In this document: one piece after another, positions 1 to 64,000 of the stretch
Layout of the letters: each line of letters begins with the position of its first letter
Numbering within the stretch: the stretch's first letter is position 1
Origin: Halocatena salina
Lineage (GTDB): Archaea > Halobacteriota > Halobacteria > Halobacteriales > Haloarculaceae
Length of the DNA stretch: 64,000 nucleotides
Assembly (NCBI RefSeq): GCF_023115355.1
Contig: NZ_CP096019.1
Span: 1,364,001 to 1,428,000 of the forward strand
Reading direction: 5' to 3'
The notes under the pieces: generated by a model
What the model was told of the DNA's origin: nothing
Seen by the model: the letters and a program-made list of their open reading frames with translations, nothing else
The model's database searches: none
Translations under genes and position numbers: made by a program

Positions 1-2253
1 AAGAACAAGGACGTCTCATTGGCCCACTGTCTCCGCTTGAACGATCCCGACGACTACACCTACACCTCATTCTCGGAAGCGCTCGAAGAGGCTCGTGGAC
101 TGATCGACGAGGACGGCCGCGTGCCCAAACACCTCCGCAACGCCGTGGAGGGCCATCTTTCGAACTTCAACATCTCCGTCGGCGTCACGGACGGCTTCAT
201 GGAAGCGCTGTACGCCGGCGAAGAGTTTACCTTCACCAATCCCCGCACAGGCGATCCCCACATCGCCACTGCCGAAACCAAGGAGATGTACGAGCGGTAC
301 GATCTCGGCGAGCACATCGAGATCGGCGAAGAGCTATCGATTCCCGCTGAACTCATCTGGGAGCGCATCATCGACGGCGCACACGAAAACGGCGAACCCG
401 GCGTGATCTACCTCGAACGGGTGAACAACGAACACTCGTTCGACGTGGACGAGCACCCAGATCATGAAATTTTAGCAACAAACCCGTGTGGTGAACAACC
501 GCTCGAAGAGTACGAAGCGTGCAATCTCGGGCACATCAACCTCTCGACGCTCGCGGCACGGAACGCGCCCGACTGGCGGGTGTGGTCGGAAAACCACGCG
601 GACGAATACGAGTCCCAAGCAGCGGCGGTCGAGGCGTTCTTAGAGGAAGCGATCGACACGGCGGAGTTCGACCGCCGGATCGAGTTGGGCACGCGCTTTT
701 TGGAGAACGTGGTGACGATGTCCGATTTCCCGGTTCGAGAGATCGAGGAGAAGGTCCGGGAGATGCGCAAGATCGGACTCGGCATCATGGGGTTAGCGCA
801 ACTGTACATCCAGCTCGGCATCCGATACGGTTCAGACATCGGAAACGAGGTCGCCCGCCAGCTCATGGTCCACATTAACCACCACTCGAAACAGACCTCC
901 CACGAGCTGGCCGAAGAACGCGGGAGCTTCGAGGAGTGGTCGGACTCCAAATACGCCGATCCGCTCGAATACCAGGAGTGGTTCGAACACCAGACGGGCC
1001 AGTCCGCCGAGGAATGGGCAGACGGCTTCCCGATCCGGAACCACAACACGGTGACGATCGCACCGACCGGAACGACGTCCATGGTCGGAAACACGACGGG
1101 CGGGTGTGAGCCGATCTACAACGTCGCCTACTACAAGAACGTTTCAGACGACGTGCAAGGTGATGAGATGCTCGTGGAGTTCGACGACTACTTCCTTCGC
1201 GTGTTGGAGGCCAACGACATCGATGTCGACGCCGCCAAGACTGAAGCGACCGAACAGATGGCGAGCAACACGTTCGACGGCGTCGATTCGCTGTCGACGG
1301 TACCCGATGCCATCAGCGAGCTGTTCGTCGTCACCTCGGACGTCACCGCCAAACAGCACGCTGCCGTCCAGTGTGCCTGTCAGGACGGGGTGGATTCGTC
1401 GATCTCGAAAACGGTGAACGCCCCGAACGATTCGACGATGGCCGACGCACGGGAGGTCTTCGAGTACATTTATGACCACGGCGGCAAGGGCGTCACGTAC
1501 TACCGGGATGGAACGCGCTCGAAGCAGGTGTTGACCACACGAGCCGAAAACGCGGAGTTCGCCGACGAGCGCGAAGCCGCAGCGACGATCGTCGAGCAGA
1601 TTCAGGAGGTGTTCGGCGATGTGGAGGCGTTCCTCGACAACGAGGATGTGCGGGACAAGCTCGAAACCGATATCGAGGAGCTGTTGAAGGGACAGGCCGG
1701 TGGCGCGTACGCACGCGAACGGCCACGGCCGGACGTGCTGTACGGCGTGACCCAGCGCATCGACACCGGCTACGGCAAGATGTACGTCAACATCAACGAG
1801 GACGAAAACGGCGAACCGTTCGAGCTGTTCGCCACGATCGGCAACTCCGGTGGCTTTACGGCGTCGTTCACCGAGGGATTGGCCAAAACCATCAGCTACG
1901 CACTGCGTTCCGGCGTCGATCCCAACGAGATCGCTGAGGATCTTGAGGGAATCAGGAGTCCGAAGGTGGCATGGGACAAAGGCGAGCAGATCAACTCCAT
2001 TCCCGATGCGATCGGCGTGGCAATGCGGCGATATCTCGACGATGAGATCAGCAAACCCTACCCACAACAGCAACATCTAACGGAAGTCGCTGAATCGGCC
2101 TCCGAAACCGAGGACCGATCGACGACCGACCTCGACACCCAATCGCTCATCGATGCCGGGGAAAGCCCGGAATGTCCCGACTGTGGGTCGATGACGTTGT
2201 ACTTCAGCGAAGGCTGCAAAACCTGTGAAAACTGCGGCTGGTCGGAGTGTTGA
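1..2253 (+). CDS. nrdJ: Adenosylcobalamin-dependent (class II) ribonucleotide reductase, 5' truncated by the window
   Basis: Reduces ribonucleotides to deoxyribonucleotides using a B12-derived thiyl radical. The reading frame is open from base 1, so the N-terminus lies outside the window and 750 residues remain. Visible motifs are LSNFNISVGVTDGFMEAL, the active-site NPCGEQ (Cys163 of the visible part), CNLGHINLS, and the class II signature around PTGTTSMVGNTTGGCEP. The C-terminus is a six-cysteine zinc-ribbon tail (C725, C728, C739, C742, C745, C750) of the kind that re-reduces the active site in NrdJ enzymes. The internal TTG at base 19 is not a real start. Identification as class II rests on family knowledge of these motifs. 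Confidence 0.95.
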   Translation, partial: KNKDVSLAHCLRLNDPDDYTYTSFSEALEEARGLIDEDGRVPKHLRNAVEGHLSNFNISVGVTDGFMEALYAGEEFTFTNPRTGDPHIATAETKEMYERYDLGEHIEIGEELSIPAELIWERIIDGAHENGEPGVIYLERVNNEHSFDVDEHPDHEILATNPCGEQPLEEYEACNLGHINLSTLAARNAPDWRVWSENHADEYESQAAAVEAFLEEAIDTAEFDRRIELGTRFLENVVTMSDFPVREIEEKVREMRKIGLGIMGLAQLYIQLGIRYGSDIGNEVARQLMVHINHHSKQTSHELAEERGSFEEWSDSKYADPLEYQEWFEHQTGQSAEEWADGFPIRNHNTVTIAPTGTTSMVGNTTGGCEPIYNVAYYKNVSDDVQGDEMLVEFDDYFLRVLEANDIDVDAAKTEATEQMASNTFDGVDSLSTVPDAISELFVVTSDVTAKQHAAVQCACQDGVDSSISKTVNAPNDSTMADAREVFEYIYDHGGKGVTYYRDGTRSKQVLTTRAENAEFADEREAAATIVEQIQEVFGDVEAFLDNEDVRDKLETDIEELLKGQAGGAYARERPRPDVLYGVTQRIDTGYGKMYVNINEDENGEPFELFATIGNSGGFTASFTEGLAKTISYALRSGVDPNEIAEDLEGIRSPKVAWDKGEQINSIPDAIGVAMRRYLDDEISKPYPQQQHLTEVAESASETEDRSTTDLDTQSLIDAGESPECPDCGSMTLYFSEGCKTCENCGWSEC

Positions 2254-2339
2254 ACTGCGCTAAGCCGAACTAGCGCGATCGTCGGTCCGACGGACACGCC
2301 GATCGAAAGCGTTTGTTTATCAGTTCTCCTACGTCAACT

Positions 2340-2453
2340 ATGAACGGCGGACGACCGTGTCCGATCTGTGACCGACCGATGACTCATCGCCACTGCAAGT
2401 ACGTCTGTTCACAACACGGGGTCATCTACGACTGTTCTGACACGTTCTGGTGA
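2340..2453 (+). CDS. Small zinc-finger protein, 37 aa
   Basis: A short ORF starts at the ATG at 2340 and ends at the TGA at 2451-2453. It encodes 37 residues with two zinc-ligand clusters, CPIC near residues 7-10 and HCKYVC near residues 18-23, followed by HGVIYDCSDTFW at the end. Haloarchaea encode many such one-domain zinc-finger microproteins of the CPxCG type; their functions are mostly unknown. It lies 86 bases downstream of nrdJ on the same strand. The density of Cys, His and aromatic residues in so short a frame argues against chance. No function is proposed. Confidence 0.7.
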   Translation: MNGGRPCPICDRPMTHRHCKYVCSQHGVIYDCSDTFW

Positions 2454-2539
2454 GACCACCTCATCACAGTCATTGCTCGCCGATATCCACAGTCGAACGA
2501 CCGAAAAGCCTACAAAATGACTGAACGTTCATTCAATGG

Positions 2540-3739
2540 ATGTCGTCTTCCAATTCGGAGGTCCCACTCACAGCGCCACCGGTCCCGATTCGTGATCGGG
2601 AGAGTCAGCTCGATCCGTTCGATTGGTACGCCGAGATGCGACAGGACGATCCCGTTCGGTACGACGAACGCCGACAAACGTGGGACGTCTTCCGGTATGA
2701 GGAGGTTGATCGTGTGCTCCGCGATCACGAGACGTTCTCATCTGATCTCACCACAGCGGACATCCAGCCGCCTCGGGTAGGAGATGACGATTCGGGCTTT
2801 CGAACGATGCTCAGGGCCGATCCGCCGGATCACGGGCGTCTCCGGGAGTTCGTCAACGAACGGTTTCAGCCGGGGACGATCCGCCAAAATCGAGCGCGGA
2901 TCGAGGAGTTGACCGTCAAGCAGTTAGATCAGCTCGAAGACGAACGCCGGATCGACGTGGTGTCTGATCTCGCCGATCCGCTTCCCGTCTCGGTGATCGC
3001 CGAGCTGCTCGGGATCCCCACCGACCGCCGCGAACAGTTCAAAGAGTGGTCAGACGCGCTCGTGACCCCAGACGCCGAGGATACCGAGCAAGCCCACGAA
3101 ACCCAGCGACAGGATGCGTGGACCGAGATGCAAACGTACTTTTCTGAGCTGATCGACGAGCGCGAAAACGGTGGTGGTGACGATCTCATCACCCTCGCAG
3201 CGACGGCCAGAGAGCTCGACCGAGAGGAAACGATCGGGTTCTGTATTCTCTTGCTCATCGCGGGTAACGTGACGACGACGAACCTCATCACGAACGCCGT
3301 TTGGTGTTTCGAGGAGCACGACGTGACCGAGCGGGTCCGCTCGGGCGAGATCGATCGCACGCAGGCGATCGAAGAAGTGCTTCGTTACCGGTCGCCAGTA
3401 CAGATGGTCCGTCGTGTCGCTACCGAGGACGTCAAGCTCGGGGGGCGACGGATCACGGCGGGCGAGCGAGTGACACCGTGGATCGGCTCTGCGAACAGGG
3501 ATCCGACGATGTTCGATGCACCCGAGGCGTTCCGGCCGGAACGCCAACCCAATCCACATCTCGCGTTCGGACGAGGGATTCACTACTGTCTTGGTGCTCC
3601 CCTCGCGCGCATCGAGGCCGACGTTGCACTCGGTGAACTCCTCGATCGGTTTTCGACGATCGAGCCGGATCTGACCGATCGGACACCGCGCCCGACTTTC
3701 CACGGACTTACCGCCCTCCCGTGTGCAGTCGGACGGTGA
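2540..3739 (+). CDS. Cytochrome P450
   Basis: A soluble heme mono-oxygenase of 399 residues. The I-helix carries the oxygen-activating stretch LLIAGNVTTTN, the K-helix has EEVLRYRSP (ExxR), and the heme-binding loop is FGRGIHYCLGAPLAR with the thiolate ligand Cys350. Length and the absence of a membrane anchor match bacterial-type, ferredoxin-coupled P450s. The start is the ATG at 2540 (MSSSNSEVP); an earlier ATG at 2536 is out of frame. Substrate cannot be inferred, and no ferredoxin or ferredoxin reductase gene lies next to it. The family call is firm, the physiological role unknown. Confidence 0.94.
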   Translation: MSSSNSEVPLTAPPVPIRDRESQLDPFDWYAEMRQDDPVRYDERRQTWDVFRYEEVDRVLRDHETFSSDLTTADIQPPRVGDDDSGFRTMLRADPPDHGRLREFVNERFQPGTIRQNRARIEELTVKQLDQLEDERRIDVVSDLADPLPVSVIAELLGIPTDRREQFKEWSDALVTPDAEDTEQAHETQRQDAWTEMQTYFSELIDERENGGGDDLITLAATARELDREETIGFCILLLIAGNVTTTNLITNAVWCFEEHDVTERVRSGEIDRTQAIEEVLRYRSPVQMVRRVATEDVKLGGRRITAGERVTPWIGSANRDPTMFDAPEAFRPERQPNPHLAFGRGIHYCLGAPLARIEADVALGELLDRFSTIEPDLTDRTPRPTFHGLTALPCAVGR

Positions 3740-3789
3740 CACGCACCGAGAGCGCAAATCATTATTCCGCCGTAGCGAGTAGGAGGGGT

Positions 3790-4146
3790 GTGACCGACGA
3801 TCCGGTCGAACTCGGCGTTCAACTGCTCGAACGACTCGAACACGCGGAACTGTCACTCGCCGAAACCATCGATCGGCTGGAGACGATCACGACTCACCCC
3901 GCTACGACACGCGAAATCCTCGAAACTGCCCAGACACGGGGCATTATCGAGCGGGATGGAGACACAGTTACGCCGACGGAGGGTCAGTTCCTCCGGTTCC
4001 AGAGTGAAGTGGTTACGAAAGACGGAGAGTTCACCTGTCGACGGTGTGGTGCAACCCTTTCGACAGGTCATTTCATGCGGCTTCCCGCCGGGGACCACGG
4101 TCCCTTTGGATCGACCTGCATCCGAAAAGTCACCGGGCGAGAGTGA
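3790..4146 (+). CDS. DUF5830-like zinc-binding protein
   Basis: A 118-residue protein conserved, as I recall, only in haloarchaea. The N-terminal two thirds are helical (LLERLEHAELSLAETIDRL) and resemble a small winged-helix region ending in a variable ERDGDTVTPTEG hairpin. The C-terminal third has CRRCGATLSTGHF followed by GPFGSTCIRKVTG, which gives three cysteines and a histidine suited to bind zinc. The GTG start at 3790 is chosen because AGGAGG at 3781-3786 lies just before it; the longer frame from 3721 overlaps the P450 stop. Function is unknown; nucleic-acid binding is only an inference. Confidence 0.8.
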   Translation: MTDDPVELGVQLLERLEHAELSLAETIDRLETITTHPATTREILETAQTRGIIERDGDTVTPTEGQFLRFQSEVVTKDGEFTCRRCGATLSTGHFMRLPAGDHGPFGSTCIRKVTGRE

Positions 4147-4201
4147 GCTAGCGGACCGACATGAGAAGGTTAAAGAGGAGGAGTGTGATAAGAGCAAGTG
4201 A

Positions 4202-4341
4202 GCCCGGGTGGCTTAGCTGGACATAGCGCCGCACTCATAGGGTCACGAGACCGTGCGGTACCAACCCGCATCCCTGAGGTCGTGCCGAGGCCTCGTACCT
4301 GGGATATGCGGAGATCGTGGGTTCGGAGCCCACCCCGGGCA
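4202..4341 (+). tRNA. tRNA-Met (CAT), elongator type, with intron
   Basis: The acceptor stem pairs GCCCGGG (4202-4208) with CCCGGGC (4334-4340), with discriminator A at 4341. The D-arm GCTTAGCTGGACATAGC and the T-arm GTGGG-TTCGGAG-CCCAC are canonical. The anticodon stem CCGCA (4229-4233) pairs with TGCGG (4307-4311) only when about 66 nt after the anticodon CAT (4236-4238) are removed. Haloarchaeal elongator tRNA-Met is known to carry an archaeal intron at this place, spliced by the endonuclease EndA. Confidence 0.94.
4240..4305 (+). other. Archaeal tRNA intron (about 66 nt)
   Basis: The interval between anticodon-loop position 37 (A4239) and position 38 (A4306) interrupts tRNA-Met. Removing it restores a seven-base loop CTCATAA. 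The boundaries may move by one or two bases because the bulge-helix-bulge was not folded by computation. Confidence 0.75.
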
Positions 4342-4358
4342 TTACGTCCCGCGTTTCG

Positions 4359-4368
4359 TTTTTTTTTT
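4359..4368 (+). terminator. Oligo-T terminator after tRNA-Met
   Basis: A run of ten T residues begins 17 nt after the tRNA 3' end. Archaeal RNA polymerase terminates at such U-tracts without needing a hairpin. Confidence 0.6.
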
Positions 4369-4473
4369 GGAGCTGGCGATCGATGACGTTGATCCAATAG
4401 ATATGAAGCACGATAAATAACCGGCAACATCCTCATTTGTGAATCGTCCTCATTTGTGTTGGGGGACGATACC

Positions 4474-5211
4474 ATGATGCATCAGAAGGGTAGTCGAACG
4501 GTCACTCGACGGGGGTTTCTCACGGGGATCGGGGCGGCGAGTGTCACAGCAGCCAGCATCACTGCCGTCGGTAGCGCCACACCGACGACTGACCGCTCAC
4601 CAGTTCTCATGGTCCACGGCTTTCTCGATTCCGGAAAGACGCCGTGGTGGGATATCACCACGCACCGATTGCAGGAGATCGGCTACACAGAGGATCAGTT
4701 GTACGTACTGAGTCTCGGCACACTTGCCACGACAGTCGATTCACCGACGGTGTACGCCGAAGAGGTAACAACAAAACTCCAGTCTATCAGCACCGGTCAC
4801 GACAGCGACGTCGACATCATCGCTCATTCCATGGGGGGACTCGATTCCCGGTGGGCGATCGAAAAGATGGGGGCCGACCAGTACGTCGATTCACTCATCA
4901 CGCTCGGCACGCCCCACCAGGGAACGTACGTCGCGTATCTCGCGTACATTACACCCGGCGGTCGGGACATGGTACCGGGCAGCGACTTCCTACAGGAGCT
5001 AAACGACGGACAGCTCACAGAAAGCGTCGACTACACGGCGCTCTGGTCGAACTTTGACGAACTGATCACGCCCGACGAGTACGCCACTCTTCCCGACGCG
5101 GAGCGGGAGTCAGTATCGACCGCGCAAAACGTCTTCGTCCCGTACAAAGGCCACATCCAGCTCGCCTTGGATGAGGAGGTGTTCGAAACGTACGCGCCGT
5201 CTCTTGGGTGA
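4474..5211 (+). CDS. Tat-exported alpha/beta-hydrolase (lipase/esterase)
   Basis: A 245-residue secreted hydrolase. The N-terminus has a twin-arginine signal (TRRGFLTGIG, residues 11-20) and an Ala-rich h-region, so it should be exported folded. After cleavage the enzyme starts with PVLMVHGF, the oxyanion-hole strand of triacylglycerol lipases. The nucleophile is Ser119 in AHSMGG, followed by LITLGTPHQGT. A late His227 (KGHIQL) is the likely catalytic histidine; the acid residue is not certain. The start is set at ATG 4474, although ATG 4477 and the GTG at 4456 are possible. It stands alone between tRNA-Met and a GNAT gene. Substrate is unknown. Confidence 0.86.
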   Translation: MMHQKGSRTVTRRGFLTGIGAASVTAASITAVGSATPTTDRSPVLMVHGFLDSGKTPWWDITTHRLQEIGYTEDQLYVLSLGTLATTVDSPTVYAEEVTTKLQSISTGHDSDVDIIAHSMGGLDSRWAIEKMGADQYVDSLITLGTPHQGTYVAYLAYITPGGRDMVPGSDFLQELNDGQLTESVDYTALWSNFDELITPDEYATLPDAERESVSTAQNVFVPYKGHIQLALDEEVFETYAPSLG

Positions 5212-5268
5212 CGACACCGAGGCGCACGGCTACACAAGACCTTTGCTCGATTGATATGAAAACCGGCC

Positions 5269-5811
5269 ATGCCCGGTCCATGCTTTCTGGAGGGAGACAC
5301 CGTGACCCTCCGACCGATCGAACGGGAAGACATCGACTTTCTCCAGCGCGCCATGAACGACCCGAGGGTGTGGCGGTCCGCCCTCGACATCGATCCGATG
5401 AACCACGAGCAGGGAGCCGAATTCTTCGAAACAGTGATTTCCGACTCCGATAGCATTCACTGTCTTGCCTGCGATGGGGAGGAGCCGCTGGGCGTCGTCT
5501 CGTTGACGGGGACCCAGTACGGGCCGGACGAAACCGTTCGGTCGCGGGACGCAGAACTCGCCTACTGGTTCGCGCCCGACCACCACGGCGAGGGGTATGG
5601 GTCGGACGCCGCTGCCCGAATGGTGCAGTACGCCTTCGAGGACCGGAATCTCCGGCGGATCAGCGCTCGCGCCGGGAGCTTCAACGACGCCTCGATCGGA
5701 CTGCTCGAATCGTTGGGGTTCGAACACGAGGGAACCCGGCGTCAGGCGGCGTGGTTTCGCGGCGAGTATCACGATATGCGCTTGTACGGCCTGCTACGCG
5801 AGGAGTGGTGA
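5269..5811 (+). CDS. GNAT-family N-acetyltransferase (RimJ/RimL-like)
   Basis: A 180-residue protein expected to transfer the acetyl group of acetyl-CoA to an amine. The first strand TVTLRPIEREDIDFL is typical of the RimJ/RimL subgroup. The acetyl-CoA-binding motif A is visible as YWFAPDHHGEGYGSDAA, and the C-terminal SIGLLESLGFEHEGTRR is the usual motif-B segment. The subgroup includes ribosomal-protein acetylases and also antibiotic- and spermidine-modifying enzymes, so the substrate cannot be told. It lies 57 bases after the lipase stop on the same strand. Confidence 0.88.
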   Translation: MPGPCFLEGDTVTLRPIEREDIDFLQRAMNDPRVWRSALDIDPMNHEQGAEFFETVISDSDSIHCLACDGEEPLGVVSLTGTQYGPDETVRSRDAELAYWFAPDHHGEGYGSDAAARMVQYAFEDRNLRRISARAGSFNDASIGLLESLGFEHEGTRRQAAWFRGEYHDMRLYGLLREEW

Positions 5812-5844
5812 CCGTCGAAACTTTGAGACTGAGAATGGTGAGGT

Positions 5845-6288
5845 TCAGTGGCGCTGTTCGTCGTCGTGGACCAATCCGATCCGGCGACGGAGGCGGGCGT
5901 AGCCACCCCGCCAAACCAGCCAGTAAGCGGGGAGAAGTCCAACGACAACGAGGGGCGGGAGCTGTAGCAGCTGTGTGAATGGATCAGGAGGAGACAGTTT
6001 AGCCCCGAGCACGAGAGCGAACAGCTGCGCAAACACCACCGTCCCGGCGATGCGTTCCCGGCGGGAGGCGGGTTCGCTCCGACCGCCGATCTTGTGCCGG
6101 TAAAGGAAATACGCGACGGTGCCGAGCAGGGTGGCGACACTACCGATCGCCCACGACAGCGCTGAATCGCTCCCGCGGGCGGTCGCGTCGGCGTGAATCC
6201 AGTAGCCCAAGAGGACCGATACAGCCACGAACCAACACAAAACCAGAACCGAGAGAACCATGAACAGTACGCTCGATTGAAATATCAT
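5845..6288 (-). CDS. Small integral membrane protein, unknown
   Basis: A 147-residue protein with about four predicted membrane helices: near residues 6-30, 46-63, 84-100 and 110-127. The loop between helices 2 and 3 and the C-terminus are Arg-rich, and the end is hydrophilic. The start is ATG 6288; the frame stays open further upstream (to 6354) but those residues are not membrane-like and would overlap the adjacent regulator. I do not recognise the family precisely; similar helix patterns occur in haloarchaeal phospholipase-D-N-like membrane proteins. It converges with the GNAT gene. Confidence 0.65.
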   Translation of the reverse strand: MIFQSSVLFMVLSVLVLCWFVAVSVLLGYWIHADATARGSDSALSWAIGSVATLLGTVAYFLYRHKIGGRSEPASRRERIAGTVVFAQLFALVLGAKLSPPDPFTQLLQLPPLVVVGLLPAYWLVWRGGYARLRRRIGLVHDDEQRH

Positions 6289-6332
6289 CGATATGATCAG
6301 ATTCCGTTCGCTTGCAGGATACGTTTTACGTG

Positions 6333-6914
6333 ATGTTCGAGAGCAAGCGCACATCTCTATACGGAGCTTCTGAAGCGGGACGAGTGGACGGCCACACGAT
6401 CGCTCAGCGAGACGAGCGTGTTTTTCCCAATCGACGGTGTACGACGCATTCCTTGCGCCAGACCGCGCTCGTGGAAGTCCGCGAGGAAGGGCGCGAGCGG
6501 CACTACCGGACGGAACCGTTCAAAGTGGGGATCATCACGGCTGGTGAGCCACAGTTGACGATGATCATCCCCACGATCATCGCCGCCATCGGTCAGCAAG
6601 TCGCCGACGACGATGTCTCGCAATTCGTCGAAGAATACGGTGTCGAACGGTTAATCAACGTGGTCGCGTATGTCAAGCCGTACATCGACGGACGGATGAC
6701 CGAACGGCTTGCGACCCGCGAACTCGATCTTCCGACGATCGTCGGGACGACGATACTGATCGCGCTCGAAGACACAGTTCGAGAGATGCAAGAGCTCGAT
6801 CCGTTTTTCGGCGATCTCCGGGATGCAACCGAAGACGACGGACGACAGCCATCCCACGAGATCCAGTTCGACGATAACACCCGTGTCGTGTTCGAGCAGA
6901 ACGAATCCGAATAG
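6333..6914 (+). pseudogene. Decayed HTH regulator (DUF7437-like), N-terminal domain frameshifted
   Basis: The C-terminal part is intact (VEVREEGRERHYRTEPFK onward to stop at 6914) and resembles haloarchaeal HTH regulators with a helical DUF7437-like domain. The N-terminal helix-turn-helix is split over three frames: YTELLKRDEWTATRSLSET reads in the frame of 6355, QSTVYDAF in the frame of 6428, and TALVEVREEG in the frame of 6333. The first helix, the recognition helix and the wing are each recognisable but cannot be translated together. At least two indels are therefore present. It lies 2 bases before a PIN-domain gene that is likewise broken, so the pair was probably an antitoxin/toxin-like operon. 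Confidence 0.72.
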
Positions 6915-6916
6915 CG

Positions 6917-7439
6917 ATGGTCGATCTATCTTCGATAACGACGTACCTCGCCGATGCGAATCTATTCATCCGGGCTGGAACGCCGAATCGACCGGCTGCA
7001 CAGGGCACTGCGCGCGTTTTTCGTGCGCGAGCCGTGGACGCTGGTGATCCATCCTTCCGTCGCCACCGAGCTGACCCACGAGACACGAAGTACCCGTGAC
7101 ATCGAACCCTTCAACAGGCGATCGAGGAAGGATGACGAGGATGGCGACTGTTCCCGATGATCTGATGGCATCCCTCGAGAAGCGGGCAAGAACATGTATC
7201 GCCGCAAAGACGAACCGACCACCATCTGTGATCGAAGCACGGATATCCAACTCGTCGTGCTGGCTACCGACCGGCTTGAACGCGGTATCGATACTGATAT
7301 CGGCGTCATTACCAACGACATCGCGGCCGGCACCTGCTTCGACAGCGTGCTCACCGACGCTGGCTACGAACGGTCGGAGTACATCGATGCGAAGCAGTTC
7401 CTCACGAGGCTCCGAGACTGGTATACAGCAAACGCGTGA
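6917..7439 (+). pseudogene. Decayed PIN-domain (VapC-like) nuclease, about four frameshifts
   Basis: Pieces of one PIN-type protein follow each other in changing frames. They are TTYLADANLFIRAGTPN with the first acidic residue (frame of 6917), then REPWTLVIHPSVATELTHE (frame of 6954), then QQAIEEG, then ATVPDDLMASLEKRARTC (frame of 7096), and finally LVVLATDRLERGIDTD with GVITNDIAAG (frame of 7194, ending at 7439). Order and spacing match haloarchaeal PIN proteins, whose acidic residues cut RNA. No single frame joins them, so the gene is dead or the assembly carries several errors here. Neighbouring genes are intact, which favours real decay. Confidence 0.75.
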
Positions 7440-7546
7440 TAGTCATGTTCGCCTTTACCTTATTTCAACTCCAGCAGACAGAAACACCACAGACACCTCG
7501 TATCCGAGGCCGAACCTATTTCTCGGTGCCCCCGTCGCCTGTTGGC

Positions 7547-8647
7547 ATGAAAATAACTGGCGTTACCCAACACCACGTCGAACACGCGATGGACGAGCCG
7601 TTTCACCCGACGTGGATTCCGGGCTACCCCCAAGCGACACACGAGGCCGAGCTGTTCGAGATCGAGACCGACGCGGGAATCACGGGGCTGGCAGCCAGTC
7701 CGAGCTTTGCAGGCGGACTGGACTACGAGGACCAACTATCATACTTCCTGCTCGGCGAGGATCCGCACAACGTCGAGGGGATTTTGCGCAAGCTGGAGGG
7801 GTTCAACCTCGTCGGACCACGCCCGTGGCACGTCGAACACGCGTTGTGGGACATCATCGGCAAGGATGCAGGTAAACCAGTGTACGAGCTGTTGGGCGCA
7901 GAAAGCCGTGAGATTCCGGTGTACGCGAGCACCGGGCAAGTGATCGACGCGGACGAACGCGTCGACTACGTCCAAGAGCGCGTGAGCGAGGGGTACGAGG
8001 CGGTGAAGCTGCGGATCACCGAACCCGAACACACCGAGATCGTCCGCGCAGTACGCGATGCGTTCCCGGAGCTGACGCTGATGGTCGACGCGAACAAAGG
8101 GTGGGCCGTCCGGGTGATGGACGAGGAACGCCAGTGGTCGTTCGCCGAGGCGCTCACGGTCGCCCGCGAGCTGGAGGAGATCGGCGGGATTGGATGGCTG
8201 GAGGAGCCGCTCCCCCGCCACGATTTCGAGGGGTACGCCCGGCTCCGAGAGGCAACCGACGTCCCGATCGCCGGTGGGGAGTTCAACAACGGCGCGTGGC
8301 AGCTTCGGGAGCACCTCACCCACGACTCGCTCGACGTGCTCCAACCTGACGCCGCACTCGCAACCGGCATCAAACGCGCCACCGAGATCGCGGCGATGGC
8401 GCGCCAACACGGCGTAACGTTCGTGCCACACACGTGGACCAACGGGCTCGGCTTCGTCGCAAACCTCCACGTGATGACCGCTGCCGGAAGTCCATGGTGT
8501 GAGTTCTCGATCGATCCCCCGTGGACACCAGCAGTCCGGGATTGCTTCCTGACCGAAACGATCGACCACGAGGACGGCATCATCACCGCACCCGAGGGAC
8601 CCGGACTCGGCGTCGAACTCGACCGGAACCAGATCACAGACGAGTAA
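7547..8647 (+). CDS. Mandelate racemase / enolase-superfamily enzyme
   Basis: A 366-residue two-domain enzyme. The N-terminal capping domain begins MKITGVTQHHVEHAM, and the barrel domain carries the superfamily residues: VKLRI on strand 2, VDANKGW (first metal-binding Asp), EEPLPRHD (Glu), AGGEF (Glu), LQPDAA, and HTWTNG (catalytic His). The usual KxK of the mandelate racemase group reads KxR here. This family includes sugar-acid dehydratases and racemases, and haloarchaeal pentonate dehydratases belong to it, so a sugar-acid dehydratase is plausible but unproven. The start at ATG 7547 is chosen over a GTG at 7436, which would add a non-homologous extension. Confidence 0.88.
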   Translation: MKITGVTQHHVEHAMDEPFHPTWIPGYPQATHEAELFEIETDAGITGLAASPSFAGGLDYEDQLSYFLLGEDPHNVEGILRKLEGFNLVGPRPWHVEHALWDIIGKDAGKPVYELLGAESREIPVYASTGQVIDADERVDYVQERVSEGYEAVKLRITEPEHTEIVRAVRDAFPELTLMVDANKGWAVRVMDEERQWSFAEALTVARELEEIGGIGWLEEPLPRHDFEGYARLREATDVPIAGGEFNNGAWQLREHLTHDSLDVLQPDAALATGIKRATEIAAMARQHGVTFVPHTWTNGLGFVANLHVMTAAGSPWCEFSIDPPWTPAVRDCFLTETIDHEDGIITAPEGPGLGVELDRNQITDE

Positions 8648-8734
8648 CACGATCGCCGGGTTCGGTTGTGAAAAGCGAAAAGAAATGTGGCTCGACCGAA
8701 GAAGTGTTTTGTCTGGGGGTCTTCGGTTGAGGTA

Positions 8735-9979
8735 ATGAAAGCGAGCACTACCGACCCGCTGGACACCGAGCACATCAGGGCGGACTTTCCGATCCTCCAG
8801 CGGGAGTTCGACGGCACGCAGCTCGTGTATCTCGACAATGCCGCGACCAGTCAGACACCCGAGCCAGTCATCGATACCATTGCGGAGTACTACCGCACGT
8901 ACAACGCGAACGTCCACCGCGGGCTTCACCAACTGAGTCAGGAGGCGTCGATCGCCTACGAGGAGGCCCACGACCGGGTGGCGGAGTTCATCGGCGCGTC
9001 GGGTGGACGCGAGGAGATCGTTTTCACGAAAAACACAACGGAATCGATGAACCTCGTGGCCTACGCGTGGGGGCTTGCAGAGCTCGGTCCCGAAGACGAG
9101 GTGGTAACCACCCAGATGGAACACCACTCCTCGCTCGTGACGTGGCAGCAGATCGGTAAAAAAACGGGCGCAGAGGTGAAATACATCCGGATCGATGAGG
9201 AGGGCTACCTCGACATGGACCACGCGAAAGAGCTGATCACCGACGACACGGCGATGGTGAGCGTCGCCCACGTCTCGAACACGCTGGGAACCATCAACCC
9301 CGTCTCGGAGCTCGCAGAGCTCGCTCACGACCACGGGGCGTACATCTTCGTCGACGGTGCCCAATCGGTGCCCCACCAACCGGTCGACGTCGAAGCGATC
9401 GATGCGGACTTCTTTGCCTTCTCCGGCCACAAGATGTGTGGTCCGACGGGAATCGGCGTGTTGTACGGCAAGCGCGAGCTGCTCGAATCGATGCAGCCCT
9501 ACCTCTACGGTGGCTCGATGGTTCGGAAAGTCACCTACGAGGAGACGACGTTCGAGGAGCTGCCGTGGAAGTTCGAGGCTGGCACGCCGGTCATCGGTCA
9601 GGGCATCGCGCTCGCGGCCGCGTGTGACTACCTCGACGAGATCGGATTGGAACGCATCCAGCGCCACGAGCACGAATTGGCCGAATACGCCTACGACAGG
9701 CTCACCGAGTTCGAGGACATCACGGTGTACGGACCCCCCGGCGACGATCGAGTGGGACTCGTTTCGTTCAATCTCGACTCCGTCCACGCACACGACCTTT
9801 CGAGCATCCTCAACGATCACGCGGTCGCCATCCGGGCAGGTGACCACTGCACGCAACCGCTGCACGACACCTTGGACACCGCAGCCTCCGCACGGGCTTC
9901 CTTTTACCTCTACAACACCCGCAAGGAGATCGACGCGCTCATCGAGGGTATCGACGACGCGCGCGCGTTGTTCGCCTAA
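8735..9979 (+). CDS. sufS: Cysteine desulfurase SufS
   Basis: A 414-residue PLP enzyme that removes sulfur from cysteine and passes it on for Fe-S cluster assembly. The Schiff-base lysine is Lys233 in FSGHKMCGPTG, preceded by VDGAQSVPH. The active-site Cys372 lies in RAGDHCTQP, the class II (SufS/CsdA) arrangement. The N-terminus LDNAATSQTP is also typical. The start at ATG 8735 gives MKASTTDPLD; an upstream frame from 8687 adds unrelated residues. The scaffold gene sufU follows 70 bases later, so the two are probably cotranscribed; sufB, sufC and sufD are not in the window. Confidence 0.95.
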   Translation: MKASTTDPLDTEHIRADFPILQREFDGTQLVYLDNAATSQTPEPVIDTIAEYYRTYNANVHRGLHQLSQEASIAYEEAHDRVAEFIGASGGREEIVFTKNTTESMNLVAYAWGLAELGPEDEVVTTQMEHHSSLVTWQQIGKKTGAEVKYIRIDEEGYLDMDHAKELITDDTAMVSVAHVSNTLGTINPVSELAELAHDHGAYIFVDGAQSVPHQPVDVEAIDADFFAFSGHKMCGPTGIGVLYGKRELLESMQPYLYGGSMVRKVTYEETTFEELPWKFEAGTPVIGQGIALAAACDYLDEIGLERIQRHEHELAEYAYDRLTEFEDITVYGPPGDDRVGLVSFNLDSVHAHDLSSILNDHAVAIRAGDHCTQPLHDTLDTAASARASFYLYNTRKEIDALIEGIDDARALFA

Positions 9980-10049
9980 GCTTGACGCGCCGTGCCATGC
10001 CGTCACTCACGATACGTTTTTCCGGCTTTACCTGCTATCGAAGACAACG

Positions 10050-10466
10050 ATGGGACTGGGCTCCGATATGTATCGCCAGCAGATCCTCGATCACTACAAG
10101 AACCCCCGAAACTACGGGGAACTCGAGGAGCCGACGTTCTCACACACTGGCGAGAATCCGACCTGTGGCGACACGATCCAGATCGATGTCGTGCTCGCCG
10201 ACGACGAGGAAACGATCGAACGCATCGCCTTCTCCGGAGACGGCTGTGCGATCAGTCAGGCCAGCGCCTCGCTGCTCACCCAACAGCTTCAGGGCATGAC
10301 TGTTGCCGAACTCCACGAACTCGACCGCGACGACGTGATCGATATGCTGGGCGTCGAGATCAGCCCGATGCGCGTCAAATGCGCCGTACTCGCCGAGAAA
10401 GTCGCACAGGACGGTGCGAAGATCCACAGCGGTGACATCGAGATCGACACGACACAAACCGAGTGA
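10050..10466 (+). CDS. sufU: SufU/IscU-like Fe-S scaffold or sulfur-transfer protein
   Basis: A 138-residue protein of the NifU-N/SufU family. The N-terminus MGLGSDMYRQQILDHYKNPR is a family hallmark. Three conserved cysteines are visible in NPTCGD, GDGCAIS and VKCAVL, which bind zinc or a nascent cluster and accept persulfide from SufS. The start is ATG 10050; a much longer frame to the left is only the shadow of sufS. Its position directly after sufS supports a functional pair. Confidence 0.93.
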   Translation: MGLGSDMYRQQILDHYKNPRNYGELEEPTFSHTGENPTCGDTIQIDVVLADDEETIERIAFSGDGCAISQASASLLTQQLQGMTVAELHELDRDDVIDMLGVEISPMRVKCAVLAEKVAQDGAKIHSGDIEIDTTQTE

Positions 10467-10685
10467 CATTCTCCTCGCCGTAAACGGCGGAATTCTCTCC
10501 TTGGAGGAAGAAAGCAGCTGTAGCCGAAATCGATCACCGGCCAGAAAAGCTATACAGACACCACAGATCATATCCAAGCATGGTAGATCGAATCGTCGAG
10601 TGAATTCTATGACAGATATGTATCTCTATATTCACGGTACGGTCGATGGCACGACAGCGCAGCGATGGGAAGGGAGGACGGATCG

Positions 10686-11768
10686 ATGAAGCGCCGAACG
10701 TTTGCGCTCCTGTTGGCGTCCGGTCTCGCGGGCTGTAACACCCAAGGTAACGACGAGCCACCCACGACGACAGAGCAAGCGACGAAGCCAGAACAGACCT
10801 CGACGCTGGGAGGTGGATCACCGACACCAACCACAGCAGGGAACACCACAGACACGCCCTCAGACAGCAGTTCGACGATGGAAATCGACGGAGTCGAAAT
10901 CCAGCGAGAGCAGTACTCGCTTCAGGAAGTGTCCTACGACGAACGGCCGACGATCTTCGTCAATCGGTGGAACGAGCCATCGTGTCGGTTTAACGCTTCG
11001 GAGGTCGATTCCATCCCCAACCTGCAGATGGCGACGATCAACGGTGAGCGGGGGCACATGCCGGTTCGCACGTCTCGAACGATGATGAAGTTGCTCTACT
11101 GCTACCGCCAGCTCGACCGGGATTCCTATCTCGAAAAGGCGATCGAAATCTCCGAGGCGTATCTGGACACAGCCGCACGCAACGACGGGGCGTTGTACTT
11201 TCCCTACACGATGAAAAAAGGCGGTGCTGGCGTGACACTCACTCCACCGTGGTACTCGGCGTTGGCGCAGGGTACATCGTTGTCGGCGTATCTCAGGCTG
11301 CACGAAGCGACGGGGAAAAAACAGTATCGGGAAACGGCCGACGCGGTGTATGAGAGTTTCCGGCGGCTCACGCGTTCGACCGATGGGCCGTGGACCGCGA
11401 TGGTCGACGACGAGGGGTATCTCTGGTTCGAGGAGTATCCTCACGATCCGCCGACGCACGTTCTCAACGGCTTTCTCACCGGGCTGTGGGGTGTCTATGA
11501 GTACTGGCTAGTCACCGAGGACGAGAAGAGCCGACCACTGCTGGAAGCGGCGATCACCACGATCAAGCAGTACGTCGAGCAGTTCCGAGAGCCGGGCGAA
11601 GTGAGCTGGTACGCGCTCAACCGCGGCTACCGGGGCAACGAGTTCTACCACGCAATGCACATCCTCCAGCTCCGGAAGCTCCATCGGATCACCGGTGATC
11701 CGTACTTCAAAGAGATATCCGAGACGTTCAACGAGGATCATCCCGAGGAAGCCGGAATGAGAACGTGA
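10686..11768 (+). CDS. Lipoprotein with D-glucuronyl C5-epimerase-like domain
   Basis: A 360-residue exported protein. The N-terminus MKRRTFALLLASGLAGC combines a twin-arginine start with a lipobox (Cys17), followed by a Thr/Pro/Ser-rich linker to about residue 65. The globular part matches the C-terminal alpha/alpha-barrel domain of D-glucuronyl C5-epimerase: PPWYSALAQGTSLSAYLRL, EYPHDPPTHVLNGFLTGLWG and NEFYHAMHILQLRKL. In animals this enzyme converts glucuronate to iduronate in heparan sulfate; bacterial and archaeal homologs have this domain alone. Action on surface glycans or exopolysaccharide uronates outside the membrane is an inference. It stands alone. Confidence 0.85.
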   Translation: MKRRTFALLLASGLAGCNTQGNDEPPTTTEQATKPEQTSTLGGGSPTPTTAGNTTDTPSDSSSTMEIDGVEIQREQYSLQEVSYDERPTIFVNRWNEPSCRFNASEVDSIPNLQMATINGERGHMPVRTSRTMMKLLYCYRQLDRDSYLEKAIEISEAYLDTAARNDGALYFPYTMKKGGAGVTLTPPWYSALAQGTSLSAYLRLHEATGKKQYRETADAVYESFRRLTRSTDGPWTAMVDDEGYLWFEEYPHDPPTHVLNGFLTGLWGVYEYWLVTEDEKSRPLLEAAITTIKQYVEQFREPGEVSWYALNRGYRGNEFYHAMHILQLRKLHRITGDPYFKEISETFNEDHPEEAGMRT

Positions 11769-11965
11769 CGTTCGGTTCAACGGATCTCAACGCATGATAG
11801 AGAAGTATGGGGGACGCCACGAAGGGTAGTTACGGCAGCATTCCTCGCGTCCGGACGGCACCGTCACCGATCAACACCGGTTCACCGTTGTGCGCAGCGA
11901 GTACACCACCGCAACCGAAGGGACCGAGACGCTGGCGTTCGATGCAAGGTGGTAAGAACTGTGGC

Positions 11966-12994
11966 TCACTCGGGTTTCAGTCCCTCATTTTCGACGCGCA
12001 TGACGGACTCGCCATCGGGAAGGTTCGGTGCGTCGACGAGTTTGACGATGCGTTTGTTCGCCTTTGACTTGCGGAGATAGATGCGGAAAGTGGATTTGTG
12101 GCCAAGGATGTTGCCACCGATGGGTTTCGTTGGATCGCCGAAGAAGGCGTCCGGGTTCGACTGGACCTGATTGGTCACGACGACGGCAGCGTTGTACAGG
12201 TTTCCGAGTCGATCGATATCGTGGAGATGCTTGTTGAGCTTCTGCTGGCGGTTGGCCAACTCGCCACGACCGACGTACTCCGCGCGGAAGTGGGCAGTGA
12301 GTGAATCGACACACAACAGTCGCACTGGATACTCGCTATCTTCGTGTTCGCTTGCGATCTCTTGGGCCTTTTCCGCGAGCAAGATCTGGTGGTTGGAGTT
12401 GAACGCCTTTGCGACGTGAATGTAGTCGAGAAACGTCTCCACTAACTCGGACAGCGCCTCCTCGTCATCCGGATCGCCGTCGATCTCCCGGTCATCCATG
12501 GCAGCAGCGATGAGTGAATCGTCCAGCCCACGGACCATCTCATCGATGCGCTCGGGACGAAACGTATCTTCGGAATCCACGAAGATGGCGCTACCACCCA
12601 ATCCACCCACTTCGGGCGGCAGCTGGACGTTCACCGACAGCTGGTGAGTGATCTGTGATTTGCCCGCACCGAACTCGCCGTACACCTCCGTGATCGACTG
12701 GGTTTCGACGCCGCCACCGAGCATTTCGTCGATCTCCGCTACCTGCGTTTCGAGCTTGCCGATCCGCTCGCGGCGCTGAAGCACCGACGCCCCCGTTTCG
12801 AACCCACCGATGTCCGCCTGCTCCCGTGCCGCCTGAATGATGTCGTGAGCCGTGCTCTCACCCACGTCGGCGGTGTTCGAAAGCTCCGCCGGACTTGCGA
12901 CGGCGATACCCTGAAAGGAATCGTACCCATTGTCTTGCAGCTTCTCCGCCGTTGCTGGACCGACGCCTGGAAGGTTCTCCAAATCCGTTGCCAT
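11966..12994 (-). CDS. radA: DNA repair and recombination protein RadA
   Basis: The archaeal RecA/Rad51 recombinase, 342 residues, which forms filaments on single-stranded DNA and drives strand exchange. Residues 1-60 hold the helix-hairpin-helix DNA-binding domain ([20 protein letters not shown]). The ATPase core has Walker [10 protein letters not shown], Walker [10 protein letters not shown], and the DNA-binding loop 2 region [37 protein letters not shown] completes the core. Start ATG 12994 ([10 protein letters not shown]) is chosen over a further upstream frame. No intein is present, and the gene is monocistronic. Confidence 0.97.
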
Positions 12995-13113
12995 GGTTCT
13001 TCGTTGTTCCCCACCCTTCATAAAAACTCGTTAACACCCCAGTGAAAGTGAAACCGTGGGGCTACGGCCACCACGATCACCAGAAAAAGCACATCGAAAA
13101 CGCCGAGGTCAGT

Positions 13114-13716
13114 TCATTCCCACGGGTCGCCGGAGCCGTCGGGCCAGAGCGGATACCAGTATTCGGTGTCGTCTTCTACTTCCAGTTCCCCCTCAAGGGC
13201 GCTTTGGAGTTTGAACTCGGCACTGGAGTCGCGTTCATTGCCGGGAAGCGGCGCAAAGGGATAGTACGCGCCACGGCGGAACGAGTACACCCAGTAGACG
13301 GTGTCAGACTCCTTCTGGAAGGCGAAGACGGCGGCGAGCAACCGGCTCCCAAATCCTTCCTCGACGAACGTGTCTGCTGCGAAATGCATGCTCGTGATCA
13401 AATCCTCAAAATCCGGATCATCAAGGATGACCCACTCATAGCCGTGTGAATCAGTGTTGAACCGGGCTTCGGTACCCGTTTCCTGACGACCGGCTTCGAG
13501 GATGCGTTCGACCTCCCGTTCTGCTTCTTCGAACGCCGCGCTATCGACGTTCGAAAAGCAGAGCGCGGCTTCCCCCGTCGGTGTGTAACCGAGGTCGGCC
13601 TCCATCGTAATATACGCAGTGCTCATCCCGAACAGGTCCTCCGGTTCGGCCGCGCGAGTGGCGTCTGCCTCGGCGCTGAGACCGAGTACCTGTCGGATCG
13701 AATCAAAGATGCCCAT
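13114..13716 (-). CDS. pspAB: PspAB-like protein
   Basis: A 200-residue soluble protein of the PspA-associated protein B family, from my memory of haloarchaeal htpX neighbourhoods. It starts MGIFDSIRQVLGL and has a conserved middle FGMSTAYITMEADLGYTP and a C-terminal EYWYPLWPDGSGDPWE rich in Trp/Pro/Asp. It has no membrane segment. It lies 92 bases downstream of htpX on the same strand, and this htpX-pspAB pairing recurs in haloarchaea, which suggests a shared role in membrane-stress response or proteolysis. The biochemical activity is unknown. Confidence 0.82.
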   Translation of the reverse strand: MGIFDSIRQVLGLSAEADATRAAEPEDLFGMSTAYITMEADLGYTPTGEAALCFSNVDSAAFEEAEREVERILEAGRQETGTEARFNTDSHGYEWVILDDPDFEDLITSMHFAADTFVEEGFGSRLLAAVFAFQKESDTVYWVYSFRRGAYYPFAPLPGNERDSSAEFKLQSALEGELEVEDDTEYWYPLWPDGSGDPWE

Positions 13717-13808
13717 GTGTCACTCACGGGCGTGTGACTGCTTGGGGTTTTCCATGCTGTGAGAGGAGAAAAACAATGGAAACAGCCAGTCGATCGGTCA
13801 GAAACGAT

Positions 13809-14675
13809 TCACGCGAACTGGATTTCGCGTTCCATGTCCTGAAGCCGCTCGATCCGGCGTTCAGTGCTCGGATGGGTGCTGAACAGCCGCATGATGGAAC
13901 TTCCCTTCATCGGGATGATGAAAAAGGCGTTCATTTCCGATTGTTCGCGCATATCACGGTCGGGAACCTTGTCCATGCGGCCGGAAATCTTCATGAGTGC
14001 GGACGCGAGTGCGCTCGGGTTGCCGGTGATCATGGCTCCGCCCCGATCGGCGGCGAACTCGCGGTACCGCGAGAGCGCCCGGATGAGGAAAAACGAGACG
14101 ATCCAGACGACCAGCGAGGCGAGGATGGCGACGAGTGCGCCGGGGCTGTCGTCGTCGCCGCCACCGGTGAACAACCACCCCCATCGGACGACCATGAACG
14201 CGATCGTCGAGAGGAACGAAGCGATCGTCATCACCATCACGTCCCGGTTTTTGACGTGGGCAAGCTCGTGAGCCAACACCCCTTCGAGTTCCTCTTGGTT
14301 CAACGTGTTCAGGATACCAGTGGTGACACAGACCGTGGCACTGTCCTGTGACCGGCCGGTAGCAAACGCGTTCGGGACCCGGGAATCCGTGACCGCAACC
14401 GTCGGTTTGGGCAGGTCAGCCTGCTGGGAGAGCCGCGAGATCGAGGCGTGTAGTTCGGGATACTCGTCTTTGCTCACCTCGCGCGCGCCCATCGTATACA
14501 ACGCGAGCTTGTCGCTGAAAAACAACTGGCCCAGCAAAAACACACCCACAACGGGCATGATGATCCACATGTTCGCTTCTGCCAGAATGGCAATGAACAC
14601 GATGTAGAGGGCGAACAACAGGAACATCGTGAAGGCCATCCGCCCCCGGAGGTTCCAATCCGATTTCCACTCCAT
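13809..14675 (-). CDS. htpX: Membrane metalloprotease HtpX (M48 family)
   Basis: A 288-residue zinc protease in the cytoplasmic membrane that degrades misfolded membrane proteins. Two N-terminal membrane helices (about residues 13-31 and 36-53) precede the catalytic domain. The zinc motif is HELAH (136-140), with a third ligand Glu in YREFAADRGG. Two further helices lie at about residues 150-167 and 178-200. PNAFATGRSQDSATVCVTTG is a strong family signature. Length is normal. It is followed by pspAB and separated from divergent NMD3 by 315 bases. Confidence 0.95.
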   Translation of the reverse strand: MEWKSDWNLRGRMAFTMFLLFALYIVFIAILAEANMWIIMPVVGVFLLGQLFFSDKLALYTMGAREVSKDEYPELHASISRLSQQADLPKPTVAVTDSRVPNAFATGRSQDSATVCVTTGILNTLNQEELEGVLAHELAHVKNRDVMVMTIASFLSTIAFMVVRWGWLFTGGGDDDSPGALVAILASLVVWIVSFFLIRALSRYREFAADRGGAMITGNPSALASALMKISGRMDKVPDRDMREQSEMNAFFIIPMKGSSIMRLFSTHPSTERRIERLQDMEREIQFA

Positions 14676-14762
14676 ATCCAGAATACACGGTCTGGAACAT
14701 ATAGCCCCTCCGCTATACGTACTGTGTCAGCAAGATACACGGAGTAAAGGGCGCGCCCGGCC

Positions 14763-14798
14763 CGGTCCCGCCCGCTGTGGTAGACGAAAGCGGGACCG
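14763..14798. repeat. Inverted repeat, 9 bp arms
   Basis: CGGTCCCGC (14763-14771) and GCGGGACCG (14790-14798) are perfect reverse complements with an 18-base spacer. They lie in the 315-base gap between divergent htpX and NMD3 genes. No T-run follows, so an operator or RNA hairpin is as likely as a terminator. Otherwise I see no gene in this gap. Confidence 0.6.
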
Positions 14799-14960
14799 TC
14801 TAGAACGAAACAGAGGGACTACATGACCGTTTCGACGTACGTCCGGTCCGTGCTCACGACGGGACGGAGCGAGCGAGTGCACACATAGGTTACCTGTGAA
14901 CATCTTCATCGGTGGACGGCACCGACAGGTCAGATTTTTATAACGATCGGAGCAGACGAG

Positions 14961-14967
14961 TTTAAAC
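14961..14967 (+). promoter_or_regulatory. TATA box of the NMD3 gene
   Basis: TTTAAAC is centred 27 bases before ATG 14991, which predicts a leaderless transcript. A second AT-rich box (TTTTTATAAC, about 14935-14944) lies just upstream. Confidence 0.5.
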
Positions 14968-14990
14968 GCGCTGGGACACTACCGTCACCA

Positions 14991-16100
14991 ATGGGTTCCG
15001 GCGAATTCTGTCCTCGGTGTGGTGATCCTGTCGAGCCGCGATCGGAGCCACGTCCCGGCAATCCCAGCGGACACCGGGCACGCCTTTGTGACGACTGTTA
15101 CTTCGAGGAGTTCGACCTCGTCGATGCTCCTGAGGAACTGGTCGTCGAGATCTGTAGCGGGTGTGGAGCCGTCAAGCGCGGCGAACAGTGGGTCGATGTC
15201 GGAGCAGATGATTACACGGATGTCGCCATCGAGGAGACCACCGAAACCCTCGGGATCCACGTTGAGGCCGATGACGTGGAGTGGATGGTCGAACCCGAGC
15301 AGATCGATCGGAACACGATCGAGATGCACTGTTATTTCACGGGCGTGGTACGTGATACCGTGATCGAAGCGGAACACGACGTTCGCGTGCGGTTCAACCG
15401 AACGACGTGTACGCGCTGTTCGCGAATCGCTGGGGAGTACTACGCGAGTACGGTTCAGGTCCGCGCCATGGACCGCACGCCGACCGAAACCGAGCGAACG
15501 CGTGCGGCTGAGATCGCCAACGAACGCGTCGACGAACGCGAGGGCGATCGTAACGCCTTCATTACGGAGATCAGCGAAAGCAACGAGGGGATCAACGTCC
15601 GTCTCTCGACCACACAGCTCGGTCGAACCGTCGCCACCCACATCCAGCGGGAACTCGGCGGAACGGTAACGGATTCCCAGACACTCATCACCGAGGACGA
15701 GGATGGAAACGAGGTGTACCGGGTCACTTACGCCGTCCGACTGCCGCCGTTTCCCGCCGGAACGGTCATCGAACCTGCTGGTGAGGACCCGGTGCTCGTT
15801 CACAGCGCCCACGGCAATCTGAAAGGACGACGGCTCACGACCGGAAAGCAGTACGAGGCAGACGCCGAGGACGGGATCGCTCCTGATGCACGCCGACTCG
15901 GTGACACCACCGACGCCCAGGAAACGACGCTCGTCGCTGTCGAAGACGACCACGCTGTGCAAGTGCTCGATCCCGACACCTACGAAGCGAAAACCATCCC
16001 CCGACCGTCATATCTAGATCCCGACACCGACACCGTGCCCGTCATAAAACACAGAGAAGGGTTACACGTGCTACCCGAGGACGCGACTGCGAGCCGGTGA
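14991..16100 (+). CDS. NMD3-family protein (60S export / large-subunit factor homolog)
   Basis: A 369-residue protein homologous to the zinc-rich N-terminal half of eukaryotic NMD3, which binds the large ribosomal subunit. Zinc-ligand pairs are visible: CPRCGD (7-10), CDDC, CSGCGAV, and after a beta-rich segment CTRCSRIAGEYYASTVQVR. The remainder has the family's mixed alpha/beta region, with a C-terminal PPFPAGTVIEPAGEDPVLV beta domain. Archaea lack a nucleus, so the role is presumably in ribosome maturation or quality control, an inference. Promoter spacing supports the chosen ATG. Confidence 0.88.
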   Translation: MGSGEFCPRCGDPVEPRSEPRPGNPSGHRARLCDDCYFEEFDLVDAPEELVVEICSGCGAVKRGEQWVDVGADDYTDVAIEETTETLGIHVEADDVEWMVEPEQIDRNTIEMHCYFTGVVRDTVIEAEHDVRVRFNRTTCTRCSRIAGEYYASTVQVRAMDRTPTETERTRAAEIANERVDEREGDRNAFITEISESNEGINVRLSTTQLGRTVATHIQRELGGTVTDSQTLITEDEDGNEVYRVTYAVRLPPFPAGTVIEPAGEDPVLVHSAHGNLKGRRLTTGKQYEADAEDGIAPDARRLGDTTDAQETTLVAVEDDHAVQVLDPDTYEAKTIPRPSYLDPDTDTVPVIKHREGLHVLPEDATASR

Positions 16101-16113
16101 GACAGAGATCACG

Positions 16114-16120
16114 TTTTTTT
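16114..16120 (+). terminator. Possible T-tract terminator after NMD3
   Basis: Seven T residues lie 14 bases after the stop codon. This is short, and no stable hairpin precedes it. Confidence 0.35.
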
Positions 16121-16178
16121 GACGTCTCTTACTGCAAATATAGATATAACCGATCGGAAACCGAGCGGTCAGTACGGC

Positions 16179-16439
16179 TCACTCGCGTTGATCTCGGTAC
16201 ACGACGACATCCTGCCCGGCCCGGCGAACGGTGACGGCGACATCCCCATCGAGTCGTCGGCTTGCTGACCGGATAGTGGTCTCCAATCGGGCGAGTTGAT
16301 CGGCGTCCGGATCACGATCAGCGAGAGACCGACACTGATCCGCGAGCCGCGCCAATCGCTTACTGATCAGTCCGTTCTCCACTGTTTCGCTTGCCTCCTC
16401 AAGTCGAATACCTGCGCGCCGGAGGGTCTCACCGCCCAT
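16179..16439 (-). CDS. DUF7553-like small helical protein
   Basis: An 86-residue, highly charged, all-helical protein: RLARLADQCRSLADRDPDAD, then QLARLETTIRSASRRLDGDV, ending in VRRAGQDVVVYRDQRE. The pattern of two short amphipathic helices with RLxxLADQ and HIxxYRE-like endings matches a small haloarchaeal family I recall as DUF7553. The start is taken as ATG 16439 because a TATA box is centred 26 bases upstream, which makes the message leaderless; ATG 16451 would lie too close to the TATA box. Function is unknown. Confidence 0.7.
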   Translation of the reverse strand: MGGETLRRAGIRLEEASETVENGLISKRLARLADQCRSLADRDPDADQLARLETTIRSASRRLDGDVAVTVRRAGQDVVVYRDQRE

Positions 16440-16460
16440 ACTATCTTCCATGAGGATATC

Positions 16461-16470
16461 AAATATAATC
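16461..16470 (-). promoter_or_regulatory. TATA box for the DUF7553-like gene
   Basis: On the minus strand GATTATATTT is centred at 16465, 26 bases before ATG 16439. It fixes the choice of start codon. Confidence 0.55.
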
Positions 16471-16543
16471 ATTCTGATCTTCGGTTTGGGATCAAGACCG
16501 AACGGGGTCTTCGACCGGGGTCCGTACCGACCGTGAAATAAAA

Positions 16544-18265
16544 TCACTGCCAAACATCATCAAGTGGATGATCTTCGATCGAGGAAGCGGTCGAAGAAGC
16601 GGTCGATCGGCGTCGATCCGTGGAGGTCTCCGTACACGCTTCGCTCGGATCGAACGCCGGGAGCGAGGGAGAACGCATACGGTCGATCTGTGCTTGGAAC
16701 CACGGTGGAATGTCCGAGTGCGCCCGTTCGAACAGATCGAGGAGGCTTTCGTCGGCGAGGTAGGTTGCTCCCTCGTCGGTGGGAGATCTGACGACACGTC
16801 CACACGCTTGGATCACGGTTCGTAACGCGCTGCGGTAGTACCATCCCCACTGTCCGTCTTCGAGTCGGCTGGCGACACGAGAGTCGCGCGTGTTCGGAAA
16901 CGGTGCCTTACACAGCACTTGCCACCGGGCGAGATCCCCCTCCAGATCGAGGGCTTCTTCCATCTTCACGGAGAGCAGCACGGTCGATTCGTCGCGTTTC
17001 CACGAGGAAAGCACGGCGTTTCGATTCTCCCGATCGTGCGATCGAACACGTTCTTCGACCCCGAATTCGGACAGCAGCGTTGCGAGTCGTTCGGCGATCG
17101 CGTACGAATGACAGTGGACGATACCCTTCCGATCGGAATGACGTTGCATGAGACGAACCAGGAGGCGTGCGAGCTTCGGGAGCGTCTCGTCGCGGTGTTC
17201 GTGGGTCATTTTCCCTTGTGTCACGTCGAACAGCGGTCGGTTCTCGACGGGAAACGTGTGATCGACGTCCACGAGGCTGACACGGGACGGATCGAGTCCC
17301 GTCTGGTGACAGAATGCTGTCTTGTTCAGGATGGTCGCCGACAACAACACGAAGGACGTGGCGCGGTCCCAGACGGTGTGAACGAGGTATCGTTCGGGGT
17401 TCATCGGTTTGATCGTGAGTGGTGATCCCTCGCCCCCGTGCTGGTCTGTGACCCACGTCGTTGCGCTCTCAGCATCGCGGGCGTCAGTGACGAACCACTG
17501 TAGCTCCCTGAGGAGTTCGGCCAGCCGATCGCGTGTAGCCACCTCCGTGGCGCTGAGTTCGGGTTCGCGTTGGAGTTCTTGACGCTTGCGGTCACAGACC
17601 GAAGCGAGAGTATCGGCGTACTCGACGGCCCCATCTACGCTCGTGATCTCCGGGGCCGGCGTGCGATCCCAGACGGGAACCGTTTCAGGACCGAGTTTGA
17701 TCGTGGCGTACATCTCCGCCCAGTCGACCAGACCGTGGGCTTCGTCGATGACGAGCACGTCGCGCTGGTCGAACACCGTAGAGCCGGCCGTTTGCATGAA
17801 ATACGCCAGCGTCATCGCGGCGATCGGACGGTTTGCCGCGAGATCCCGGTCAGAAAAGTACGGACACCGGTGTTTGACGGGACAGTCGAATCCCGTTTCG
17901 CGGACACACGGCGCGCGGTCGACAGGCGTCGTCGTTTCACCCGGCAGGACGCATGAATAGTTTCCTTTGCCCCGGATGACGTTCAGATCGTCGAGCAACG
18001 GATCGGCTGCCACGTCATCCAATTGGGAGACTTGTGGAGTGGTGTAGTACGCACCGATGGGCTGGCCGGCGTCGGCTTCTCCGGCCCGTCGGGCACAGCC
18101 AGCGATGGCCCGGGCGAGCAACGATTTCCCGCTGCCGGTGGGCGCACGAACGAGCACGATGTCGTTGCCCGCTTCGAACGCTGCCCGGATGTCCGTGAGG
18201 GCCTGACGTTGCGCACCACGGTACGTGTCGGCGGGAAATTCGGATTCGATGCGAGTCGGATTCAC
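16544..18265 (-). CDS. XPD/DinG-like superfamily 2 helicase with Fe-S cluster
   Basis: A 573-residue ATP-dependent DNA helicase of the Rad3/XPD/DinG family. Walker A is APTGSGKS (41-48) and Walker B is the DEAH box (174-177). Between them four cysteines, C105, C120, C128 and C134, are spaced as in the 4Fe-4S domain that marks this family. Helicase motif VI appears as VIQACGRVVRSPTDEGATYLA. The last 40 residues are Ser/Arg/Thr-rich and probably disordered. A role in repair or recombination intermediates is expected from the family; which branch (XPD, DinG or archaea-specific) is unresolved. The stop at 16544 is 105 bases upstream of the next gene's start. Confidence 0.9.
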   Translation of the reverse strand: MNPTRIESEFPADTYRGAQRQALTDIRAAFEAGNDIVLVRAPTGSGKSLLARAIAGCARRAGEADAGQPIGAYYTTPQVSQLDDVAADPLLDDLNVIRGKGNYSCVLPGETTTPVDRAPCVRETGFDCPVKHRCPYFSDRDLAANRPIAAMTLAYFMQTAGSTVFDQRDVLVIDEAHGLVDWAEMYATIKLGPETVPVWDRTPAPEITSVDGAVEYADTLASVCDRKRQELQREPELSATEVATRDRLAELLRELQWFVTDARDAESATTWVTDQHGGEGSPLTIKPMNPERYLVHTVWDRATSFVLLSATILNKTAFCHQTGLDPSRVSLVDVDHTFPVENRPLFDVTQGKMTHEHRDETLPKLARLLVRLMQRHSDRKGIVHCHSYAIAERLATLLSEFGVEERVRSHDRENRNAVLSSWKRDESTVLLSVKMEEALDLEGDLARWQVLCKAPFPNTRDSRVASRLEDGQWGWYYRSALRTVIQACGRVVRSPTDEGATYLADESLLDLFERAHSDIPPWFQAQIDRMRSPSLPAFDPSEACTETSTDRRRSTASSTASSIEDHPLDDVWQ

Positions 18266-18459
18266 GGTCGTTGATATCGATGGATCGTCTGGCTCTCGAT
18301 CACGCTACTGCCTCACCGAACCGAACGAATAGGAGACGGAAAAACGACCCGGAGCGACGACAGTTCGGGCGGTATCGTTCGTCGTTCACCCCATCAACGG
18401 GCACCGTGTTTTCGCTGGCTCGCCCCGAGAGCACGCTACGCTCTGGCTCCACCGAGGTG

Positions 18460-18762
18460 TCAACTACTGATCGCAGATACGTCAGCCGCGATGATGCCAA
18501 AGCCATCACAGAGCGCCGTTTCGACGGCTCTCGGCTCCGTCGCTGCTGTGCGGACCTGCACCTCGACGACGAGATCGACACGGATATCCGTTGCCGTGGG
18601 ACGACAGCCCACTACGTCGATCTCCTCGACGGTAACGACGGGGGTAGCGCTTGTGAGGACATCCATTGCGCCAGCAGTGAGATCGCCCGCTGCTCCCCGA
18701 GACACCCAGAGGGTGATGTCGGTGCTCGCCGTGACAACGAGAACCGGATCCTCCATTGTCAT
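18460..18762 (-). CDS. Hypothetical haloarchaeal protein, 100 aa
   Basis: A 100-residue acidic protein with beta-strand-rich sequence: DPVLVVTASTDITLWVSRG, TATDIRVDLVVEVQVRT, and a C-terminal ALCDGFGIIAADV. There is no signal peptide or membrane segment. The pattern of valine-rich strands with a terminal GFG helix resembles small haloarchaeal proteins, but I cannot name the family. Start ATG 18762 (MTMEDP) is preferred; the frame extends 31 codons upstream, but those codons are the translation of the tRNA-like element that ends 2 bases before this ATG. The opposite-strand frame (18271-18819) is less protein-like. Confidence 0.6.
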   Translation of the reverse strand: MTMEDPVLVVTASTDITLWVSRGAAGDLTAGAMDVLTSATPVVTVEEIDVVGCRPTATDIRVDLVVEVQVRTAATEPRAVETALCDGFGIIAADVSAISS

Positions 18763-18764
18763 AC

Positions 18765-18833
18765 ATTCCCGCCGAGGCTCGAACTCGGTCCTCGGCCGTC
18801 CGGCCGCGTGCGTACCTGATACACCACGGGAAT
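18765..18833 (-). ncRNA. tRNA-like element without a normal anticodon loop
   Basis: On the minus strand a 69-nt cloverleaf can be drawn. The acceptor stem pairs ATTCCCG with CGGGAAT (7 bp). The D-arm GTGT-ATCAGGT-ACGC has 4 bp with one G-U and a GG in the loop. The T-arm CCGAG-TTCGAGC-CTCGG has 5 bp and a consensus T-loop. Where the anticodon arm should be, CGGCC-GGAC-GGCCG has a 5-bp stem with only a four-base loop, so no codon can be read in the usual way. It ends two bases before the start codon of the next gene (18762). It may be a tRNA pseudogene, a tRNA-like leader, or a processing signal. Confidence 0.6.
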
Positions 18834-18897
18834 TTCGGTCGAATGGTCGATTCACTCAGAGCGAAGCGTGAAGTTCCCACGACGCGTCACCGATCAC

Positions 18898-18914
18898 AGA
18901 ACAGTCCGCCCCCG
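18898..18914 (+). repeat. 17-bp direct repeat, copy 1
   Basis: The 17-mer AGAACAGTCCGCCCCCG occurs here and again at 19070-19086. No gene is recognisable in the stretch from 18834 to 19246 that holds both copies. Confidence 0.6.
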
Positions 18915-19064
18915 ATACCGTCACCGAGACGATCATCTCTAGGGTGAGATGAACGAGGAACGAACCCGAGGTGACACTCACTTCCTGGCTGGGGAAGCGG
19001 TGGCACAACGGGCGTGTGGACAGGGAAGCGATGAACGATGCGCGTCCACACTGCCAAGAGATGT

Positions 19065-19095
19065 ATTCGAGAACAGTCCGCCCCCGTTCTCGAAT
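19065..19095. repeat. Hairpin with 10-bp arms containing direct-repeat copy 2
   Basis: ATTCGAGAAC (19065-19074) and GTTCTCGAAT (19086-19095) form a perfect 10-bp inverted repeat around an 11-base spacer. The spacer and inner arm are the second copy of the 17-mer at 18898. It lies about 150 bases beyond the stop of the minus-strand deacetylase gene, so it may be its 3' structure, although no U-tract follows. Confidence 0.6.
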
Positions 19096-19246
19096 CCCTC
19101 AGTGGCAACAGCGAACAGTCGGTGTGTGGAAAGCGTGCTCATCATTCGTATCACCAGCCCACGATGTGTCTCTTCGTATAATCGCAATTATATTAGCTTT
19201 TCCGATGGTGTGGTGTATAATACCACACTCGTGTGGGATCGTTCAG

Positions 19247-20509
19247 CTACCAGTTGCTGCTGTCGACGAGCTGAGAGGGCGTGATGACGTCGACATCCGC
19301 ATTGTCGACGTGATCGATGATCTTCTTGAGGGCGTTTACGGGCACGCCCTCACCACCGATCTCGTGGTAGTAGATAACAGCCAGCTGGTTGAATTCGGCA
19401 GCCATGTTGACGATCCGACGGGTCCCTCGGATGGATTCCCCGTTTACCCGGGAGATGAAAGCGGGATTGCTGGGTCGGCGGGCGTTGTTCGGTCCTCCAC
19501 CCTGAAGATAAGCTGTTTTAAACAGCTCGCTGATATGCTTGAGACTCGTACCGTTCACTCGGTGGTACGGAACGATGAAATGCTCCGAGCCTCGTTTGAA
19601 TCCCTTCACGTCGAGATACCGTTTCGTCTCTTGGAGGATCTGTCGTTGTTTTTCAGAGGAGTATTTCGGGAGGAGTTCGCTAGCATGACCAACCATATCC
19701 CACCCGTTCTTGCCCATTTCGCGCATATTGGCTTCGGAGATACGATCGTCTCCGCCGACCGCGTTCGGGATGACGGCGACCGAACCCGTCCAATCTTTCT
19801 CCTTGAACAAGGGATACACCGTTTCGTAGGCACTCACGTGTCCGTCGTCGAACTGGAACATCACCTTCCCGGTGTTGGCCTTGGGCACTTTCCGCAGATC
19901 ATCGATTAGCACTTCGAACGGTTTTTTCATCGGCCCGATCTGGAGGTTGATCTTCGCCACGTTGTCCATCACTGGATTGCCTTGTTTGTCCGTATAGCCG
20001 ATATCGAACCGAACCCACTCGTCTAACTCTTTTGGGATATGGCGGGTCGCAGTGAGCATGGAACTTTGGGCGGGAGCAATGATCTCTGCCCGTATTTTGA
20101 CGGTATCCGGCTTGTTCACTTTCGCAGCCAACGAGAGATCGTGGCCGCTGAGATCCAACGCCTCCGGGTAGAACGTGCGGGAGACCTTGGCGATGGTCTG
20201 TTTTCCGTTTTTCTTCGGTTGGAGCACGATGGACTGGTCACCCTGAAACACGTCTTGAGTGGTGGTTGTCAGCTTACCGTAGCTAACCTCCCATTGTGAC
20301 GATACATCTTTGAAGCTATCCACTGATTGACCAGTGATGTCGGCTCCATCGGTCGTGTTAGTATCGTTGGTGGAATTGGAACTGTTGGTGGGATCGAACG
20401 GATTCGATCCGTCACTTCCACCCAAGATCGATGAACAACCAGCAAGTGATACTGCGCCAATGGATCCGATCGTCGTAATGAATTTACGTCTATCTGAAGA
20501 GTTTTTCAT
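19247..20509 (-). CDS. Polysaccharide deacetylase (NodB-like) lipoprotein
   Basis: A 420-residue exported enzyme. The signal MKNSSDRRKFITTIG is twin-arginine with a lipobox SLAGC (Cys25), followed by an Asn/Ser/Thr-rich linker to about residue 65. Residues 70-205 look like a beta-sandwich carbohydrate-binding domain (LQPKKNGKQTIAKVSRTFYP). The NodB domain begins at about 214 with the metal-binding FQFDDGH (Asp221, Asp222), then His275 in MVGHASELL; a late IYYHEIGGEG supplies another expected histidine. The family removes N- or O-acetyl groups from surface polysaccharides. The start is ATG 20509. Base composition is AT-richer than the window average, which suggests transfer. Confidence 0.88.
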   Translation of the reverse strand: MKNSSDRRKFITTIGSIGAVSLAGCSSILGGSDGSNPFDPTNSSNSTNDTNTTDGADITGQSVDSFKDVSSQWEVSYGKLTTTTQDVFQGDQSIVLQPKKNGKQTIAKVSRTFYPEALDLSGHDLSLAAKVNKPDTVKIRAEIIAPAQSSMLTATRHIPKELDEWVRFDIGYTDKQGNPVMDNVAKINLQIGPMKKPFEVLIDDLRKVPKANTGKVMFQFDDGHVSAYETVYPLFKEKDWTGSVAVIPNAVGGDDRISEANMREMGKNGWDMVGHASELLPKYSSEKQRQILQETKRYLDVKGFKRGSEHFIVPYHRVNGTSLKHISELFKTAYLQGGGPNNARRPSNPAFISRVNGESIRGTRRIVNMAAEFNQLAVIYYHEIGGEGVPVNALKKIIDHVDNADVDVITPSQLVDSSNW

Positions 20510-20730
20510 ACGGGTAATGGGATCAAGAACTCCGTGGATCATAATTATGTGGGTGATAGTTGGATAATATTGGTAAATATTTTCGAAAATTATGGTGTCA
20601 ATTCAGAAATGGACATAGTATAATCATATATGGAATAGTAATATGATGAGTATCACCCGATCATGGAATAGGGACAGGAACGGATTCTCGTCGGAATCAC
20701 AGTCGAGAAACGGAGTGAAAGAGGGTGGCG

Positions 20731-21294
20731 TCAATCGATCCGACATTCACGTGGATCGCCAGCATACCCGAGGAACAGGAGGAACAGGCCGATTCCGGCG
20801 ACACGGAGCACTGTCTGCTGGAACGGAATGAACGAAACGGCACCCGTGAGACCGAAAATGGCAAAGAGACCGGGACCACAGCTCGCACAGCCTGCAGCGA
20901 ACAGCCCAGGAACAACGGCACTGAGATTAGCAACACTACCGAGCTGCAACATCCGTAGCTGTGCAACCATGTTCGTGATTGCGATCCCCGTCAGCACCGC
21001 ATAGGCGACGTTCATCGCTATCGACATGGTTCCTATCTGTTCGATGTTTATCATGAAGATGCTTCTGAAATACTCGACGGTAACGAGCTGGGTGTTGTTG
21101 AGAACCATGTTGATCACACCCATCGACTGTGCAAACAGGATAAGCACGAAAAACGTGAGTCCAGCTACGGCAGCGGTGAGCAACACCCGGCCCACTGAGA
21201 GAAACGGATAGGAAAGCGCCGCGAACAACTCTTCACCGAATCGTTGAAGTCGATTTGTACCGGTTCGTGTGTACGTCCTGAAATCGCTACTCAT
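20731..21294 (-). CDS. Multi-pass membrane protein with intramembrane CxxC
   Basis: A 187-residue protein with about four membrane helices (roughly 33-58, 88-111, 123-150, 160-178). A conserved-looking motif AAGCASCGPGLF places Cys136 and Cys139 inside the third hydrophobic segment, like the redox CxxC of CcdA/DsbD membrane domains. I do not know its family. Its start codon lies just 3 bases after the stop of the DsbA-like lipoprotein gene, so the two are cotranscribed. A role in passing electrons to or from that thioredoxin-fold partner is an inference from motif and context. A further Cys lies at the C-terminus (ECRID). Confidence 0.8.
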   Translation of the reverse strand: MSSDFRTYTRTGTNRLQRFGEELFAALSYPFLSVGRVLLTAAVAGLTFFVLILFAQSMGVINMVLNNTQLVTVEYFRSIFMINIEQIGTMSIAMNVAYAVLTGIAITNMVAQLRMLQLGSVANLSAVVPGLFAAGCASCGPGLFAIFGLTGAVSFIPFQQTVLRVAGIGLFLLFLGYAGDPRECRID

Positions 21295-21297
21295 GGG

Positions 21298-22164
21298 TTA
21301 TAGGTTGCGGTAGGCATCGATCTGTTGTTTGAACGTGGAGTACGGCTGTGCGCCGAAAAAGGAGGTTGTTTGCTCCGATTTCGGATGGTACAGTACGAAT
21401 CCGGGCGTGTCGGAGAACCCTTCGTTTCGGGCACGCTTTCGTTCCTGTTTGATCTCCGTTTCGTGTTGCTTGCGGTTCTGTTTCATACACTGATCGAGAG
21501 CATCGGCGTCGATACCATCGATGTCACGGGCGTATCCTAGGAGGCTACTCCGGGATGACCACTCTTCACCATCGAGTTGTTGATTCTCGAAGACGGTCCG
21601 GTGCCACTCCCAGAAACGGTCTGGACGATCGTCTTTGACCCGATTCCAGAGACAGGTGGCCATCACATCGGCTGTCCAGGAATGTTGTCCGTAGTTCGGG
21701 TAGTGAAGCAAAACGATCCGAACCGTCCCGTCAGCCACGTCGTTTCGAATGAGCTTCGGGAATCCTCCGTGATCGCTTACCTCGAACTGTTTGCAATATG
21801 CACACTGGTAATCAGACCAGTAGTAGATGTCGACCGCCGGATCCGACGTGTTGGCGATTACTGGATTGCCCGCCAGTTCGATCCCGTAGTTCGTCGTTCC
21901 TGACTCCGACCGGAACGGGGGCGAGAGCGATCCCGAGGGAGTGGCGGTCTGCGTCGGCGTATCCCTTGGTGTGCTATCTGAGGGGGCAGTCTTCACCACC
22001 TGATCCGGCGTATTCGTCTCCTGTTGCCCGTTTTCGTCTCGTGTGGTAGCGGGATCCCCTGTGTCGTTACCATCACCTAAACACCCCGCAAGTCCTCCAA
22101 GGGCGCCGACACCCACGCTCACAAGGAATCCTCGACGGCTCGCTAACGTTCCTTTCAAACTCAT
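21298..22164 (-). CDS. DsbA-like thioredoxin-fold lipoprotein
   Basis: A 288-residue exported thiol oxidoreductase. The N-terminus has twin arginines (SRRGFLVSVG, from residue 9) and the lipobox LAGC (Cys28), then a 60-residue Thr/Pro/Asp-rich linker. The thioredoxin-fold domain starts near residue 95; the active site is Cys121-AY-Cys124 in SDYQCAYCKQF, and TPGFVLYHP near the end contains the cis-proline expected after a Thr. The insertion between these is helical, as in DsbA. It should act on the outer face of the membrane in disulfide formation or exchange. It precedes the intramembrane CxxC protein in the same operon. Confidence 0.9.
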   Translation of the reverse strand: MSLKGTLASRRGFLVSVGVGALGGLAGCLGDGNDTGDPATTRDENGQQETNTPDQVVKTAPSDSTPRDTPTQTATPSGSLSPPFRSESGTTNYGIELAGNPVIANTSDPAVDIYYWSDYQCAYCKQFEVSDHGGFPKLIRNDVADGTVRIVLLHYPNYGQHSWTADVMATCLWNRVKDDRPDRFWEWHRTVFENQQLDGEEWSSRSSLLGYARDIDGIDADALDQCMKQNRKQHETEIKQERKRARNEGFSDTPGFVLYHPKSEQTTSFFGAQPYSTFKQQIDAYRNL

Positions 22165-22421
22165 GTTACTGCTTTATTCATATTAAAGGATTGACTCATC
22201 TCCGTGTTCGTCGCGGACATCATTCCGTTCTACTAGTAGTATTGCCGGGTTGTGTTTTATGACTTTTGCTGTGGTAAACCGATACTAATTTATTATCTAC
22301 CATCTGTATACGTGATGAATTATATTAATTAGATGCATATACCATCAATAATCTGTTTTATGGTTTAATAGTTATTTATTAGTAGATGATCAACCAAGTG
22401 TATTAGCGGAATTATTGGTAA
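22165..22421. other. AT-rich intergenic region, no gene seen
   Basis: This gap separates the rhodanese gene from the DsbA-like gene on the same strand. It is strongly AT-rich (for example TTATTTATT near 22370) and contains no convincing ORF. It presumably holds the promoter of the DsbA-like operon and the 3' end of the rhodanese transcript. Confidence 0.5.
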
Positions 22422-23315
22422 TTACTCACCTTGTTCGATCGGTGCGCGGATGGAGTTACCCCACTCGGTCCACGATCCATCGTAGTTTTCCACGTCGCCA
22501 AAGCCGAGCAGTTCGGTTAGTACGAACCACGCGATCGAAGAGCGTTCCCCGACGCGACAGTACGTCACGACGGCCTGATCTTCGGTCACGCCGTGCTCTT
22601 CGTAGAGGTCACGAAGTTCCTCGGCACTTTTGAACGTACCGTCGTCGTTGAGTACCGATGCGGTTGGAACATTGCTCGCCCCGGGGATATGGCCCCCGCG
22701 CTGGGCGGTTTCTTGGAGTCCTTCCGGTGCAATGATTTCCCCAGTAAACTCCTCGGGTGAACGAACGTCCACCATCGGTAGTCCACTTTCCATAGCCTGT
22801 TCGACATCCTCCCGATAGGCACGGATACCTTCGAACGGACCGCGAGCAGTGTACTCCTGCGAAGAGAAGTCATTGGACTCCTCAGTGAGTTGGTAATCAT
22901 TGTTCACCCAGTAATCCTTTCCTCCGTCGAGGACGCGAACGTCCTTGTGGCCGTAGTATTTGAACTCCCAGTACGCAAACAGCGCAAACCAGTTTGCGAT
23001 CCAGCCGTCCCCATAGAAGACGACGGTCGAATCTTCAGTGATCCCGGCCGAACCGACCGTCTCTTCGAACGCCGTTTTGTCGAGGATGTCCCGCTCGACC
23101 GCATCAGAGAGATCCTCGTCCCACTGGAAGCCGATCGCACCGGGAATGTGGCCGTCCTCGTACCGTGAAGGAAAGTCCTCTTCGGGCGACTCCGGACTGT
23201 TCACCTCGACCAATCGCAGATCCGGCGCATCTGTTTGGAACTCCTCGAGATGATCCTCGACCCAGTCGGCCGATACCAGTACGTCATTAGCGTAAGTAGA
23301 ACTACTGGCGCTCAT
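22422..23315 (-). CDS. Thiosulfate/3-mercaptopyruvate sulfurtransferase (tandem rhodanese)
   Basis: A 297-residue protein with two rhodanese domains. The first is catalytically inactive (VFYGDGWIANWFALFAYW, lacking the nucleophile). The second carries the active-site Cys253 in CRVGERSS, the loop that accepts a sulfane sulfur and gives it to cyanide or a thiol. GHIPGAIGFQWDED and GGHIPGASNVP are the matching domain motifs. The start is ATG 23315 because a TATA-like TGTTTATTTGATT lies near 23372-23384 and would place transcription start well before this codon; a longer N-terminus looks unrelated. Its neighbours are thiol-redox proteins, a possible functional link. Confidence 0.92.
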   Translation of the reverse strand: MSASSSTYANDVLVSADWVEDHLEEFQTDAPDLRLVEVNSPESPEEDFPSRYEDGHIPGAIGFQWDEDLSDAVERDILDKTAFEETVGSAGITEDSTVVFYGDGWIANWFALFAYWEFKYYGHKDVRVLDGGKDYWVNNDYQLTEESNDFSSQEYTARGPFEGIRAYREDVEQAMESGLPMVDVRSPEEFTGEIIAPEGLQETAQRGGHIPGASNVPTASVLNDDGTFKSAEELRDLYEEHGVTEDQAVVTYCRVGERSSIAWFVLTELLGFGDVENYDGSWTEWGNSIRAPIEQGE

Positions 23316-23498
23316 AGACACGGTGATGTTCGCTGCCCACTGTAATGTATCTTCGTGACTCTTCATAGAGTATAGAATCAAATAAACACAATATGAATAA
23401 AACATCAGATCCGAGGCATTGTTCGCATAGCTCGTTACGGTGTTGATACAGTAACATTCGACCGGTTCGTTTTACCCAGTAACTGCCTAGGTAGGAGT

Positions 23499-23684
23499 AT
23501 GGCGAACGAATCCGGTGGCCGACCACCGCGAGAGAAACGCCAGCAACACACTCGTCAGCGTCGTTCTTCGACAGAGACACGTCGTTACCGTCTCTTGCAC
23601 ACGACGCTTTTCATGGCCGGAGCGATTCTGCTCACAGCTGCCGTCGTTATCACCATCATCTCAGTCGTGGACGCCATGCTTTGA
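23499..23684 (+). CDS. Small single-pass membrane protein, 61 aa
   Basis: Starts at ATG 23499 after a GTAGGAG sequence. The first 30 residues are basic and polar (PPREKRQQHTRQRRSS), and one hydrophobic helix covers about residues 35-58 (TTLFMAGAILLTAAVVITII). No family is recognised. The positive-inside rule predicts a cytoplasmic N-terminus. It stands alone, divergent from the rhodanese gene. Confidence 0.55.
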   Translation: MANESGGRPPREKRQQHTRQRRSSTETRRYRLLHTTLFMAGAILLTAAVVITIISVVDAML

Positions 23685-23823
23685 GACGGTCGATGCACCA
23701 TCGTCTTCGCCGCAGTGCTCGCTCACGGCGATAGTGACGTCATTCTGATGGTCTCCAACAAATACCAAAAGGAATATACATGTCTGACGCAATTTTATAC
23801 GGTTTGGGCAACCCCTAGCGGAT

Positions 23824-24141
23824 ATGAGTCGTAGTGACCGCGTCGAAGAACTCGAAACGCAAGTTCGGGAGCTAGAAGCCACTGTTACCGGACTGACCGA
23901 GGAACTGTTGGAATGCAAACAGCGGCTCGGAGAACTCGAGGATGCCACCGAGGAAACCGACGGGGAGGAATCGTGGTCGATGACATCTACCTCGTCTTCG
24001 GAGTCGTCGTCATCGACTGATTCATCGGTCACTGATTCGATGTCGATTCTGGACGAAGTCGACACGTATACGACGGAGGGGGATGAATCCCAGTCAGAAA
24101 CGGAGACCGAGGGGGACGGCGACGGGATCATCGTCGCATAG
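23824..24141 (+). CDS. Coiled-coil protein upstream of smc (DUF7518-like)
   Basis: A 105-residue acidic protein. Residues 4-45 form a clear heptad coiled coil (VEELETQVRELEATVTGL), and the rest is a Ser/Thr/Asp/Glu-rich tail likely to be disordered. A protein of this kind commonly precedes smc in haloarchaea, by my recollection called DUF7518. Its stop lies 22 bases before the smc start, so it is probably in the smc-scpA operon. A role with condensin is suggested by position only. Confidence 0.8.
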   Translation: MSRSDRVEELETQVRELEATVTGLTEELLECKQRLGELEDATEETDGEESWSMTSTSSSESSSSTDSSVTDSMSILDEVDTYTTEGDESQSETETEGDGDGIIVA

Positions 24142-24163
24142 GTCGGTCCGTCTCAGCCACACG

Positions 24164-27100
24164 ATGCACATCAAAGAACTCGTTTTGGACGATTTCAAGA
24201 GCTTTGGTCGAAAGACGCGGATCCCTTTCTATGAGGATTTCACCACGATCAGCGGTCCGAACGGGTCTGGAAAATCGAACATCATCGATTCGATTCTGTT
24301 TGCACTCGGGCTTGCGCGTACCTCGGGTATCCGCGCGGAGAAACTCACAGATCTCATTTACAACCCCGACGACACCGACGAAGCTCCATCCGGCACGCGT
24401 GAGGCGAGTGTCGAAGTGATTCTCGACAACAGCTCGGGGGTAGTGTCGCGCTCACAGATTGTCAACGCGGCTGGCACGGACAACATCGGTGATACCGACG
24501 AGATCACCGTCAAACGACGGATCAAACAGACCGAAGATAACTACTATTCGTACTACTATCTCAACGATCGGTCAGTGAACCTTTCGGATATCCAGGACCT
24601 GCTAGCGCAGGTCGGAGTCGCTCCGGAAGGGTACAACGTGGTGATGCAGGGCGACGTGACCGAGATCATCAATATGTCGGCGGGCGATCGTCGCCGGATC
24701 ATCGACGAGATCGCGGGTGTGGCGGAGTTCGACGCTCGCAAAGAGGACGCCGCTGAGGAGCTGGAGGTGGTTCGAGAACGACTCGAAGAGGCCGATCTCC
24801 GAATTGAGGAGAAACGCGAGCGACTGGATCAGTTGGAAGACGAACGGGAGATCGCGCTCGAATATCAGACGCTCAAAGAGGAGAAAGCCGAGTATGAGGG
24901 GTATCTCACGGCCGCAGAGCTCGAAGAAAAACGCGACCGCCTCCAACGGACCAAAGAGACGATCGCCGACACGGAGGCAACGCTCACCGAACGTCAAACG
25001 ACACGTTCGAAACGGGAAGAGACGGTTACCCAACTGGAAGCCGACGTATCGGAGCTGAACGCCGAGATCGAGCGAACTGGTGAGGACGAACAGCTGCGCG
25101 TCAAACAGGAGATCGAGGAGATCAAAGGCGAGATCGCCCGCAAGGAGAACGCCATCGAAACCGCCACCGAACGCGCAAAAGAGGCAGAACGAAAGCGAAG
25201 TCAAGCGTTCGTGAAGCTCGATGGGAAACAGGAAACAGTCGAGGAGCTGTCTGGCCAGATCAAGACTCAAAAGGTCGAAAAGGCGTCGATCAAAGCCGAG
25301 ATCCAAGACCACGAGTCAGAACTGGCAAGCGTCGAAACAGAGATCGAAGCGGTCGACACGGAGTACGAACGGTTGAAAACGGAACTGGCTGACGCGCGCG
25401 ACCGACTCGAAACGGCGAAATCGGAGCGAAACGACAGCCAACGCGAACAGGATCGGCTGCTCGACGCGGCCCGACGCCGGTCGAACGAACGACGTGAGCT
25501 TGAAGAAGAAATCGAATCGCTCGAAGAAACGATCCCCGAACTCAAAGCAAAGCGAACGGACACCGAAACGGAACTCGAAGCTGCCAAAGAAAACAAAGCC
25601 ACGATCCAATCAGCGGTCAACGACCTCAGAGACGAGAAATATGAGCTTCAATCGGAACTCGACGAGATCGAAGACGAGCTGAACGCGACCCAACAGGAGT
25701 ACGCCGAACTCGAAGCGAACACCGACGACGGTACGAACACGTCCTACGGTCGCGCGGTGTCGACGGTTCTCAACAGCGGGATCGACGGCGTTCACGGAAC
25801 GGTGAGCCAACTCGGAAGCATCTCCGGGCGGTATGCGGTCGCGTGTGAAACGGCGGCAGGAGGACGGCTCGCCCACGTGGTCGTCGAGGACGATGGGGTC
25901 GGACAGCGCTGTATCGAACACCTCCAGTCCCGCAACGCAGGCCGGGCGACGTTTCTCCCGATATCGGAGATGCAGCGCCGCTCGCTGCCCTCGCTTCCGG
26001 GACACGCGGGCGTGGTCGATTTCGCGTACAACTTGGTGGAGTTCGATCGCCAGTACGCCGGCGTCTTCGCGTACGTACTGGGTGACACCCTCGTTGTCGA
26101 AGACATCGACACCGGCCGCGAGCTGATGGGAGAGTTCCGGATGGCTACGCTTGGGGGGGATTTGATCGAGAAAAGCGGTGCGATGACCGGCGGTTCGAAC
26201 AACGGCACCCGGTACTCGTTTTCTTCCGATACCAGCCGGCTCGAACAGGTCGCAGAGCGCATCACCGAACTCGAAGACCGGCGTCGATCGCTCCGAGAAG
26301 ATCTTCGATCGGTCGAGTCCCGTCTCGACGACGCCCGGGAGCGCCAGTCCGCTGCCACCGATCAAGTGCGCGATATCAGGGCTGAGCGCACGGAGATCGA
26401 CGAACGCATCGAATCCACGAAGAAAGCGATCGAAGAAAAAGAAACGGAGATCACGGAGATCGAACGCGCCCGTGAGGAGACCGACGAGCAGATGGCAGCG
26501 ATCGAAGACGAGATCACGGAGAAAGACGAGACGATCGCTGCGATCGAAGACGAGATCACCGATCTCGAAGCCGAACTCCGATCCTCGGCCGTCGCAGAGC
26601 TTACCGACCGCGCGGAAACCCTCCGAGAAACGATCGCCGATCTCGAAGACGATATGCGGAAGATCGACGAAGACCTCAACGAGTTGAAGCTTGAGCGGGA
26701 GTACGCGGAGGAGACGATCGATGATCTCGAAGACGAGATCGAAACTGCAAAAGAACGTAACGCCGCCGCGATCGAGCGTATCGAGGAACTCGAAGCGGAG
26801 ATCGAAGACGAGAACGCACGTCTCGAACGCAAACACGAGCAGGTGGCAGAGCTAGAAGAAGAACTAGCTGATCTCAAAGCCGAGCGAACGGAACTCAAAA
26901 CGGAGCTGCAGGAGGCCCGTGAGAGCTACGAGACGGCAAACGACGCGGTCGATCGTGCAGAAAGCCGGCTCGAATCGCTTCGGGAGCGGGAAACGCGGCT
27001 CCAAGAGGAGATCGAGGAGCTGTCCGAACAGGTCGGTTCGTACGATCCCGATGCGATTCCCTCCCACGAGACACTCGAACGCGAGATCGATCGACTCCAA

Positions 27101-27742
27101 GAGGAGATGGTGGCGCTCGAACCGGTCAACATGCTCGCCATCGAGGAGTACGATCGCGTCTCAGAGGAGCTGACCGATCTCGAAACGCGCCGGGAGACGC
27201 TCACAGAGGAGCGTGATGCCATCCAGACCCGCATCGAGGAGTTCGAGACCAGAAAGAGATCGACGTTTATGGACGCGTATGAAGGGATCAACGAACAGTT
27301 CGAGGGGATCTTTGCGCGGTTGTCCGACGGATCAGGCACGCTGTTTCTCGAAGATGAAGAGGATCCGTTCGCGGGCGGTCTAACGATGAAGGCCCAGCCC
27401 GGCGACAAACCGGTTCAGCGGCTCGCGGCGATGTCCGGTGGTGAAAAATCCCTAACTGCGCTCGCGTTCATCTTTGCGATCCAGCGGTACAACCCCGCGC
27501 CGTTTTACGCACTCGACGAGGTCGACGCGTTTTTGGACGCGGCCAACGCCGACGCCGTCGGCGAACTCATCGACGAACTCGCCGGTGACGCTCAGTTCGT
27601 CGTCGTCTCACACCGGTCGGCGCTGCTCGAACGGTCCGAACGGGCCATCGGCGTCACCATGCAGGGCAACAACATCAGCGCAGTCACGGGGATCCACCTG
27701 AGCGATTCCGATGCGGACAGTGAGGTACCGGCGGATGACTGA
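24164..27742 (+). CDS. smc: Chromosome segregation protein SMC
   Basis: A 1192-residue condensin ATPase. The N-terminal head has the FKSFGRKT start and Walker A GPNGSGKSN. Long antiparallel coiled coils (about residues 160-490 and 690-1010) flank a hinge domain near residues 520-660 (GIDGVHGTVSQLGSISGRYA and GGDLIEKSGAMTGG). The C-terminal head carries the ABC signature MSGGEKSLTALAF and Walker B PFYALDEVDAFLD. Length is normal. Start ATG 24164 (MHIKELVLDDF) is chosen from homology; the frame is open further upstream. The next gene, scpA, overlaps its last 8 bases. Confidence 0.97.
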   Translation: MHIKELVLDDFKSFGRKTRIPFYEDFTTISGPNGSGKSNIIDSILFALGLARTSGIRAEKLTDLIYNPDDTDEAPSGTREASVEVILDNSSGVVSRSQIVNAAGTDNIGDTDEITVKRRIKQTEDNYYSYYYLNDRSVNLSDIQDLLAQVGVAPEGYNVVMQGDVTEIINMSAGDRRRIIDEIAGVAEFDARKEDAAEELEVVRERLEEADLRIEEKRERLDQLEDEREIALEYQTLKEEKAEYEGYLTAAELEEKRDRLQRTKETIADTEATLTERQTTRSKREETVTQLEADVSELNAEIERTGEDEQLRVKQEIEEIKGEIARKENAIETATERAKEAERKRSQAFVKLDGKQETVEELSGQIKTQKVEKASIKAEIQDHESELASVETEIEAVDTEYERLKTELADARDRLETAKSERNDSQREQDRLLDAARRRSNERRELEEEIESLEETIPELKAKRTDTETELEAAKENKATIQSAVNDLRDEKYELQSELDEIEDELNATQQEYAELEANTDDGTNTSYGRAVSTVLNSGIDGVHGTVSQLGSISGRYAVACETAAGGRLAHVVVEDDGVGQRCIEHLQSRNAGRATFLPISEMQRRSLPSLPGHAGVVDFAYNLVEFDRQYAGVFAYVLGDTLVVEDIDTGRELMGEFRMATLGGDLIEKSGAMTGGSNNGTRYSFSSDTSRLEQVAERITELEDRRRSLREDLRSVESRLDDARERQSAATDQVRDIRAERTEIDERIESTKKAIEEKETEITEIERAREETDEQMAAIEDEITEKDETIAAIEDEITDLEAELRSSAVAELTDRAETLRETIADLEDDMRKIDEDLNELKLEREYAEETIDDLEDEIETAKERNAAAIERIEELEAEIEDENARLERKHEQVAELEEELADLKAERTELKTELQEARESYETANDAVDRAESRLESLRERETRLQEEIEELSEQVGSYDPDAIPSHETLEREIDRLQEEMVALEPVNMLAIEEYDRVSEELTDLETRRETLTEERDAIQTRIEEFETRKRSTFMDAYEGINEQFEGIFARLSDGSGTLFLEDEEDPFAGGLTMKAQPGDKPVQRLAAMSGGEKSLTALAFIFAIQRYNPAPFYALDEVDAFLDAANADAVGELIDELAGDAQFVVVSHRSALLERSERAIGVTMQGNNISAVTGIHLSDSDADSEVPADD

Positions 27743-28628
27743 ACACGTCGACGGCGTTACGATCGATCTCACCGGCGGTGATCCCGAGGACACGACCGAA
27801 CCGACCACAGAAGCAGAGGCGACGGACGAGGAAGTCGAACCAGTCGAACTGCTCGTTCAACTCGCAGAAGACGAGGAAATCGACCCGTGGAACATCGACA
27901 TCGTGGCTGTCACCGACAAGTTCCTCGGTGCGCTCGATGCGGCCGATCTCCGAGCGGGTGGTCGAGCGCTGTTTTACGCCAGTGTCCTGTTGCGCATGAA
28001 AAGCGAGGCGTTGACACAGGCGAACGAGCCGGACGATTCGGCGGACGAGGAAGAACACCAGTGGACGGAGCCGACAGCACCCGAGACGCTGGGAACAGCC
28101 CCCGAAAACGGAATGGATCCGTTCGATGCGCTCGAACGGGAGATGGATCGACGGCTCGATCGGAAACGCGCACGCGGCACTCCTCAAACGCTCGACGAGC
28201 TCGTTCGAGAGCTCAGAGAGCGCGAACGCAACACACACTGGAAGGAATCACGGACCTACGACACCAGCGACTCACCGCGCGGATTCACCCGCGGCACTCA
28301 AACGCTCGATTACCGCGACGACGACGCCCTTCGGATGGACGAGGAGCCGTCGGAAAGCGAAGTCACTGGCACGACCCACACCGAAGATATCGAAACGACC
28401 ATTCAAGCCGTCTATCATGCGCTCTGTGAACAGTACGACCGAGGACGGGACGAAGTACTGTACGCCGAGGTCGATACGGTCGGTGGCTCACGCGTCGAAA
28501 CGTTTCTCGCGCTGTTGTTTCTCGCTCACCGAGGCCAGATCCGCCTCGAACAAGACGAACTGTTCGGAGATCTCTGGATACACGACCAGACCGCCGGATC
28601 GGCGACCGACGAAGCTGTCGCGGATTAA
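27735..28628 (+). CDS. scpA: Segregation and condensation protein A (kleisin)
   Basis: A 297-residue kleisin that bridges the two SMC heads. The N-terminal region has the typical VELLVQLAEDEEIDPWNIDI followed by RALFYASVLLRMKSEAL. The middle is acidic and variable, and the C-terminal winged helix ends YAEVDTVGGSRVETFLALLF and LAHRGQIRLEQDELFGDLW. The start codon lies inside the last codons of smc, an 8-base overlap that indicates translational coupling. No scpB is visible in the window. Confidence 0.94.
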   Translation: MTEHVDGVTIDLTGGDPEDTTEPTTEAEATDEEVEPVELLVQLAEDEEIDPWNIDIVAVTDKFLGALDAADLRAGGRALFYASVLLRMKSEALTQANEPDDSADEEEHQWTEPTAPETLGTAPENGMDPFDALEREMDRRLDRKRARGTPQTLDELVRELRERERNTHWKESRTYDTSDSPRGFTRGTQTLDYRDDDALRMDEEPSESEVTGTTHTEDIETTIQAVYHALCEQYDRGRDEVLYAEVDTVGGSRVETFLALLFLAHRGQIRLEQDELFGDLWIHDQTAGSATDEAVAD

Positions 28629-28675
28629 TATTCGAACCACACACCAAAAATTACGCCACATTCTTCGGAGTAAGA

Positions 28676-28683
28676 TTTATATT
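28676..28683 (+). promoter_or_regulatory. TATA box of a 34-aa ORF
   Basis: TTTATATT is centred about 27 bases before ATG 28706, the spacing of a leaderless haloarchaeal mRNA. It supports the small ORF as a real transcription unit. Confidence 0.5.
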
Positions 28684-28705
28684 CTGTGGCTATCTATGTC
28701 ATAGT

Positions 28706-28810
28706 ATGACACCCGACAGGCTCCAAGAACGGTTAGCGGAAACGGAGGGGCGTGTCGATCCGCAGGAGTTGGCCCAGGCGCTCATGTACGTCCGTGAAGA
28801 CGGGGCGTGA
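28706..28810 (+). CDS. Small protein, 34 aa, unknown
   Basis: ATG 28706 to TGA 28808-28810 encodes 34 residues beginning MTPDRLQERLAETEGRVD and ending MYVREDGA. It is strongly helical and acidic. The leaderless promoter spacing is its main support; the coding sequence alone would be weak evidence. I recognise no family. It could also be the 5' remnant of a longer gene. The 179 bases after it hold nothing recognisable. Confidence 0.5.
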   Translation: MTPDRLQERLAETEGRVDPQELAQALMYVREDGA

Positions 28811-28989
28811 TTCGGTCTCGGACAACCCGGATCGACAGCGTAGTTTATAAATACCCTCCACGGATGATTCATTTCGTCGTTGATCTTCCAGAATATTGTC
28901 AAGAAAGTCGAGCTTTCCGGTCTCCAGCAGATCACGAAGCGATGTGCAAGACTCGGGCCTGTTCTGCCTGGTGGCACACCCGACGTTGA

Positions 28990-29682
28990 TCAGTGTAGCT
29001 GTCGCCACCCATCGTCAGTTCGTTCGAGGAAATCCCGGCGTACCATCTCCTGAAGCACCTCTTCGAGGCGGTTGGGCTGTGCGATCTCCATCTCGATCCG
29101 GTCGAGTCGGTGGTACTCACGGAGGAGGCGGCGGACGTCATGGCGAGTGAACGTCGTTGCGTCTGCTTTCCCCATCACGCCGTCGATGAGATCGATCATG
29201 TCTTCGATGAAGTTCCATGGGTAGACCACCCACGCCCATTCATCGAGGCGCTCACCGACGAAATCCGGTTCGAATTCGCTCGTTCCTAACAGTTGGAGCG
29301 TCGCCGTCCGGACCTCGCCGGGATCACGGTCGGCGACGTACTTCTCGGCGTGACGGATCGAGCCGCCCGTGTCGGCGATGTCATCGATGATGAGGACGTC
29401 TTTTCCCTCGACGCTGCCCTCGGGCATCGGATACCGGACCTGTGGCTCGTCGATCTTCTCGGCCGTTCCAACGTAATGTTCCATCTTGAGACTCGCAAGG
29501 TCGTCCAACCCGATGAAATCACAGAGACACCGACCCGCGAACCAGCCACCACGCGCCAGCGCGACGATCACGTCCGGCTCGAACGACGTTTCCCTGATCT
29601 GATGGGAAACGTCTCGACAGAGATCGTAGATGTACTCCCACGTCGTGATCGTACATTTGAACTCCTCGGGAAGATCGCTCAT
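28990..29682 (-). CDS. Phosphoribosyltransferase with C-terminal winged-helix-like extension
   Basis: A 230-residue protein. The N-terminal 165 residues are a type I phosphoribosyltransferase: PDVIVALARGGWFAGRCLCD and the PRPP-binding VLIIDDIADTGGS. They resemble xanthine/hypoxanthine-guanine phosphoribosyltransferases of archaea, so purine salvage is likely. The last 60 residues (TFTRHDVRRLLREYHRLD and VLQEMVRRDFLERTDDGW) look like a winged helix, an unusual addition that may be regulatory. The start is ATG 29682 (MSDLPEEF); the longer frame to 29751 adds a basic stretch with no homology. Confidence 0.86.
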   Translation of the reverse strand: MSDLPEEFKCTITTWEYIYDLCRDVSHQIRETSFEPDVIVALARGGWFAGRCLCDFIGLDDLASLKMEHYVGTAEKIDEPQVRYPMPEGSVEGKDVLIIDDIADTGGSIRHAEKYVADRDPGEVRTATLQLLGTSEFEPDFVGERLDEWAWVVYPWNFIEDMIDLIDGVMGKADATTFTRHDVRRLLREYHRLDRIEMEIAQPNRLEEVLQEMVRRDFLERTDDGWRQLH

Positions 29683-29807
29683 ATCGGATGACTCACAACG
29701 GGGTACGGATAAGAATTGCCAGAGACGACTGTACACGCGATACGAGCACACACCCGGCTGTGCCCCGAACGTCGCTCATGCTGTACACACGACAGTAGCG
29801 AAGTCCA

Positions 29808-30140
29808 TTGGCTCACAATGTACACATGAGGAGTGCCGATAAGAAACGCGTCCAGTTTCGCGCCCCTTACAGACTGATTGACCGAACCGGAGACCTGACC
29901 GTACAAGCCGTAGATCTCGATACCACGTTCCCACTTGATGATGGTGAGAACGCAGCAGTCACTCTCGCCAACGAAATCAACGCAACCCTCTGTCTGTGTG
30001 ATGAATTCAATCGACTCGGGCTGATTCACGCCTCTCTAGCCAATACACGGTTCGTAACGACGCCGACACTACTCTCAGTGTTCGTTCGAACGGAACGGCT
30101 ACAGACGGATGAAGCAATCACGCCCCTCGAAAATGCGTGA
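29808..30140 (+). pseudogene. PIN-domain protein fragment
   Basis: The readable part, about residues 30-100, is LDLDTTFPLDDGENAAVT-like: ...DTTFPLDDGENAAVTLANE, then ATLCLCDEFNRLGLIHASLA and TRFVTTPTLLSVFVRTERL. This matches the C-terminal half of haloarchaeal PIN-like proteins (DUF3368-related). The N-terminal strand with the first catalytic Asp is absent, and a stop codon lies just upstream of the possible TTG start, so the 5' part is lost. The C-terminus also stops early. No partner antitoxin is visible beside it. Confidence 0.55.
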
Positions 30141-30267
30141 GACCATCCCGTACTATTAAAAATGAAGTGGAAGCAAACGAGTGAGTAGTTGTGTTACACT
30201 GTCCCTCCTGTACGCTATAATCAACAACTTAAGTTCGAGTTAATTCTATTCGCGTCGGTCGGAAGGT

Positions 30268-30276
30268 TCTTTATTG
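30268..30276 (+). promoter_or_regulatory. TATA-like box of ppsA
   Basis: TCTTTATTG is centred 30 bases before ATG 30302 in an otherwise GC-richer stretch. It predicts a very short leader or none. Confidence 0.45.
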
Positions 30277-30301
30277 GCCTTGGCGACCCTTCGAATACGC
30301 A

Positions 30302-32605
30302 ATGGCTGTACTCTGGCTGGATACGATCGGGTCGGATGACCTCGATTCCGTCGGCGGAAAAGGGGCGTCGCTCGGTGAGCTTACAGGGGCAGAGCTTCCT
30401 GTACCGCCGGGCTTCGTGGTAACGGCGGGGACGTATCGATCGTTCATCGAGCAGACGGGGATCGACGAAGAGTTGTTCGAGGCGGTCGATATCGATCCGG
30501 ACGACTCCTCGGCTCTGGCCGACGCCGAGGAAACGGCCGAGGAACTCATTCTCGACACGGAACTGCCCGAGGAGATCGCATCCGGAATCCTCGAGGCGTA
30601 CGACGATCTCGATGATGGTGAGGCGTTCGTTGCGGTTCGGTCCTCGGCGACAGCGGAGGACCTTCCGGATGCGAGCTTTGCGGGCCAACAGGAGACGTTC
30701 TTGAACATCACCCGCGAGGCGCTGCTCGACCGGGTGAAACAGTGTTGGGCGTCGCTGTTCACGAAGCGGGCGATCTACTACCGCGAAGAACAGGGGTTCG
30801 ACCACGATATGGTGGACATCGCCGTCGTCGTGCAGACGATGGTCGACGCAGAGAAAAGCGGCGTCATGTTCACCAGCCACCCATCGACCGGCGACGACGA
30901 GATCATCGTCGAAGCCGCGTGGGGACTGGGCGAGGCCGTCGTCTCCGGATCAGTCTCACCGGACAACTACGTCATCGACCCCGCGACCGCCGAGCCGACG
31001 ACCGTTACCATCGCTGATAAGAAAGCGATGCACATCAAGGATCCAGAAACGGGCGAAACCGTCGAAACGGAGGTGCCCGACGAGAAGCGCACCGAGCGCG
31101 TGTTGACTGACGAGGAGATCGCTCGACTCACCGAACTCGGCCAGCGGGTCGAAGATCACTACGGCACACCTCAAGACGTCGAGTGGGCGATCGTCGACGC
31201 CGCGGAAGACGAATCTGGAGACGGAGTGTTCATGCTCCAATCGCGGCCGATCACGACGATCACCGAGGAGACCACGACGCCACAGGCCGAGGCGACGGAC
31301 GGAAGCGGTCTCGAAGCGGAACAACACAGCGAGATGCTGCTGAAGGGTCTCGGCGCGAGTCCAGGCGTCGTTTCGGGACCGGCACAGATCGTAACGAAAC
31401 TCGATCAGCTCGACAAGGTCGCGGAGGGAGATATCATCGTGACCGAGATGACGACGCCGGATATGGTACCGGCGATGAAGCGCGCGGCGGGGATCATCAC
31501 CGACGAGGGCGGGATGACCTCCCACGCTGCCATCGTTTCCAGAGAGCTGGGTGTGCCCGCCGTCGTTGGGTCTAGCAGCGCGACCACCCAGATCGATGAC
31601 GGACAGGTCATCACGATCGACGGCGACAAAGGAACCGTCGAGGAAGGCACGACCGAAACGGACGCCGGTGAGCGCGAGCCACACGAAGACGTCAGACCCC
31701 AGAGTCCCGTAAAACCGATGACGGCGACGGAGGTGAAAGTGAACGTTTCCATTCCGGAGGCTGCCAATCGCGCCGCTGCCACGGGAGCCGACGGCGTTGG
31801 GCTGCTCCGACTGGAGCACATGATCCTTTCGACCGACAAAACGCCCGAACGGTACATCCGTGATCACGGGGCCGATGCGTACATCGAGGAGATCGTCAGC
31901 GGCGTTCGAGGAGTCGCCGACGAGTTCTATCCTCGACCCGTGCGGGTCCGTACGCTCGATGCGCCCACCGACGAGTTCCGCCAACTGGAGGGCGGCAAGG
32001 ACGAACCGAACGAACACAATCCGATGCTTGGGTATCGGGGTATTCGACGGAGTCTCGACCGGCCCAACGTGTTCGAACACGAACTCGAAGCGTTCCGACG
32101 GCTGTTCGACATGGGATACGACAACGTCGAGATCATGCTTCCGCTCGTGAACGACGTCGAAGACGTCCACCGTGCAAAATCACTCATGAAAGACGTCGGT
32201 ATCGATCCGAGCATCCGGACGTGGGGTGTGATGATCGAAACGCCGGCGAGCGCACTGTGTGTCGAGGAGATGGCCGACGCTGGGATCTCCTTTGCCTCCT
32301 TCGGTACGAACGATCTCACCCAGTACACGCTGGCAGTCGACCGGAACAACGAAAACGTCGCGTCTCGGTTCGATGAACTTCACCCCGCGGTGTTAAAGCT
32401 CATCGGTGATACCATCGAAACGTGTCGTGAAAACGACGTGGATACGAGCATCTGTGGCCAAGCCGGTTCGAAACCACAAATGGTCCGGTATCTCGTCAAC
32501 ACCGGCATCAGCTCTATCAGCGCCAACATCGACGCCGTCAGGGACGTCCAACACGAAGTCAAACGCGTCGAGCAGAAGTTGCTGCTCGAATCCGTCCGCG
32601 AGTAA
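30302..32605 (+). CDS. ppsA: Phosphoenolpyruvate synthase
   Basis: A 767-residue enzyme that makes phosphoenolpyruvate from pyruvate and ATP with release of AMP and phosphate, the entry to gluconeogenesis. The N-terminal ATP-grasp domain begins DSVGGKGASLGEL and includes VRSSATAEDLPDASFAGQQE. The phosphohistidine domain has GGMTSHAAIVSREL (catalytic His408). The PEP-binding barrel shows GADGVGLLRLEHM, NPMLGYRGIRR, SFGTNDLTQYTL and the catalytic Cys in SICGQAGS. Length and domain order are normal. It is monocistronic. Confidence 0.96.
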   Translation: MAVLWLDTIGSDDLDSVGGKGASLGELTGAELPVPPGFVVTAGTYRSFIEQTGIDEELFEAVDIDPDDSSALADAEETAEELILDTELPEEIASGILEAYDDLDDGEAFVAVRSSATAEDLPDASFAGQQETFLNITREALLDRVKQCWASLFTKRAIYYREEQGFDHDMVDIAVVVQTMVDAEKSGVMFTSHPSTGDDEIIVEAAWGLGEAVVSGSVSPDNYVIDPATAEPTTVTIADKKAMHIKDPETGETVETEVPDEKRTERVLTDEEIARLTELGQRVEDHYGTPQDVEWAIVDAAEDESGDGVFMLQSRPITTITEETTTPQAEATDGSGLEAEQHSEMLLKGLGASPGVVSGPAQIVTKLDQLDKVAEGDIIVTEMTTPDMVPAMKRAAGIITDEGGMTSHAAIVSRELGVPAVVGSSSATTQIDDGQVITIDGDKGTVEEGTTETDAGEREPHEDVRPQSPVKPMTATEVKVNVSIPEAANRAAATGADGVGLLRLEHMILSTDKTPERYIRDHGADAYIEEIVSGVRGVADEFYPRPVRVRTLDAPTDEFRQLEGGKDEPNEHNPMLGYRGIRRSLDRPNVFEHELEAFRRLFDMGYDNVEIMLPLVNDVEDVHRAKSLMKDVGIDPSIRTWGVMIETPASALCVEEMADAGISFASFGTNDLTQYTLAVDRNNENVASRFDELHPAVLKLIGDTIETCRENDVDTSICGQAGSKPQMVRYLVNTGISSISANIDAVRDVQHEVKRVEQKLLLESVRE

Positions 32606-32671
32606 CCGATCGAAGGACGATAGTCCCGTTACAAATAATTTTTTACCTGTGTGCATCCGTAATAACACAGT

Positions 32672-33142
32672 ATGGTAACCATTCCTGATCGACTGAAAAA
32701 TGGGATGTCATCGTTGTTGGGTCCGGCAGGGAGCGGGATTCAGTGGCTGGGTGGGGCTGTCGTCGTGTGTGGAGTAACGCTCAAAGGCGTTCTCTTCCAG
32801 TCCGGTCGGGAAGATCTCCTCACGGCGACTATCACCTCGATCGGACTGCTCGGTCCGGTATGGCTCGCGTTCGGCGGAATGGCGATGATCGGTGCGAACA
32901 ACAGCGTGCTCTGTACGACCGGGGAGATAGGGATCCCTGCGCTGTTGGTGACGACGATCTTCGAGGCCTTGGTTGCGCTGTTCGTGCTCAAAGGACTCCT
33001 GCGACTAATGATATCGATCTCCCAAGCTGAAAACGAACTGACCGATCCGATGTTATCGATCGGTGCAGCGATCCTCCCAGTCTTATTCGGATCGGTGTTG
33101 AGCGTGGAAGGCGGCAGCCTCATCGCGTGTCTATACCCGTAA
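32672..33142 (+). CDS. Four-helix membrane protein, unknown
   Basis: A 156-residue protein with hydrophobic helices near residues 24-44, 51-74, 86-112 and 128-150. The fourth ends in a C-terminal GSLIACLYP. The N-terminal 20 residues are polar and may lie on the membrane. I recognise no family and no catalytic motif. AT-rich sequence (ATAATTTTTTA, about 32635-32645) lies 27 bases before the ATG as a candidate promoter, and doubles as the T-rich end of the ppsA transcript. Confidence 0.65.
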   Translation: MVTIPDRLKNGMSSLLGPAGSGIQWLGGAVVVCGVTLKGVLFQSGREDLLTATITSIGLLGPVWLAFGGMAMIGANNSVLCTTGEIGIPALLVTTIFEALVALFVLKGLLRLMISISQAENELTDPMLSIGAAILPVLFGSVLSVEGGSLIACLYP

Positions 33143-33276
33143 ACTACCCTCCCCACTCGCTCGGTTCATACGGAACTTACCTCCATCCGGTCACGAACTG
33201 ACATCCATCGAGAGATAGATGGTTGATTAGTGTATCATACTAATGTGTTTATGGAAAGGAATTCCTGGATTGGTGA

Positions 33277-35043
33277 GTGTCAGTGAACAACTCAGTTCGT
33301 TCGTTCACGCAGTCGCTTGGACGTCGAGCGACGGGTGTGAGCGCGTTCATGGGCTGTGGAATCTGGCTCGTGCTCGTGGGCAATTCGTTGTTTGATCAGC
33401 TTGAGGTGCTCTTTTTACTGGCACCACTGATGATCGTGCCGTTGTTGCTCGGTCTCGTCGGTTGGGAGGTTCGATCACGCTGGTATCGCTATGCGGTGCT
33501 CGGTCAACCGATCGGGGCAGTTCTCGTTGTGGTCTCATTCACAGTTGATCGTGGGATAGCGGCCGGGGTGGCGATCGTTCCGTGGGTCGTGGTGACAGTG
33601 ATAGTGGCATTGTGGGGACTCGAACGGCTGTTATCCCGGGGTCTCGAACCGCTGTCTGCACTCGCCGTCGACGCCGGACTGTTGTACGTCATCGTCGGGA
33701 GTGGATGGTTGATGTGCAGCCGTCTCGGGCTACAGCCGATGGGGTTCAGTGATTCGATCGTGTTTTTCACCGCGGTGCACTTCCATTACGCCGGATTCGC
33801 CCTTCCGATACTCGCCGGCATGACCGGGCGCGTGGTTGAGGCGAACGGGGGGACCGTTGGACGATACGTCTACAGTGGTGCGGCCACGACGATCATAGTC
33901 GGTCCGGGGTTGATCGCCGCTGGGATCACGCTGTCACCGCTGATCGAGATAGTCGCTGTGACCGCGCTCGCCAGCGGAGTGATCGCGTTCGCGTTGGTGA
34001 CGCTGGTCGTCGTCGTTCCCGAACGGGGAAATCGGATCCAGCAGGTGGCGCTCGTGATCTCTTCGGTCGCGGTCGGTGTGTCGATGCTCTTTGCGTTCGG
34101 CTACGGCCTTTCTCAGTTCATCGGCCGAACGATCGCCGGACTTCGGATCGATACGATGGTGATGGTACACGGGCATTTGAACGCGGTCGGGTTTGCGCTG
34201 CTGGGCGCGCTCGGGTGGTCCATCTCTGTGCCATCTGCTATCTCTCATCGGGTTCCTCCGCTTAGTTCACTCACGGCCAACCGTCGGGTGGGCAAAGAGT
34301 TCCTCGAACGGAACGGTCTCCGCGGTTCGGATGCGCCCTCCGGACAGATGGATCAGCTGTCGGCGTACGCCCGGCCGGGGTTCGATCCGGAAGCCGTCCA
34401 CCCGTCGGTTCGGACGTTCTACGAGGAGACCAACGCCTATGAGCTGCAGTACGACGTGCAGTACCACTCCGGATTCCGGAGTGGGGCACGGCTCGGGAGC
34501 TGGGTGACAGCGCGGATCGAACAGTGCAATCTTCCCGCTCCGGGCGCTCAGACGAAACGAACCGACAGCCGAATCGTCGATGTCGACGACGTTGCCGATG
34601 GACGAACGGGCACCCGTGCGTGGATCAGAACCGATCTGGAGACGGAAAACGCGGTGTTCGTCGCCGTGTACGCCACACACGAACACAAGGGAGAAACGTA
34701 CATGAACATCGGACTACCACTACCGTGGTGCAACTTGTCCGCCGTTCTGTGGATCGATTCCGTCGACATCGATACTGATAAGCACGGAATCCGTCTCTCC
34801 TCGCGGCAACGGGACGATTCAGGCGACGAAGGTATCTATCTCCGAACGCCCATCGGTCCCGTCCGGCTCCCGATGCACGAGGATTTTCGCGTTTGGCCCG
34901 CGAAGTCCAAGGCCCGCTCTGACGACGATCTCGTGGCAGAACACCGGCTGTGGCTGTTCGGACGGCGGTTTCTCACGATCACGTACACCATCGAACGGAC
35001 GACGGCCGAGTCACCATTCGGGCAACGAGAACGCAATGGCTAA
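33277..35043 (+). CDS. YndJ-like membrane protein with C-terminal soluble domain
   Basis: A 588-residue protein. Residues 20-335 hold about ten membrane helices with the motif FFTAVHFHYAGFALP, diagnostic in my recollection of the YndJ family known from Bacillus. HGHLNAVGFALLG near residue 295 repeats the His-rich pattern. Residues 360-580 form a soluble beta-rich domain (GARLGSWVTARIEQCNLPAP and NIGLPLPWCNLSAVLWI), an extension not found in the short bacterial proteins. The start is the GTG at 33277. The mfnA gene begins 24 bases downstream. Function is unknown; the His motif suggests metal or heme binding. Confidence 0.8.
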   Translation: MSVNNSVRSFTQSLGRRATGVSAFMGCGIWLVLVGNSLFDQLEVLFLLAPLMIVPLLLGLVGWEVRSRWYRYAVLGQPIGAVLVVVSFTVDRGIAAGVAIVPWVVVTVIVALWGLERLLSRGLEPLSALAVDAGLLYVIVGSGWLMCSRLGLQPMGFSDSIVFFTAVHFHYAGFALPILAGMTGRVVEANGGTVGRYVYSGAATTIIVGPGLIAAGITLSPLIEIVAVTALASGVIAFALVTLVVVVPERGNRIQQVALVISSVAVGVSMLFAFGYGLSQFIGRTIAGLRIDTMVMVHGHLNAVGFALLGALGWSISVPSAISHRVPPLSSLTANRRVGKEFLERNGLRGSDAPSGQMDQLSAYARPGFDPEAVHPSVRTFYEETNAYELQYDVQYHSGFRSGARLGSWVTARIEQCNLPAPGAQTKRTDSRIVDVDDVADGRTGTRAWIRTDLETENAVFVAVYATHEHKGETYMNIGLPLPWCNLSAVLWIDSVDIDTDKHGIRLSSRQRDDSGDEGIYLRTPIGPVRLPMHEDFRVWPAKSKARSDDDLVAEHRLWLFGRRFLTITYTIERTTAESPFGQRERNG

Positions 35044-35067
35044 ACCCGAGAGTTCGATAGGGTAGCC

Positions 35068-36132
35068 ATGCAGCGGGCCGACCCGCAGGATTTCGCTCGC
35101 GTTCTCTCGTCGATGTGTACGATCCCTCATCCGGAGGCCCGCGCCGCAGCACAACGGTTTCTGGCGACAAATCCCGGCGATCCGGGAACGTACGAGACCG
35201 TTGCGGCGCTCGAAGAGGAGGCGATCGAGATGCTCGGACGGATTGCTGGACTCTCCGACGCGGCCGGATACGTCGCGTCGGGAGGAACGGAGGCCAACAT
35301 CCAGGCCGTTCGAATCGCGCGAAACCGTGCCCGGAACCGCGACGGTAGTACTGATCCGAACGTCGTCGTTCCAGAAAGCGCTCACTTCAGCTTCACGAAG
35401 GCCGCTGACGTGCTCGGTGTCGAACTCCGGCGTGCACCGCTTACGGACTATCGAACGGACGTCGACGCCATGGCCGAACTCACCGACGAACAGACGGTGT
35501 TGGTGGTCGCCGTAGCTGGAACGACCGAATACGGTCGGGTCGATCCGATCCCCGAGATCGCCGCGCTCGCAAAGGCACACGATGCACTCTGCCACGTCGA
35601 TGCCGCGTGGGGTGGATTCGTGCTTCCGTTCACGGACTACGACTGGAACTTCGAACACGCGCCGATCGACACGATGACGATCGATCCTCACAAGATGGGC
35701 CAAGCAGTCGTCCCTGCCGGTGGGCTGCTTGCGCGGTCTTCGGAACTGCTCGACCCACTGGCTATCGATACTCCGTATCTCGAATCGACCGGACAAGTGA
35801 CGCTCACTGGCACACGAAGCGGGGCAGGGGTTGCAAGCGCTGTAGCCGCGATGGAAGCGCTGTGGCCCGACGGCTATCGGACGGCCGCACGAACCGCACA
35901 GGACAACGCCGAATGGCTCACGGCGGCCCTCACGGAACGCGGATACGACGTCGTATCCCCGGTACTCCCGCTCGTTGCAGCCGACATTCCACGCGCCACG
36001 ATCGAGAAACTCCGTGACCATAACTGGCGCGTCTCGAAAACCGGAGCCGGTGAACTCCGCATCGTGATGATGCCCCACGTCACACGAGAGATACTCCGAT
36101 CGTTCCTCGACGATCTGGACCGACTCGACTGA
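35068..36132 (+). CDS. mfnA: L-aspartate/L-tyrosine decarboxylase MfnA
   Basis: A 354-residue PLP-dependent decarboxylase. The PLP-binding lysine is Lys209 in [24 protein letters not shown] and [14 protein letters not shown] are further group II decarboxylase motifs. In haloarchaea this protein acts as aspartate decarboxylase, giving beta-alanine for coenzyme A; in methanogens the same family decarboxylates tyrosine for methanofuran. The first is more likely here. It follows the YndJ-like gene by 24 bases and could be cotranscribed with it. Confidence 0.93.
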
Positions 36133-36198
36133 TCCACGGTTACCACCGTGGGTGTGCATGGCACAGAGCTAAGTACCACTGTAGAGTATATAAAAACG

Positions 36199-36489
36199 AT
36201 GTGGGGGATGCGACTCGGGCGCGAGGCGCGCGTCACATGTATCGCCTGCGGGACGCGAGTCGCTCGATCGAACGCACGTGAGTACGACAAAGAAGGGGAT
36301 CGGTGGGAGCGGACAGACAAGGAGTTCGAGCATCTGTGTAAGCCTTGTCACAGCGACATCGATCACCACCCACGGGGCGAACTCGAGCGGCTCCTGCTCG
36401 ACGTCGAGCAGCCGCGGCACATGACCCACGCGGAGTTCATCCACCGATACCACCGTCTGGTTGAGGAACGATACGGGCGCTCAGAATAA
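36199..36489 (+). CDS. Zinc-binding protein, DUF7562-like
   Basis: A 96-residue protein. The N-terminus MWGMRLGREARVTCIACGTRV has one CxxC, and FEHLCKPCHSDIDHHP brings a second CxxC followed by histidines. The C-terminal half is helical, ending YHRLVEERYGRSE. The pattern fits a haloarchaeal family I recall as DUF7562. A strong TATATAAA at 36187-36194 lies only 5 bases before ATG 36199, too close to be its promoter, so the start is uncertain and ATG 36208 is the alternative. Function is unknown. Confidence 0.72.
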   Translation: MWGMRLGREARVTCIACGTRVARSNAREYDKEGDRWERTDKEFEHLCKPCHSDIDHHPRGELERLLLDVEQPRHMTHAEFIHRYHRLVEERYGRSE

Positions 36490-36589
36490 CGCCGAGAGAT
36501 CCGTCCATCTCCACCGGGCGAGATTCTGTGGAGTGAGAACGCACGTCGATACCCGATACGGCTAACTGTCCCACTCCTGTAGCTCTTCT

Positions 36590-37894
36590 ATGAGCGATTC
36601 TCAGGATCAAGCGGAGGCCGGAACCGCCGAAGGGCAGGGTCCGGTTACGATCGATCGAGAGCTGGCGCGTCATCTCGATAACAAGCGCCAAGAGCTGTTC
36701 GAGAAGTTCGATATCCGGGACGAGTTTCCACCCGAAGTGATCGAAGAGGCCGAAGAACGGACGGCAAACGTCCAAGCGGAGATCGAAAGCGAGATCGACG
36801 ACCGGATCGATCTCCGCGATCGAACGACGTGGACGACCGATCCGATCGATGCCCAAGACTTCGACGACGCCATCAGCATCGAACGTACCGACGAGGAGTA
36901 CGTTCTGTGGGTGCATATCGCAGACGTCACCCACTACGTCCACCCCGACAGCGCCATGTGGACCGAGGCGATCGAGCGCAGCAACACCGTCTATCTCCCA
37001 GCCTACACGATCCATATGCTCCCACCGGTCCTCGCTGAAACGGTTTGTTCGCTCGTTCCGAACGAGGACCGACTCGCCCACACCGTCGAAATGCACCTCG
37101 ATCCCGAAACGCTCACCTATGAGTCTATCGACATCTACAAATCCGTCATTACCTCCGATGAGCGGCTGACGTACACCCAATGTGAACGCCGTCTGGACGA
37201 TCCCGACGCGCCGCTTCACGAAGAGTGTGCCCTGGTGTATGAGTTGGCGGAACGGATGCACGAACAGCGCAAGGCGGACGGATCGCTCGTGTTGAACCCC
37301 AGCCGCGATCGTGCACACACCATCATCGAAGAGTGCATGTTGAAAGCGAACAAGGCAGTCACTCATGAACTCATGTGGGATCGAGGTGTCGAGGCGATGT
37401 ATCGCGTCCATCCCCAGCCCGCGCCTGAAGAATGGGACGAAGCCCTACAAGAGATTCAGGAACTCAATGGCGTCTCGATCCCCGCTGGGAGCTGGGACGA
37501 TCCCCGCAAGGCAGTCAACGCCACCCTCGAACAGGCCCCCGACCGCCAGCTCAACAAGATCCAGCGCGCCGTGATGCGGGTGATGCCCCGCGCGAAATAC
37601 ATGAATGATCCGTTTGGGGGCCATCACGCCCTCAACTTCGAGATCTACGGCCATTTCACCAGCCCGATCCGACGGCTGTCGGATCTCATCAACCACTGGA
37701 TCGTCTACACCAACGACGTGCCCGTCGATCTCATCCAACTCTGTGACCGTGCCTCCGACAAACAGACCGACGCAGAACACTGTGAGCGGGAGTACAAACA
37801 GTTCCTCGAAGAGGTCGGTCTCGATCCCTACGCCGTCAACAACCGCGGACTGGAAGTCATCGAGGACGAAGACACAGATGCTGAAACACCCTGA
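36590..37894 (+). CDS. rnr: RNase R-like exoribonuclease (RNB domain only)
   Basis: A 434-residue 3'-5' exoribonuclease. The RNB catalytic centre is DPIDAQDFDDAISIERT (Asp90, Asp92, Asp93 with the earlier Asp84-87 region), followed by HIADVTHYV, and near the end GHFTSPIRRLSDLINHW. There are no cold-shock or S1 domains, so the protein is about half the size of bacterial RNase R. Haloarchaeal RNase R is known to consist of the catalytic domain alone and replaces the exosome, which haloarchaea lack. Start ATG 36590. Confidence 0.92.
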   Translation: MSDSQDQAEAGTAEGQGPVTIDRELARHLDNKRQELFEKFDIRDEFPPEVIEEAEERTANVQAEIESEIDDRIDLRDRTTWTTDPIDAQDFDDAISIERTDEEYVLWVHIADVTHYVHPDSAMWTEAIERSNTVYLPAYTIHMLPPVLAETVCSLVPNEDRLAHTVEMHLDPETLTYESIDIYKSVITSDERLTYTQCERRLDDPDAPLHEECALVYELAERMHEQRKADGSLVLNPSRDRAHTIIEECMLKANKAVTHELMWDRGVEAMYRVHPQPAPEEWDEALQEIQELNGVSIPAGSWDDPRKAVNATLEQAPDRQLNKIQRAVMRVMPRAKYMNDPFGGHHALNFEIYGHFTSPIRRLSDLINHWIVYTNDVPVDLIQLCDRASDKQTDAEHCEREYKQFLEEVGLDPYAVNNRGLEVIEDEDTDAETP

Positions 37895-37942
37895 GACCGC
37901 CGACGCCGAAAGATACACCGCCATGCCGCACCTACCCGCGGT

Positions 37943-38239
37943 ATGATCTCCCGTGTCGTACTGTCCCACCCCTCGGAGCTGAGCGACTGGGGACGGCTCC
38001 AGATCGATCAAACGCATTTTCGAGCGTGGCTCGTCCGATCACGCGACTCCTTCAGCGAGGGCGAGCGCTTCGAGGAATTCGTGGATACGGGTTGTTGTGG
38101 AAACACCCACTACATCGAGTTCGTCGTCGAACGCGTCGACGGCAGCGGTTCCGTGAGCCGTGAGACCGACATCGAATACACCGAACGAGACGGCCGCGAT
38201 CGTGGCGGCGGCTGGGCCGCCCGAAGCACCACAGAGTGA
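37943..38239 (+). CDS. Small hypothetical protein with CCGN motif
   Basis: A 98-residue protein starting MISRVVLSHPSELSDWG. The middle has FVDTGCCGNTHYIEFVVERVDG, and the C-terminus is Arg/Gly-rich. I recall similar haloarchaeal proteins sharing the CCGNxxxIEFxVE pattern but cannot name the family safely. Paired cysteines suggest metal binding. It starts 48 bases after the RNase R stop and may be in the same transcript. Confidence 0.65.
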   Translation: MISRVVLSHPSELSDWGRLQIDQTHFRAWLVRSRDSFSEGERFEEFVDTGCCGNTHYIEFVVERVDGSGSVSRETDIEYTERDGRDRGGGWAARSTTE

Positions 38240-38274
38240 GGCACGTTCTACCCCTCTTGGCCCGATTGTGAGAT

Positions 38275-38351
38275 CGATCAGTCGTCGTCGGAATCAATCC
38301 GACTCGATCAGTCGTCGTCGGAATCAATCCGACTCGATCAGTCGTCGTCGG
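38275..38351. repeat. 30-bp tandem repeat, 2.6 copies, at the aceA 3' end
   Basis: The unit CGATCAGTCGTCGTCGGAAT followed by CAATCCGACT stands at 38275-38304 and 38305-38334, with a partial third copy (about 17 bases) at 38335-38351. The third copy covers the last codons and stop of the minus-strand isocitrate lyase gene. Each unit is ten codons long and contains an in-frame stop, so the duplication copies the SDDD-stop end of the protein. Confidence 0.9.
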
Positions 38352-39399
38352 ATGAGATCGGATCCGACTTCTCCTCACTGAATCCTTCTGAGGCTTCCAT
38401 GCGGGCCTTCGCTTCCGGATCGAACTCGGCTTCGATCTCCTGGTAGCGGCTGACGAACGAGAGTTCGTGGTGGCTCTCTGTTTCGTGCCCGAGATACCGG
38501 TCTTCGAGATCGAACTGGGCCTGTTCGTCGTTTTCGGCGATGTTGGCGTAGTCCTCGTAGGCGGAGTGAGCGCCCGAGTGCAGTCCGTACAGCGTGATGA
38601 AGATGTATTTGTACCCCAGATCGCCAAGTTCTTCGAACGTGAGCGGGTCTTCCTCTTCGGACCACGCGAAACTCGACGAGTAGTTGAAGGCGAGCTTCAG
38701 ATCGGGATGGGTCTCGTGGATGGTCTCGGCGTAGTTGACGGCGTCTTCCCGCGAGGGGTCGGGCATCTCCGGCCAAACGAGATCCACGCCCGCATCGGCG
38801 TACAGTCGACCACGAGCGAGATGCTCGTCCCAGTCGCCGTTTGCCGATCCGTACGCGTCTGTCCGCGCGATGATGACCGTATCATCCGATTGCTTTGCGT
38901 CGACTGCTGCGGAAAACCGGGATTCGGCCTGTTCGCGAGAGACGATCTGCTTGCCAGCGATGTGGCCACACCGCTTGGGCGTGGTCTGGTCCTCGATGTG
39001 AACCGCCGCGACGCCAGCCTTCTCGTACTCCCGCACTGCTCGGCGGACGTTGTGAACACCACCGTACCCCGTATCACAGTCCGCGATAACCGGCAGGTTC
39101 GTCGCCTCCACCATGCGCTTTGCGTTCTCGACCATCTCCGTCATGGTCACCATTTCCAGATCCGGGAATCCGAACTGACCCAGCACGGTCGAGTAGCCGC
39201 TCATGTACGCCGCGTCCAACCCGGCCATCTCCGCGAGCCGGGCATCGAGCGCGTGGTACATTCCCGGTGCGAACACGAAGTCTTGCGAATCGAGGAGTTC
39301 GCGGAACTCCCGGGCGGCGCTGTTGTCCACGTCACGAATGCTTGCCTCTCTGTCGTTGACGAGCTGTTCGACCTTGTCTTCCTCTGTGTCGTTGGTCAT
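38338..39399 (-). CDS. aceA: Isocitrate lyase family protein
   Basis: A 353-residue enzyme of the isocitrate lyase/PEP mutase superfamily. It should cleave isocitrate to glyoxylate and succinate in the glyoxylate bypass. Motifs are [20 protein letters not shown] and KRCGH (catalytic Cys144). Its 353 residues fit the short haloarchaeal isocitrate lyase. The [10 protein letters not shown] form and close spacing favour isocitrate lyase over methylisocitrate lyase, which is the alternative. Malate synthase is not in the window. A TATA box at 39505-39514 predicts a leader of about 80 bases. The C-terminus is Asp-rich and followed by tandem copies of itself. Confidence 0.88.
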
Positions 39400-39724
39400 G
39401 GTTGTTGTATGTCCTCCCCGCCGAGCCGATGAGACCGTATCAACGGGGATCGCTGGTTGCTTCTGTGCGTTTGTCGATGTCCTTGCCGCAGTAAAAACTG
39501 TTATGATTTATAATGATAATATTCTTTAATCGGTTTACAGGGTGTAAATGGTGGGGATGGATTAAAGGGAGTGAGAATAACTAGCACATCTAGACCACTG
39601 GATTCATTGGATGTTCCTTCGGCGTTTGGCACGTGACAGCGATCAATACGTAATGTTCCGAAATTATCTAAATATTAACTGATTAGATCATAACAGCTAT
39701 GTATTCATTTCCGTTGGTTAGGAT
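39400..39724. other. AT-rich intergenic region with divergent promoters
   Basis: This 325-base gap lies between divergent aceA and the first lipoprotein gene. On the minus strand ATTATAAATC (39505-39514) is a TATA box for aceA. The right half is very AT-rich and should hold the promoter of the lipoprotein gene. No gene is seen. Confidence 0.5.
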
Positions 39725-40513
39725 ATGGAAACGCGACGACTGTCGGTACTGAGCCTTATCTTCATAGTTGGATTGGCTGGCTGTTCGGGGATGGCCCCGT
39801 TTGGAGAATCCGAAAACGTGACGGATACCCACGATCTTTCCTATCCTGACGGCTACAACGAATCAGGTATCACCGACCCAGAGACAGCAGTCAATCAGCA
39901 TAAATCGGTCCTCAGGGACTCTGAGAGCCTCACACTAAAACTGAACGCCACTGCTCAGTTTTCGGTTCTTAATGGATCACTTCGATTCCACGCAGAACAG
40001 AACACCACTAGCGAACGAGGGATGTTGTCAATGGCCGGCATGGTGGAAAATAACACATTCATGGAAGAATCGGAATATAACTCTAATGGGACAACATATG
40101 TTATGAACAAAACAGAAGAAGAACCCGTCCAATACGAGGCGTATCAGGAGTCGTTCGGTAGTCAGCCCACCTTTGACGAAGGCTATGTGTCGGAGTGGCT
40201 CACAAACGCGACGGTTGGAGAGCCGACCCAGATCACCCACAACGGCGAACAGGTGTTCCGATACGAAGTGACTGACGCTGCAGCCGCTGAGCCGTTTGGT
40301 CTGGACATTGATGATAATATAACGCTGAACGATCTCAACGGAACGATGCTCGTGGATGAGAACGGTATCGTCCGGTCGTTCTCTTACACGATGAACTACA
40401 CCACAGCTGATGGAACTGACAAGATGCTATCTGCTGACTACCGAATATCTGACCTCAATGCGACTACCGTCGAGGAACCAGACTGGGTTGAAACCGCAAA
40501 AGAGCAAGTTTGA
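39725..40513 (+). CDS. Lipoprotein paralog 1 (DUF7537-like family)
   Basis: A 262-residue surface lipoprotein. The signal METRRLSVLSLIFIVGLAGC ends in a lipobox Cys20. After a short linker comes the family tag SYPDGYNESGITDPE, then an alternating beta-strand domain and the C-terminal tag SDLNATTVEEPDWVETAKEQ. The sequence alternates T/S-rich strands, as in LolA/LppX-type lipid-binding folds, but that is only an inference. It is the first of five tandem paralogs. I recall this family as DUF7537. Many NxS/T sites (for example NNTF, NGTT) could be glycosylated. Confidence 0.85.
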   Translation: METRRLSVLSLIFIVGLAGCSGMAPFGESENVTDTHDLSYPDGYNESGITDPETAVNQHKSVLRDSESLTLKLNATAQFSVLNGSLRFHAEQNTTSERGMLSMAGMVENNTFMEESEYNSNGTTYVMNKTEEEPVQYEAYQESFGSQPTFDEGYVSEWLTNATVGEPTQITHNGEQVFRYEVTDAAAAEPFGLDIDDNITLNDLNGTMLVDENGIVRSFSYTMNYTTADGTDKMLSADYRISDLNATTVEEPDWVETAKEQV

Positions 40514-40552
40514 ACACTCAGTGATCGGAGCTGACTCGAAACGGTATTGCAA

Positions 40553-40572
40553 ATAATAACGATCATATATCC
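40553..40572 (+). promoter_or_regulatory. Promoter block shared with paralog 3
   Basis: ATAATAACGATCATATATCC is matched at 18 of 20 positions by 42012-42031. The CATATAT part is a TATA box about 26 bases before ATG 40592, so this paralog should be transcribed leaderless from its own promoter. Confidence 0.6.
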
Positions 40573-40591
40573 ATTCCTGATGATTGAACGT

Positions 40592-41386
40592 ATGAAAACG
40601 CGGCAGTGGTCAATGGTGTGTCTGGTGGTCATCGTCGGATTGGCAGGCTGTTCGGGATTGTTTCCGTCCGACGGAAAGCAGTCTGGAACCACGACGGAGC
40701 CCCACGATCTTTCCTACCCTGACGGCTACGGGGGATCGGGGATCACCGATCCCGAAAAAGCGATTGACCAGCACGAATCGGTTCTCAGTAAAGCAGACAG
40801 TCACACTCTAACAGTGAACGTTACTGGTGAGGTATCAATATTTAATACGTCAATGGATTTTCAGTTGGAACAGAACACTGCCGCCGAACGTGAGGCCTTT
40901 TCTGAGTCATTTAGTGTTGAAGAAAGCACATTCATACGGGAATCAAGATATAGCTCGAGTAATAATACATATGAGATGAATAAAACGGAGGACGAACCCG
41001 TTCGATACGAGACGTATCAAGAGTCGTTCGATAGTCAGGCTGTCTTCGTTCAAGGGTTTATTTCGGAGTGGCTTTCGAACGCGACGTTCGGAGAGGCGTC
41101 CCGCGTTACTCACGACGGCAAACAGGTGTTCCGATACGAGGTCACTGGCGTTGATTCTGCCGAACCGTTCGTTCTCGACTTCGATGGGGATCCGAGGTTG
41201 AAATCGTTCAACGGGACGGCGTTCGTGACCGAGAACGGCGTCGTTCGATCGTTCTCCTACACGATGGGCTACACCATAGCTGATGGAACGAACAAGACGC
41301 TATCCGCCAAGTATCATATCACTGATGTCGATTCCACCACCGTCGAGGAACCGACGTGGGTCACAACCGCCAAAGAACAGACATGA
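40592..41386 (+). CDS. Lipoprotein paralog 2 (DUF7537-like family)
   Basis: A 264-residue lipoprotein; the lipobox follows MKTRQWSMVCLVVIVGLAGC. The family tag reads SYPDGYGGSGITDPE, and the C-terminus reads SLTTVEEPTWV-like (VDSTTVEEPTWVTTAKEQT). It is the closest relative of paralog 1, including the YETYQESF and HDGKQVFRYEVTG segments. The start is ATG 40592, matching the TATA spacing and the 20-residue signal of the other copies; an upstream ATG at 40580 is possible. Convergent DUF5817-like gene follows. Confidence 0.85.
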   Translation: MKTRQWSMVCLVVIVGLAGCSGLFPSDGKQSGTTTEPHDLSYPDGYGGSGITDPEKAIDQHESVLSKADSHTLTVNVTGEVSIFNTSMDFQLEQNTAAEREAFSESFSVEESTFIRESRYSSSNNTYEMNKTEDEPVRYETYQESFDSQAVFVQGFISEWLSNATFGEASRVTHDGKQVFRYEVTGVDSAEPFVLDFDGDPRLKSFNGTAFVTENGVVRSFSYTMGYTIADGTNKTLSAKYHITDVDSTTVEEPTWVTTAKEQT

Positions 41387-41401
41387 ATTCCTGTCGGTCC
41401 C

Positions 41402-41926
41402 TCACAGGAGCCGATACCGACCGTCGGTTTCGGTGACAGTCCCTCGTTGGACGAGTTTGTCGAGCGCATCGTGAACGTAGTCGTTAGGAACACCCGCGGC
41501 AACAGCACGATCCACGATCTCTTCGCGCGTTGGTCGGTCGAGATCCGATAGCGCCCCGAGCACGATCTCTTTTCGGCTGCCCTCGCGTGTCGAACCGGTG
41601 GTGGCGCGTTCCTCAGCGGCAGCGGTGTCGTCCGTGTCGATCCCCATCCGATCGAGATACTCCTTCGGACTCATGCCAGCAGCGTCGGCTTGCGCATCGA
41701 GTTCTGCGAAGCTGTCCACCGCAGCGTACGCATCACTATGACCGCTTCGCTCGGCGAGTAGCCGGGCACGGACCTCGCGAGCAGCGTCGAGATCGTCGTT
41801 CCGATAGATCGTCCGCAGCTTCTCGAAGGCGGTTCGACGACCGCACCGAGGACACTCCGTCGTTTCCGGACGGTCTTCCACGATCTTCAGCGCCGAACAC
41901 GCCGGACAGCCGACCACACTGTACAT
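41402..41926 (-). CDS. DUF5817-like zinc-ribbon / winged-helix protein
   Basis: A 174-residue protein. The N-terminal MYSVVGCPACSALKIVEDRP with CPRCGRRTAFEKL forms a zinc ribbon of two CxxC pairs. Then a helical region (DAAREVRARLLAERSGHSDA) and a C-terminal winged helix (PTREEIVDRAVAAGVPNDYV to VTETDGRYRLL) follow. The combination fits the haloarchaeal family I recall as DUF5817. DNA or RNA binding is likely from the domains. It is inserted between paralogs 2 and 3 on the opposite strand and has no evident link to them. Confidence 0.85.
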   Translation of the reverse strand: MYSVVGCPACSALKIVEDRPETTECPRCGRRTAFEKLRTIYRNDDLDAAREVRARLLAERSGHSDAYAAVDSFAELDAQADAAGMSPKEYLDRMGIDTDDTAAAEERATTGSTREGSRKEIVLGALSDLDRPTREEIVDRAVAAGVPNDYVHDALDKLVQRGTVTETDGRYRLL

Positions 41927-42011
41927 ACGAATGCTTGCGTCGGGATCGTAGTTAAATCACTGGACCGATCACTCACAGAAGATCGCTCCGGATCGAAACG
42001 ATCCAGAACAG

Positions 42012-42031
42012 ATAATAACAATCACATATCC
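42012..42031 (+). promoter_or_regulatory. Promoter block of paralog 3
   Basis: ATAATAACAATCACATATCC matches the block at 40553-40572 in 18 of 20 positions. CACATATCC lies about 24 bases before ATG 42050. The shared sequence shows that duplication carried the promoter along. Confidence 0.6.
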
Positions 42032-42049
42032 GCCCCCGATAGTAAAATT

Positions 42050-42820
42050 ATGAACATGAGACAGTTGACAATTGTGTGTCTCCTTATCATGGTCGGGTTG
42101 ACCGGTTGCTTGGGACTGTCCCCGTTCGGTTCCGACATCTCCTACCCGGAGGGCTATAACGAGACCGGGATCACTGATCCCGAGCTGGCAGCCGAGCAAC
42201 ACAACGAAGCGTTGTCCGAGCACGATAGTTACACTAAGATAACAAACCTCACAAGCCCGAGTGGCGATGGATACGCGGCGGCTACGATTCGAACCAACAA
42301 CACCAATAATCACACTGGTGCAACGGTGAAGAGCAGAAGATCGGGAAAGGATACACTAAAGACAGAGATGTATCATAATGGAGATATCGGATACACGAAG
42401 TCAGAAACAGATGGATACGGCAACACGTATACAACGTATGAGGCACCGCTGTCGTCAACGCGAAAATCCTTGGTAAATCCATCAGAGTTTGATAAATGGT
42501 TCGCTAACATCAGCTTCGAGGCGACGGGAACGGTCACTCGTAACGGTGAAACGTTGCTCCGGTACAATTCGACCGACATAGTCGATCCAAAGACATTCTT
42601 CCATACGGTTGGGTTTTCGACGATGGACTCCATCGAGTCGGTCAACAGCACGCTTCTCATTGACGAAGAAGGAATCATCAGACAGTTTACTATCATGACA
42701 ACGTACCGATCTGACGGCAAGACGCAGACGGGAACGATCAGCTACCGCATCACCAACGTTGATTCGACCTCCGTCGAGAAACCGGACTGGGTCGAAACCG
42801 CACGGAAACAAGCGAATTGA
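42050..42820 (+). CDS. Lipoprotein paralog 3 (DUF7537-like family)
   Basis: A 256-residue lipoprotein. The signal MNMRQLTIVCLLIMVGLTGC has Cys20 in the lipobox, and the tag SYPEGYNETGITDPE follows. The C-terminus is VDSTSVEKPDWVETARKQ. It is closest to paralog 4: both contain ISFEATGTVTRNGETLL followed by a short aspartate loop. It is AT-richer than the flanking DUF5817-like gene. Confidence 0.84.
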   Translation: MNMRQLTIVCLLIMVGLTGCLGLSPFGSDISYPEGYNETGITDPELAAEQHNEALSEHDSYTKITNLTSPSGDGYAAATIRTNNTNNHTGATVKSRRSGKDTLKTEMYHNGDIGYTKSETDGYGNTYTTYEAPLSSTRKSLVNPSEFDKWFANISFEATGTVTRNGETLLRYNSTDIVDPKTFFHTVGFSTMDSIESVNSTLLIDEEGIIRQFTIMTTYRSDGKTQTGTISYRITNVDSTSVEKPDWVETARKQAN

Positions 42821-42959
42821 ATCCGTCTCAGCCCGGACAGGGCACAGTGTACGACTATTGATCGATCGGTTGATGAGATAACCAACATACATCCGAGATA
42901 TTTTATTTCATAGTTTCAAATACCAAAAAATCCATGCAGCCGCTATGGTTATAAAGCAT

Positions 42960-43766
42960 ATGGAAATGAGACCATTTGGGTGTGCAGTGCTTCTCATCGT
43001 CGTAGTCGGGCTTGCAGGTTGTTCAGGGCACTCTCCGACCGAGTCTACGATCTCCCACCCGACCGGCTACAACGAGTCCGGAATCGTCGATCCCGAGCTG
43101 GCTGCTGACCAGCACGCGACCGCGTTGTCCAAGCATGACAGTTACACCGAACGAATAAATATCACGAGTCCGATACTCGAAGGGTTCGTAGCGACGACGA
43201 TCCGAACCGACACCGTCGAGAACCGATCTTCAGCGGCGTTGGAGATCAACAACTCCGGAGAGACGTTCATGGACTCGAAGATGTACCACGACGGCACGAA
43301 GCGGTATACGAACTCTCAGATGGACGTGTACAGCGATACGTATGCGACAGGGAACGAATCGCTGTCGTCGTTCCAGGAAGGCTTGATGAACACGTCGGAA
43401 ATCGACAACTGGCTCGCGAACATCAGTTTCGAAGCCACAGGGACGGTGACGCGTAACGGTGAAACGCTGCTTCAGTACAACGCGACCGACGTGGACGATC
43501 CAGAAGCGTTCTTTTACACTACTGAGTTTATCACGATCGACGCTATCGGGTCGGTCGACAGCACGCTCCTCGTCGACAAGGAAGGACTCATCCGTGCGTT
43601 CGAGGTGACAGTGACGTACAGTTCGGACGGGACGACCGAGACGGGAACAGTCCGCTACCGCGTCACCGACATCGACGCCACGACAGTCGACGAACCCGAC
43701 TGGATCCAGAAACTCAACACCACAGTGGAAACAAACGACTCGAAATCGCGTGAGACGAAAAACTAG
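42960..43766 (+). CDS. Lipoprotein paralog 4 (DUF7537-like family)
   Basis: A 268-residue lipoprotein. The signal MEMRPFGCAVLLIVVVGLAGC gives lipobox Cys21 when the start is ATG 42960; an in-frame ATG at 42945 would lengthen the n-region beyond that of the other copies. The family tag is SHPTGYNESGIVDPE, and the end is IDATTVDEPDWIQKLN. The ISFEATGTVTRNGETLL core is shared with paralog 3. Confidence 0.83.
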   Translation: MEMRPFGCAVLLIVVVGLAGCSGHSPTESTISHPTGYNESGIVDPELAADQHATALSKHDSYTERINITSPILEGFVATTIRTDTVENRSSAALEINNSGETFMDSKMYHDGTKRYTNSQMDVYSDTYATGNESLSSFQEGLMNTSEIDNWLANISFEATGTVTRNGETLLQYNATDVDDPEAFFYTTEFITIDAIGSVDSTLLVDKEGLIRAFEVTVTYSSDGTTETGTVRYRVTDIDATTVDEPDWIQKLNTTVETNDSKSRETKN

Positions 43767-43787
43767 CAAAATCCCTTGGCTTTCGCG

Positions 43788-43892
43788 TACACGGAATGTC
43801 GGTTTACCGACTTCGGCTCGACGACCGTCGAGAAGCCACCGTGGATCGACGAAGCTACCTACACAGAAGAGAACGATCACGATACTGATTAA
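43788..43892 (+). pseudogene. 3' remnant of a sixth lipoprotein paralog
   Basis: Downstream of paralog 4 the frame from 43788 reads YTECRFTDFGSTTVEKPPWI and ends at TAA 43890-43892. This is the C-terminal tag of the family (TTVEEPDW in the others). No start codon, signal or core precedes it. It is best explained as the leftover of a paralog deleted by recombination between copies. Confidence 0.7.
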
Positions 43893-43946
43893 TCACAGGT
43901 AGAAAATCACAAGAATCATACTATCACTCGATGATCTTTTGAATGT

Positions 43947-44750
43947 ATGAACTCACGTTCGCAGTTGGTCCTCGCTGTCGTTCTGGTGATCGGATTGGCA
44001 GGCTGTTCGGGGTTGTCCCCGTTCGGTTCCGGCACTGCCTACCCGGACGGATACAACGAATCCGGGATCACCGATCCTGAGACCGCGGCCAACCAGCACA
44101 GCAACGCGTTGTCCGAGTACGATTCGTACACCCAGACGATGAACATCACGAATCCGAACCGGCAAGTCACGATGAATCTCACCGTTCGGGTCGATGAGGC
44201 CAACAAACAGTCCGGTGCTGACATCAAGGCTAACAGGGAGGGACAGGAAGTCATGCGGATGGAAATGTATCAGAAGAACAATACAACATACGAAAAAACA
44301 CAGATGCCCTTGCTCGGTACTGTCTACAACACGACTGAACAGTCGTTCTCGTCGTTCAAAGCGAATCAGACGAACACGACCGATACCGAAAAGTGGTTCT
44401 CTAATGTCAGCTTCGAGGAGGCAGACACAGTCACTCGCAACGATGAAACGCTGTACAAGTACAACGCGACCGGCGTTGATAATGCAAAAGCGTTCACTAA
44501 CGTTTCGGGAAGTACTACGATCGACTCCGTCGAATCGTTTAACGCCACGCTTCTGGTCGATAAGGAAGGAATCCTCCGATCGTTCTCGTTCGATATAACG
44601 GCAACTTCGTTCGGAGAAACACAGGAGATGTCGGCTGAGATTCGTACCACTGATATCGGTTCGACGACCGTCAACGAGCCGGAATGGATCGAAGAGGCCA
44701 AATCACAATCCGAGTCGAACGATACGATCCCCTTCGAGATCGGGGCATAA
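43947..44750 (+). CDS. Lipoprotein paralog 5 (DUF7537-like family)
   Basis: A 267-residue lipoprotein with signal MNSRSQLVLAVVLVIGLAGC (Cys20) and tag AYPDGYNESGITDPE. The middle region (VTMNLTVRVDEANKQSG onward) differs most from the other copies, while YDSYTQTMNI and the terminal IGSTTVNEPEWIEEAKSQ are conserved. It closes the array, and its C-terminus is convergent with the isocitrate dehydrogenase gene. Confidence 0.85.
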   Translation: MNSRSQLVLAVVLVIGLAGCSGLSPFGSGTAYPDGYNESGITDPETAANQHSNALSEYDSYTQTMNITNPNRQVTMNLTVRVDEANKQSGADIKANREGQEVMRMEMYQKNNTTYEKTQMPLLGTVYNTTEQSFSSFKANQTNTTDTEKWFSNVSFEEADTVTRNDETLYKYNATGVDNAKAFTNVSGSTTIDSVESFNATLLVDKEGILRSFSFDITATSFGETQEMSAEIRTTDIGSTTVNEPEWIEEAKSQSESNDTIPFEIGA

Positions 44751-44856
44751 GTACGTAACCGGTGGTAGAACAGGGAAGTTGCCGACGAACGATTTTGAAA
44801 ACGGGCAGCTTGGTTTTTCCGGCAGCGCTTTCTCGATCGGATCGTGAGCGATAGCG

Positions 44857-46122
44857 TTAGGCGAGGTCGTAGATCGTGTCCGCGACTTTGCCAGCGAAGT
44901 CGCTAGTAGAGAGTTTGGTGCCGCCGCTGATCTGCCGTTCGATGTCGTAGGTGACTTGTTTCGAGGTGATCGTTTCTTCGAGCGCGTTACGGATGAGGTC
45001 GGCAGCGTCGTCCCAACCCATGTATTCGAGCATGATGCGCCCCGAGAGGATCATGGCTGTGGGGTTGACCTTGTCCTGCCCAGCGTATTTGGGTGCCGAC
45101 CCGTGAACGGGTTCAGCGAGGAACAGGCCGTCACCGATGTTCGCCCCGGGAGCGATGCCGAGACCGCCGATCTGTGCGCCACACGCGTCCGAGAGGTAGT
45201 CCCCATTGAGGTTCGGCATGGCGAGCACGTCGTACTGTGGGGTGCGGGTGAGGATCTGCTGAAGCATGTTGTCTGCGATGCGATCGTTGACCACGACCGC
45301 ATCCTCCGGTGGCTCGCCGTCGCGCTCCTCCCAGAGCGTGTCTTCAGTGATGACCTCCTCGCCGTACTCTTCTGCGACCTCATACCCCCAGTCGCGGAAC
45401 GTTCCTTCGGTGAACTTCATGATGTTGCCCTTGTGGACGAGCGTCACCGAGTCCCGATCGTGTTCGAGGGCGTAGTCGATCGCCTTGCGGACCAGTCGTT
45501 TGGTGCCGAACTCCGAGATCGGTTTGATCCCGATCCCGACCGGTCCGTCGTGAATGGTTTCGTCGTACCCCATCTCCTGTTCGATGAACTCTCGAACCTG
45601 TTCGACCTCCTCGGTTCCGGCCTCCCACTCGATGCCCGCGTACACGTCTTCGGTGTTCTCCCGGAACGTCACCATGTCCATCTGATCCGGTCTAGACACT
45701 GGGGAGGGAACGCCGTCGAGATGGAACGTGGGACGCATGTTCGTGTACAGATCGAGGCGCTTGCGCAACGCGACGTTCAGGCTTCGAAAGCCCGCACCGA
45801 CCGGCGTCGTCAGCGGTCCCTTGATCGAGACCTTGAACTCCTTCATCGCGTTGATCGTATCTTCCGGCAGGTTTTCGTCGTATTTTTCGCGGGCGGACTC
45901 GCCAGCGAACACACGCATCCAGTTGATCTCTCGTCCCGTCGCCTCCGCAGCGGCCTGGAGTACGGTCTGGGCAGCCGGACCGACGTCCGTTCCGATTCCA
46001 TCCCCGTAAATGATCGGGATGATCGGATTGTCAGGGACCTCGAGGTCGTCCGATTCGGCGTCTACCACCTCGATAGCCGCACCATCCTCTGGCACTTCAA
46101 CGCTATCGTAAACGGAAGCCAT
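44857..46122 (-). CDS. icd: Isocitrate dehydrogenase (NADP)
   Basis: A 421-residue citric-acid-cycle enzyme that oxidises isocitrate to 2-oxoglutarate. The substrate-binding segments SIKGPLTTPVGAGFRSLNVA and RKRLDLYTNMRPTFHL are clear. FRENTEDVYAGIEW, KHKGNIMKF-like (VHKGNIMKFTEGTFRDWGY) and the NADP-binding end EPVHGSAPKYAGQDKVNPTA follow. The Ser in the GFRSLN loop corresponds to the site phosphorylated in enteric bacteria. Length is normal and the gene is monocistronic. Together with aceA at 38-39 kb it defines the isocitrate branch point. Confidence 0.96.
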   Translation of the reverse strand: MASVYDSVEVPEDGAAIEVVDAESDDLEVPDNPIIPIIYGDGIGTDVGPAAQTVLQAAAEATGREINWMRVFAGESAREKYDENLPEDTINAMKEFKVSIKGPLTTPVGAGFRSLNVALRKRLDLYTNMRPTFHLDGVPSPVSRPDQMDMVTFRENTEDVYAGIEWEAGTEEVEQVREFIEQEMGYDETIHDGPVGIGIKPISEFGTKRLVRKAIDYALEHDRDSVTLVHKGNIMKFTEGTFRDWGYEVAEEYGEEVITEDTLWEERDGEPPEDAVVVNDRIADNMLQQILTRTPQYDVLAMPNLNGDYLSDACGAQIGGLGIAPGANIGDGLFLAEPVHGSAPKYAGQDKVNPTAMILSGRIMLEYMGWDDAADLIRNALEETITSKQVTYDIERQISGGTKLSTSDFAGKVADTIYDLA

Positions 46123-46444
46123 ACCAAAACTTCCGTCGTCAGGCTAAAAATTCTGCCGTTATTACCCCACTAACTTGGATGAACGATGAGGAACAATCGG
46201 TTCAGCGTTTGTATTCATCGATTACGCGCCGCTCATCGCTCGTCAACTCACTACGAGTTTAAAGTGCGATGAAAATTCGAGGTCGTGTCATCATCACATC
46301 TCAACGTAACGCAGTCATGATCCGAGAAATGTGAGCCGTTATTTCCGACATAGCTGTTCATTCGAACCGGACGATCGATCGATTATTCATCGTTAACATC
46401 ACACATAGATGGAATATTTATGATTCCACTGGTGATATGAGAGT
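46123..46444. other. Intergenic region with promoter of the methyltransferase
   Basis: This 322-base gap separates divergent icd and the methyltransferase gene. AATATTTATG (about 46413-46422) is centred 28 bases before ATG 46445 and should be its TATA box. No gene is seen. Confidence 0.45.
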
Positions 46445-47173
46445 ATGTGTGATGATTCGGATCAGTTCGGTCGTGCGATCTATGACTACCACCGGGGAGA
46501 GCGGGCGGAGCCGTTGCTCCAGCATGGTGGGAACGAGACGCGAGAGCATCCGATCGAGTCGTTCTACTTCGAGCCGTACGATCCAGACAGCGCTCGGGGT
46601 GTGTTTCTGGACTCGTGGCTTTCGGGACCGCTTCTCGATATCGGAGCCGGTGCTGGACGTGACAGCCTGTATTTCCAACAGCAGTTCGAGACGGTTGCGA
46701 TCGACGTGAGCAACTATCTCGTGGAGACGATGCGCGAGCGCGGCGTGACCGACGCCCGAACGGTCGATATGTTCACCTTGCGAGAAACGTTCGATAGGGA
46801 TCGATTCGAGTCCGTGCTCGTCTACGGCACTCAGATCGGATTAGCGCGGTCGATGCAGGGCCTTCGGCGGTTTCTCGGCGATCTCGCGTACGTTACGGAC
46901 GGCGGTGGGACCGTCGTACTCCACGGCATCGATCCCGACCGGGTGGAACCATCGGAGCTGTTGGGCTACCGGTCGGATCCGACGCCCGGTCTCGCCTACC
47001 GCGTGATACAGTTCGAGTACGAGGGGCAGAGGGACGAGCCACTGCTGTTCCGCCTGTTCAGTCCCGATCGGTTGCGAGAAGCTGTCGTCGGCACCGGGTG
47101 GCGTATCGCCGAACTCGGAGGATCGTCGGATTTGGACGACCCGCATTATCAGGCCGCGCTGACGAAATCCTGA
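46445..47173 (+). CDS. SAM-dependent methyltransferase
   Basis: A 242-residue class I methyltransferase. The SAM-binding motif I is LLDIGAGAGRDSLYF near residues 63-77, followed by TVAIDVSNYLVETMRERGV, whose Asp binds the SAM ribose. Later motifs, LVYGTQIGLARSMQGL and TVVLHGIDPDRV, take the places of motifs IV and V. The TATA spacing supports ATG 46445. Substrate is unknown. It is convergent with the broken RidA gene 5 bases away. Confidence 0.86.
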   Translation: MCDDSDQFGRAIYDYHRGERAEPLLQHGGNETREHPIESFYFEPYDPDSARGVFLDSWLSGPLLDIGAGAGRDSLYFQQQFETVAIDVSNYLVETMRERGVTDARTVDMFTLRETFDRDRFESVLVYGTQIGLARSMQGLRRFLGDLAYVTDGGGTVVLHGIDPDRVEPSELLGYRSDPTPGLAYRVIQFEYEGQRDEPLLFRLFSPDRLREAVVGTGWRIAELGGSSDLDDPHYQAALTKS

Positions 47174-47177
47174 CCCA

Positions 47178-47577
47178 CTACTGCGGACCTGACGACTCGG
47201 GAACGACCGCGTCCGCTTCGATCTCGACGCACAGGCGCGGATCGATGAGCCGCTGGACTGGACCATCGACGTGGCCGGCCGGATTTCCGCGCACACCGCC
47301 CGGTGTGCCCGACCGATCTCTTCCCAGTCATCAATATCGATGACGAACAGTCGGGTCCGGGTCACGTCCTCGATGCTCGCGCCCGCCTCTGCAAGCGTCT
47401 CCGCTATCTGGTCGAGGACGTGAACGGTCTGCTCGTATGGGTACCATCGATCGGGGTACCGTCTTCGTCCGTCGCGGTCGTCCCAGCCACGTGGACGACG
47501 GTTCCGACGCGCGTAGCCCGCGAGTAGCCGACTTGCTCTTCCCACTCCGTTCCGCTCAATACGGTTCGTCGGTGCAT
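47178..47577 (-). pseudogene. RidA-family gene with two frameshifts
   Basis: Read on the minus strand, three frames together make a complete RidA (YjgF) protein of about 130 residues: MHRRTVLSGTEWEEQVGYSR to ATDEDGTPIDG, then PYEQTVHVLDQIAETLAEAG to EIRPATSMVQ, then QRLIDPRLCVEIEADAVV and the TAG at 47178-47180. The frame changes near 47440 (after GTPIDG) and near 47255 (in GTCCAGTCCAGC). RidA deaminates reactive enamines and imines. The gene follows the aldo/keto reductase in the same direction by 27 bases. Each break is a single-base indel, so it is a fresh pseudogene or an assembly error. Confidence 0.75.
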
Positions 47578-47604
47578 ACTCGAGCGATCCATGAACCAAA
47601 GCAC

Positions 47605-48657
47605 CTAGCTCCCGGCGTACCCTTTCTCGATGTCTTCGAGATCCTCCCCACCGACGGACGATCGGAGGCTGTCCATACCGTCGTCGCGCGAAACGTTGAA
47701 GTTGGTTTCTGCAAGCCCACGGACCCGTTCGGTTTCTTCGGGAGAGAGCGGGGGCGTCTCGGATGCGGCAGCCCACTCGTCGATGTCCGCGGTGGTACGG
47801 AACGTGGGCGTGACCGTGGCGACCTCGTCGTGGCTGAGAAGCCACTGGATGGCGGCTTGGCCCATCGTTCGTTCCCCATCGCGTTCGAGGAACCGGAGCG
47901 CGTCGACCTTCTCCCAGCCAGTTTCGTACCATTCGTCGGGGCGGTACGCGCGGTGGTCGCCCTCGGCGAGTTCGGTGTCGGGTGTGACCTGTTCGTTGAG
48001 TAGCCCCGAGGAGTGGGGAACACGAGGGATGAGGCTCGTGTCCGCGTGCTGGTCACGGATCGTATCGATGAAATGCTGTCCCGGAACCTGCTCGAAAACG
48101 TTGAACACGGTTTGGACGGCGTCGAACTCCGCTTCGACCGCGCGTTCGCCTTCCGCGAGCCATCCGATCGAGGGACCGAGCGCCAAGCCGACAGCACTGA
48201 CCCGTCCTTCCTCCCGGAGTTCATCGAGCGTTTCGAGCACGTCGGGCGTGATCTCGCCCACGTTCGCGTTGTGAAGCTGGAGCAACTCGACGTGGTCGAC
48301 ACCCAAGCGATCAAGCGACCGATCGACGGCAGTACGGAGATACTCCGGCGAGAGATCCTTTGGGAGTTCGCCGTGGCCGGCTTGGGGATTATTATAGAAG
48401 TCGTAGCCGACTTTCGTCCCGAGCGTGATCTCATCACGAACATCCGCGAGTGCACGCCCGATCAACCGCTCGCTGTCACCGTGACCGTACACGTCCCCCG
48501 TGTCGAAAAACGTGATCCCCTGGTCGACGGCGTGGGTAACCATCTCGATCGCCTGCTCCTCGGACCGGTCGCCCCACCAGTCGGTGCCGATGACCCATGC
48601 GCCAAACCCGACCTCGCTGACCTCGATACCGCTGGTACCGAGCGTTCGGTAGTGCAT
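47605..48657 (-). CDS. Aldo/keto reductase
   Basis: A 350-residue NAD(P)H-dependent oxidoreductase with the TIM-barrel catalytic set: Asp in FFDTGDVYGHGDSE, Tyr in that motif, Lys in TLGTKVGYDF, and His in ELLQLHNANV. The start MHYRTLGTSGIEVSEVGFGA is canonical. Nearest relatives by eye are the large-chain group with YYNNPQ-like loops, but substrate cannot be told. It is the first gene of a minus-strand unit followed by the frameshifted RidA gene. Confidence 0.92.
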   Translation of the reverse strand: MHYRTLGTSGIEVSEVGFGAWVIGTDWWGDRSEEQAIEMVTHAVDQGITFFDTGDVYGHGDSERLIGRALADVRDEITLGTKVGYDFYNNPQAGHGELPKDLSPEYLRTAVDRSLDRLGVDHVELLQLHNANVGEITPDVLETLDELREEGRVSAVGLALGPSIGWLAEGERAVEAEFDAVQTVFNVFEQVPGQHFIDTIRDQHADTSLIPRVPHSSGLLNEQVTPDTELAEGDHRAYRPDEWYETGWEKVDALRFLERDGERTMGQAAIQWLLSHDEVATVTPTFRTTADIDEWAAASETPPLSPEETERVRGLAETNFNVSRDDGMDSLRSSVGGEDLEDIEKGYAGS

Positions 48658-48786
48658 ACCTCAACTAACGCGTGCGCTCACTTATCGAACGCGATCCGTG
48701 CGATAACCTGCCAAAACGACCGATGACGACGGAACGGTACGACGATATGATAGTCATATGAAAATGGTACCACGACGGAAACTCCT

Positions 48787-49713
48787 ATGTCCCAGCCACC
48801 CAAAGAGCGGGCCATGACGAAACGTCACGTGTCGCTTCCGATGGGAGCCGAAGAGGGGTTGCGGGAGTTCATCAACGAAGTCGACGAACGATTAGCAGGC
48901 CCGGAAGACACCTGTGATGTCGTCAAAGACGTTCTTATTGATCTGTATGGGGATCGGCAGGCCTACGAACGCTGGCAGTCGGGCGAATCGGTCTCTCCTG
49001 CGACCCGCGTTCGGTTACAGGGGTACGACCCGTGTAACTCGACGCTTGAAAGCGAATACTACGCGGAAAAAGACGAAAAGGCGTTCGAGCGGTCGAAACA
49101 TCTCCAATGGCTCTGGCGACAGTTCGACGCCACGCCGATGGCTGACAACATCGAATTCGCGCTTCGGTTCCGGCAGATGCTCGCAAACCACCTCTTTGAA
49201 GAGGCGGGGGATAACCTCAGAATATTTAAAGGGGTTACATTTTCCTATGGGCACAACATTTCGATGGGAAACAACACAGTCATTCACGACGACGTCCACC
49301 TCGACGACCGGGGTAAGCTCAGTATCGGTGAGCGAGTGAGCATCTCCGATGACGCTCACGTTTACTCACACGATCACGATGTAGCCGACCAGACCGAGGT
49401 CTCGAACTACCACACGATCATCGAAGACGACGCCCGCATCACCTACGACTCGTTGGTTCGGGCGGGGGTTCGGGTCGGCGAGAACGCCATACTTGCGGCG
49501 AAAAGCATCGCACAGCGTGACATCCCTGACCACCACATTGCGGCGGGAACGCCTGCAAAGAGCATCGGCGTCAAATCCGGTTGGGAGGATGTCGCCAAAC
49601 CGGTCGGTGAAACACCGGACAACCGCGAAGAACGAACCATACCCACGGAAGTTCCGGATGACATCACCGTCTTTGACGAGTTCGAACGTGATTTACAACC
49701 GCCCGGAGAGTAG
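48787..49713 (+). CDS. Hexapeptide-repeat acyltransferase
   Basis: A 308-residue protein. Residues 1-125 are helical and charged, an N-terminal part longer than the maltose/galactoside acetyltransferase standard. The left-handed beta-helix spans about residues 145-260: FSYGHNISMGNNTVIHDDV, AHVYSHDHDV (catalytic-type His), and GVRVGENAILAAKSI, closing with the loop HIAAGTPAKSIGV. Such enzymes O-acetylate sugars with acetyl-CoA. The in-frame ATG at 48817 is an alternative start. It is monocistronic; the acceptor is unknown. Confidence 0.87.
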   Translation: MSQPPKERAMTKRHVSLPMGAEEGLREFINEVDERLAGPEDTCDVVKDVLIDLYGDRQAYERWQSGESVSPATRVRLQGYDPCNSTLESEYYAEKDEKAFERSKHLQWLWRQFDATPMADNIEFALRFRQMLANHLFEEAGDNLRIFKGVTFSYGHNISMGNNTVIHDDVHLDDRGKLSIGERVSISDDAHVYSHDHDVADQTEVSNYHTIIEDDARITYDSLVRAGVRVGENAILAAKSIAQRDIPDHHIAAGTPAKSIGVKSGWEDVAKPVGETPDNREERTIPTEVPDDITVFDEFERDLQPPGE

Positions 49714-49952
49714 TCCGGGACATGACCTTCTCGGGTGCAGAAACCCAGCCGATGCACCGATGTCGCCGCTTAGCGATTGTTCTGTCGACGTTAGCTGAAT
49801 GCAGGCGCTCGAAAACCGATCAGACAACGAATCTCTACAGATGATCATTGCTGGATGCGGTGATTCCCAATTTCCTGTGAAGTACGCGTAGCACTTGCTG
49901 TACGAGTCGAACGGTCCGAACCTTTACCACCAGTCCGAGTAATCGTCAGTCG

Positions 49953-51041
49953 ATGAAACGCCGGACGTATCTCCATGGGGTGGCGATCGCCGTCGCGGCG
50001 GCGGGATGTATGGGACACGACGACACCTCCGAGCCGTCCACATCGACGAAGGGAAACGGTACCCGGAATTCCACAGAGACCGTCAGTGTCGAAACCGTCG
50101 TCGAGAACCTCGAAGTACCGTGGGGTGTTGCCTACCGCGGAGATACGCTGTACGTGACCGAACGACCGGGACGAGTCGTGCGCGTAAACAGCGGTGAAAG
50201 CGAGGTCGTCGCGGATTTTACCGGAAACACGACGACCGGTGGCGAGGGAGGACTGCTGGGACTCGCCTTTCATCCTACGAATTCCGATGTGGCGTTCACC
50301 TACCAGACCTACGGGGCAAACGAACGGAAAAACCGAATCGTTCGACACGACGTTGCAAACGGATGGGACCGCGAGCCCGTGCTCGACGGTATTCCCGGTG
50401 GAAGGATCCACGATGGGGGCCGACTGTTCGTGCACGACGAAGCCCTATTCGCCACGACCGGGGATGCTTCCCACGCCGAGGACGCACAGAATCCGCAGCT
50501 GTTGAACGGTAAGGTTCTTCGGCTGACGCTCGACGGACGACCACATCCGGACAACCCCTTTGGAAACGCCGTGTTCACCTACGGGCACCGGAATCCCGAG
50601 GGACTTGCCGCCCGGAATGGGACGATGTACGCGATCGAACACGGACCGGACAGCGACGACGAAATCAATCAGCTAGAACCGGGAGCAAACTACGGCTGGC
50701 CCGAGGTCACAGGCCCCAGCGATACCGAGGAGTTCACCGATCCCGTTACCACGTATGAGGAAATCATCGCTCCTGGTGGCGGCGTGTTCTACGATGGACC
50801 GATCGAACACTGGCAAGGTGATCTCTTCGTCGGAACGCTCGCTGGAACACATCTCCGGCGAATACGGATCCAAAACGGCACCGTTACCGAGGACGAGAAG
50901 TTCTATGACGGCAAATACGGTCGACTCCGAACCACCTTCACTGGACCCGAGGACCACCTGTACGTGACGACGAGCAACCGAGATGGACGTGGCACGCCGA
51001 ACTCAGGCGACGACAAGATACTCAAACTCCGTTCTGTCTGA
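49953..51041 (+). CDS. PQQ-dependent sugar-dehydrogenase-like lipoprotein
   Basis: A 362-residue exported beta-propeller of the glucose/sorbosone dehydrogenase family. The signal MKRRTYLHGVAIAVAAAGC is twin-arginine with lipobox Cys19, then a Ser/Thr-rich linker. Propeller motifs are VPWGVAYRGDTLYVTERPG, GGEGGLLGLAFHP, YGHRNPEGLAARN, EHGPDSDDEINQLEPGANYG and APGGGVFYDG. Many members oxidise aldoses with PQQ, but a PQQ requirement cannot be proven from sequence. Start ATG 49953; the gene stands alone. Confidence 0.9.
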   Translation: MKRRTYLHGVAIAVAAAGCMGHDDTSEPSTSTKGNGTRNSTETVSVETVVENLEVPWGVAYRGDTLYVTERPGRVVRVNSGESEVVADFTGNTTTGGEGGLLGLAFHPTNSDVAFTYQTYGANERKNRIVRHDVANGWDREPVLDGIPGGRIHDGGRLFVHDEALFATTGDASHAEDAQNPQLLNGKVLRLTLDGRPHPDNPFGNAVFTYGHRNPEGLAARNGTMYAIEHGPDSDDEINQLEPGANYGWPEVTGPSDTEEFTDPVTTYEEIIAPGGGVFYDGPIEHWQGDLFVGTLAGTHLRRIRIQNGTVTEDEKFYDGKYGRLRTTFTGPEDHLYVTTSNRDGRGTPNSGDDKILKLRSV

Positions 51042-51336
51042 CTATCGAAACGTACCGAAAAGACAATATGATTGAGAACTGTCACCTGAACGGCGGAGAT
51101 CACCAAGGCTGAAACCGAAAACGGCAGCTATCCTACCGGAGGACGAACACCCCATCACGGACACTGAAATGGATGGGGGACGTCCGCAAACATGAGATGG
51201 GTAGACACCCATGCTCAATCGAACAATCGAAGTCATATTTTAAAATGGTTTTGAATTTCAATTTCATATAATATTATTTCATACGTGTGGCTGATATCAC
51301 CAAACTGGTTGGCTGTCGGCAGTTCGTTTCAGTGGA

Positions 51337-51825
51337 CTAGCCATCCAAGAGGACTGCTGCGATGTGAGGACGTTGAATTCGTAGTCCTGCTTTCGTGTAG
51401 GTGACGTATCGGTTCGCTTCTTCGTGGAGGTAGTCGGTAGGATGCTCACACTTCTCTCGATCGAACTCCGTGGCGAAGGATTCGTACTCCTTACCCTCGG
51501 GCGTGAACATTTCCTCACGGACCCACCCATCGTCCGTCTCTCGAAACTGGAGCCATGCACCGCCCTCGAAGAACAACCGAGCAGTGAGCAGTCCCGCGTC
51601 GTCGGTCGTACAGGATTTGCTGACGATCCCCGGTGGCCGCTCGATCATTCCGAGCGGCGGATCAGCAGACACCGTCTGTTGGCACCACGGACAGGTGTAG
51701 TCGGCAGTAGACTCATGAACGGTAATCCGATATGCTTGCTGGGGATCGAATCCACGATCGCAGTGAGGACACTGCACACGTCGATCACCGTAATTCTCAC
51801 CGCCAAGCTGCATTCTGTCACTCAT
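51337..51825 (-). CDS. Zinc-ribbon protein, unknown
   Basis: A 162-residue protein. Near the N-terminus QCPHCDRGFDPQQAY and TADYTCPWCQQTV supply two CxxC pairs for zinc. The rest (GGAWLQFRETDDGWVREEMF onwards) is beta-strand rich and ends AGLRIQRPHIAAVLLDG. I do not recognise the family. The start is ATG 51825; an upstream in-frame ATG at 51891 would add a low-complexity N-terminus. The 295-base gap downstream (51042-51336) is AT-rich and shows no gene. Confidence 0.65.
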   Translation of the reverse strand: MSDRMQLGGENYGDRRVQCPHCDRGFDPQQAYRITVHESTADYTCPWCQQTVSADPPLGMIERPPGIVSKSCTTDDAGLLTARLFFEGGAWLQFRETDDGWVREEMFTPEGKEYESFATEFDREKCEHPTDYLHEEANRYVTYTKAGLRIQRPHIAAVLLDG

Positions 51826-52594
51826 TCTAATCACCCGATCGTATGATGGAGCCGCTGTGTAGTTTGAACGCTGTTCGTGTCGTCCGCTCACGTTTGCCCT
51901 TCTGCTTCATTGGTGCTGTCTCATTTCGTCAGTTCGTTGGAGATGCCTCTGTATCGCTATCCGTTGGTGGCGTACACTGCACCGGCTGTCCACCATCACG
52001 AACGCTGTCGGCCGAGCCGATTCATAGGCCCCGACGTGTCCCACCCGTTCGTCGTCCAAGTCAGCCCCACAAGAGGACTTTCGGTTTTATGTGATGATGT
52101 TATCACGTTTGCCAGCAGCGTTGTCGATCGGGTCGGGAGTGAAAACACCACCAACCCATTCCAAGACGCCGGTGCTACATACCGTATCGACGATCGTGTT
52201 TCGTTAATCGATCACACTACGCAGAATACCCCCCACACACTTATATGTCTGTTATTATTTACCTCATATGATTTTATTTATCAGAAGTGAGCTGCTAGGA
52301 GTGTGGGCAGATTTGCTGTATCAAATAGTCAAGTCCAACTGCAAAAATGAACCTATAGAAAACTCCTGTTCCCGAAGTGCCACGGTTACGAGCGGAATAG
52401 ATGAAAGACACGCTGAAATTGACACAGGGAAACTTGTTTTATATAATGAAAGCAATATTCATTGACAGATAGGGAGATGTGTGGCCATTGGACCGATAGG
52501 AATCGAACCACCACCAGACAGTTGTTAACATCCGTTCGCGCTGCGACTGCTGTCATTCAATTCCCAACTGCTCATTCGATCGAAATTCGCGCAC
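51826..52594. other. 769-base stretch without a recognisable gene
   Basis: The region before tRNA-Gly is AT-rich, especially 52240-52470. The longest frame (51877-52290, plus) has no start signals or recognisable composition. A T-loop-like sequence at about 52508-52524 is too badly paired to be a tRNA. It may be the residue of a lost insertion beside the tRNA gene, but no integrase fragment is visible. Confidence 0.45.
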
Positions 52595-52665
52595 TGCGCC
52601 GACCGGGAATTGAACCCGGGCTATGAGCTTGGGAAGCTCATGTCCTACCACTAGACCACCGGCGC
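52595..52665 (-). tRNA. tRNA-Gly (CCC)
   Basis: On the minus strand acceptor GCGCCGG pairs with TCGGCGC (one G-U) and discriminator A. The D-arm GTGGTCTAGTGGTAGGAC, the anticodon arm TGAGC-TTCCCAA-GCTCA with anticodon CCC (plus-strand 52631-52633), and the T-arm CCGGG-TTCAATT-CCCGG are canonical. Length is 71 nt with no intron; CCA is not encoded. Confidence 0.95.
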
Positions 52666-52915
52666 GCGTCGTCTATGTTTGGGTTCTTTCCCGCTCTACT
52701 TGAACGTAGCGACTCATCGATACCGTCGGGATGGTTATCTAATGAGACGGAGCTTCACAGACGATGAGTTCATCGAGGCCGGGGACGTAACGGAGATCGG
52801 GCAGGCATATGTGTGGAATTCCGTGAATCGGTAATCGAACGGTGATAACCGGACAACCGTTCGCCCTCGGACCCCGGCCGGGCAGCTATTAGTCGTCGGC
52901 TGCCATCGTTCCGAT

Positions 52916-53746
52916 ATGCAAGACGTAACGGCGCTTCCCGAAGAGATCCCGATGGAAGTACAGCTCACCGATGCAGAGCTAGAGGCCCACCGCGAGCGGA
53001 TCACGTCGTTCATCGCGTCGATCGTCGACGACGCCGGTGCTGAGAGCGCCGTGATCGGACTGTCGGGCGGCATCGACAGTACGCTCACTGCTCGGCTCGC
53101 TGTCGAAGCGCTCGGTGCGGACAAGGTCCATGGGCTGATTCTACCGAGTACGACAAATCCAGAAGAGAGCATGAGCACCGCCGAAAAAGCGGCCCAACGG
53201 CTCGGGATCGAGTACGACGTGATCGAGATCGAGCCGATCGTCTCGGCGTTTTTCGACGCCTATCCCGACGGGGCCGACACGCAGACAGCAGCCGGCAACG
53301 TCCGCGTTCGAACGCGTGCGGTCCTCAACTACTTCGTGGCGAACACCGAAAACGCCATCGTGCTCGGAACTGGCAACAGGAGCGAGTCGCTTACGGGCTA
53401 TTTCACTAAATACGGCGATCAGGCCGTCGATTGCAACCCGATCGGAAACCTCTATAAACACCAAGTACGACAGCTCTCGCGCCACGTTGGCGTGCATGAT
53501 TCGATCATCGAGAAGCCCCCGAGCGCGGAGATGTGGCAGGGCCAAACAGACGCCGAGGAGATGGGCATCACCTACGACCTGCTCGACGCAGTGCTCATCT
53601 TACACGTCGACGGTCCGTTGTCGGGGCGAGCGACCGCCGAGACACTCGGCGTCGATCAAAGCGCGATCGATCGCGTCGTAGAGCTGTACGAACAGAGCGC
53701 CCACAAGCGACGGCTACCACCCGTGCCTGAGGAATTGGATCTCTGA
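52916..53746 (+). CDS. nadE: NAD+ synthase
   Basis: A 276-residue enzyme that amidates nicotinate adenine dinucleotide with ammonia, the last step of NAD biosynthesis. The PP-loop SGGIDSTLTARLA (residues 50-62) binds ATP. VLGTGNRSESLTGYFTKYGD and the C-terminal KPPSAEMWQGQTDAEEMG complete the family pattern. There is no glutaminase domain, so it uses free ammonia. Start ATG 52916. It is convergent with the enoyl-CoA hydratase gene. Confidence 0.95.
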   Translation: MQDVTALPEEIPMEVQLTDAELEAHRERITSFIASIVDDAGAESAVIGLSGGIDSTLTARLAVEALGADKVHGLILPSTTNPEESMSTAEKAAQRLGIEYDVIEIEPIVSAFFDAYPDGADTQTAAGNVRVRTRAVLNYFVANTENAIVLGTGNRSESLTGYFTKYGDQAVDCNPIGNLYKHQVRQLSRHVGVHDSIIEKPPSAEMWQGQTDAEEMGITYDLLDAVLILHVDGPLSGRATAETLGVDQSAIDRVVELYEQSAHKRRLPPVPEELDL

Positions 53747-53756
53747 TCTGACACGG

Positions 53757-54473
53757 TCACGATCGGAGGGTATTAGCGTGGGCATCGACGAGCGCCGCGA
53801 ACGCGTGGGCTTCCCGGTCTTCTTGGGTCGTCCGATCGGCAATGCCTGCGGTGCCCATGAGTGATTTGAGGCGTATGAGTGTCTCACGGTCGCAGTCAGC
53901 GATTTCCTCGACGACCGACCGAGGGGTGTCGACGATACGCGAGACCAGCCCCATTTCGAGCGCTTGCTCGGCGTCGAGGACCCGTCCAGAGAGAGCAATG
54001 TCACGCGCGTGGCTCCGACCGACAGTCGCCGTGAGCCGGTGCGTTCCTCCCCACGCCCCGAACAGCCCGAACGTCACACCTGGCTCTGCGAACGACGCAG
54101 CAGGCGTTGCGACCCGAACGTCACAGGCGAGCGCGAGCTCTAGCCCACCGCCTCGAACAGCACCATCGATTCCGGCGACGACGACCGCATCACTCGTTTC
54201 GATGGCTCGTGCGACCCGTTGTCCGAGACGTGCAAACGCTGCTGCCGGATCGGTGGTGCCCGCCGCGGCGTCGGCAGCGAGATCGGCGACGACGTCGAGA
54301 TCCGCGCCAGCACAGAACGCGGAGCCAGCTCCTCGAAGCTCGATGACGTGGGCATCAACTTCGGTCACAGCCGTTTCGAGCGCCTCAAGCGCTGCCGGAG
54401 TGAGAGCATTGCGTCGTTCCGGTCGATCGATGGTGACAGTTCGAACGGTCTCGTCGTCGGTCGTCCGTATCAC
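53757..54473 (-). CDS. Enoyl-CoA hydratase/isomerase family protein
   Basis: A 238-residue crotonase-fold enzyme. The CoA and oxyanion-hole segments are SAFCAGADL and GAVRGGGLELALACDV. The region SFAEPGVTFGLFGAWGGTH holds the position of the second catalytic glutamate (Glu in FAEPG) while the first is the Glu in GGGLELAL. Family members hydrate enoyl-CoA or isomerise and decarboxylate acyl-CoA, so the exact reaction is open. It is slightly shorter than the usual 255-260 residues. It is divergent from the next gene with 60 bases between. Confidence 0.9.
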   Translation of the reverse strand: MIRTTDDETVRTVTIDRPERRNALTPAALEALETAVTEVDAHVIELRGAGSAFCAGADLDVVADLAADAAAGTTDPAAAFARLGQRVARAIETSDAVVVAGIDGAVRGGGLELALACDVRVATPAASFAEPGVTFGLFGAWGGTHRLTATVGRSHARDIALSGRVLDAEQALEMGLVSRIVDTPRSVVEEIADCDRETLIRLKSLMGTAGIADRTTQEDREAHAFAALVDAHANTLRS

Positions 54474-54533
54474 GAGTTCAAGTGGGGGGCGGTTTCCAAA
54501 GGTCTTTGCCAGTTGCGAGTTAACAACCGAGTG

Positions 54534-55202
54534 ATGGACGAAGCCGCTGCCGTGCGCCGAGCCGCGCGGGCGACCGTCGAGGACATCGAGCCTGCGCGCC
54601 TACGGAATGCCCTGTTAGCGTTCATCGATTCCACGTCGTTGACTCCGGGAGTATTGACACTGCTCACTGCACGGATTCGTTCTGACTCCCACGATGGACT
54701 CAAACAGCCTGCCGCCGGTGTACAGCTCATCTACAACGGTCTCCGCCTCACCCGCCAACTGGCCCACAACGAGCCGTGGAACGACGGCGAAGAGGAGCGT
54801 GAAAACGCGAACATGCACATCCTCGTCGCCGACGTGCTCGTCGCACGGGGGTTTTACCTCCTCGCTCACACCAACGCAGCGTCGACCGCCGTCGACGTGG
54901 TGCGGTCGTTCGGGCAACACCAGGCCGACGAACACAGACACGATCCCGAGACCGAGGGGGAGTTCGAACCAAACACGTCGACCGCAGAGCAACAGCTCAA
55001 ACGTGACGTCCTCGAACTCGCGTTGACCACCGGCACAGTCGTGGCCGACAGCGAGGAGACGACCGGTGATCTCCAAACCGTTGCCAAGGATCTCGTAGAG
55101 ACCTGCGATGGGGCAGGCTTTCCAGCCCCGGAAGCGTTCCTTTCACCGTCCGTCGCCGATCGACTCACCCAATCCGTCGCCAGTGCCTATGTTGACTCGT
55201 GA
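54534..55202 (+). CDS. DUF7114-like helical protein
   Basis: A 222-residue all-helical protein. It begins MDEAAAVRRAARATVEDIEP, has AGVQLIYNGLRLTRQLAHNE in the middle, and then MHILVADVLVARGFYLLAHT. The last segments resemble helices of polyprenyl-synthase-type folds, and I recall the family as DUF7114. No DDxxD metal motif is visible, so a catalytic prenyl synthase is unlikely. Start ATG 54534; a longer upstream frame overlaps the hydratase gene on the other strand. tRNA-Thr follows 50 bases downstream. Confidence 0.78.
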   Translation: MDEAAAVRRAARATVEDIEPARLRNALLAFIDSTSLTPGVLTLLTARIRSDSHDGLKQPAAGVQLIYNGLRLTRQLAHNEPWNDGEEERENANMHILVADVLVARGFYLLAHTNAASTAVDVVRSFGQHQADEHRHDPETEGEFEPNTSTAEQQLKRDVLELALTTGTVVADSEETTGDLQTVAKDLVETCDGAGFPAPEAFLSPSVADRLTQSVASAYVDS

Positions 55203-55252
55203 ATCGAAACGCCTAAAGATAGATCACGAATAAATGAATATACACCCGACGG

Positions 55253-55324
55253 GCCTGGGTAGCTTAGCGGTAAAGCGCGTCCTTGGTAAGGACGAGAGCC
55301 CGGGTTCAAATCCCGGCCTAGGCT
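55253..55324 (+). tRNA. tRNA-Thr (GGT)
   Basis: The acceptor GCCTGGG pairs with CCTAGGC (one G-U) with discriminator T at 55324. The D-arm GCTTAGCGGTAAAGC, the anticodon arm CGTCC-TTGGTAA-GGACG with anticodon GGT (55285-55287), and the T-arm CCGGG-TTCAAAT-CCCGG are canonical. A TTTT follows at 55324-55327. Length is 72 nt without intron; CCA is not encoded. Confidence 0.95.
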
Positions 55325-55435
55325 TTTCTGAACGGGTTCGGTTTGTTGCTTTTCGAAGAGCGGCGGTAGTCGACTGATTCGTCCACATATGACTTTTTGT
55401 AGTCTATCAAACACGATATGTAAATCAGAGTTAGA

Positions 55436-56197
55436 TCACTGCTGGTCGTTCCCGGTGTCGATATCCGCATCGACCTCGATCCGTTGTCGTAGCTGCTTGA
55501 GCTGCCGGATCTGGAGGAGGTAGTAGCCGACGCCAGCCAGACCACCGAGGAGTCCGATTCCGAGAACTGCACCGAAGATGTACAGATCACGGACGAGATA
55601 GTACTGGACTGAAACGGAACTGCCACTGACAGCGTCCCAGACGATGTGAACGCGGCCGTCCTCGGTGTTTGTCTCGTATCCTCCGGGGCTTGCGGTGCCA
55701 AGGATGGGCACGTCGATATCCATGTTCGGCGGGAGAACGATCTCATAGGAGGGATCGTCCGATTCTAAGAACACCGGTGTCGTGACCGATTTGGGGCGTT
55801 TGTCGGTGACAAAAGCGATCTGACCGTCGTCACTAGGTGCCTGAATGACGGTCCGACTGTTCGATTTGTCGACCGATAAGTCGGAGTGGTCGGTCGTAAC
55901 GACTGTCTCGTTGGGATAGCGATATTTGACGGCTCGAACGTCAAGCGCCCGTTCACTACCGACAGGACCGTGTGTGTACAGTTCGAGCTTATCGTTCCCG
56001 AGCTCATACACTGACTGATACTTGTCGGATTGTAAGGTGAGTGTCGCGTTGGTGCTCGTGTTCCAGTCGTACGTGGTGTTCGTCTGGTCCTGATCACCGA
56101 CTCCCAGCCCGAACCCGAGATCTGGAGAGGTCATCCCCATACAGCCCGCACCCATGCTCAGCACCACCAGAGAAACGATAGCGAGATGGCGTTTCAT
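55436..56197 (-). CDS. DUF5803-like lipoprotein with C-terminal membrane anchor
   Basis: A 253-residue protein. The signal MKRHLAIVSLVVLSMGAGC ends in a lipobox Cys19. The extracellular part is beta-rich (VFLESDDPSYEIVLPPNMDI), and a membrane helix near residues 205-232 (YIFGAVLGIGLLGGLAGVGY) precedes a short charged cytoplasmic end. The family is known to me as DUF5803. Its ATG overlaps the stop of the DUF2110 gene by four bases (ATGA), so it is the third gene of the tfe operon, a strange partner for a transcription factor. Confidence 0.82.
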   Translation of the reverse strand: MKRHLAIVSLVVLSMGAGCMGMTSPDLGFGLGVGDQDQTNTTYDWNTSTNATLTLQSDKYQSVYELGNDKLELYTHGPVGSERALDVRAVKYRYPNETVVTTDHSDLSVDKSNSRTVIQAPSDDGQIAFVTDKRPKSVTTPVFLESDDPSYEIVLPPNMDIDVPILGTASPGGYETNTEDGRVHIVWDAVSGSSVSVQYYLVRDLYIFGAVLGIGLLGGLAGVGYYLLQIRQLKQLRQRIEVDADIDTGNDQQ

Positions 56198-56901
56198 GGT
56201 AAAACACATAACAGTTCCGCGGGGAGATGGCGACCGATGGCCGCGAGCAACCCCGGCGGATCGGTGTGCTCCTGACAGACGATGCTCTGTTCGAGGAGTC
56301 CGAGCCGTTCGACGGTGACGATGTCGTCGGCGTGGCCTGCGCGGTTCACCGTGGCGCGCACTTCCGCCCGCGTCGCACTGTTGACGTTCACGCGCCCCGC
56401 CCCTCGGGTCCAGTCGTACAGTCGATCGCGTTCTGTATCGGCCAAGCGAGGCGGATCGCCGGGGATGAATCGGAGGGGAAGATGCTGGACCAACCCGAAC
56501 CGGGTGCGGATCTCAGCGGCCGTTCCAGGACCGAGACCGAGCTGGTCGGTCGGGATCCGTACGTGCCCGTCCGCATCGATTGCCAGCTCCGAGTCCGCGC
56601 CAGCACTGTCGCCGACATCAAGCGTGAGCCCGTCCTCATCCCACGCAGTGAGCGTTCCGACGTACTCGGTGCCGGCTTCGAACGACGGTGTGATCGTCCC
56701 CCACTGATCGCGTAAGATGTTGCGCGCAATGACCGCATCAGGTCCATCAACCGTGACGGAGGGGAACCCATCGGAACGGACACCCACCGACCACTCCACA
56801 TCAACGCCTCCGATGTCGTTTTCGATCAGCGAGCGCAACGAGTCGATAGCTCGATCCCGGGCAGTTCCATCAACGTACAGTTTGGTTGCGAGAACGACCA
56901 T
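56194..56901 (-). CDS. DUF2110-family protein
   Basis: A 235-residue archaeal protein commonly next to tfe. The N-terminus MVVLATKLYVDGTARDRAID is alpha/beta, the middle has an S1-like beta segment (YVGTLTAWDEDGLTLDVGDS), and the C-terminal part (TRGAGRVNVNSATRAEVRAT) is helix-hairpin-like and suggests nucleic-acid binding. It starts 3 bases after the tfe stop, and its last bases overlap the next start. A link to transcription is inferred from this conserved context. Confidence 0.85.
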   Translation of the reverse strand: MVVLATKLYVDGTARDRAIDSLRSLIENDIGGVDVEWSVGVRSDGFPSVTVDGPDAVIARNILRDQWGTITPSFEAGTEYVGTLTAWDEDGLTLDVGDSAGADSELAIDADGHVRIPTDQLGLGPGTAAEIRTRFGLVQHLPLRFIPGDPPRLADTERDRLYDWTRGAGRVNVNSATRAEVRATVNRAGHADDIVTVERLGLLEQSIVCQEHTDPPGLLAAIGRHLPAELLCVLP

Positions 56902-56904
56902 CCC

Positions 56905-57423
56905 TTATGCTTCCACGTTGAGTTCCGAACGGAGCTGTGTAATACGTTCGTCCATGGAAGTAACGAGGGCGTCGTTGTTCATCGGCTCCAGTTCAGCCCC
57001 ACATTGGGGACATTCGAATCCGAACTCGATCGCTTCCTCGAACTCGAAGCGAAGTGATTCTTCCGGACAGAGATAGAACTCGTGGTTGGTCTCGTACTCA
57101 CGCCGTTCTTCGAGCGCGTCGAGGAGTCGATACATCTCGTCTTCGAGCTGCTCGGGCACGTTTTCGTAATGAAACGTCCAGAGATACGTAAGCCAACCCG
57201 AGTCTTCGTCCCGAAGCCGACGATAGCTCGCTAGATCGTTCTCATACAAGATGAACAACGCCCGTCGTACATCGTTCAGTTCCAATCCGAGTTCCTCTGC
57301 TAGCTCCTCGTCGGTCACTTCGCCGTCAGGAGGGGCAGCAGCAACCGGCATCCCTGTCGGGCCAACAAGCTCGTGCAGATATTTTTGGATGACGGGATCG
57401 TTTAGTAGCTCCTCGAAAGCCAT
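56905..57423 (-). CDS. tfe: Transcription initiation factor E subunit alpha (TFE)
   Basis: A 172-residue homolog of the N-terminal half of TFIIE-alpha, which helps the polymerase open promoters. Residues 1-90 form the extended winged helix (EELAEELGLELNDVRRALFI). Residues 110-145 are the zinc ribbon. It should have four cysteines, but here C119, C138 and C141 are present while the position of the second (E122 in LCPEESL) is not Cys. So the zinc site may be altered or lost. Start ATG 57423, chosen from homology. It leads an operon with DUF2110 and DUF5803 genes. Confidence 0.92.
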   Translation of the reverse strand: MAFEELLNDPVIQKYLHELVGPTGMPVAAAPPDGEVTDEELAEELGLELNDVRRALFILYENDLASYRRLRDEDSGWLTYLWTFHYENVPEQLEDEMYRLLDALEERREYETNHEFYLCPEESLRFEFEEAIEFGFECPQCGAELEPMNNDALVTSMDERITQLRSELNVEA

Positions 57424-57718
57424 TACGGGAATATGTGCCACTGATTCTGGTAAATCTTCCGCTCCAGTGGCTCGAACTCGAAGGTAATGTGGCAAGACAG
57501 AAATTGGGGGTGTACAAGAATGGGGGGTTGGAAATGGCCGCAGACCGGTTTCGATCCCGGAACGGGGGAGATCCGGGATCGACACGGAGGCGGGAGACGG
57601 ATACCGGAACACACGATGTCGAACAACCACGTGCGACACTGCTTCAACACAAGCCAAGCGTTCGTCTTCGATCCGGCATTTATGCGTTGGGAGGGGATCA
57701 CCCTGTGTGTGGTGCTTG

Positions 57719-58903
57719 TCAAATCATGGTTTTAAATGTAGAGTGTCCTACTCGACGGCGGGCGTGCTCCCGTTCGTGCTCGGTGAGTCGGTACCGTCGG
57801 AGTTCGGTTTCGAGGGAGTCCAACCGTCGGCGGCGGCGTTGGTGTGCATCCAGAAACGACGCGATCGCATCAGCGGCCATCTCTTTGAGTTCGCCGCTCA
57901 GTAGTGCTCCATTCCGGTACTCGCGTTCGATCCGATCTAGCCGGTCGTCATCCGCTTCGAAAAACGAATGCAAGAGTTGGTAGGAAACGTCCGCTTGGGG
58001 ATCGCCGCCGTGTTTTCGGTGTTCGTCGACGGTGGGTTGGCCACCGGAGTAGGCGTGGGTGTGGATCTTCTCGAAGACGGTCTCGCGGTCGTCGGAGAGG
58101 TAGATGGTGGGAGTGGTCCCGGAGTTACTACTCGAACTCATCTTCCCGGGACCGTCGAGACTCGGGAGGAATTTCGAGAGCAACGCGCCGGGCTTGTCGA
58201 CGTCGTAGCGCCGTTTGGCCGCGATGTCCCGGCACACTCTCACGTGGGGGTCCTGATCGACGCCGATCGGAACGAGCGTCGGATGGCGACCTTCGACGAG
58301 TTGCGGAAGCAAGAGGTGAGCGGCCTGAACCGCGGGATAGAAGGCGTGGCCGATGTTTTTCGGCTGACCGTACGCCGCCTCGAACGTCGATCCGGTCACC
58401 GACGGAGCGAACGCGGCGGCGAGCGGATAGATGACATCGGCGTCGGCCGTGTCGACGATGATGCGCGTCCGGTCTGGATCGAAGCCGACCGCAAGCAGAT
58501 CACGGAGGTTCTCGCGGGTTTGGGCGCCGATCTCCTCGAGAGAGTTGTCCGTGACGAAATACTTTTCGTCGTCGGAAAACGGGAGGTACACCAGTGCGTT
58601 CGTCTGCTGTTGGAGGTGTTTGGCGAAGTACAACGGGATGATGTGTCCCAGATGCATCGCTCCAGAAGGACCCCGTCCGGTGACGATCGAGTGGCGTTCA
58701 CCGGCGGTGGCTGCGCTCAGAAACCGATCCACGTCGCGCCCGGCGTAAAACACCCGCCGTCGCACGAGCGGATGGACTGGTGTGGGAAACCGTGCGATCT
58801 GTTCGTCCGTGAGCCGGTCGGCTCCGAACTGTTCAAGTACGTTCTCGTAGTCGATCTCACCGGACACCGTGTACGGTGTCACAGTGAATCCGTCGTCTGT
58901 CAT
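57719..58903 (-). CDS. trpS: Tryptophan--tRNA ligase
   Basis: A 394-residue class I aminoacyl-tRNA synthetase of the archaeal type. The HIGH motif is GAMHLGHI after GRGPSG, and the KMSKS-like loop is GKMSSSS. FSDDEKYFVTDN and VPIGVDQDPHVRVCRDIA are characteristic of the archaeal/eukaryotic TrpRS. The start is ATG 58903 (MTDDGFTVTPY), with a longer upstream frame rejected. It converges with no gene: the 295 bases before tfe hold no ORF. It is divergent from the PiT transporter gene. Confidence 0.94.
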   Translation of the reverse strand: MTDDGFTVTPYTVSGEIDYENVLEQFGADRLTDEQIARFPTPVHPLVRRRVFYAGRDVDRFLSAATAGERHSIVTGRGPSGAMHLGHIIPLYFAKHLQQQTNALVYLPFSDDEKYFVTDNSLEEIGAQTRENLRDLLAVGFDPDRTRIIVDTADADVIYPLAAAFAPSVTGSTFEAAYGQPKNIGHAFYPAVQAAHLLLPQLVEGRHPTLVPIGVDQDPHVRVCRDIAAKRRYDVDKPGALLSKFLPSLDGPGKMSSSSNSGTTPTIYLSDDRETVFEKIHTHAYSGGQPTVDEHRKHGGDPQADVSYQLLHSFFEADDDRLDRIEREYRNGALLSGELKEMAADAIASFLDAHQRRRRRLDSLETELRRYRLTEHEREHARRRVGHSTFKTMI

Positions 58904-59012
58904 ACGATGATGTATCTGTGTTGTCACTCGGCGATCGATACAGACGAGAAAGCGAGGGAGCATCGCGACCGTCCCGGGTGGGGGTCTCCCACGAGGGTCA
59001 ATCCGACACTAT

Positions 59013-59082
59013 CCACTTTCCGAGCGATGCCACTGCCACCGCCAGCCCAGTTGTGACAGCAGGCAGACCGCTCGGAAAGTGG
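59013..59082. repeat. 14-bp perfect inverted repeat between trpS and the PiT transporter
   Basis: CCACTTTCCGAGCG (59013-59026) and CGCTCGGAAAGTGG (59069-59082) are exact reverse complements with a 42-base spacer. It stands in the divergent intergenic region, 110 bases upstream of trpS's ATG and 98 upstream of the transporter's. No T-run follows on either strand. Confidence 0.85.
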
Positions 59083-59147
59083 CTGTCATCGGTAGTAGTT
59101 GGGACGGGAACGTAATACGGGTAACGGTCGATGAGACAACGCCGTGG

Positions 59148-59156
59148 TTTATTTAA
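59148..59156 (+). promoter_or_regulatory. TATA box of the PiT transporter
   Basis: TTTATTTAA is centred 28 bases before ATG 59180, so the transporter mRNA should be leaderless. This also decides the start over an ATG-like codon at 59144. Confidence 0.6.
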
Positions 59157-59179
59157 CGGATCACCCGGAAGAGGCGACA

Positions 59180-60358
59180 ATGGTTACTGTGGGGTTTCTG
59201 GGGATCATCGTGGTCGCGTCGGTCGCCAGCCTGTTCATGGCGTGGACGATCGGAGCTGGGTCGAGCGGGTCGACACCCTTTGCCCCGGCAGCAGGGGCAA
59301 ACGTCATCTCCGTGATGAGAGCTGGATTTCTCGTCGGGATCCTCGGATTCGCGGGGGCGGTATTTCAGGGGGCGAACGTTGCGGGGACGGTCGGTACGGG
59401 ACTGATCCGGGGGGTAACGCTGTCTCCCGGCGCGATCGCGGTCGGGTTGTTCGTGGCGGCGCTGCTCGTTTCGATCGGGATCTTCACGGGGTATCCGATT
59501 CCGACGGGATTTACGGCGACGGGTGCGGTGATCGGCGTCGGATTGGCGATGGGTGGACTCCCCGCGTGGGAGACCTACCGAGAGATCGGAGCCATGTGGG
59601 TGCTCGTGCCGTTCGTGGGAAGCGCCATCGCGTACGTGACGGCTCGACTGTTGCGCCACGAACGCATTCCCGAACGCGTGAGCGTGCCGGTGCTCGGGGG
59701 GGTGGTTGGAGCGATCATCGCGAACATGTCGTTCGTCTTTTTGGGTGGACGATCGTTCGCCACAGCGGGCACGCACTGGCCAGTGCTGTCGAGGCTGAGT
59801 GAGGGAGTCGCCTCGGTGGTGATCACGGTCGGGATCGGCGCGGTCGTCGCCGCGTTGCTCGCGTGGGACATGACCGATGCGGACCGCGGCCTGCGTCATT
59901 TCCTGTTGGTGCTCGGAGGACTCGTTGCGTTCTCCGCAGGTGCAAGCCAAGTCGGTCTGGCCGTCGGACCGCTGATTCCGTTGCTCGAGGTGCTTCCGAT
60001 CACGCTCGTAACGTTGCTCATCGGTGGAGGGATCGGATTGCTCGCCGGCTCGTGGATGGGTGCGCCCAGGATGATCAAAGCGCTCGCGCAGGATTACTCC
60101 TCGCTCGGTCCCCGGCGTTCGATCGCCGCACTCGTGCCGTCGTTCGCGCTCGCACAGACCGCGGTGTTGTACGGAATCCCCGTGTCGTTCAACGAGATCA
60201 TCCTCAGTGCGATCATCGGAAGCGGATTCGCTGCTGGAGGAGCGAGCAGCGTCAGCCAAGCGAAGATGCGCAACACCGTGGTAGCGTGGATAGGGTCGTT
60301 AGTGATCGCTATCGCTGGGAGCTATGGTGTCTACATCGTGCTTCAAGCGCTGCTGTGA
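59180..60358 (+). CDS. PiT-type inorganic phosphate (or sulfate) permease
   Basis: A 392-residue membrane transporter with about ten hydrophobic helices. The family signatures are GANVISVMRAG with FQGANVAGTVGTG, and in the second half FAAGGASSVSQAKMRNTVVAW. These are the two inverted-repeat halves of the low-affinity phosphate transporter family, which couple uptake to H+ or Na+. Some archaeal relatives carry sulfate. Start ATG 59180 by promoter spacing. The C-terminus overlaps a small convergent zinc-ribbon gene by 60 bases. Confidence 0.9.
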   Translation: MVTVGFLGIIVVASVASLFMAWTIGAGSSGSTPFAPAAGANVISVMRAGFLVGILGFAGAVFQGANVAGTVGTGLIRGVTLSPGAIAVGLFVAALLVSIGIFTGYPIPTGFTATGAVIGVGLAMGGLPAWETYREIGAMWVLVPFVGSAIAYVTARLLRHERIPERVSVPVLGGVVGAIIANMSFVFLGGRSFATAGTHWPVLSRLSEGVASVVITVGIGAVVAALLAWDMTDADRGLRHFLLVLGGLVAFSAGASQVGLAVGPLIPLLEVLPITLVTLLIGGGIGLLAGSWMGAPRMIKALAQDYSSLGPRRSIAALVPSFALAQTAVLYGIPVSFNEIILSAIIGSGFAAGGASSVSQAKMRNTVVAWIGSLVIAIAGSYGVYIVLQALL

Positions 60359-60517
60359 ATGGGTGGTGTTGGTCGCAAGCTCGACACCGCTGTCGAACGT
60401 GTTGAACAACACGCCACAGCTCCCACACACGTGGTGGTACGTCGGGTGCCACGTTCGCTTCGTGGGGGTCGATCGCTTACAGACAGGACACGCCGAATCG
60501 TCTCCGAATCGATCCAT
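60299..60517 (-). CDS. Small zinc-ribbon protein, 72 aa
   Basis: The frame starts at ATG 60517 and has SACPVCKRSTPTKRTWHPTY then VCGSCGVLF, two CxxC pairs that could bind one zinc. The last 45 residues are less conserved-looking and overlap the 3' end of the transporter gene in antisense. Haloarchaea have many one-ribbon proteins of this size. An upstream ATG at 60550 is possible. I assign no function. Confidence 0.5.
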   Translation of the reverse strand: MDRFGDDSACPVCKRSTPTKRTWHPTYHHVCGSCGVLFNTFDSGVELATNTTHSQQRLKHDVDTIAPSDSDH

Positions 60518-60606
60518 AGTCACCACAACGGGACAAGCCCCGTTGAGCATACGGCATGTATTGTCAAGGCGCTACTGTGTGATCAGCCGTCGTTCGGGAG
60601 GCAGGC

Positions 60607-62100
60607 CTACAACTCGTACAGCGCACCGTATTTCCGCTCGGCGTAGTCGAGGAAGTAGTCAGCGGTGAGCGGTTCACCGGTCGCGTGTTCGATGAGATCG
60701 GGCGTGGTGTAGCGCTGGCCGTGTTGATGCACGTTGTCAGTGAGCCACTCCTGGAGCGCGCTGAACTCGCCGTTTTGGATCTGCTCGTCTAGGGCTTCGA
60801 TCTCCTGAGTGGCTGTGGCGTACAGCTGCGCTGCAAGCACGCTTCCCAGCGAATACGTCGGGAAATAACCGAAGCTGCCGTGCGTCCAATGAATGTCCTG
60901 AAGACAGCCAGCGCTGTCAGTGTCGGGTCGAACGCCTAGATACTCCTCCATCTTCTCGTTCCACACGTGCGGCACCTCCTCGACGTCGATCTCTCCGTGG
61001 ATGAGTTGCTGTTCGATCTCAAACCGGAGCACGATGTGGAGATGGTACGTCAACTCGTCCGCCTCGACGCGGATCAGATTGTCAGGATACACTTGGTTCG
61101 CGGCTTCATAGGCTGCACGCGGAGAAACACCGCTCGTTTCGGGGAACCGTTCCGTGACGGCTGGGAGGAACTGCTCCCAGAAGGAACGCGAGCGCCCGAC
61201 GTGATTCTCCCACAGCCGCGATTGGGACTCGTGAACCGAAAGGTTACGGTTCTGTCCGAGCGGCGTGCCGTACTGTTCGCGGGGGAGTCCGAGCGTGTAC
61301 ATCGCGTGGCCGAACTCGTGGATGGTCGAGGTGAGTGCGTCGATCGGGTCGTCCTCGGTGAATCGCGTCGTCACTCGCGCGTCGAACTGTGATCCAGTAG
61401 AGAACGGATGGGGTGCGGTGTCGAGCCGTCCGTGCTCCCATGGATAGCCGAGGCGATCCAGCGCCGACCGACAGAGCGCCTCCTGTTCGTCGGCGGGGTA
61501 CGTCCCCGAGAAGGCGTCCGTTTCGAGTGCAACATCGCTCTGTTCGATCGACTCGATGAGATCGACAAGGCGATTTCGCAGCCGTTCGAGAACGCGCTCT
61601 GCGGTGTCCAACCCGAGATACGGCTCGTACTCCGCGAACAGCACGGCGTAGGGATCCGCGTCCGGATCGATCTGTTCGGCGTACTCCCGCTTAAGATCGA
61701 CGAGCTTCGAGAGCGTCGGTGCGAACGCCTCGAAATCGTCGTTCTCTTTGGCTTCTTTCCACACCGGAAGCGCCGAACTCGTGGTGTGGGCGATCTCCTC
61801 GACCAGTTCGCTCGGAACCCGGTCGGCGCGTTCGTACTGGCGTCTGATCTCCCTGACGACTGCCGATTGCTCGTCGGTCAGCGACGACGATTCCAACGCC
61901 GAGAGATACGTTTCGGTCTCCTCGCTGGTGAGCAACTCGTGGTGGAGCGTCGAAAGCGTCGAAACCTGCTGGGAGCGGGCGGGCGTTCCTCCCTCAGGCA
62001 TCATCACCTGCTGATCCCAGTTGAGGATATGAACCGCGTGTTCGACGTTCGAGAAGCGTTTGACATGGTCGATGAACTCGTCGTAGGACTGGGCTGCCAT
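60607..62100 (-). CDS. Carboxypeptidase M32
   Basis: A 497-residue zinc carboxypeptidase that removes C-terminal residues from peptides. The zinc motif is HEFGHAMYTLGL, and the family signatures HESQSRLWENHVGRS and the QDIHWTHGSFGYFPTYSLGS loop are clear. The first part is the long helical cap (EHAVHILNWDQQVMMPEGG). The start is ATG 62100 (MAAQSYDEF); the longer frame upstream is shadow. It is followed on the same strand, after a gap, by no obvious partner; the M20 peptidase gene is upstream by 25 bases, a possible operon. Confidence 0.94.
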   Translation of the reverse strand: MAAQSYDEFIDHVKRFSNVEHAVHILNWDQQVMMPEGGTPARSQQVSTLSTLHHELLTSEETETYLSALESSSLTDEQSAVVREIRRQYERADRVPSELVEEIAHTTSSALPVWKEAKENDDFEAFAPTLSKLVDLKREYAEQIDPDADPYAVLFAEYEPYLGLDTAERVLERLRNRLVDLIESIEQSDVALETDAFSGTYPADEQEALCRSALDRLGYPWEHGRLDTAPHPFSTGSQFDARVTTRFTEDDPIDALTSTIHEFGHAMYTLGLPREQYGTPLGQNRNLSVHESQSRLWENHVGRSRSFWEQFLPAVTERFPETSGVSPRAAYEAANQVYPDNLIRVEADELTYHLHIVLRFEIEQQLIHGEIDVEEVPHVWNEKMEEYLGVRPDTDSAGCLQDIHWTHGSFGYFPTYSLGSVLAAQLYATATQEIEALDEQIQNGEFSALQEWLTDNVHQHGQRYTTPDLIEHATGEPLTADYFLDYAERKYGALYEL

Positions 62101-62125
62101 ACCGATGACAGGACATCCGGGGCTA

Positions 62126-63193
62126 TCAATCCCCACCCTCAATCTGCGAGAGGAGATCCCGATAGAGCCGATAGCAGCGTTCGAGTACCGGCAGGGAAAC
62201 GCTTTCGTCGTCGGTGTGGGCCTCGCCGGGTTCGGCTGCGCCACAGACGACGCACGTCGTCCCGGCTTGGGCGAGCCACCCGGCGTCAGTCGCGTGGGGC
62301 TTCGTTACCAGCGCCGGGGTACCCGTTTGAGCTTCGGTGGCGGCATCGAGCACGGCCTGAGCGAACGCGTCGTCGTCACACGCCATCGGCGGGAGATCCT
62401 GCTCGACATCCCACTCGACGCCGTCGATCTCCGTCACGCGTCCGATATCGGCGCGCTCGCCGGGCACAGTCCGCTCGTCGACGGTGATCGTACAGGAGTC
62501 GGGAACGACGTTCCACGCGCTGCCGCCCTCGATCTCCGCCACACAGAGGCGGCCACGCAGATCGTGCCCGAGCACTCCGCTCTCGGGCGGTGACAGCTCC
62601 TGTAGCACATCGATGGCGTCTGCCGCCCGGTACACCGCGTTCGTCCCGCTCTCGGGTTCGCTCGCGTGGGCCGCCGCTCCGTGGGCGTGAATCGTGCTCG
62701 CTCGACGCCCCTTGTGGGCGATTGCCACGTCGGTCACGCCGGTGGCGGAGTAGCCGGTCGATCCTTCGACGACGACGGCGTAGTCGGGAGCAAAGCCCGC
62801 ATCGATGGCGCGTCGAGCACCCACTCCACCCCGTTCTTCCCCCCGGAAACTGGCGATGGTGCATGGACTGTCCGCGTCTCGGAACGCACACAACGCGGCC
62901 GCAAGCGACCCTTTCATGTCAGCGCTGCCGCGACCGTACAACCGATCGCCGCGTTCGGAAACCACATACGCACCGTCGTCGGTCTGTTCGTCGGCGGGCG
63001 GGACCACGTCGTGGTGACCGACAAGTGCACACCGACCGCCACCGTCGCGCCGGGCGATCACACCGGCCTCGGTCCGTTCGACGACGGCATCCGTCTCCGA
63101 CTGGAGCCATTCCGTGATGGCACTCTCCGCCGCCGTCGGATCGTCGTGGCTCGGAATGGAAACGAGCTGTCGAGCCAACCCACGAACGGTCAT
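62126..63193 (-). CDS. M20-family amidohydrolase (DapE/ArgE-like)
   Basis: A 355-residue zinc deacylase. Zinc-site segments are LVGHHDVVPP, GRGSADMKGSLAAAL and ASFRGEERGG with its general-base Glu, followed by VVVEGST, KPHATDAGW and the late GEAHTDD. The dimerisation lid carries HAHGAAAHASEPESGTNAV. Members hydrolyse N-succinyl-diaminopimelate, N-acetyl-ornithine or -citrulline, or dipeptides, and the assignment among these cannot be made. It is 25 bases upstream of the M32 carboxypeptidase gene on the same strand, so a shared role in peptide use is possible. Confidence 0.88.
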   Translation of the reverse strand: MTVRGLARQLVSIPSHDDPTAAESAITEWLQSETDAVVERTEAGVIARRDGGGRCALVGHHDVVPPADEQTDDGAYVVSERGDRLYGRGSADMKGSLAAALCAFRDADSPCTIASFRGEERGGVGARRAIDAGFAPDYAVVVEGSTGYSATGVTDVAIAHKGRRASTIHAHGAAAHASEPESGTNAVYRAADAIDVLQELSPPESGVLGHDLRGRLCVAEIEGGSAWNVVPDSCTITVDERTVPGERADIGRVTEIDGVEWDVEQDLPPMACDDDAFAQAVLDAATEAQTGTPALVTKPHATDAGWLAQAGTTCVVCGAAEPGEAHTDDESVSLPVLERCYRLYRDLLSQIEGGD

Positions 63194-63331
63194 CGAACAC
63201 TCACCCCAGACGTGCGTGCAGTCAACAGGAACGAACAGTTCATGTCGACACCAACAGTCGACAGCACAATAGTGTCTCCCTCGGCTTAGAAAGTATAGAA
63301 TATACGGCTCGTGAGAAAACGTGTGGACACC

Positions 63332-63338
63332 CTTATAG
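63332..63338 (+). promoter_or_regulatory. TATA box of the PIN-ATPase gene
   Basis: CTTATAG is centred 27 bases before ATG 63362, the spacing of leaderless transcripts. Confidence 0.5.
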
Positions 63339-63361
63339 CGCCGCGGGGCCGTAGCGAAACT

Positions 63362-64000
63362 ATGAATGTCGTTCCGGACACGAGCGTGGTCATCGATGGC
63401 CGCCTGTCCGAGCGTGTTAGCCCGGAGTCCCCCGACGAAACCGAGGACGACGTCGACTTAACTGGCGTCCACATCTACGTTCCAGAGGCGGTCGTCGGTG
63501 AATTAGAATCGCAAGCAAACGCCGGTCGATCGGTCGGCTGGCGTGGTATCGAGGAACTACAGCGGCTCGTAGAACTGGAAAATGAGGGCTATCTCGAGAT
63601 CACCTACGTCGGCCGACGAGCGACGCCCGAAGAGATCGAACGTGCCGAGCAAGGAGAGATCGACGCGGTCATCCGTGACATGGCCACCGAACACGACGCG
63701 ACGCTGGTCACGAGTGATCTCGTCCAAAGCGAGGTGGCGAAAGCCAAAGACATCGATACGCTCTATCTCGAGCCGTACGAGACGACGATCGGAACGCTCG
63801 CCATCGAATCGTATTTCGATTCGGAGACGCTCAGCGTCCATCTGAAATCCGGCGTCCGACCGATGGCAAAGCGTGGCGACGTGACGGAAGTGTCCTACGG
63901 ACCGGTCGACGAGACGGAACTCGACGACGAGGCGCTGCGCGAGCACGCCAACGAGATCCGAAACGCCGCCCAAAGCTCCGAAGACGGTTTCATCGAGCTT
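63362..64000 (+). CDS. PIN-domain ATPase (PilT-family, COG1855-like), 3' truncated by the window
   Basis: The frame starts at ATG 63362 and is open to the window's end (213 codons). The N-terminus MNVVPDTSVVIDGRLSE holds the first PIN acidic residue (Asp6), VVGELESQ the second, and TLVTSDLVQ the third. The next segment ESYFDSETLSVHLKSGVRP is what precedes the ATPase core in the archaeal PIN-ATPase-KH proteins of about 600 residues. The ATPase and KH parts lie beyond base 64000. The TATA spacing supports the start. RNA processing is the expected role; only the PIN part is visible. Confidence 0.85.
   Translation, partial: MNVVPDTSVVIDGRLSERVSPESPDETEDDVDLTGVHIYVPEAVVGELESQANAGRSVGWRGIEELQRLVELENEGYLEITYVGRRATPEEIERAEQGEIDAVIRDMATEHDATLVTSDLVQSEVAKAKDIDTLYLEPYETTIGTLAIESYFDSETLSVHLKSGVRPMAKRGDVTEVSYGPVDETELDDEALREHANEIRNAAQSSEDGFIEL

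What the first reader, a model, noticed from the sequence alone, without database searches (positions are those of the whole stretch)
18765..18833. A tRNA-like RNA with perfect acceptor, D and T arms but a 4-base anticodon loop, ending 2 bases before an ORF
Directly visible on the minus strand: 7-bp acceptor stem, 4-bp D-arm, consensus T-arm TTCGAGC, and a central arm CGGCC-GGAC-GGCCG. A four-base loop cannot hold a normal anticodon. The element sits flush against the start codon at 18762, so the ORF's message may begin with, or be cut out by RNase P/Z processing at, this structure. Alternatives are a tRNA pseudogene or an att remnant. No integrase lies beside it, which makes an att remnant less likely.
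Basis: partly seen in the sequence, partly recalled or inferred. Interest (0 to 1): 0.72.

Follow-up and report, generated by a model that had tools for sequence, protein, structure and literature searches.

The report
tRNA-like leader fused to archaeal gene
A tRNA-shaped RNA that cannot read any codon sits 2-5 bases in front of the same small, uncharacterised gene across the salt-loving archaea, most likely as a cutting signal by which tRNA-processing enzymes trim the gene's messenger RNA to begin at its start codon.

Summary
In detail: 18765-18833(-) has a 7-bp acceptor stem, a D-arm-like hairpin, a 4-base-loop central hairpin and a TTCGAGC T-arm, ending 2 nt before an ATG. It is neither a pseudogene nor an att scar. 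The 100-aa ORF belongs to an unnamed family found in 205 of 341 sampled haloarchaeal genomes (61 of 81 genera). In 87 of 91 non-redundant loci a T-arm plus acceptor stem ends 2-5 nt before an ATG; an additional set gave 23/23, against 4 of 5728 ATG starts in this genome, one of them this locus. The stems covary strongly (score 0.63 against 0.15 shuffled and at most 0.18 slid), while the centre varies from 14 to 71 nt. Promoter-like boxes lie far upstream (median 352 nt) and Shine-Dalgarno sites are absent (1/87). A second such element follows the stop codon in 27/90 loci (2/90 in control). I conclude this is a t-element, like the one before 5S rRNA (also found in this genome), placed so that RNase Z would release a near-leaderless mRNA. 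Cleavage itself is inferred; the protein's function is unknown.

The parts
18765..18833 (-). tRNA-like element (t-element), 69 nt: 7-bp acceptor stem, D-arm-like hairpin, central hairpin with 4-nt loop, T-arm
   Evidence: sequence; ARAGORN tRNA-???; homologous position in 87 of 91 loci; covariation
18827..18833 (-). acceptor stem, 5' strand ATTCCCG
18808..18824 (-). D-arm-like hairpin GTGT-ATCAGGTAC-GCAC
   Evidence: kept in the four Halocatena-type sequences, reduced in Actinarchaeum
18793..18806 (-). central (anticodon-position) hairpin CGGCC-GGAC-GGCCG; no anticodon loop
   Evidence: loop length and sequence vary among relatives
18772..18788 (-). T-arm CCGAG-TTCGAGC-CTCGG
18765..18771 (-). 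acceptor stem, 3' strand CGGGAAT
18763..18764 (-). 2-nt spacer GT (discriminator position plus one base); predicted RNase Z cut within it, leaving about UAUG
   Evidence: spacer 2-5 nt in all loci; CT or GT in 46 of 87; cut inferred
18460..18762 (-). ORF1, 100 aa plus stop; unnamed family, predicted b-a-b-b-a-b (ferredoxin-like) fold
   Evidence: distribution; no family or PDB match; fold; purifying selection
19189..19195 (-). probable TATA box TAATATA, invariant in six relatives, 356 nt upstream of the element's 5' end
18834..19165 (-). presumed long transcribed leader between promoter and element; not supported as coding
   Evidence: codon-phase test of the best small ORF negative

Best explanation
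The element is a t-element: a tRNA-like processing signal built into the 5' leader of the ORF1 mRNA. The transcript starts about 330 nt upstream of the element (inferred from a conserved TATA box). The acceptor stem and T-arm fold into the part of a tRNA that RNase Z and RNase P recognise. RNase Z cuts just 3' of the acceptor stem (inferred), so the mRNA begins 1-4 nt before AUG and is translated as a near-leaderless message; RNase P would cut at the element's 5' side (inferred). Where a second element follows the stop codon (not in this window), RNase P there would set the mRNA 3' end. Shown by sequence: the structure, its covariation, its fixed distance to ATG, the distant promoter-like box, the missing Shine-Dalgarno site and the real coding status of ORF1. 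Not shown: expression, cleavage, and the protein's role.
For: 87 of 91 non-redundant loci have a TTCGA-type T-arm (at least 4 of 5 pairs in 87 of 87) and an acceptor stem (at least 6 of 7 in 84) ending 2-5 nt before ATG; 23 of 23 in an additional set; background 4 of 5728 ATG starts including this one. Twelve-pair covariation score 0.626 against 0.150 shuffled (0 of 500) and at most 0.180 slid; 11 of 12 pairs show double changes. The conserved parts are the acceptor and T-arm; the D/anticodon part varies from 14 to 71 nt, which matches a processing signal and not a decoder. Nearest promoter-like box 114-675 nt upstream, never under 60 nt, median 352, found in 75 of 87; TAATATA invariant in the genus. 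Start codon ATG in 87 of 87 and SD-like in 1 of 87. A second element within 190 nt of the stop in 27 of 90 loci against 2 of 90 in a control window. The same search finds the t-element 2 nt before the 5S rRNA in this genome. In Haloferax the 5S t-element is cut by tRNase Z, and t-elements flanking a crRNA release it in vivo through RNase P and tRNase Z (PMC4326828; PMC4946936). About 70% of haloarchaeal transcripts are leaderless (PMC8303175).
Against: No RNA end mapping or cleavage assay was available. The minimum-energy fold of the window copy alone is not the cloverleaf and its z-score is modest. Many copies have a mismatch at acceptor pair 1-72 (29 of 74). Three Halorussus copies carry the ORF without the element, so it is not indispensable to the gene. 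From memory, a Haloferax study (Holzle 2012, cited in PMC7714728) found many predicted tRNA-like elements and saw no cleavage of the few that it tested in vitro; I could not read it.
Confidence: 0.74

Rival explanations
1. The element stays in the mRNA and works as a regulatory tRNA mimic: a protein (tRNA-binding enzyme, or the ORF1 protein itself) binds it and controls translation or stability, with no cut needed.
For: Conserved structure flush with the start codon. The most tRNA-like copies resemble tRNA-Glu/Asp/Gln, and L082/L085/L094 are Lys-like. ORF1 has a predicted ferredoxin-like fold, a fold common among RNA-binding proteins.
Against: The parts that specify tRNA identity (anticodon arm, central region) are the least conserved, 14 to 71 nt. 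The source tRNA seems to differ between lineages. A tight 2-5-nt spacer and a second element behind the stop codon fit processing better.
Confidence: 0.15
2. The element is a small functional RNA gene in its own right (tRNA-like ncRNA); adjacency to the ORF reflects an operon in which the tRNA-like RNA is the main product.
For: tRNA-like RNAs can be stable products, for example mascRNA, the best sub-threshold Rfam match. Further tRNA-like elements lie 300-420 nt upstream in some loci.
Against: No conserved loop or central sequence that would point to a specific RNA function; the constant feature is the junction with the ATG.
Confidence: 0.07
3. Dead tRNA or attachment-site remnant of an integrated element.
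For: 4-base anticodon loop; below the Rfam tRNA threshold.
Against: Strong covariation, order-wide conservation of position, no relatives in viral contigs, no integrase beside it.
Confidence: 0.02
4. Chance fold in G+C-rich coding or intergenic DNA.
For: Modest folding z-score.
Against: 4 of 5728 background against 110 of 114 family loci; 1-nt indels exclude a coding explanation.
Confidence: 0.01

Closest known systems
t-element upstream of 5S rRNA in Haloferax volcanii (cut by tRNase Z)
   Same: Acceptor plus T-arm tRNA mimic placed 1-2 nt before the RNA that it releases; same class of organism; the counterpart in this genome lies 2 nt before the 5S rRNA match
   Different: Here the released RNA is a protein-coding message, so the cut would set a start-codon-proximal 5' end
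Plant mitochondrial t-elements in mRNA leaders and trailers (PMC8003010; Forner 2007 cited there)
   Same: tRNA-like structures that define mRNA ends through RNase Z and RNase P
   Different: Organellar, long UTRs; not a constant 2-5 nt from AUG of one gene family
tRNA punctuation of animal mitochondrial transcripts (own knowledge)
   Same: tRNAs between cistrons excised to release mRNAs, often without leaders
   Different: True decoding tRNAs there; non-decoding mimics of one gene family here, in a cellular genome
Engineered crRNA flanked by t-elements in Haloferax (PMC4326828, PMC4946936)
   Same: An RNA framed by two t-elements released by tRNase Z and RNase P in vivo; loci with two elements have the same layout
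   Different: Synthetic; the present case is natural and frames an ORF
mascRNA / MEN beta tRNA-like RNA (Rfam RF01684)
   Same: tRNA-like RNA without decoding function used as a processing signal; weak Rfam similarity
   Different: Vertebrate, sets the 3' end of a long noncoding RNA; 18.8 bits is far below the gathering score of 42.5

Membership tests
t-element (tRNA-like RNA-processing signal) | Acceptor-stem and T-arm domain resembling tRNA, with conserved T-loop | tested here: met
   TTCGA/ATCGA loop, covarying stems
t-element (tRNA-like RNA-processing signal) | Not a decoding tRNA | tested here: met
   4-base loop; below tRNA gathering score
t-element (tRNA-like RNA-processing signal) | Placed directly at the end of another RNA or ORF | tested here: met
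   2-5 nt before ATG in 110 of 114 loci
t-element (tRNA-like RNA-processing signal) | Cut by RNase Z and/or RNase P | not testable with these tools
   needs RNA end mapping or in vitro assay
Functional tRNA gene | 7-nt anticodon loop and tRNA covariance-model score | tested here: not met
tRNA pseudogene / att remnant | Stems drift without compensation; position not conserved | tested here: not met
mascRNA-menRNA (RF01684) | Score above Rfam gathering threshold | tested here: not met
   18.8 against 42.5 bits
Known protein family for ORF1 | Match above cut-off in Pfam, NCBIfam or PDB sequences | tested here: not met

The most novel reading that the evidence does not exclude
A cellular (non-organellar) form of tRNA punctuation for mRNA: tRNA-like mimics in front of, and in many lineages also behind, one conserved gene carve a leaderless message out of a longer transcript, so that expression of this gene depends directly on the cell's tRNA-processing capacity.
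Probability: 0.4. Interest if true: 0.85.

Novelty: new variant of a known kind. Interest (0 to 1): 0.76.

Why it matters
In archaea the natural t-element described in the papers I could read is the one before 5S rRNA. An order-wide, covarying t-element fixed to the start codon of one gene family would show that haloarchaea can make leaderless mRNAs by tRNA-type cleavage and not only by starting transcription at the AUG. It gives a clean, testable link between tRNA-processing enzymes and mRNA 5' ends, and points to an unnamed, widely conserved protein family that may sense or serve that link.

Tried and rejected
Functional tRNA: rejected. Pseudogene, att remnant and chance: rejected by comparison. 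Coding origin of the element: rejected by 1-nt indels. Small upstream ORF0 (18978-19145, minus strand) behind a GGTGAT-like site: N-terminus similar in relatives, but codon-phase differences 5/9/5 give no support for coding. Link to Ro60/TROVE (Y-RNA-like idea): TROVE occurs in 26 of 293 genomes and adjoins the ORF in two (G228, G372), and is absent from this genome, so not general. Viral origin: none in viral contigs for the close-family query. Folding energy as evidence: weak. Single-sequence structure model: poor, replaced by the 10-sequence model. A covariance model of the 31 fixed columns was built but not used for searching, because it lacks the variable centre. Single source tRNA: not resolved; the best match varies.

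Full report
Check of the observation. The minus strand at 18765-18833 reads ATTCCCG TG GTGT ATCAGGTAC GCAC G CGGCC GGAC GGCCG AGGA CCGAG TTCGAGC CTCGG CGGGAAT, followed by GT and ATG at 18762. ARAGORN reports it as tRNA-??? with a 2-base anticodon. The Rfam tRNA model does not reach its threshold there, while it finds 43 tRNAs elsewhere in the genome. With relaxed settings the top Rfam match is mascRNA at 18.8 bits, far below its cut-off. Thermodynamic folding alone would not have convinced (z = -1.76), so the case rests on comparison.

The gene next to it. ORF1 (100 aa, 18463-18762, stop at 18460-18462) matches no Pfam, NCBIfam or PDB family above cut-off, but it is a real gene. Against Halocatena pleomorpha, 26 of 37 differences fall at third codon positions and synonymous changes outnumber replacements 23 to 14. 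Homologues occur in 87 of 146 genomes of the family, 121 of 293 of the order with a single query, and 205 of 341 genomes (61 of 81 genera) with a profile. The genus is the Halocatena/Actinarchaeum group. A 10-sequence AlphaFold model (pLDDT 90) has the order b-a-b-b-a-b, a ferredoxin-like fold; Foldseek found no significant PDB match, with weak EF-1beta-like similarity.

The element is fixed to that gene. In 87 of 91 non-redundant loci a TTCGA (or, in one group, ATCGA) T-loop with a T-stem of at least 4 of 5 pairs is followed by an acceptor strand that ends 2-5 nt before the ATG; the acceptor has at least 6 of 7 pairs in 84 of them. The four exceptions are one contig that begins at the acceptor (L035, which still shows GGGGGCCT before the ATG) and three Halorussus-type copies. 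A further 23 loci, tested with the rule fixed (20 newly fetched regions plus 3 already fetched profile hits, two of them from new genomes), gave 23 of 23. Because the start codon was partly chosen with the element in mind, I ran the same test on 5728 ATG starts from 864 kb of this genome: 4 pass, one of them this locus.

The structure is under selection as structure. On 74 distinct sequences, 93% of cells in the 12 acceptor and T-stem pairs are standard pairs, against 68% in shuffles and at most 51% when the partner is slid. The covariation score is 0.626 against 0.150 shuffled (0 of 500) and at most 0.180 slid, and 11 of 12 pairs show changes on both sides. The acceptor 5' strand was located by best pairing, which biases that helix; the T-stem was located from the loop motif alone and still shows, for example, C-G 28, G-C 23, A-U 21 at one pair. 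The centre is free, from 14 to 71 nt, with one or two hairpins and no conserved anticodon. Selection therefore keeps the acceptor/T-arm domain and not the decoding domain. Copies in L064, L078 and L083 still resemble tRNA-Glu/Asp, and those in L082, L085 and L094 resemble tRNA-Lys, so the element may have been recruited more than once.

Where transcription and translation start. No locus has a promoter-like AT-rich box within 60 nt upstream of the element; in 75 of 87 the nearest lies 114-675 nt upstream, median 352. ORFs of 250 aa or more in the window have such a box within 60 nt in 15 of 36 cases. In the Halocatena group a TAATATA box at 19189-19195 is invariant, 356 nt upstream of the element. 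The start codon is ATG in 87 of 87, and only 1 of 87 has an SD-like word in place. A long leader that ends in a tRNA-like fold right before an SD-less ATG is what one expects if the leader is removed and the message is translated leaderless. About 70% of transcripts in two haloarchaea are leaderless (PMC8303175).

The known machinery fits. In Haloferax the t-element before 5S rRNA is cut by tRNase Z, and a crRNA framed by two t-elements is released in vivo by RNase P and tRNase Z (PMC4326828; PMC4946936). My descriptor, run over 864 kb of this genome on both strands, returned tRNA genes, this element, the t-element 2 nt before the 5S rRNA (C1:1491976-1492018; 5S confirmed by Rfam) and three hits of no evident meaning. 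The spacing to the released RNA is the same, 2 nt.

A second element. Within 190 nt after the stop codon, 27 of 90 loci have another acceptor/T-arm element, against 2 of 90 in a control stretch further downstream. Several are followed by a further small ORF. This window has none.

What is inferred. Cleavage by RNase Z and RNase P, the exact mature ends and any benefit to the cell are inferences. Halorussus shows that the gene can exist without the element. A regulatory tRNA mimic that is never cut remains the main rival. From memory, a Haloferax study (Holzle 2012, cited in PMC7714728) predicted many tRNA-like elements and saw no cleavage of the few it tested; I could not read it, and it should be checked before claiming priority. 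The searches of open papers that I ran showed no report of an archaeal mRNA with a conserved t-element at its start codon; subscription papers were not covered.

Noticed in passing
L071 and L083 (G372 and G228), about 2.2 kb around and after the ORF: The ORF lies in a cluster of several tRNA and tRNA-like genes and repeated hairpins with GTTACTTC/GTTCCTTC motifs, followed by a TROVE (Ro60-like) protein gene; this could be an archaeal Ro/Y-RNA-type locus.
   Followed up: partly
27 loci such as L016-L021, L024, L026, L029, L036, L045, L051, L074, L085: A second tRNA-like element follows the ORF stop codon, often before a small basic ORF (for example MHRRYLAAVIGR... in one genus, MYQALALRAALIEQRYHRRR in another).
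   Followed up: partly
L031, L032, L071, L079, L083, 300-420 nt upstream of the ORF: A further tRNA-like element upstream; between it and the main element some loci share a box like GAG(A/G)(C/T)ATC(G/A)CT, seen upstream of the element in 15 of 87 loci and 0 of 87 on the opposite strand.
   Followed up: partly
G000:C1:1491976-1492018 (outside the window): t-element 2 nt before the 5S rRNA, the counterpart of the one described in Haloferax volcanii.
   Followed up: yes
Halorussus plasmids, for example NZ_CP100401.1:98292-98597: Homologues of the ORF on megaplasmids without any tRNA-like leader; the only lineage seen without it.
   Followed up: partly
window 18978-19145 (-): Small upstream ORF (MMSTLSTHRLFAVATEG...) behind a GGTGAT-like site downstream of the TATA box; start conserved in relatives, but no codon-phase support for coding.
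   Followed up: yes
G228 and G288 (loci L082/L083 and L101/L119): Two copies of the ORF in one genome, each with its own, differently built tRNA-like leader.
   Followed up: no
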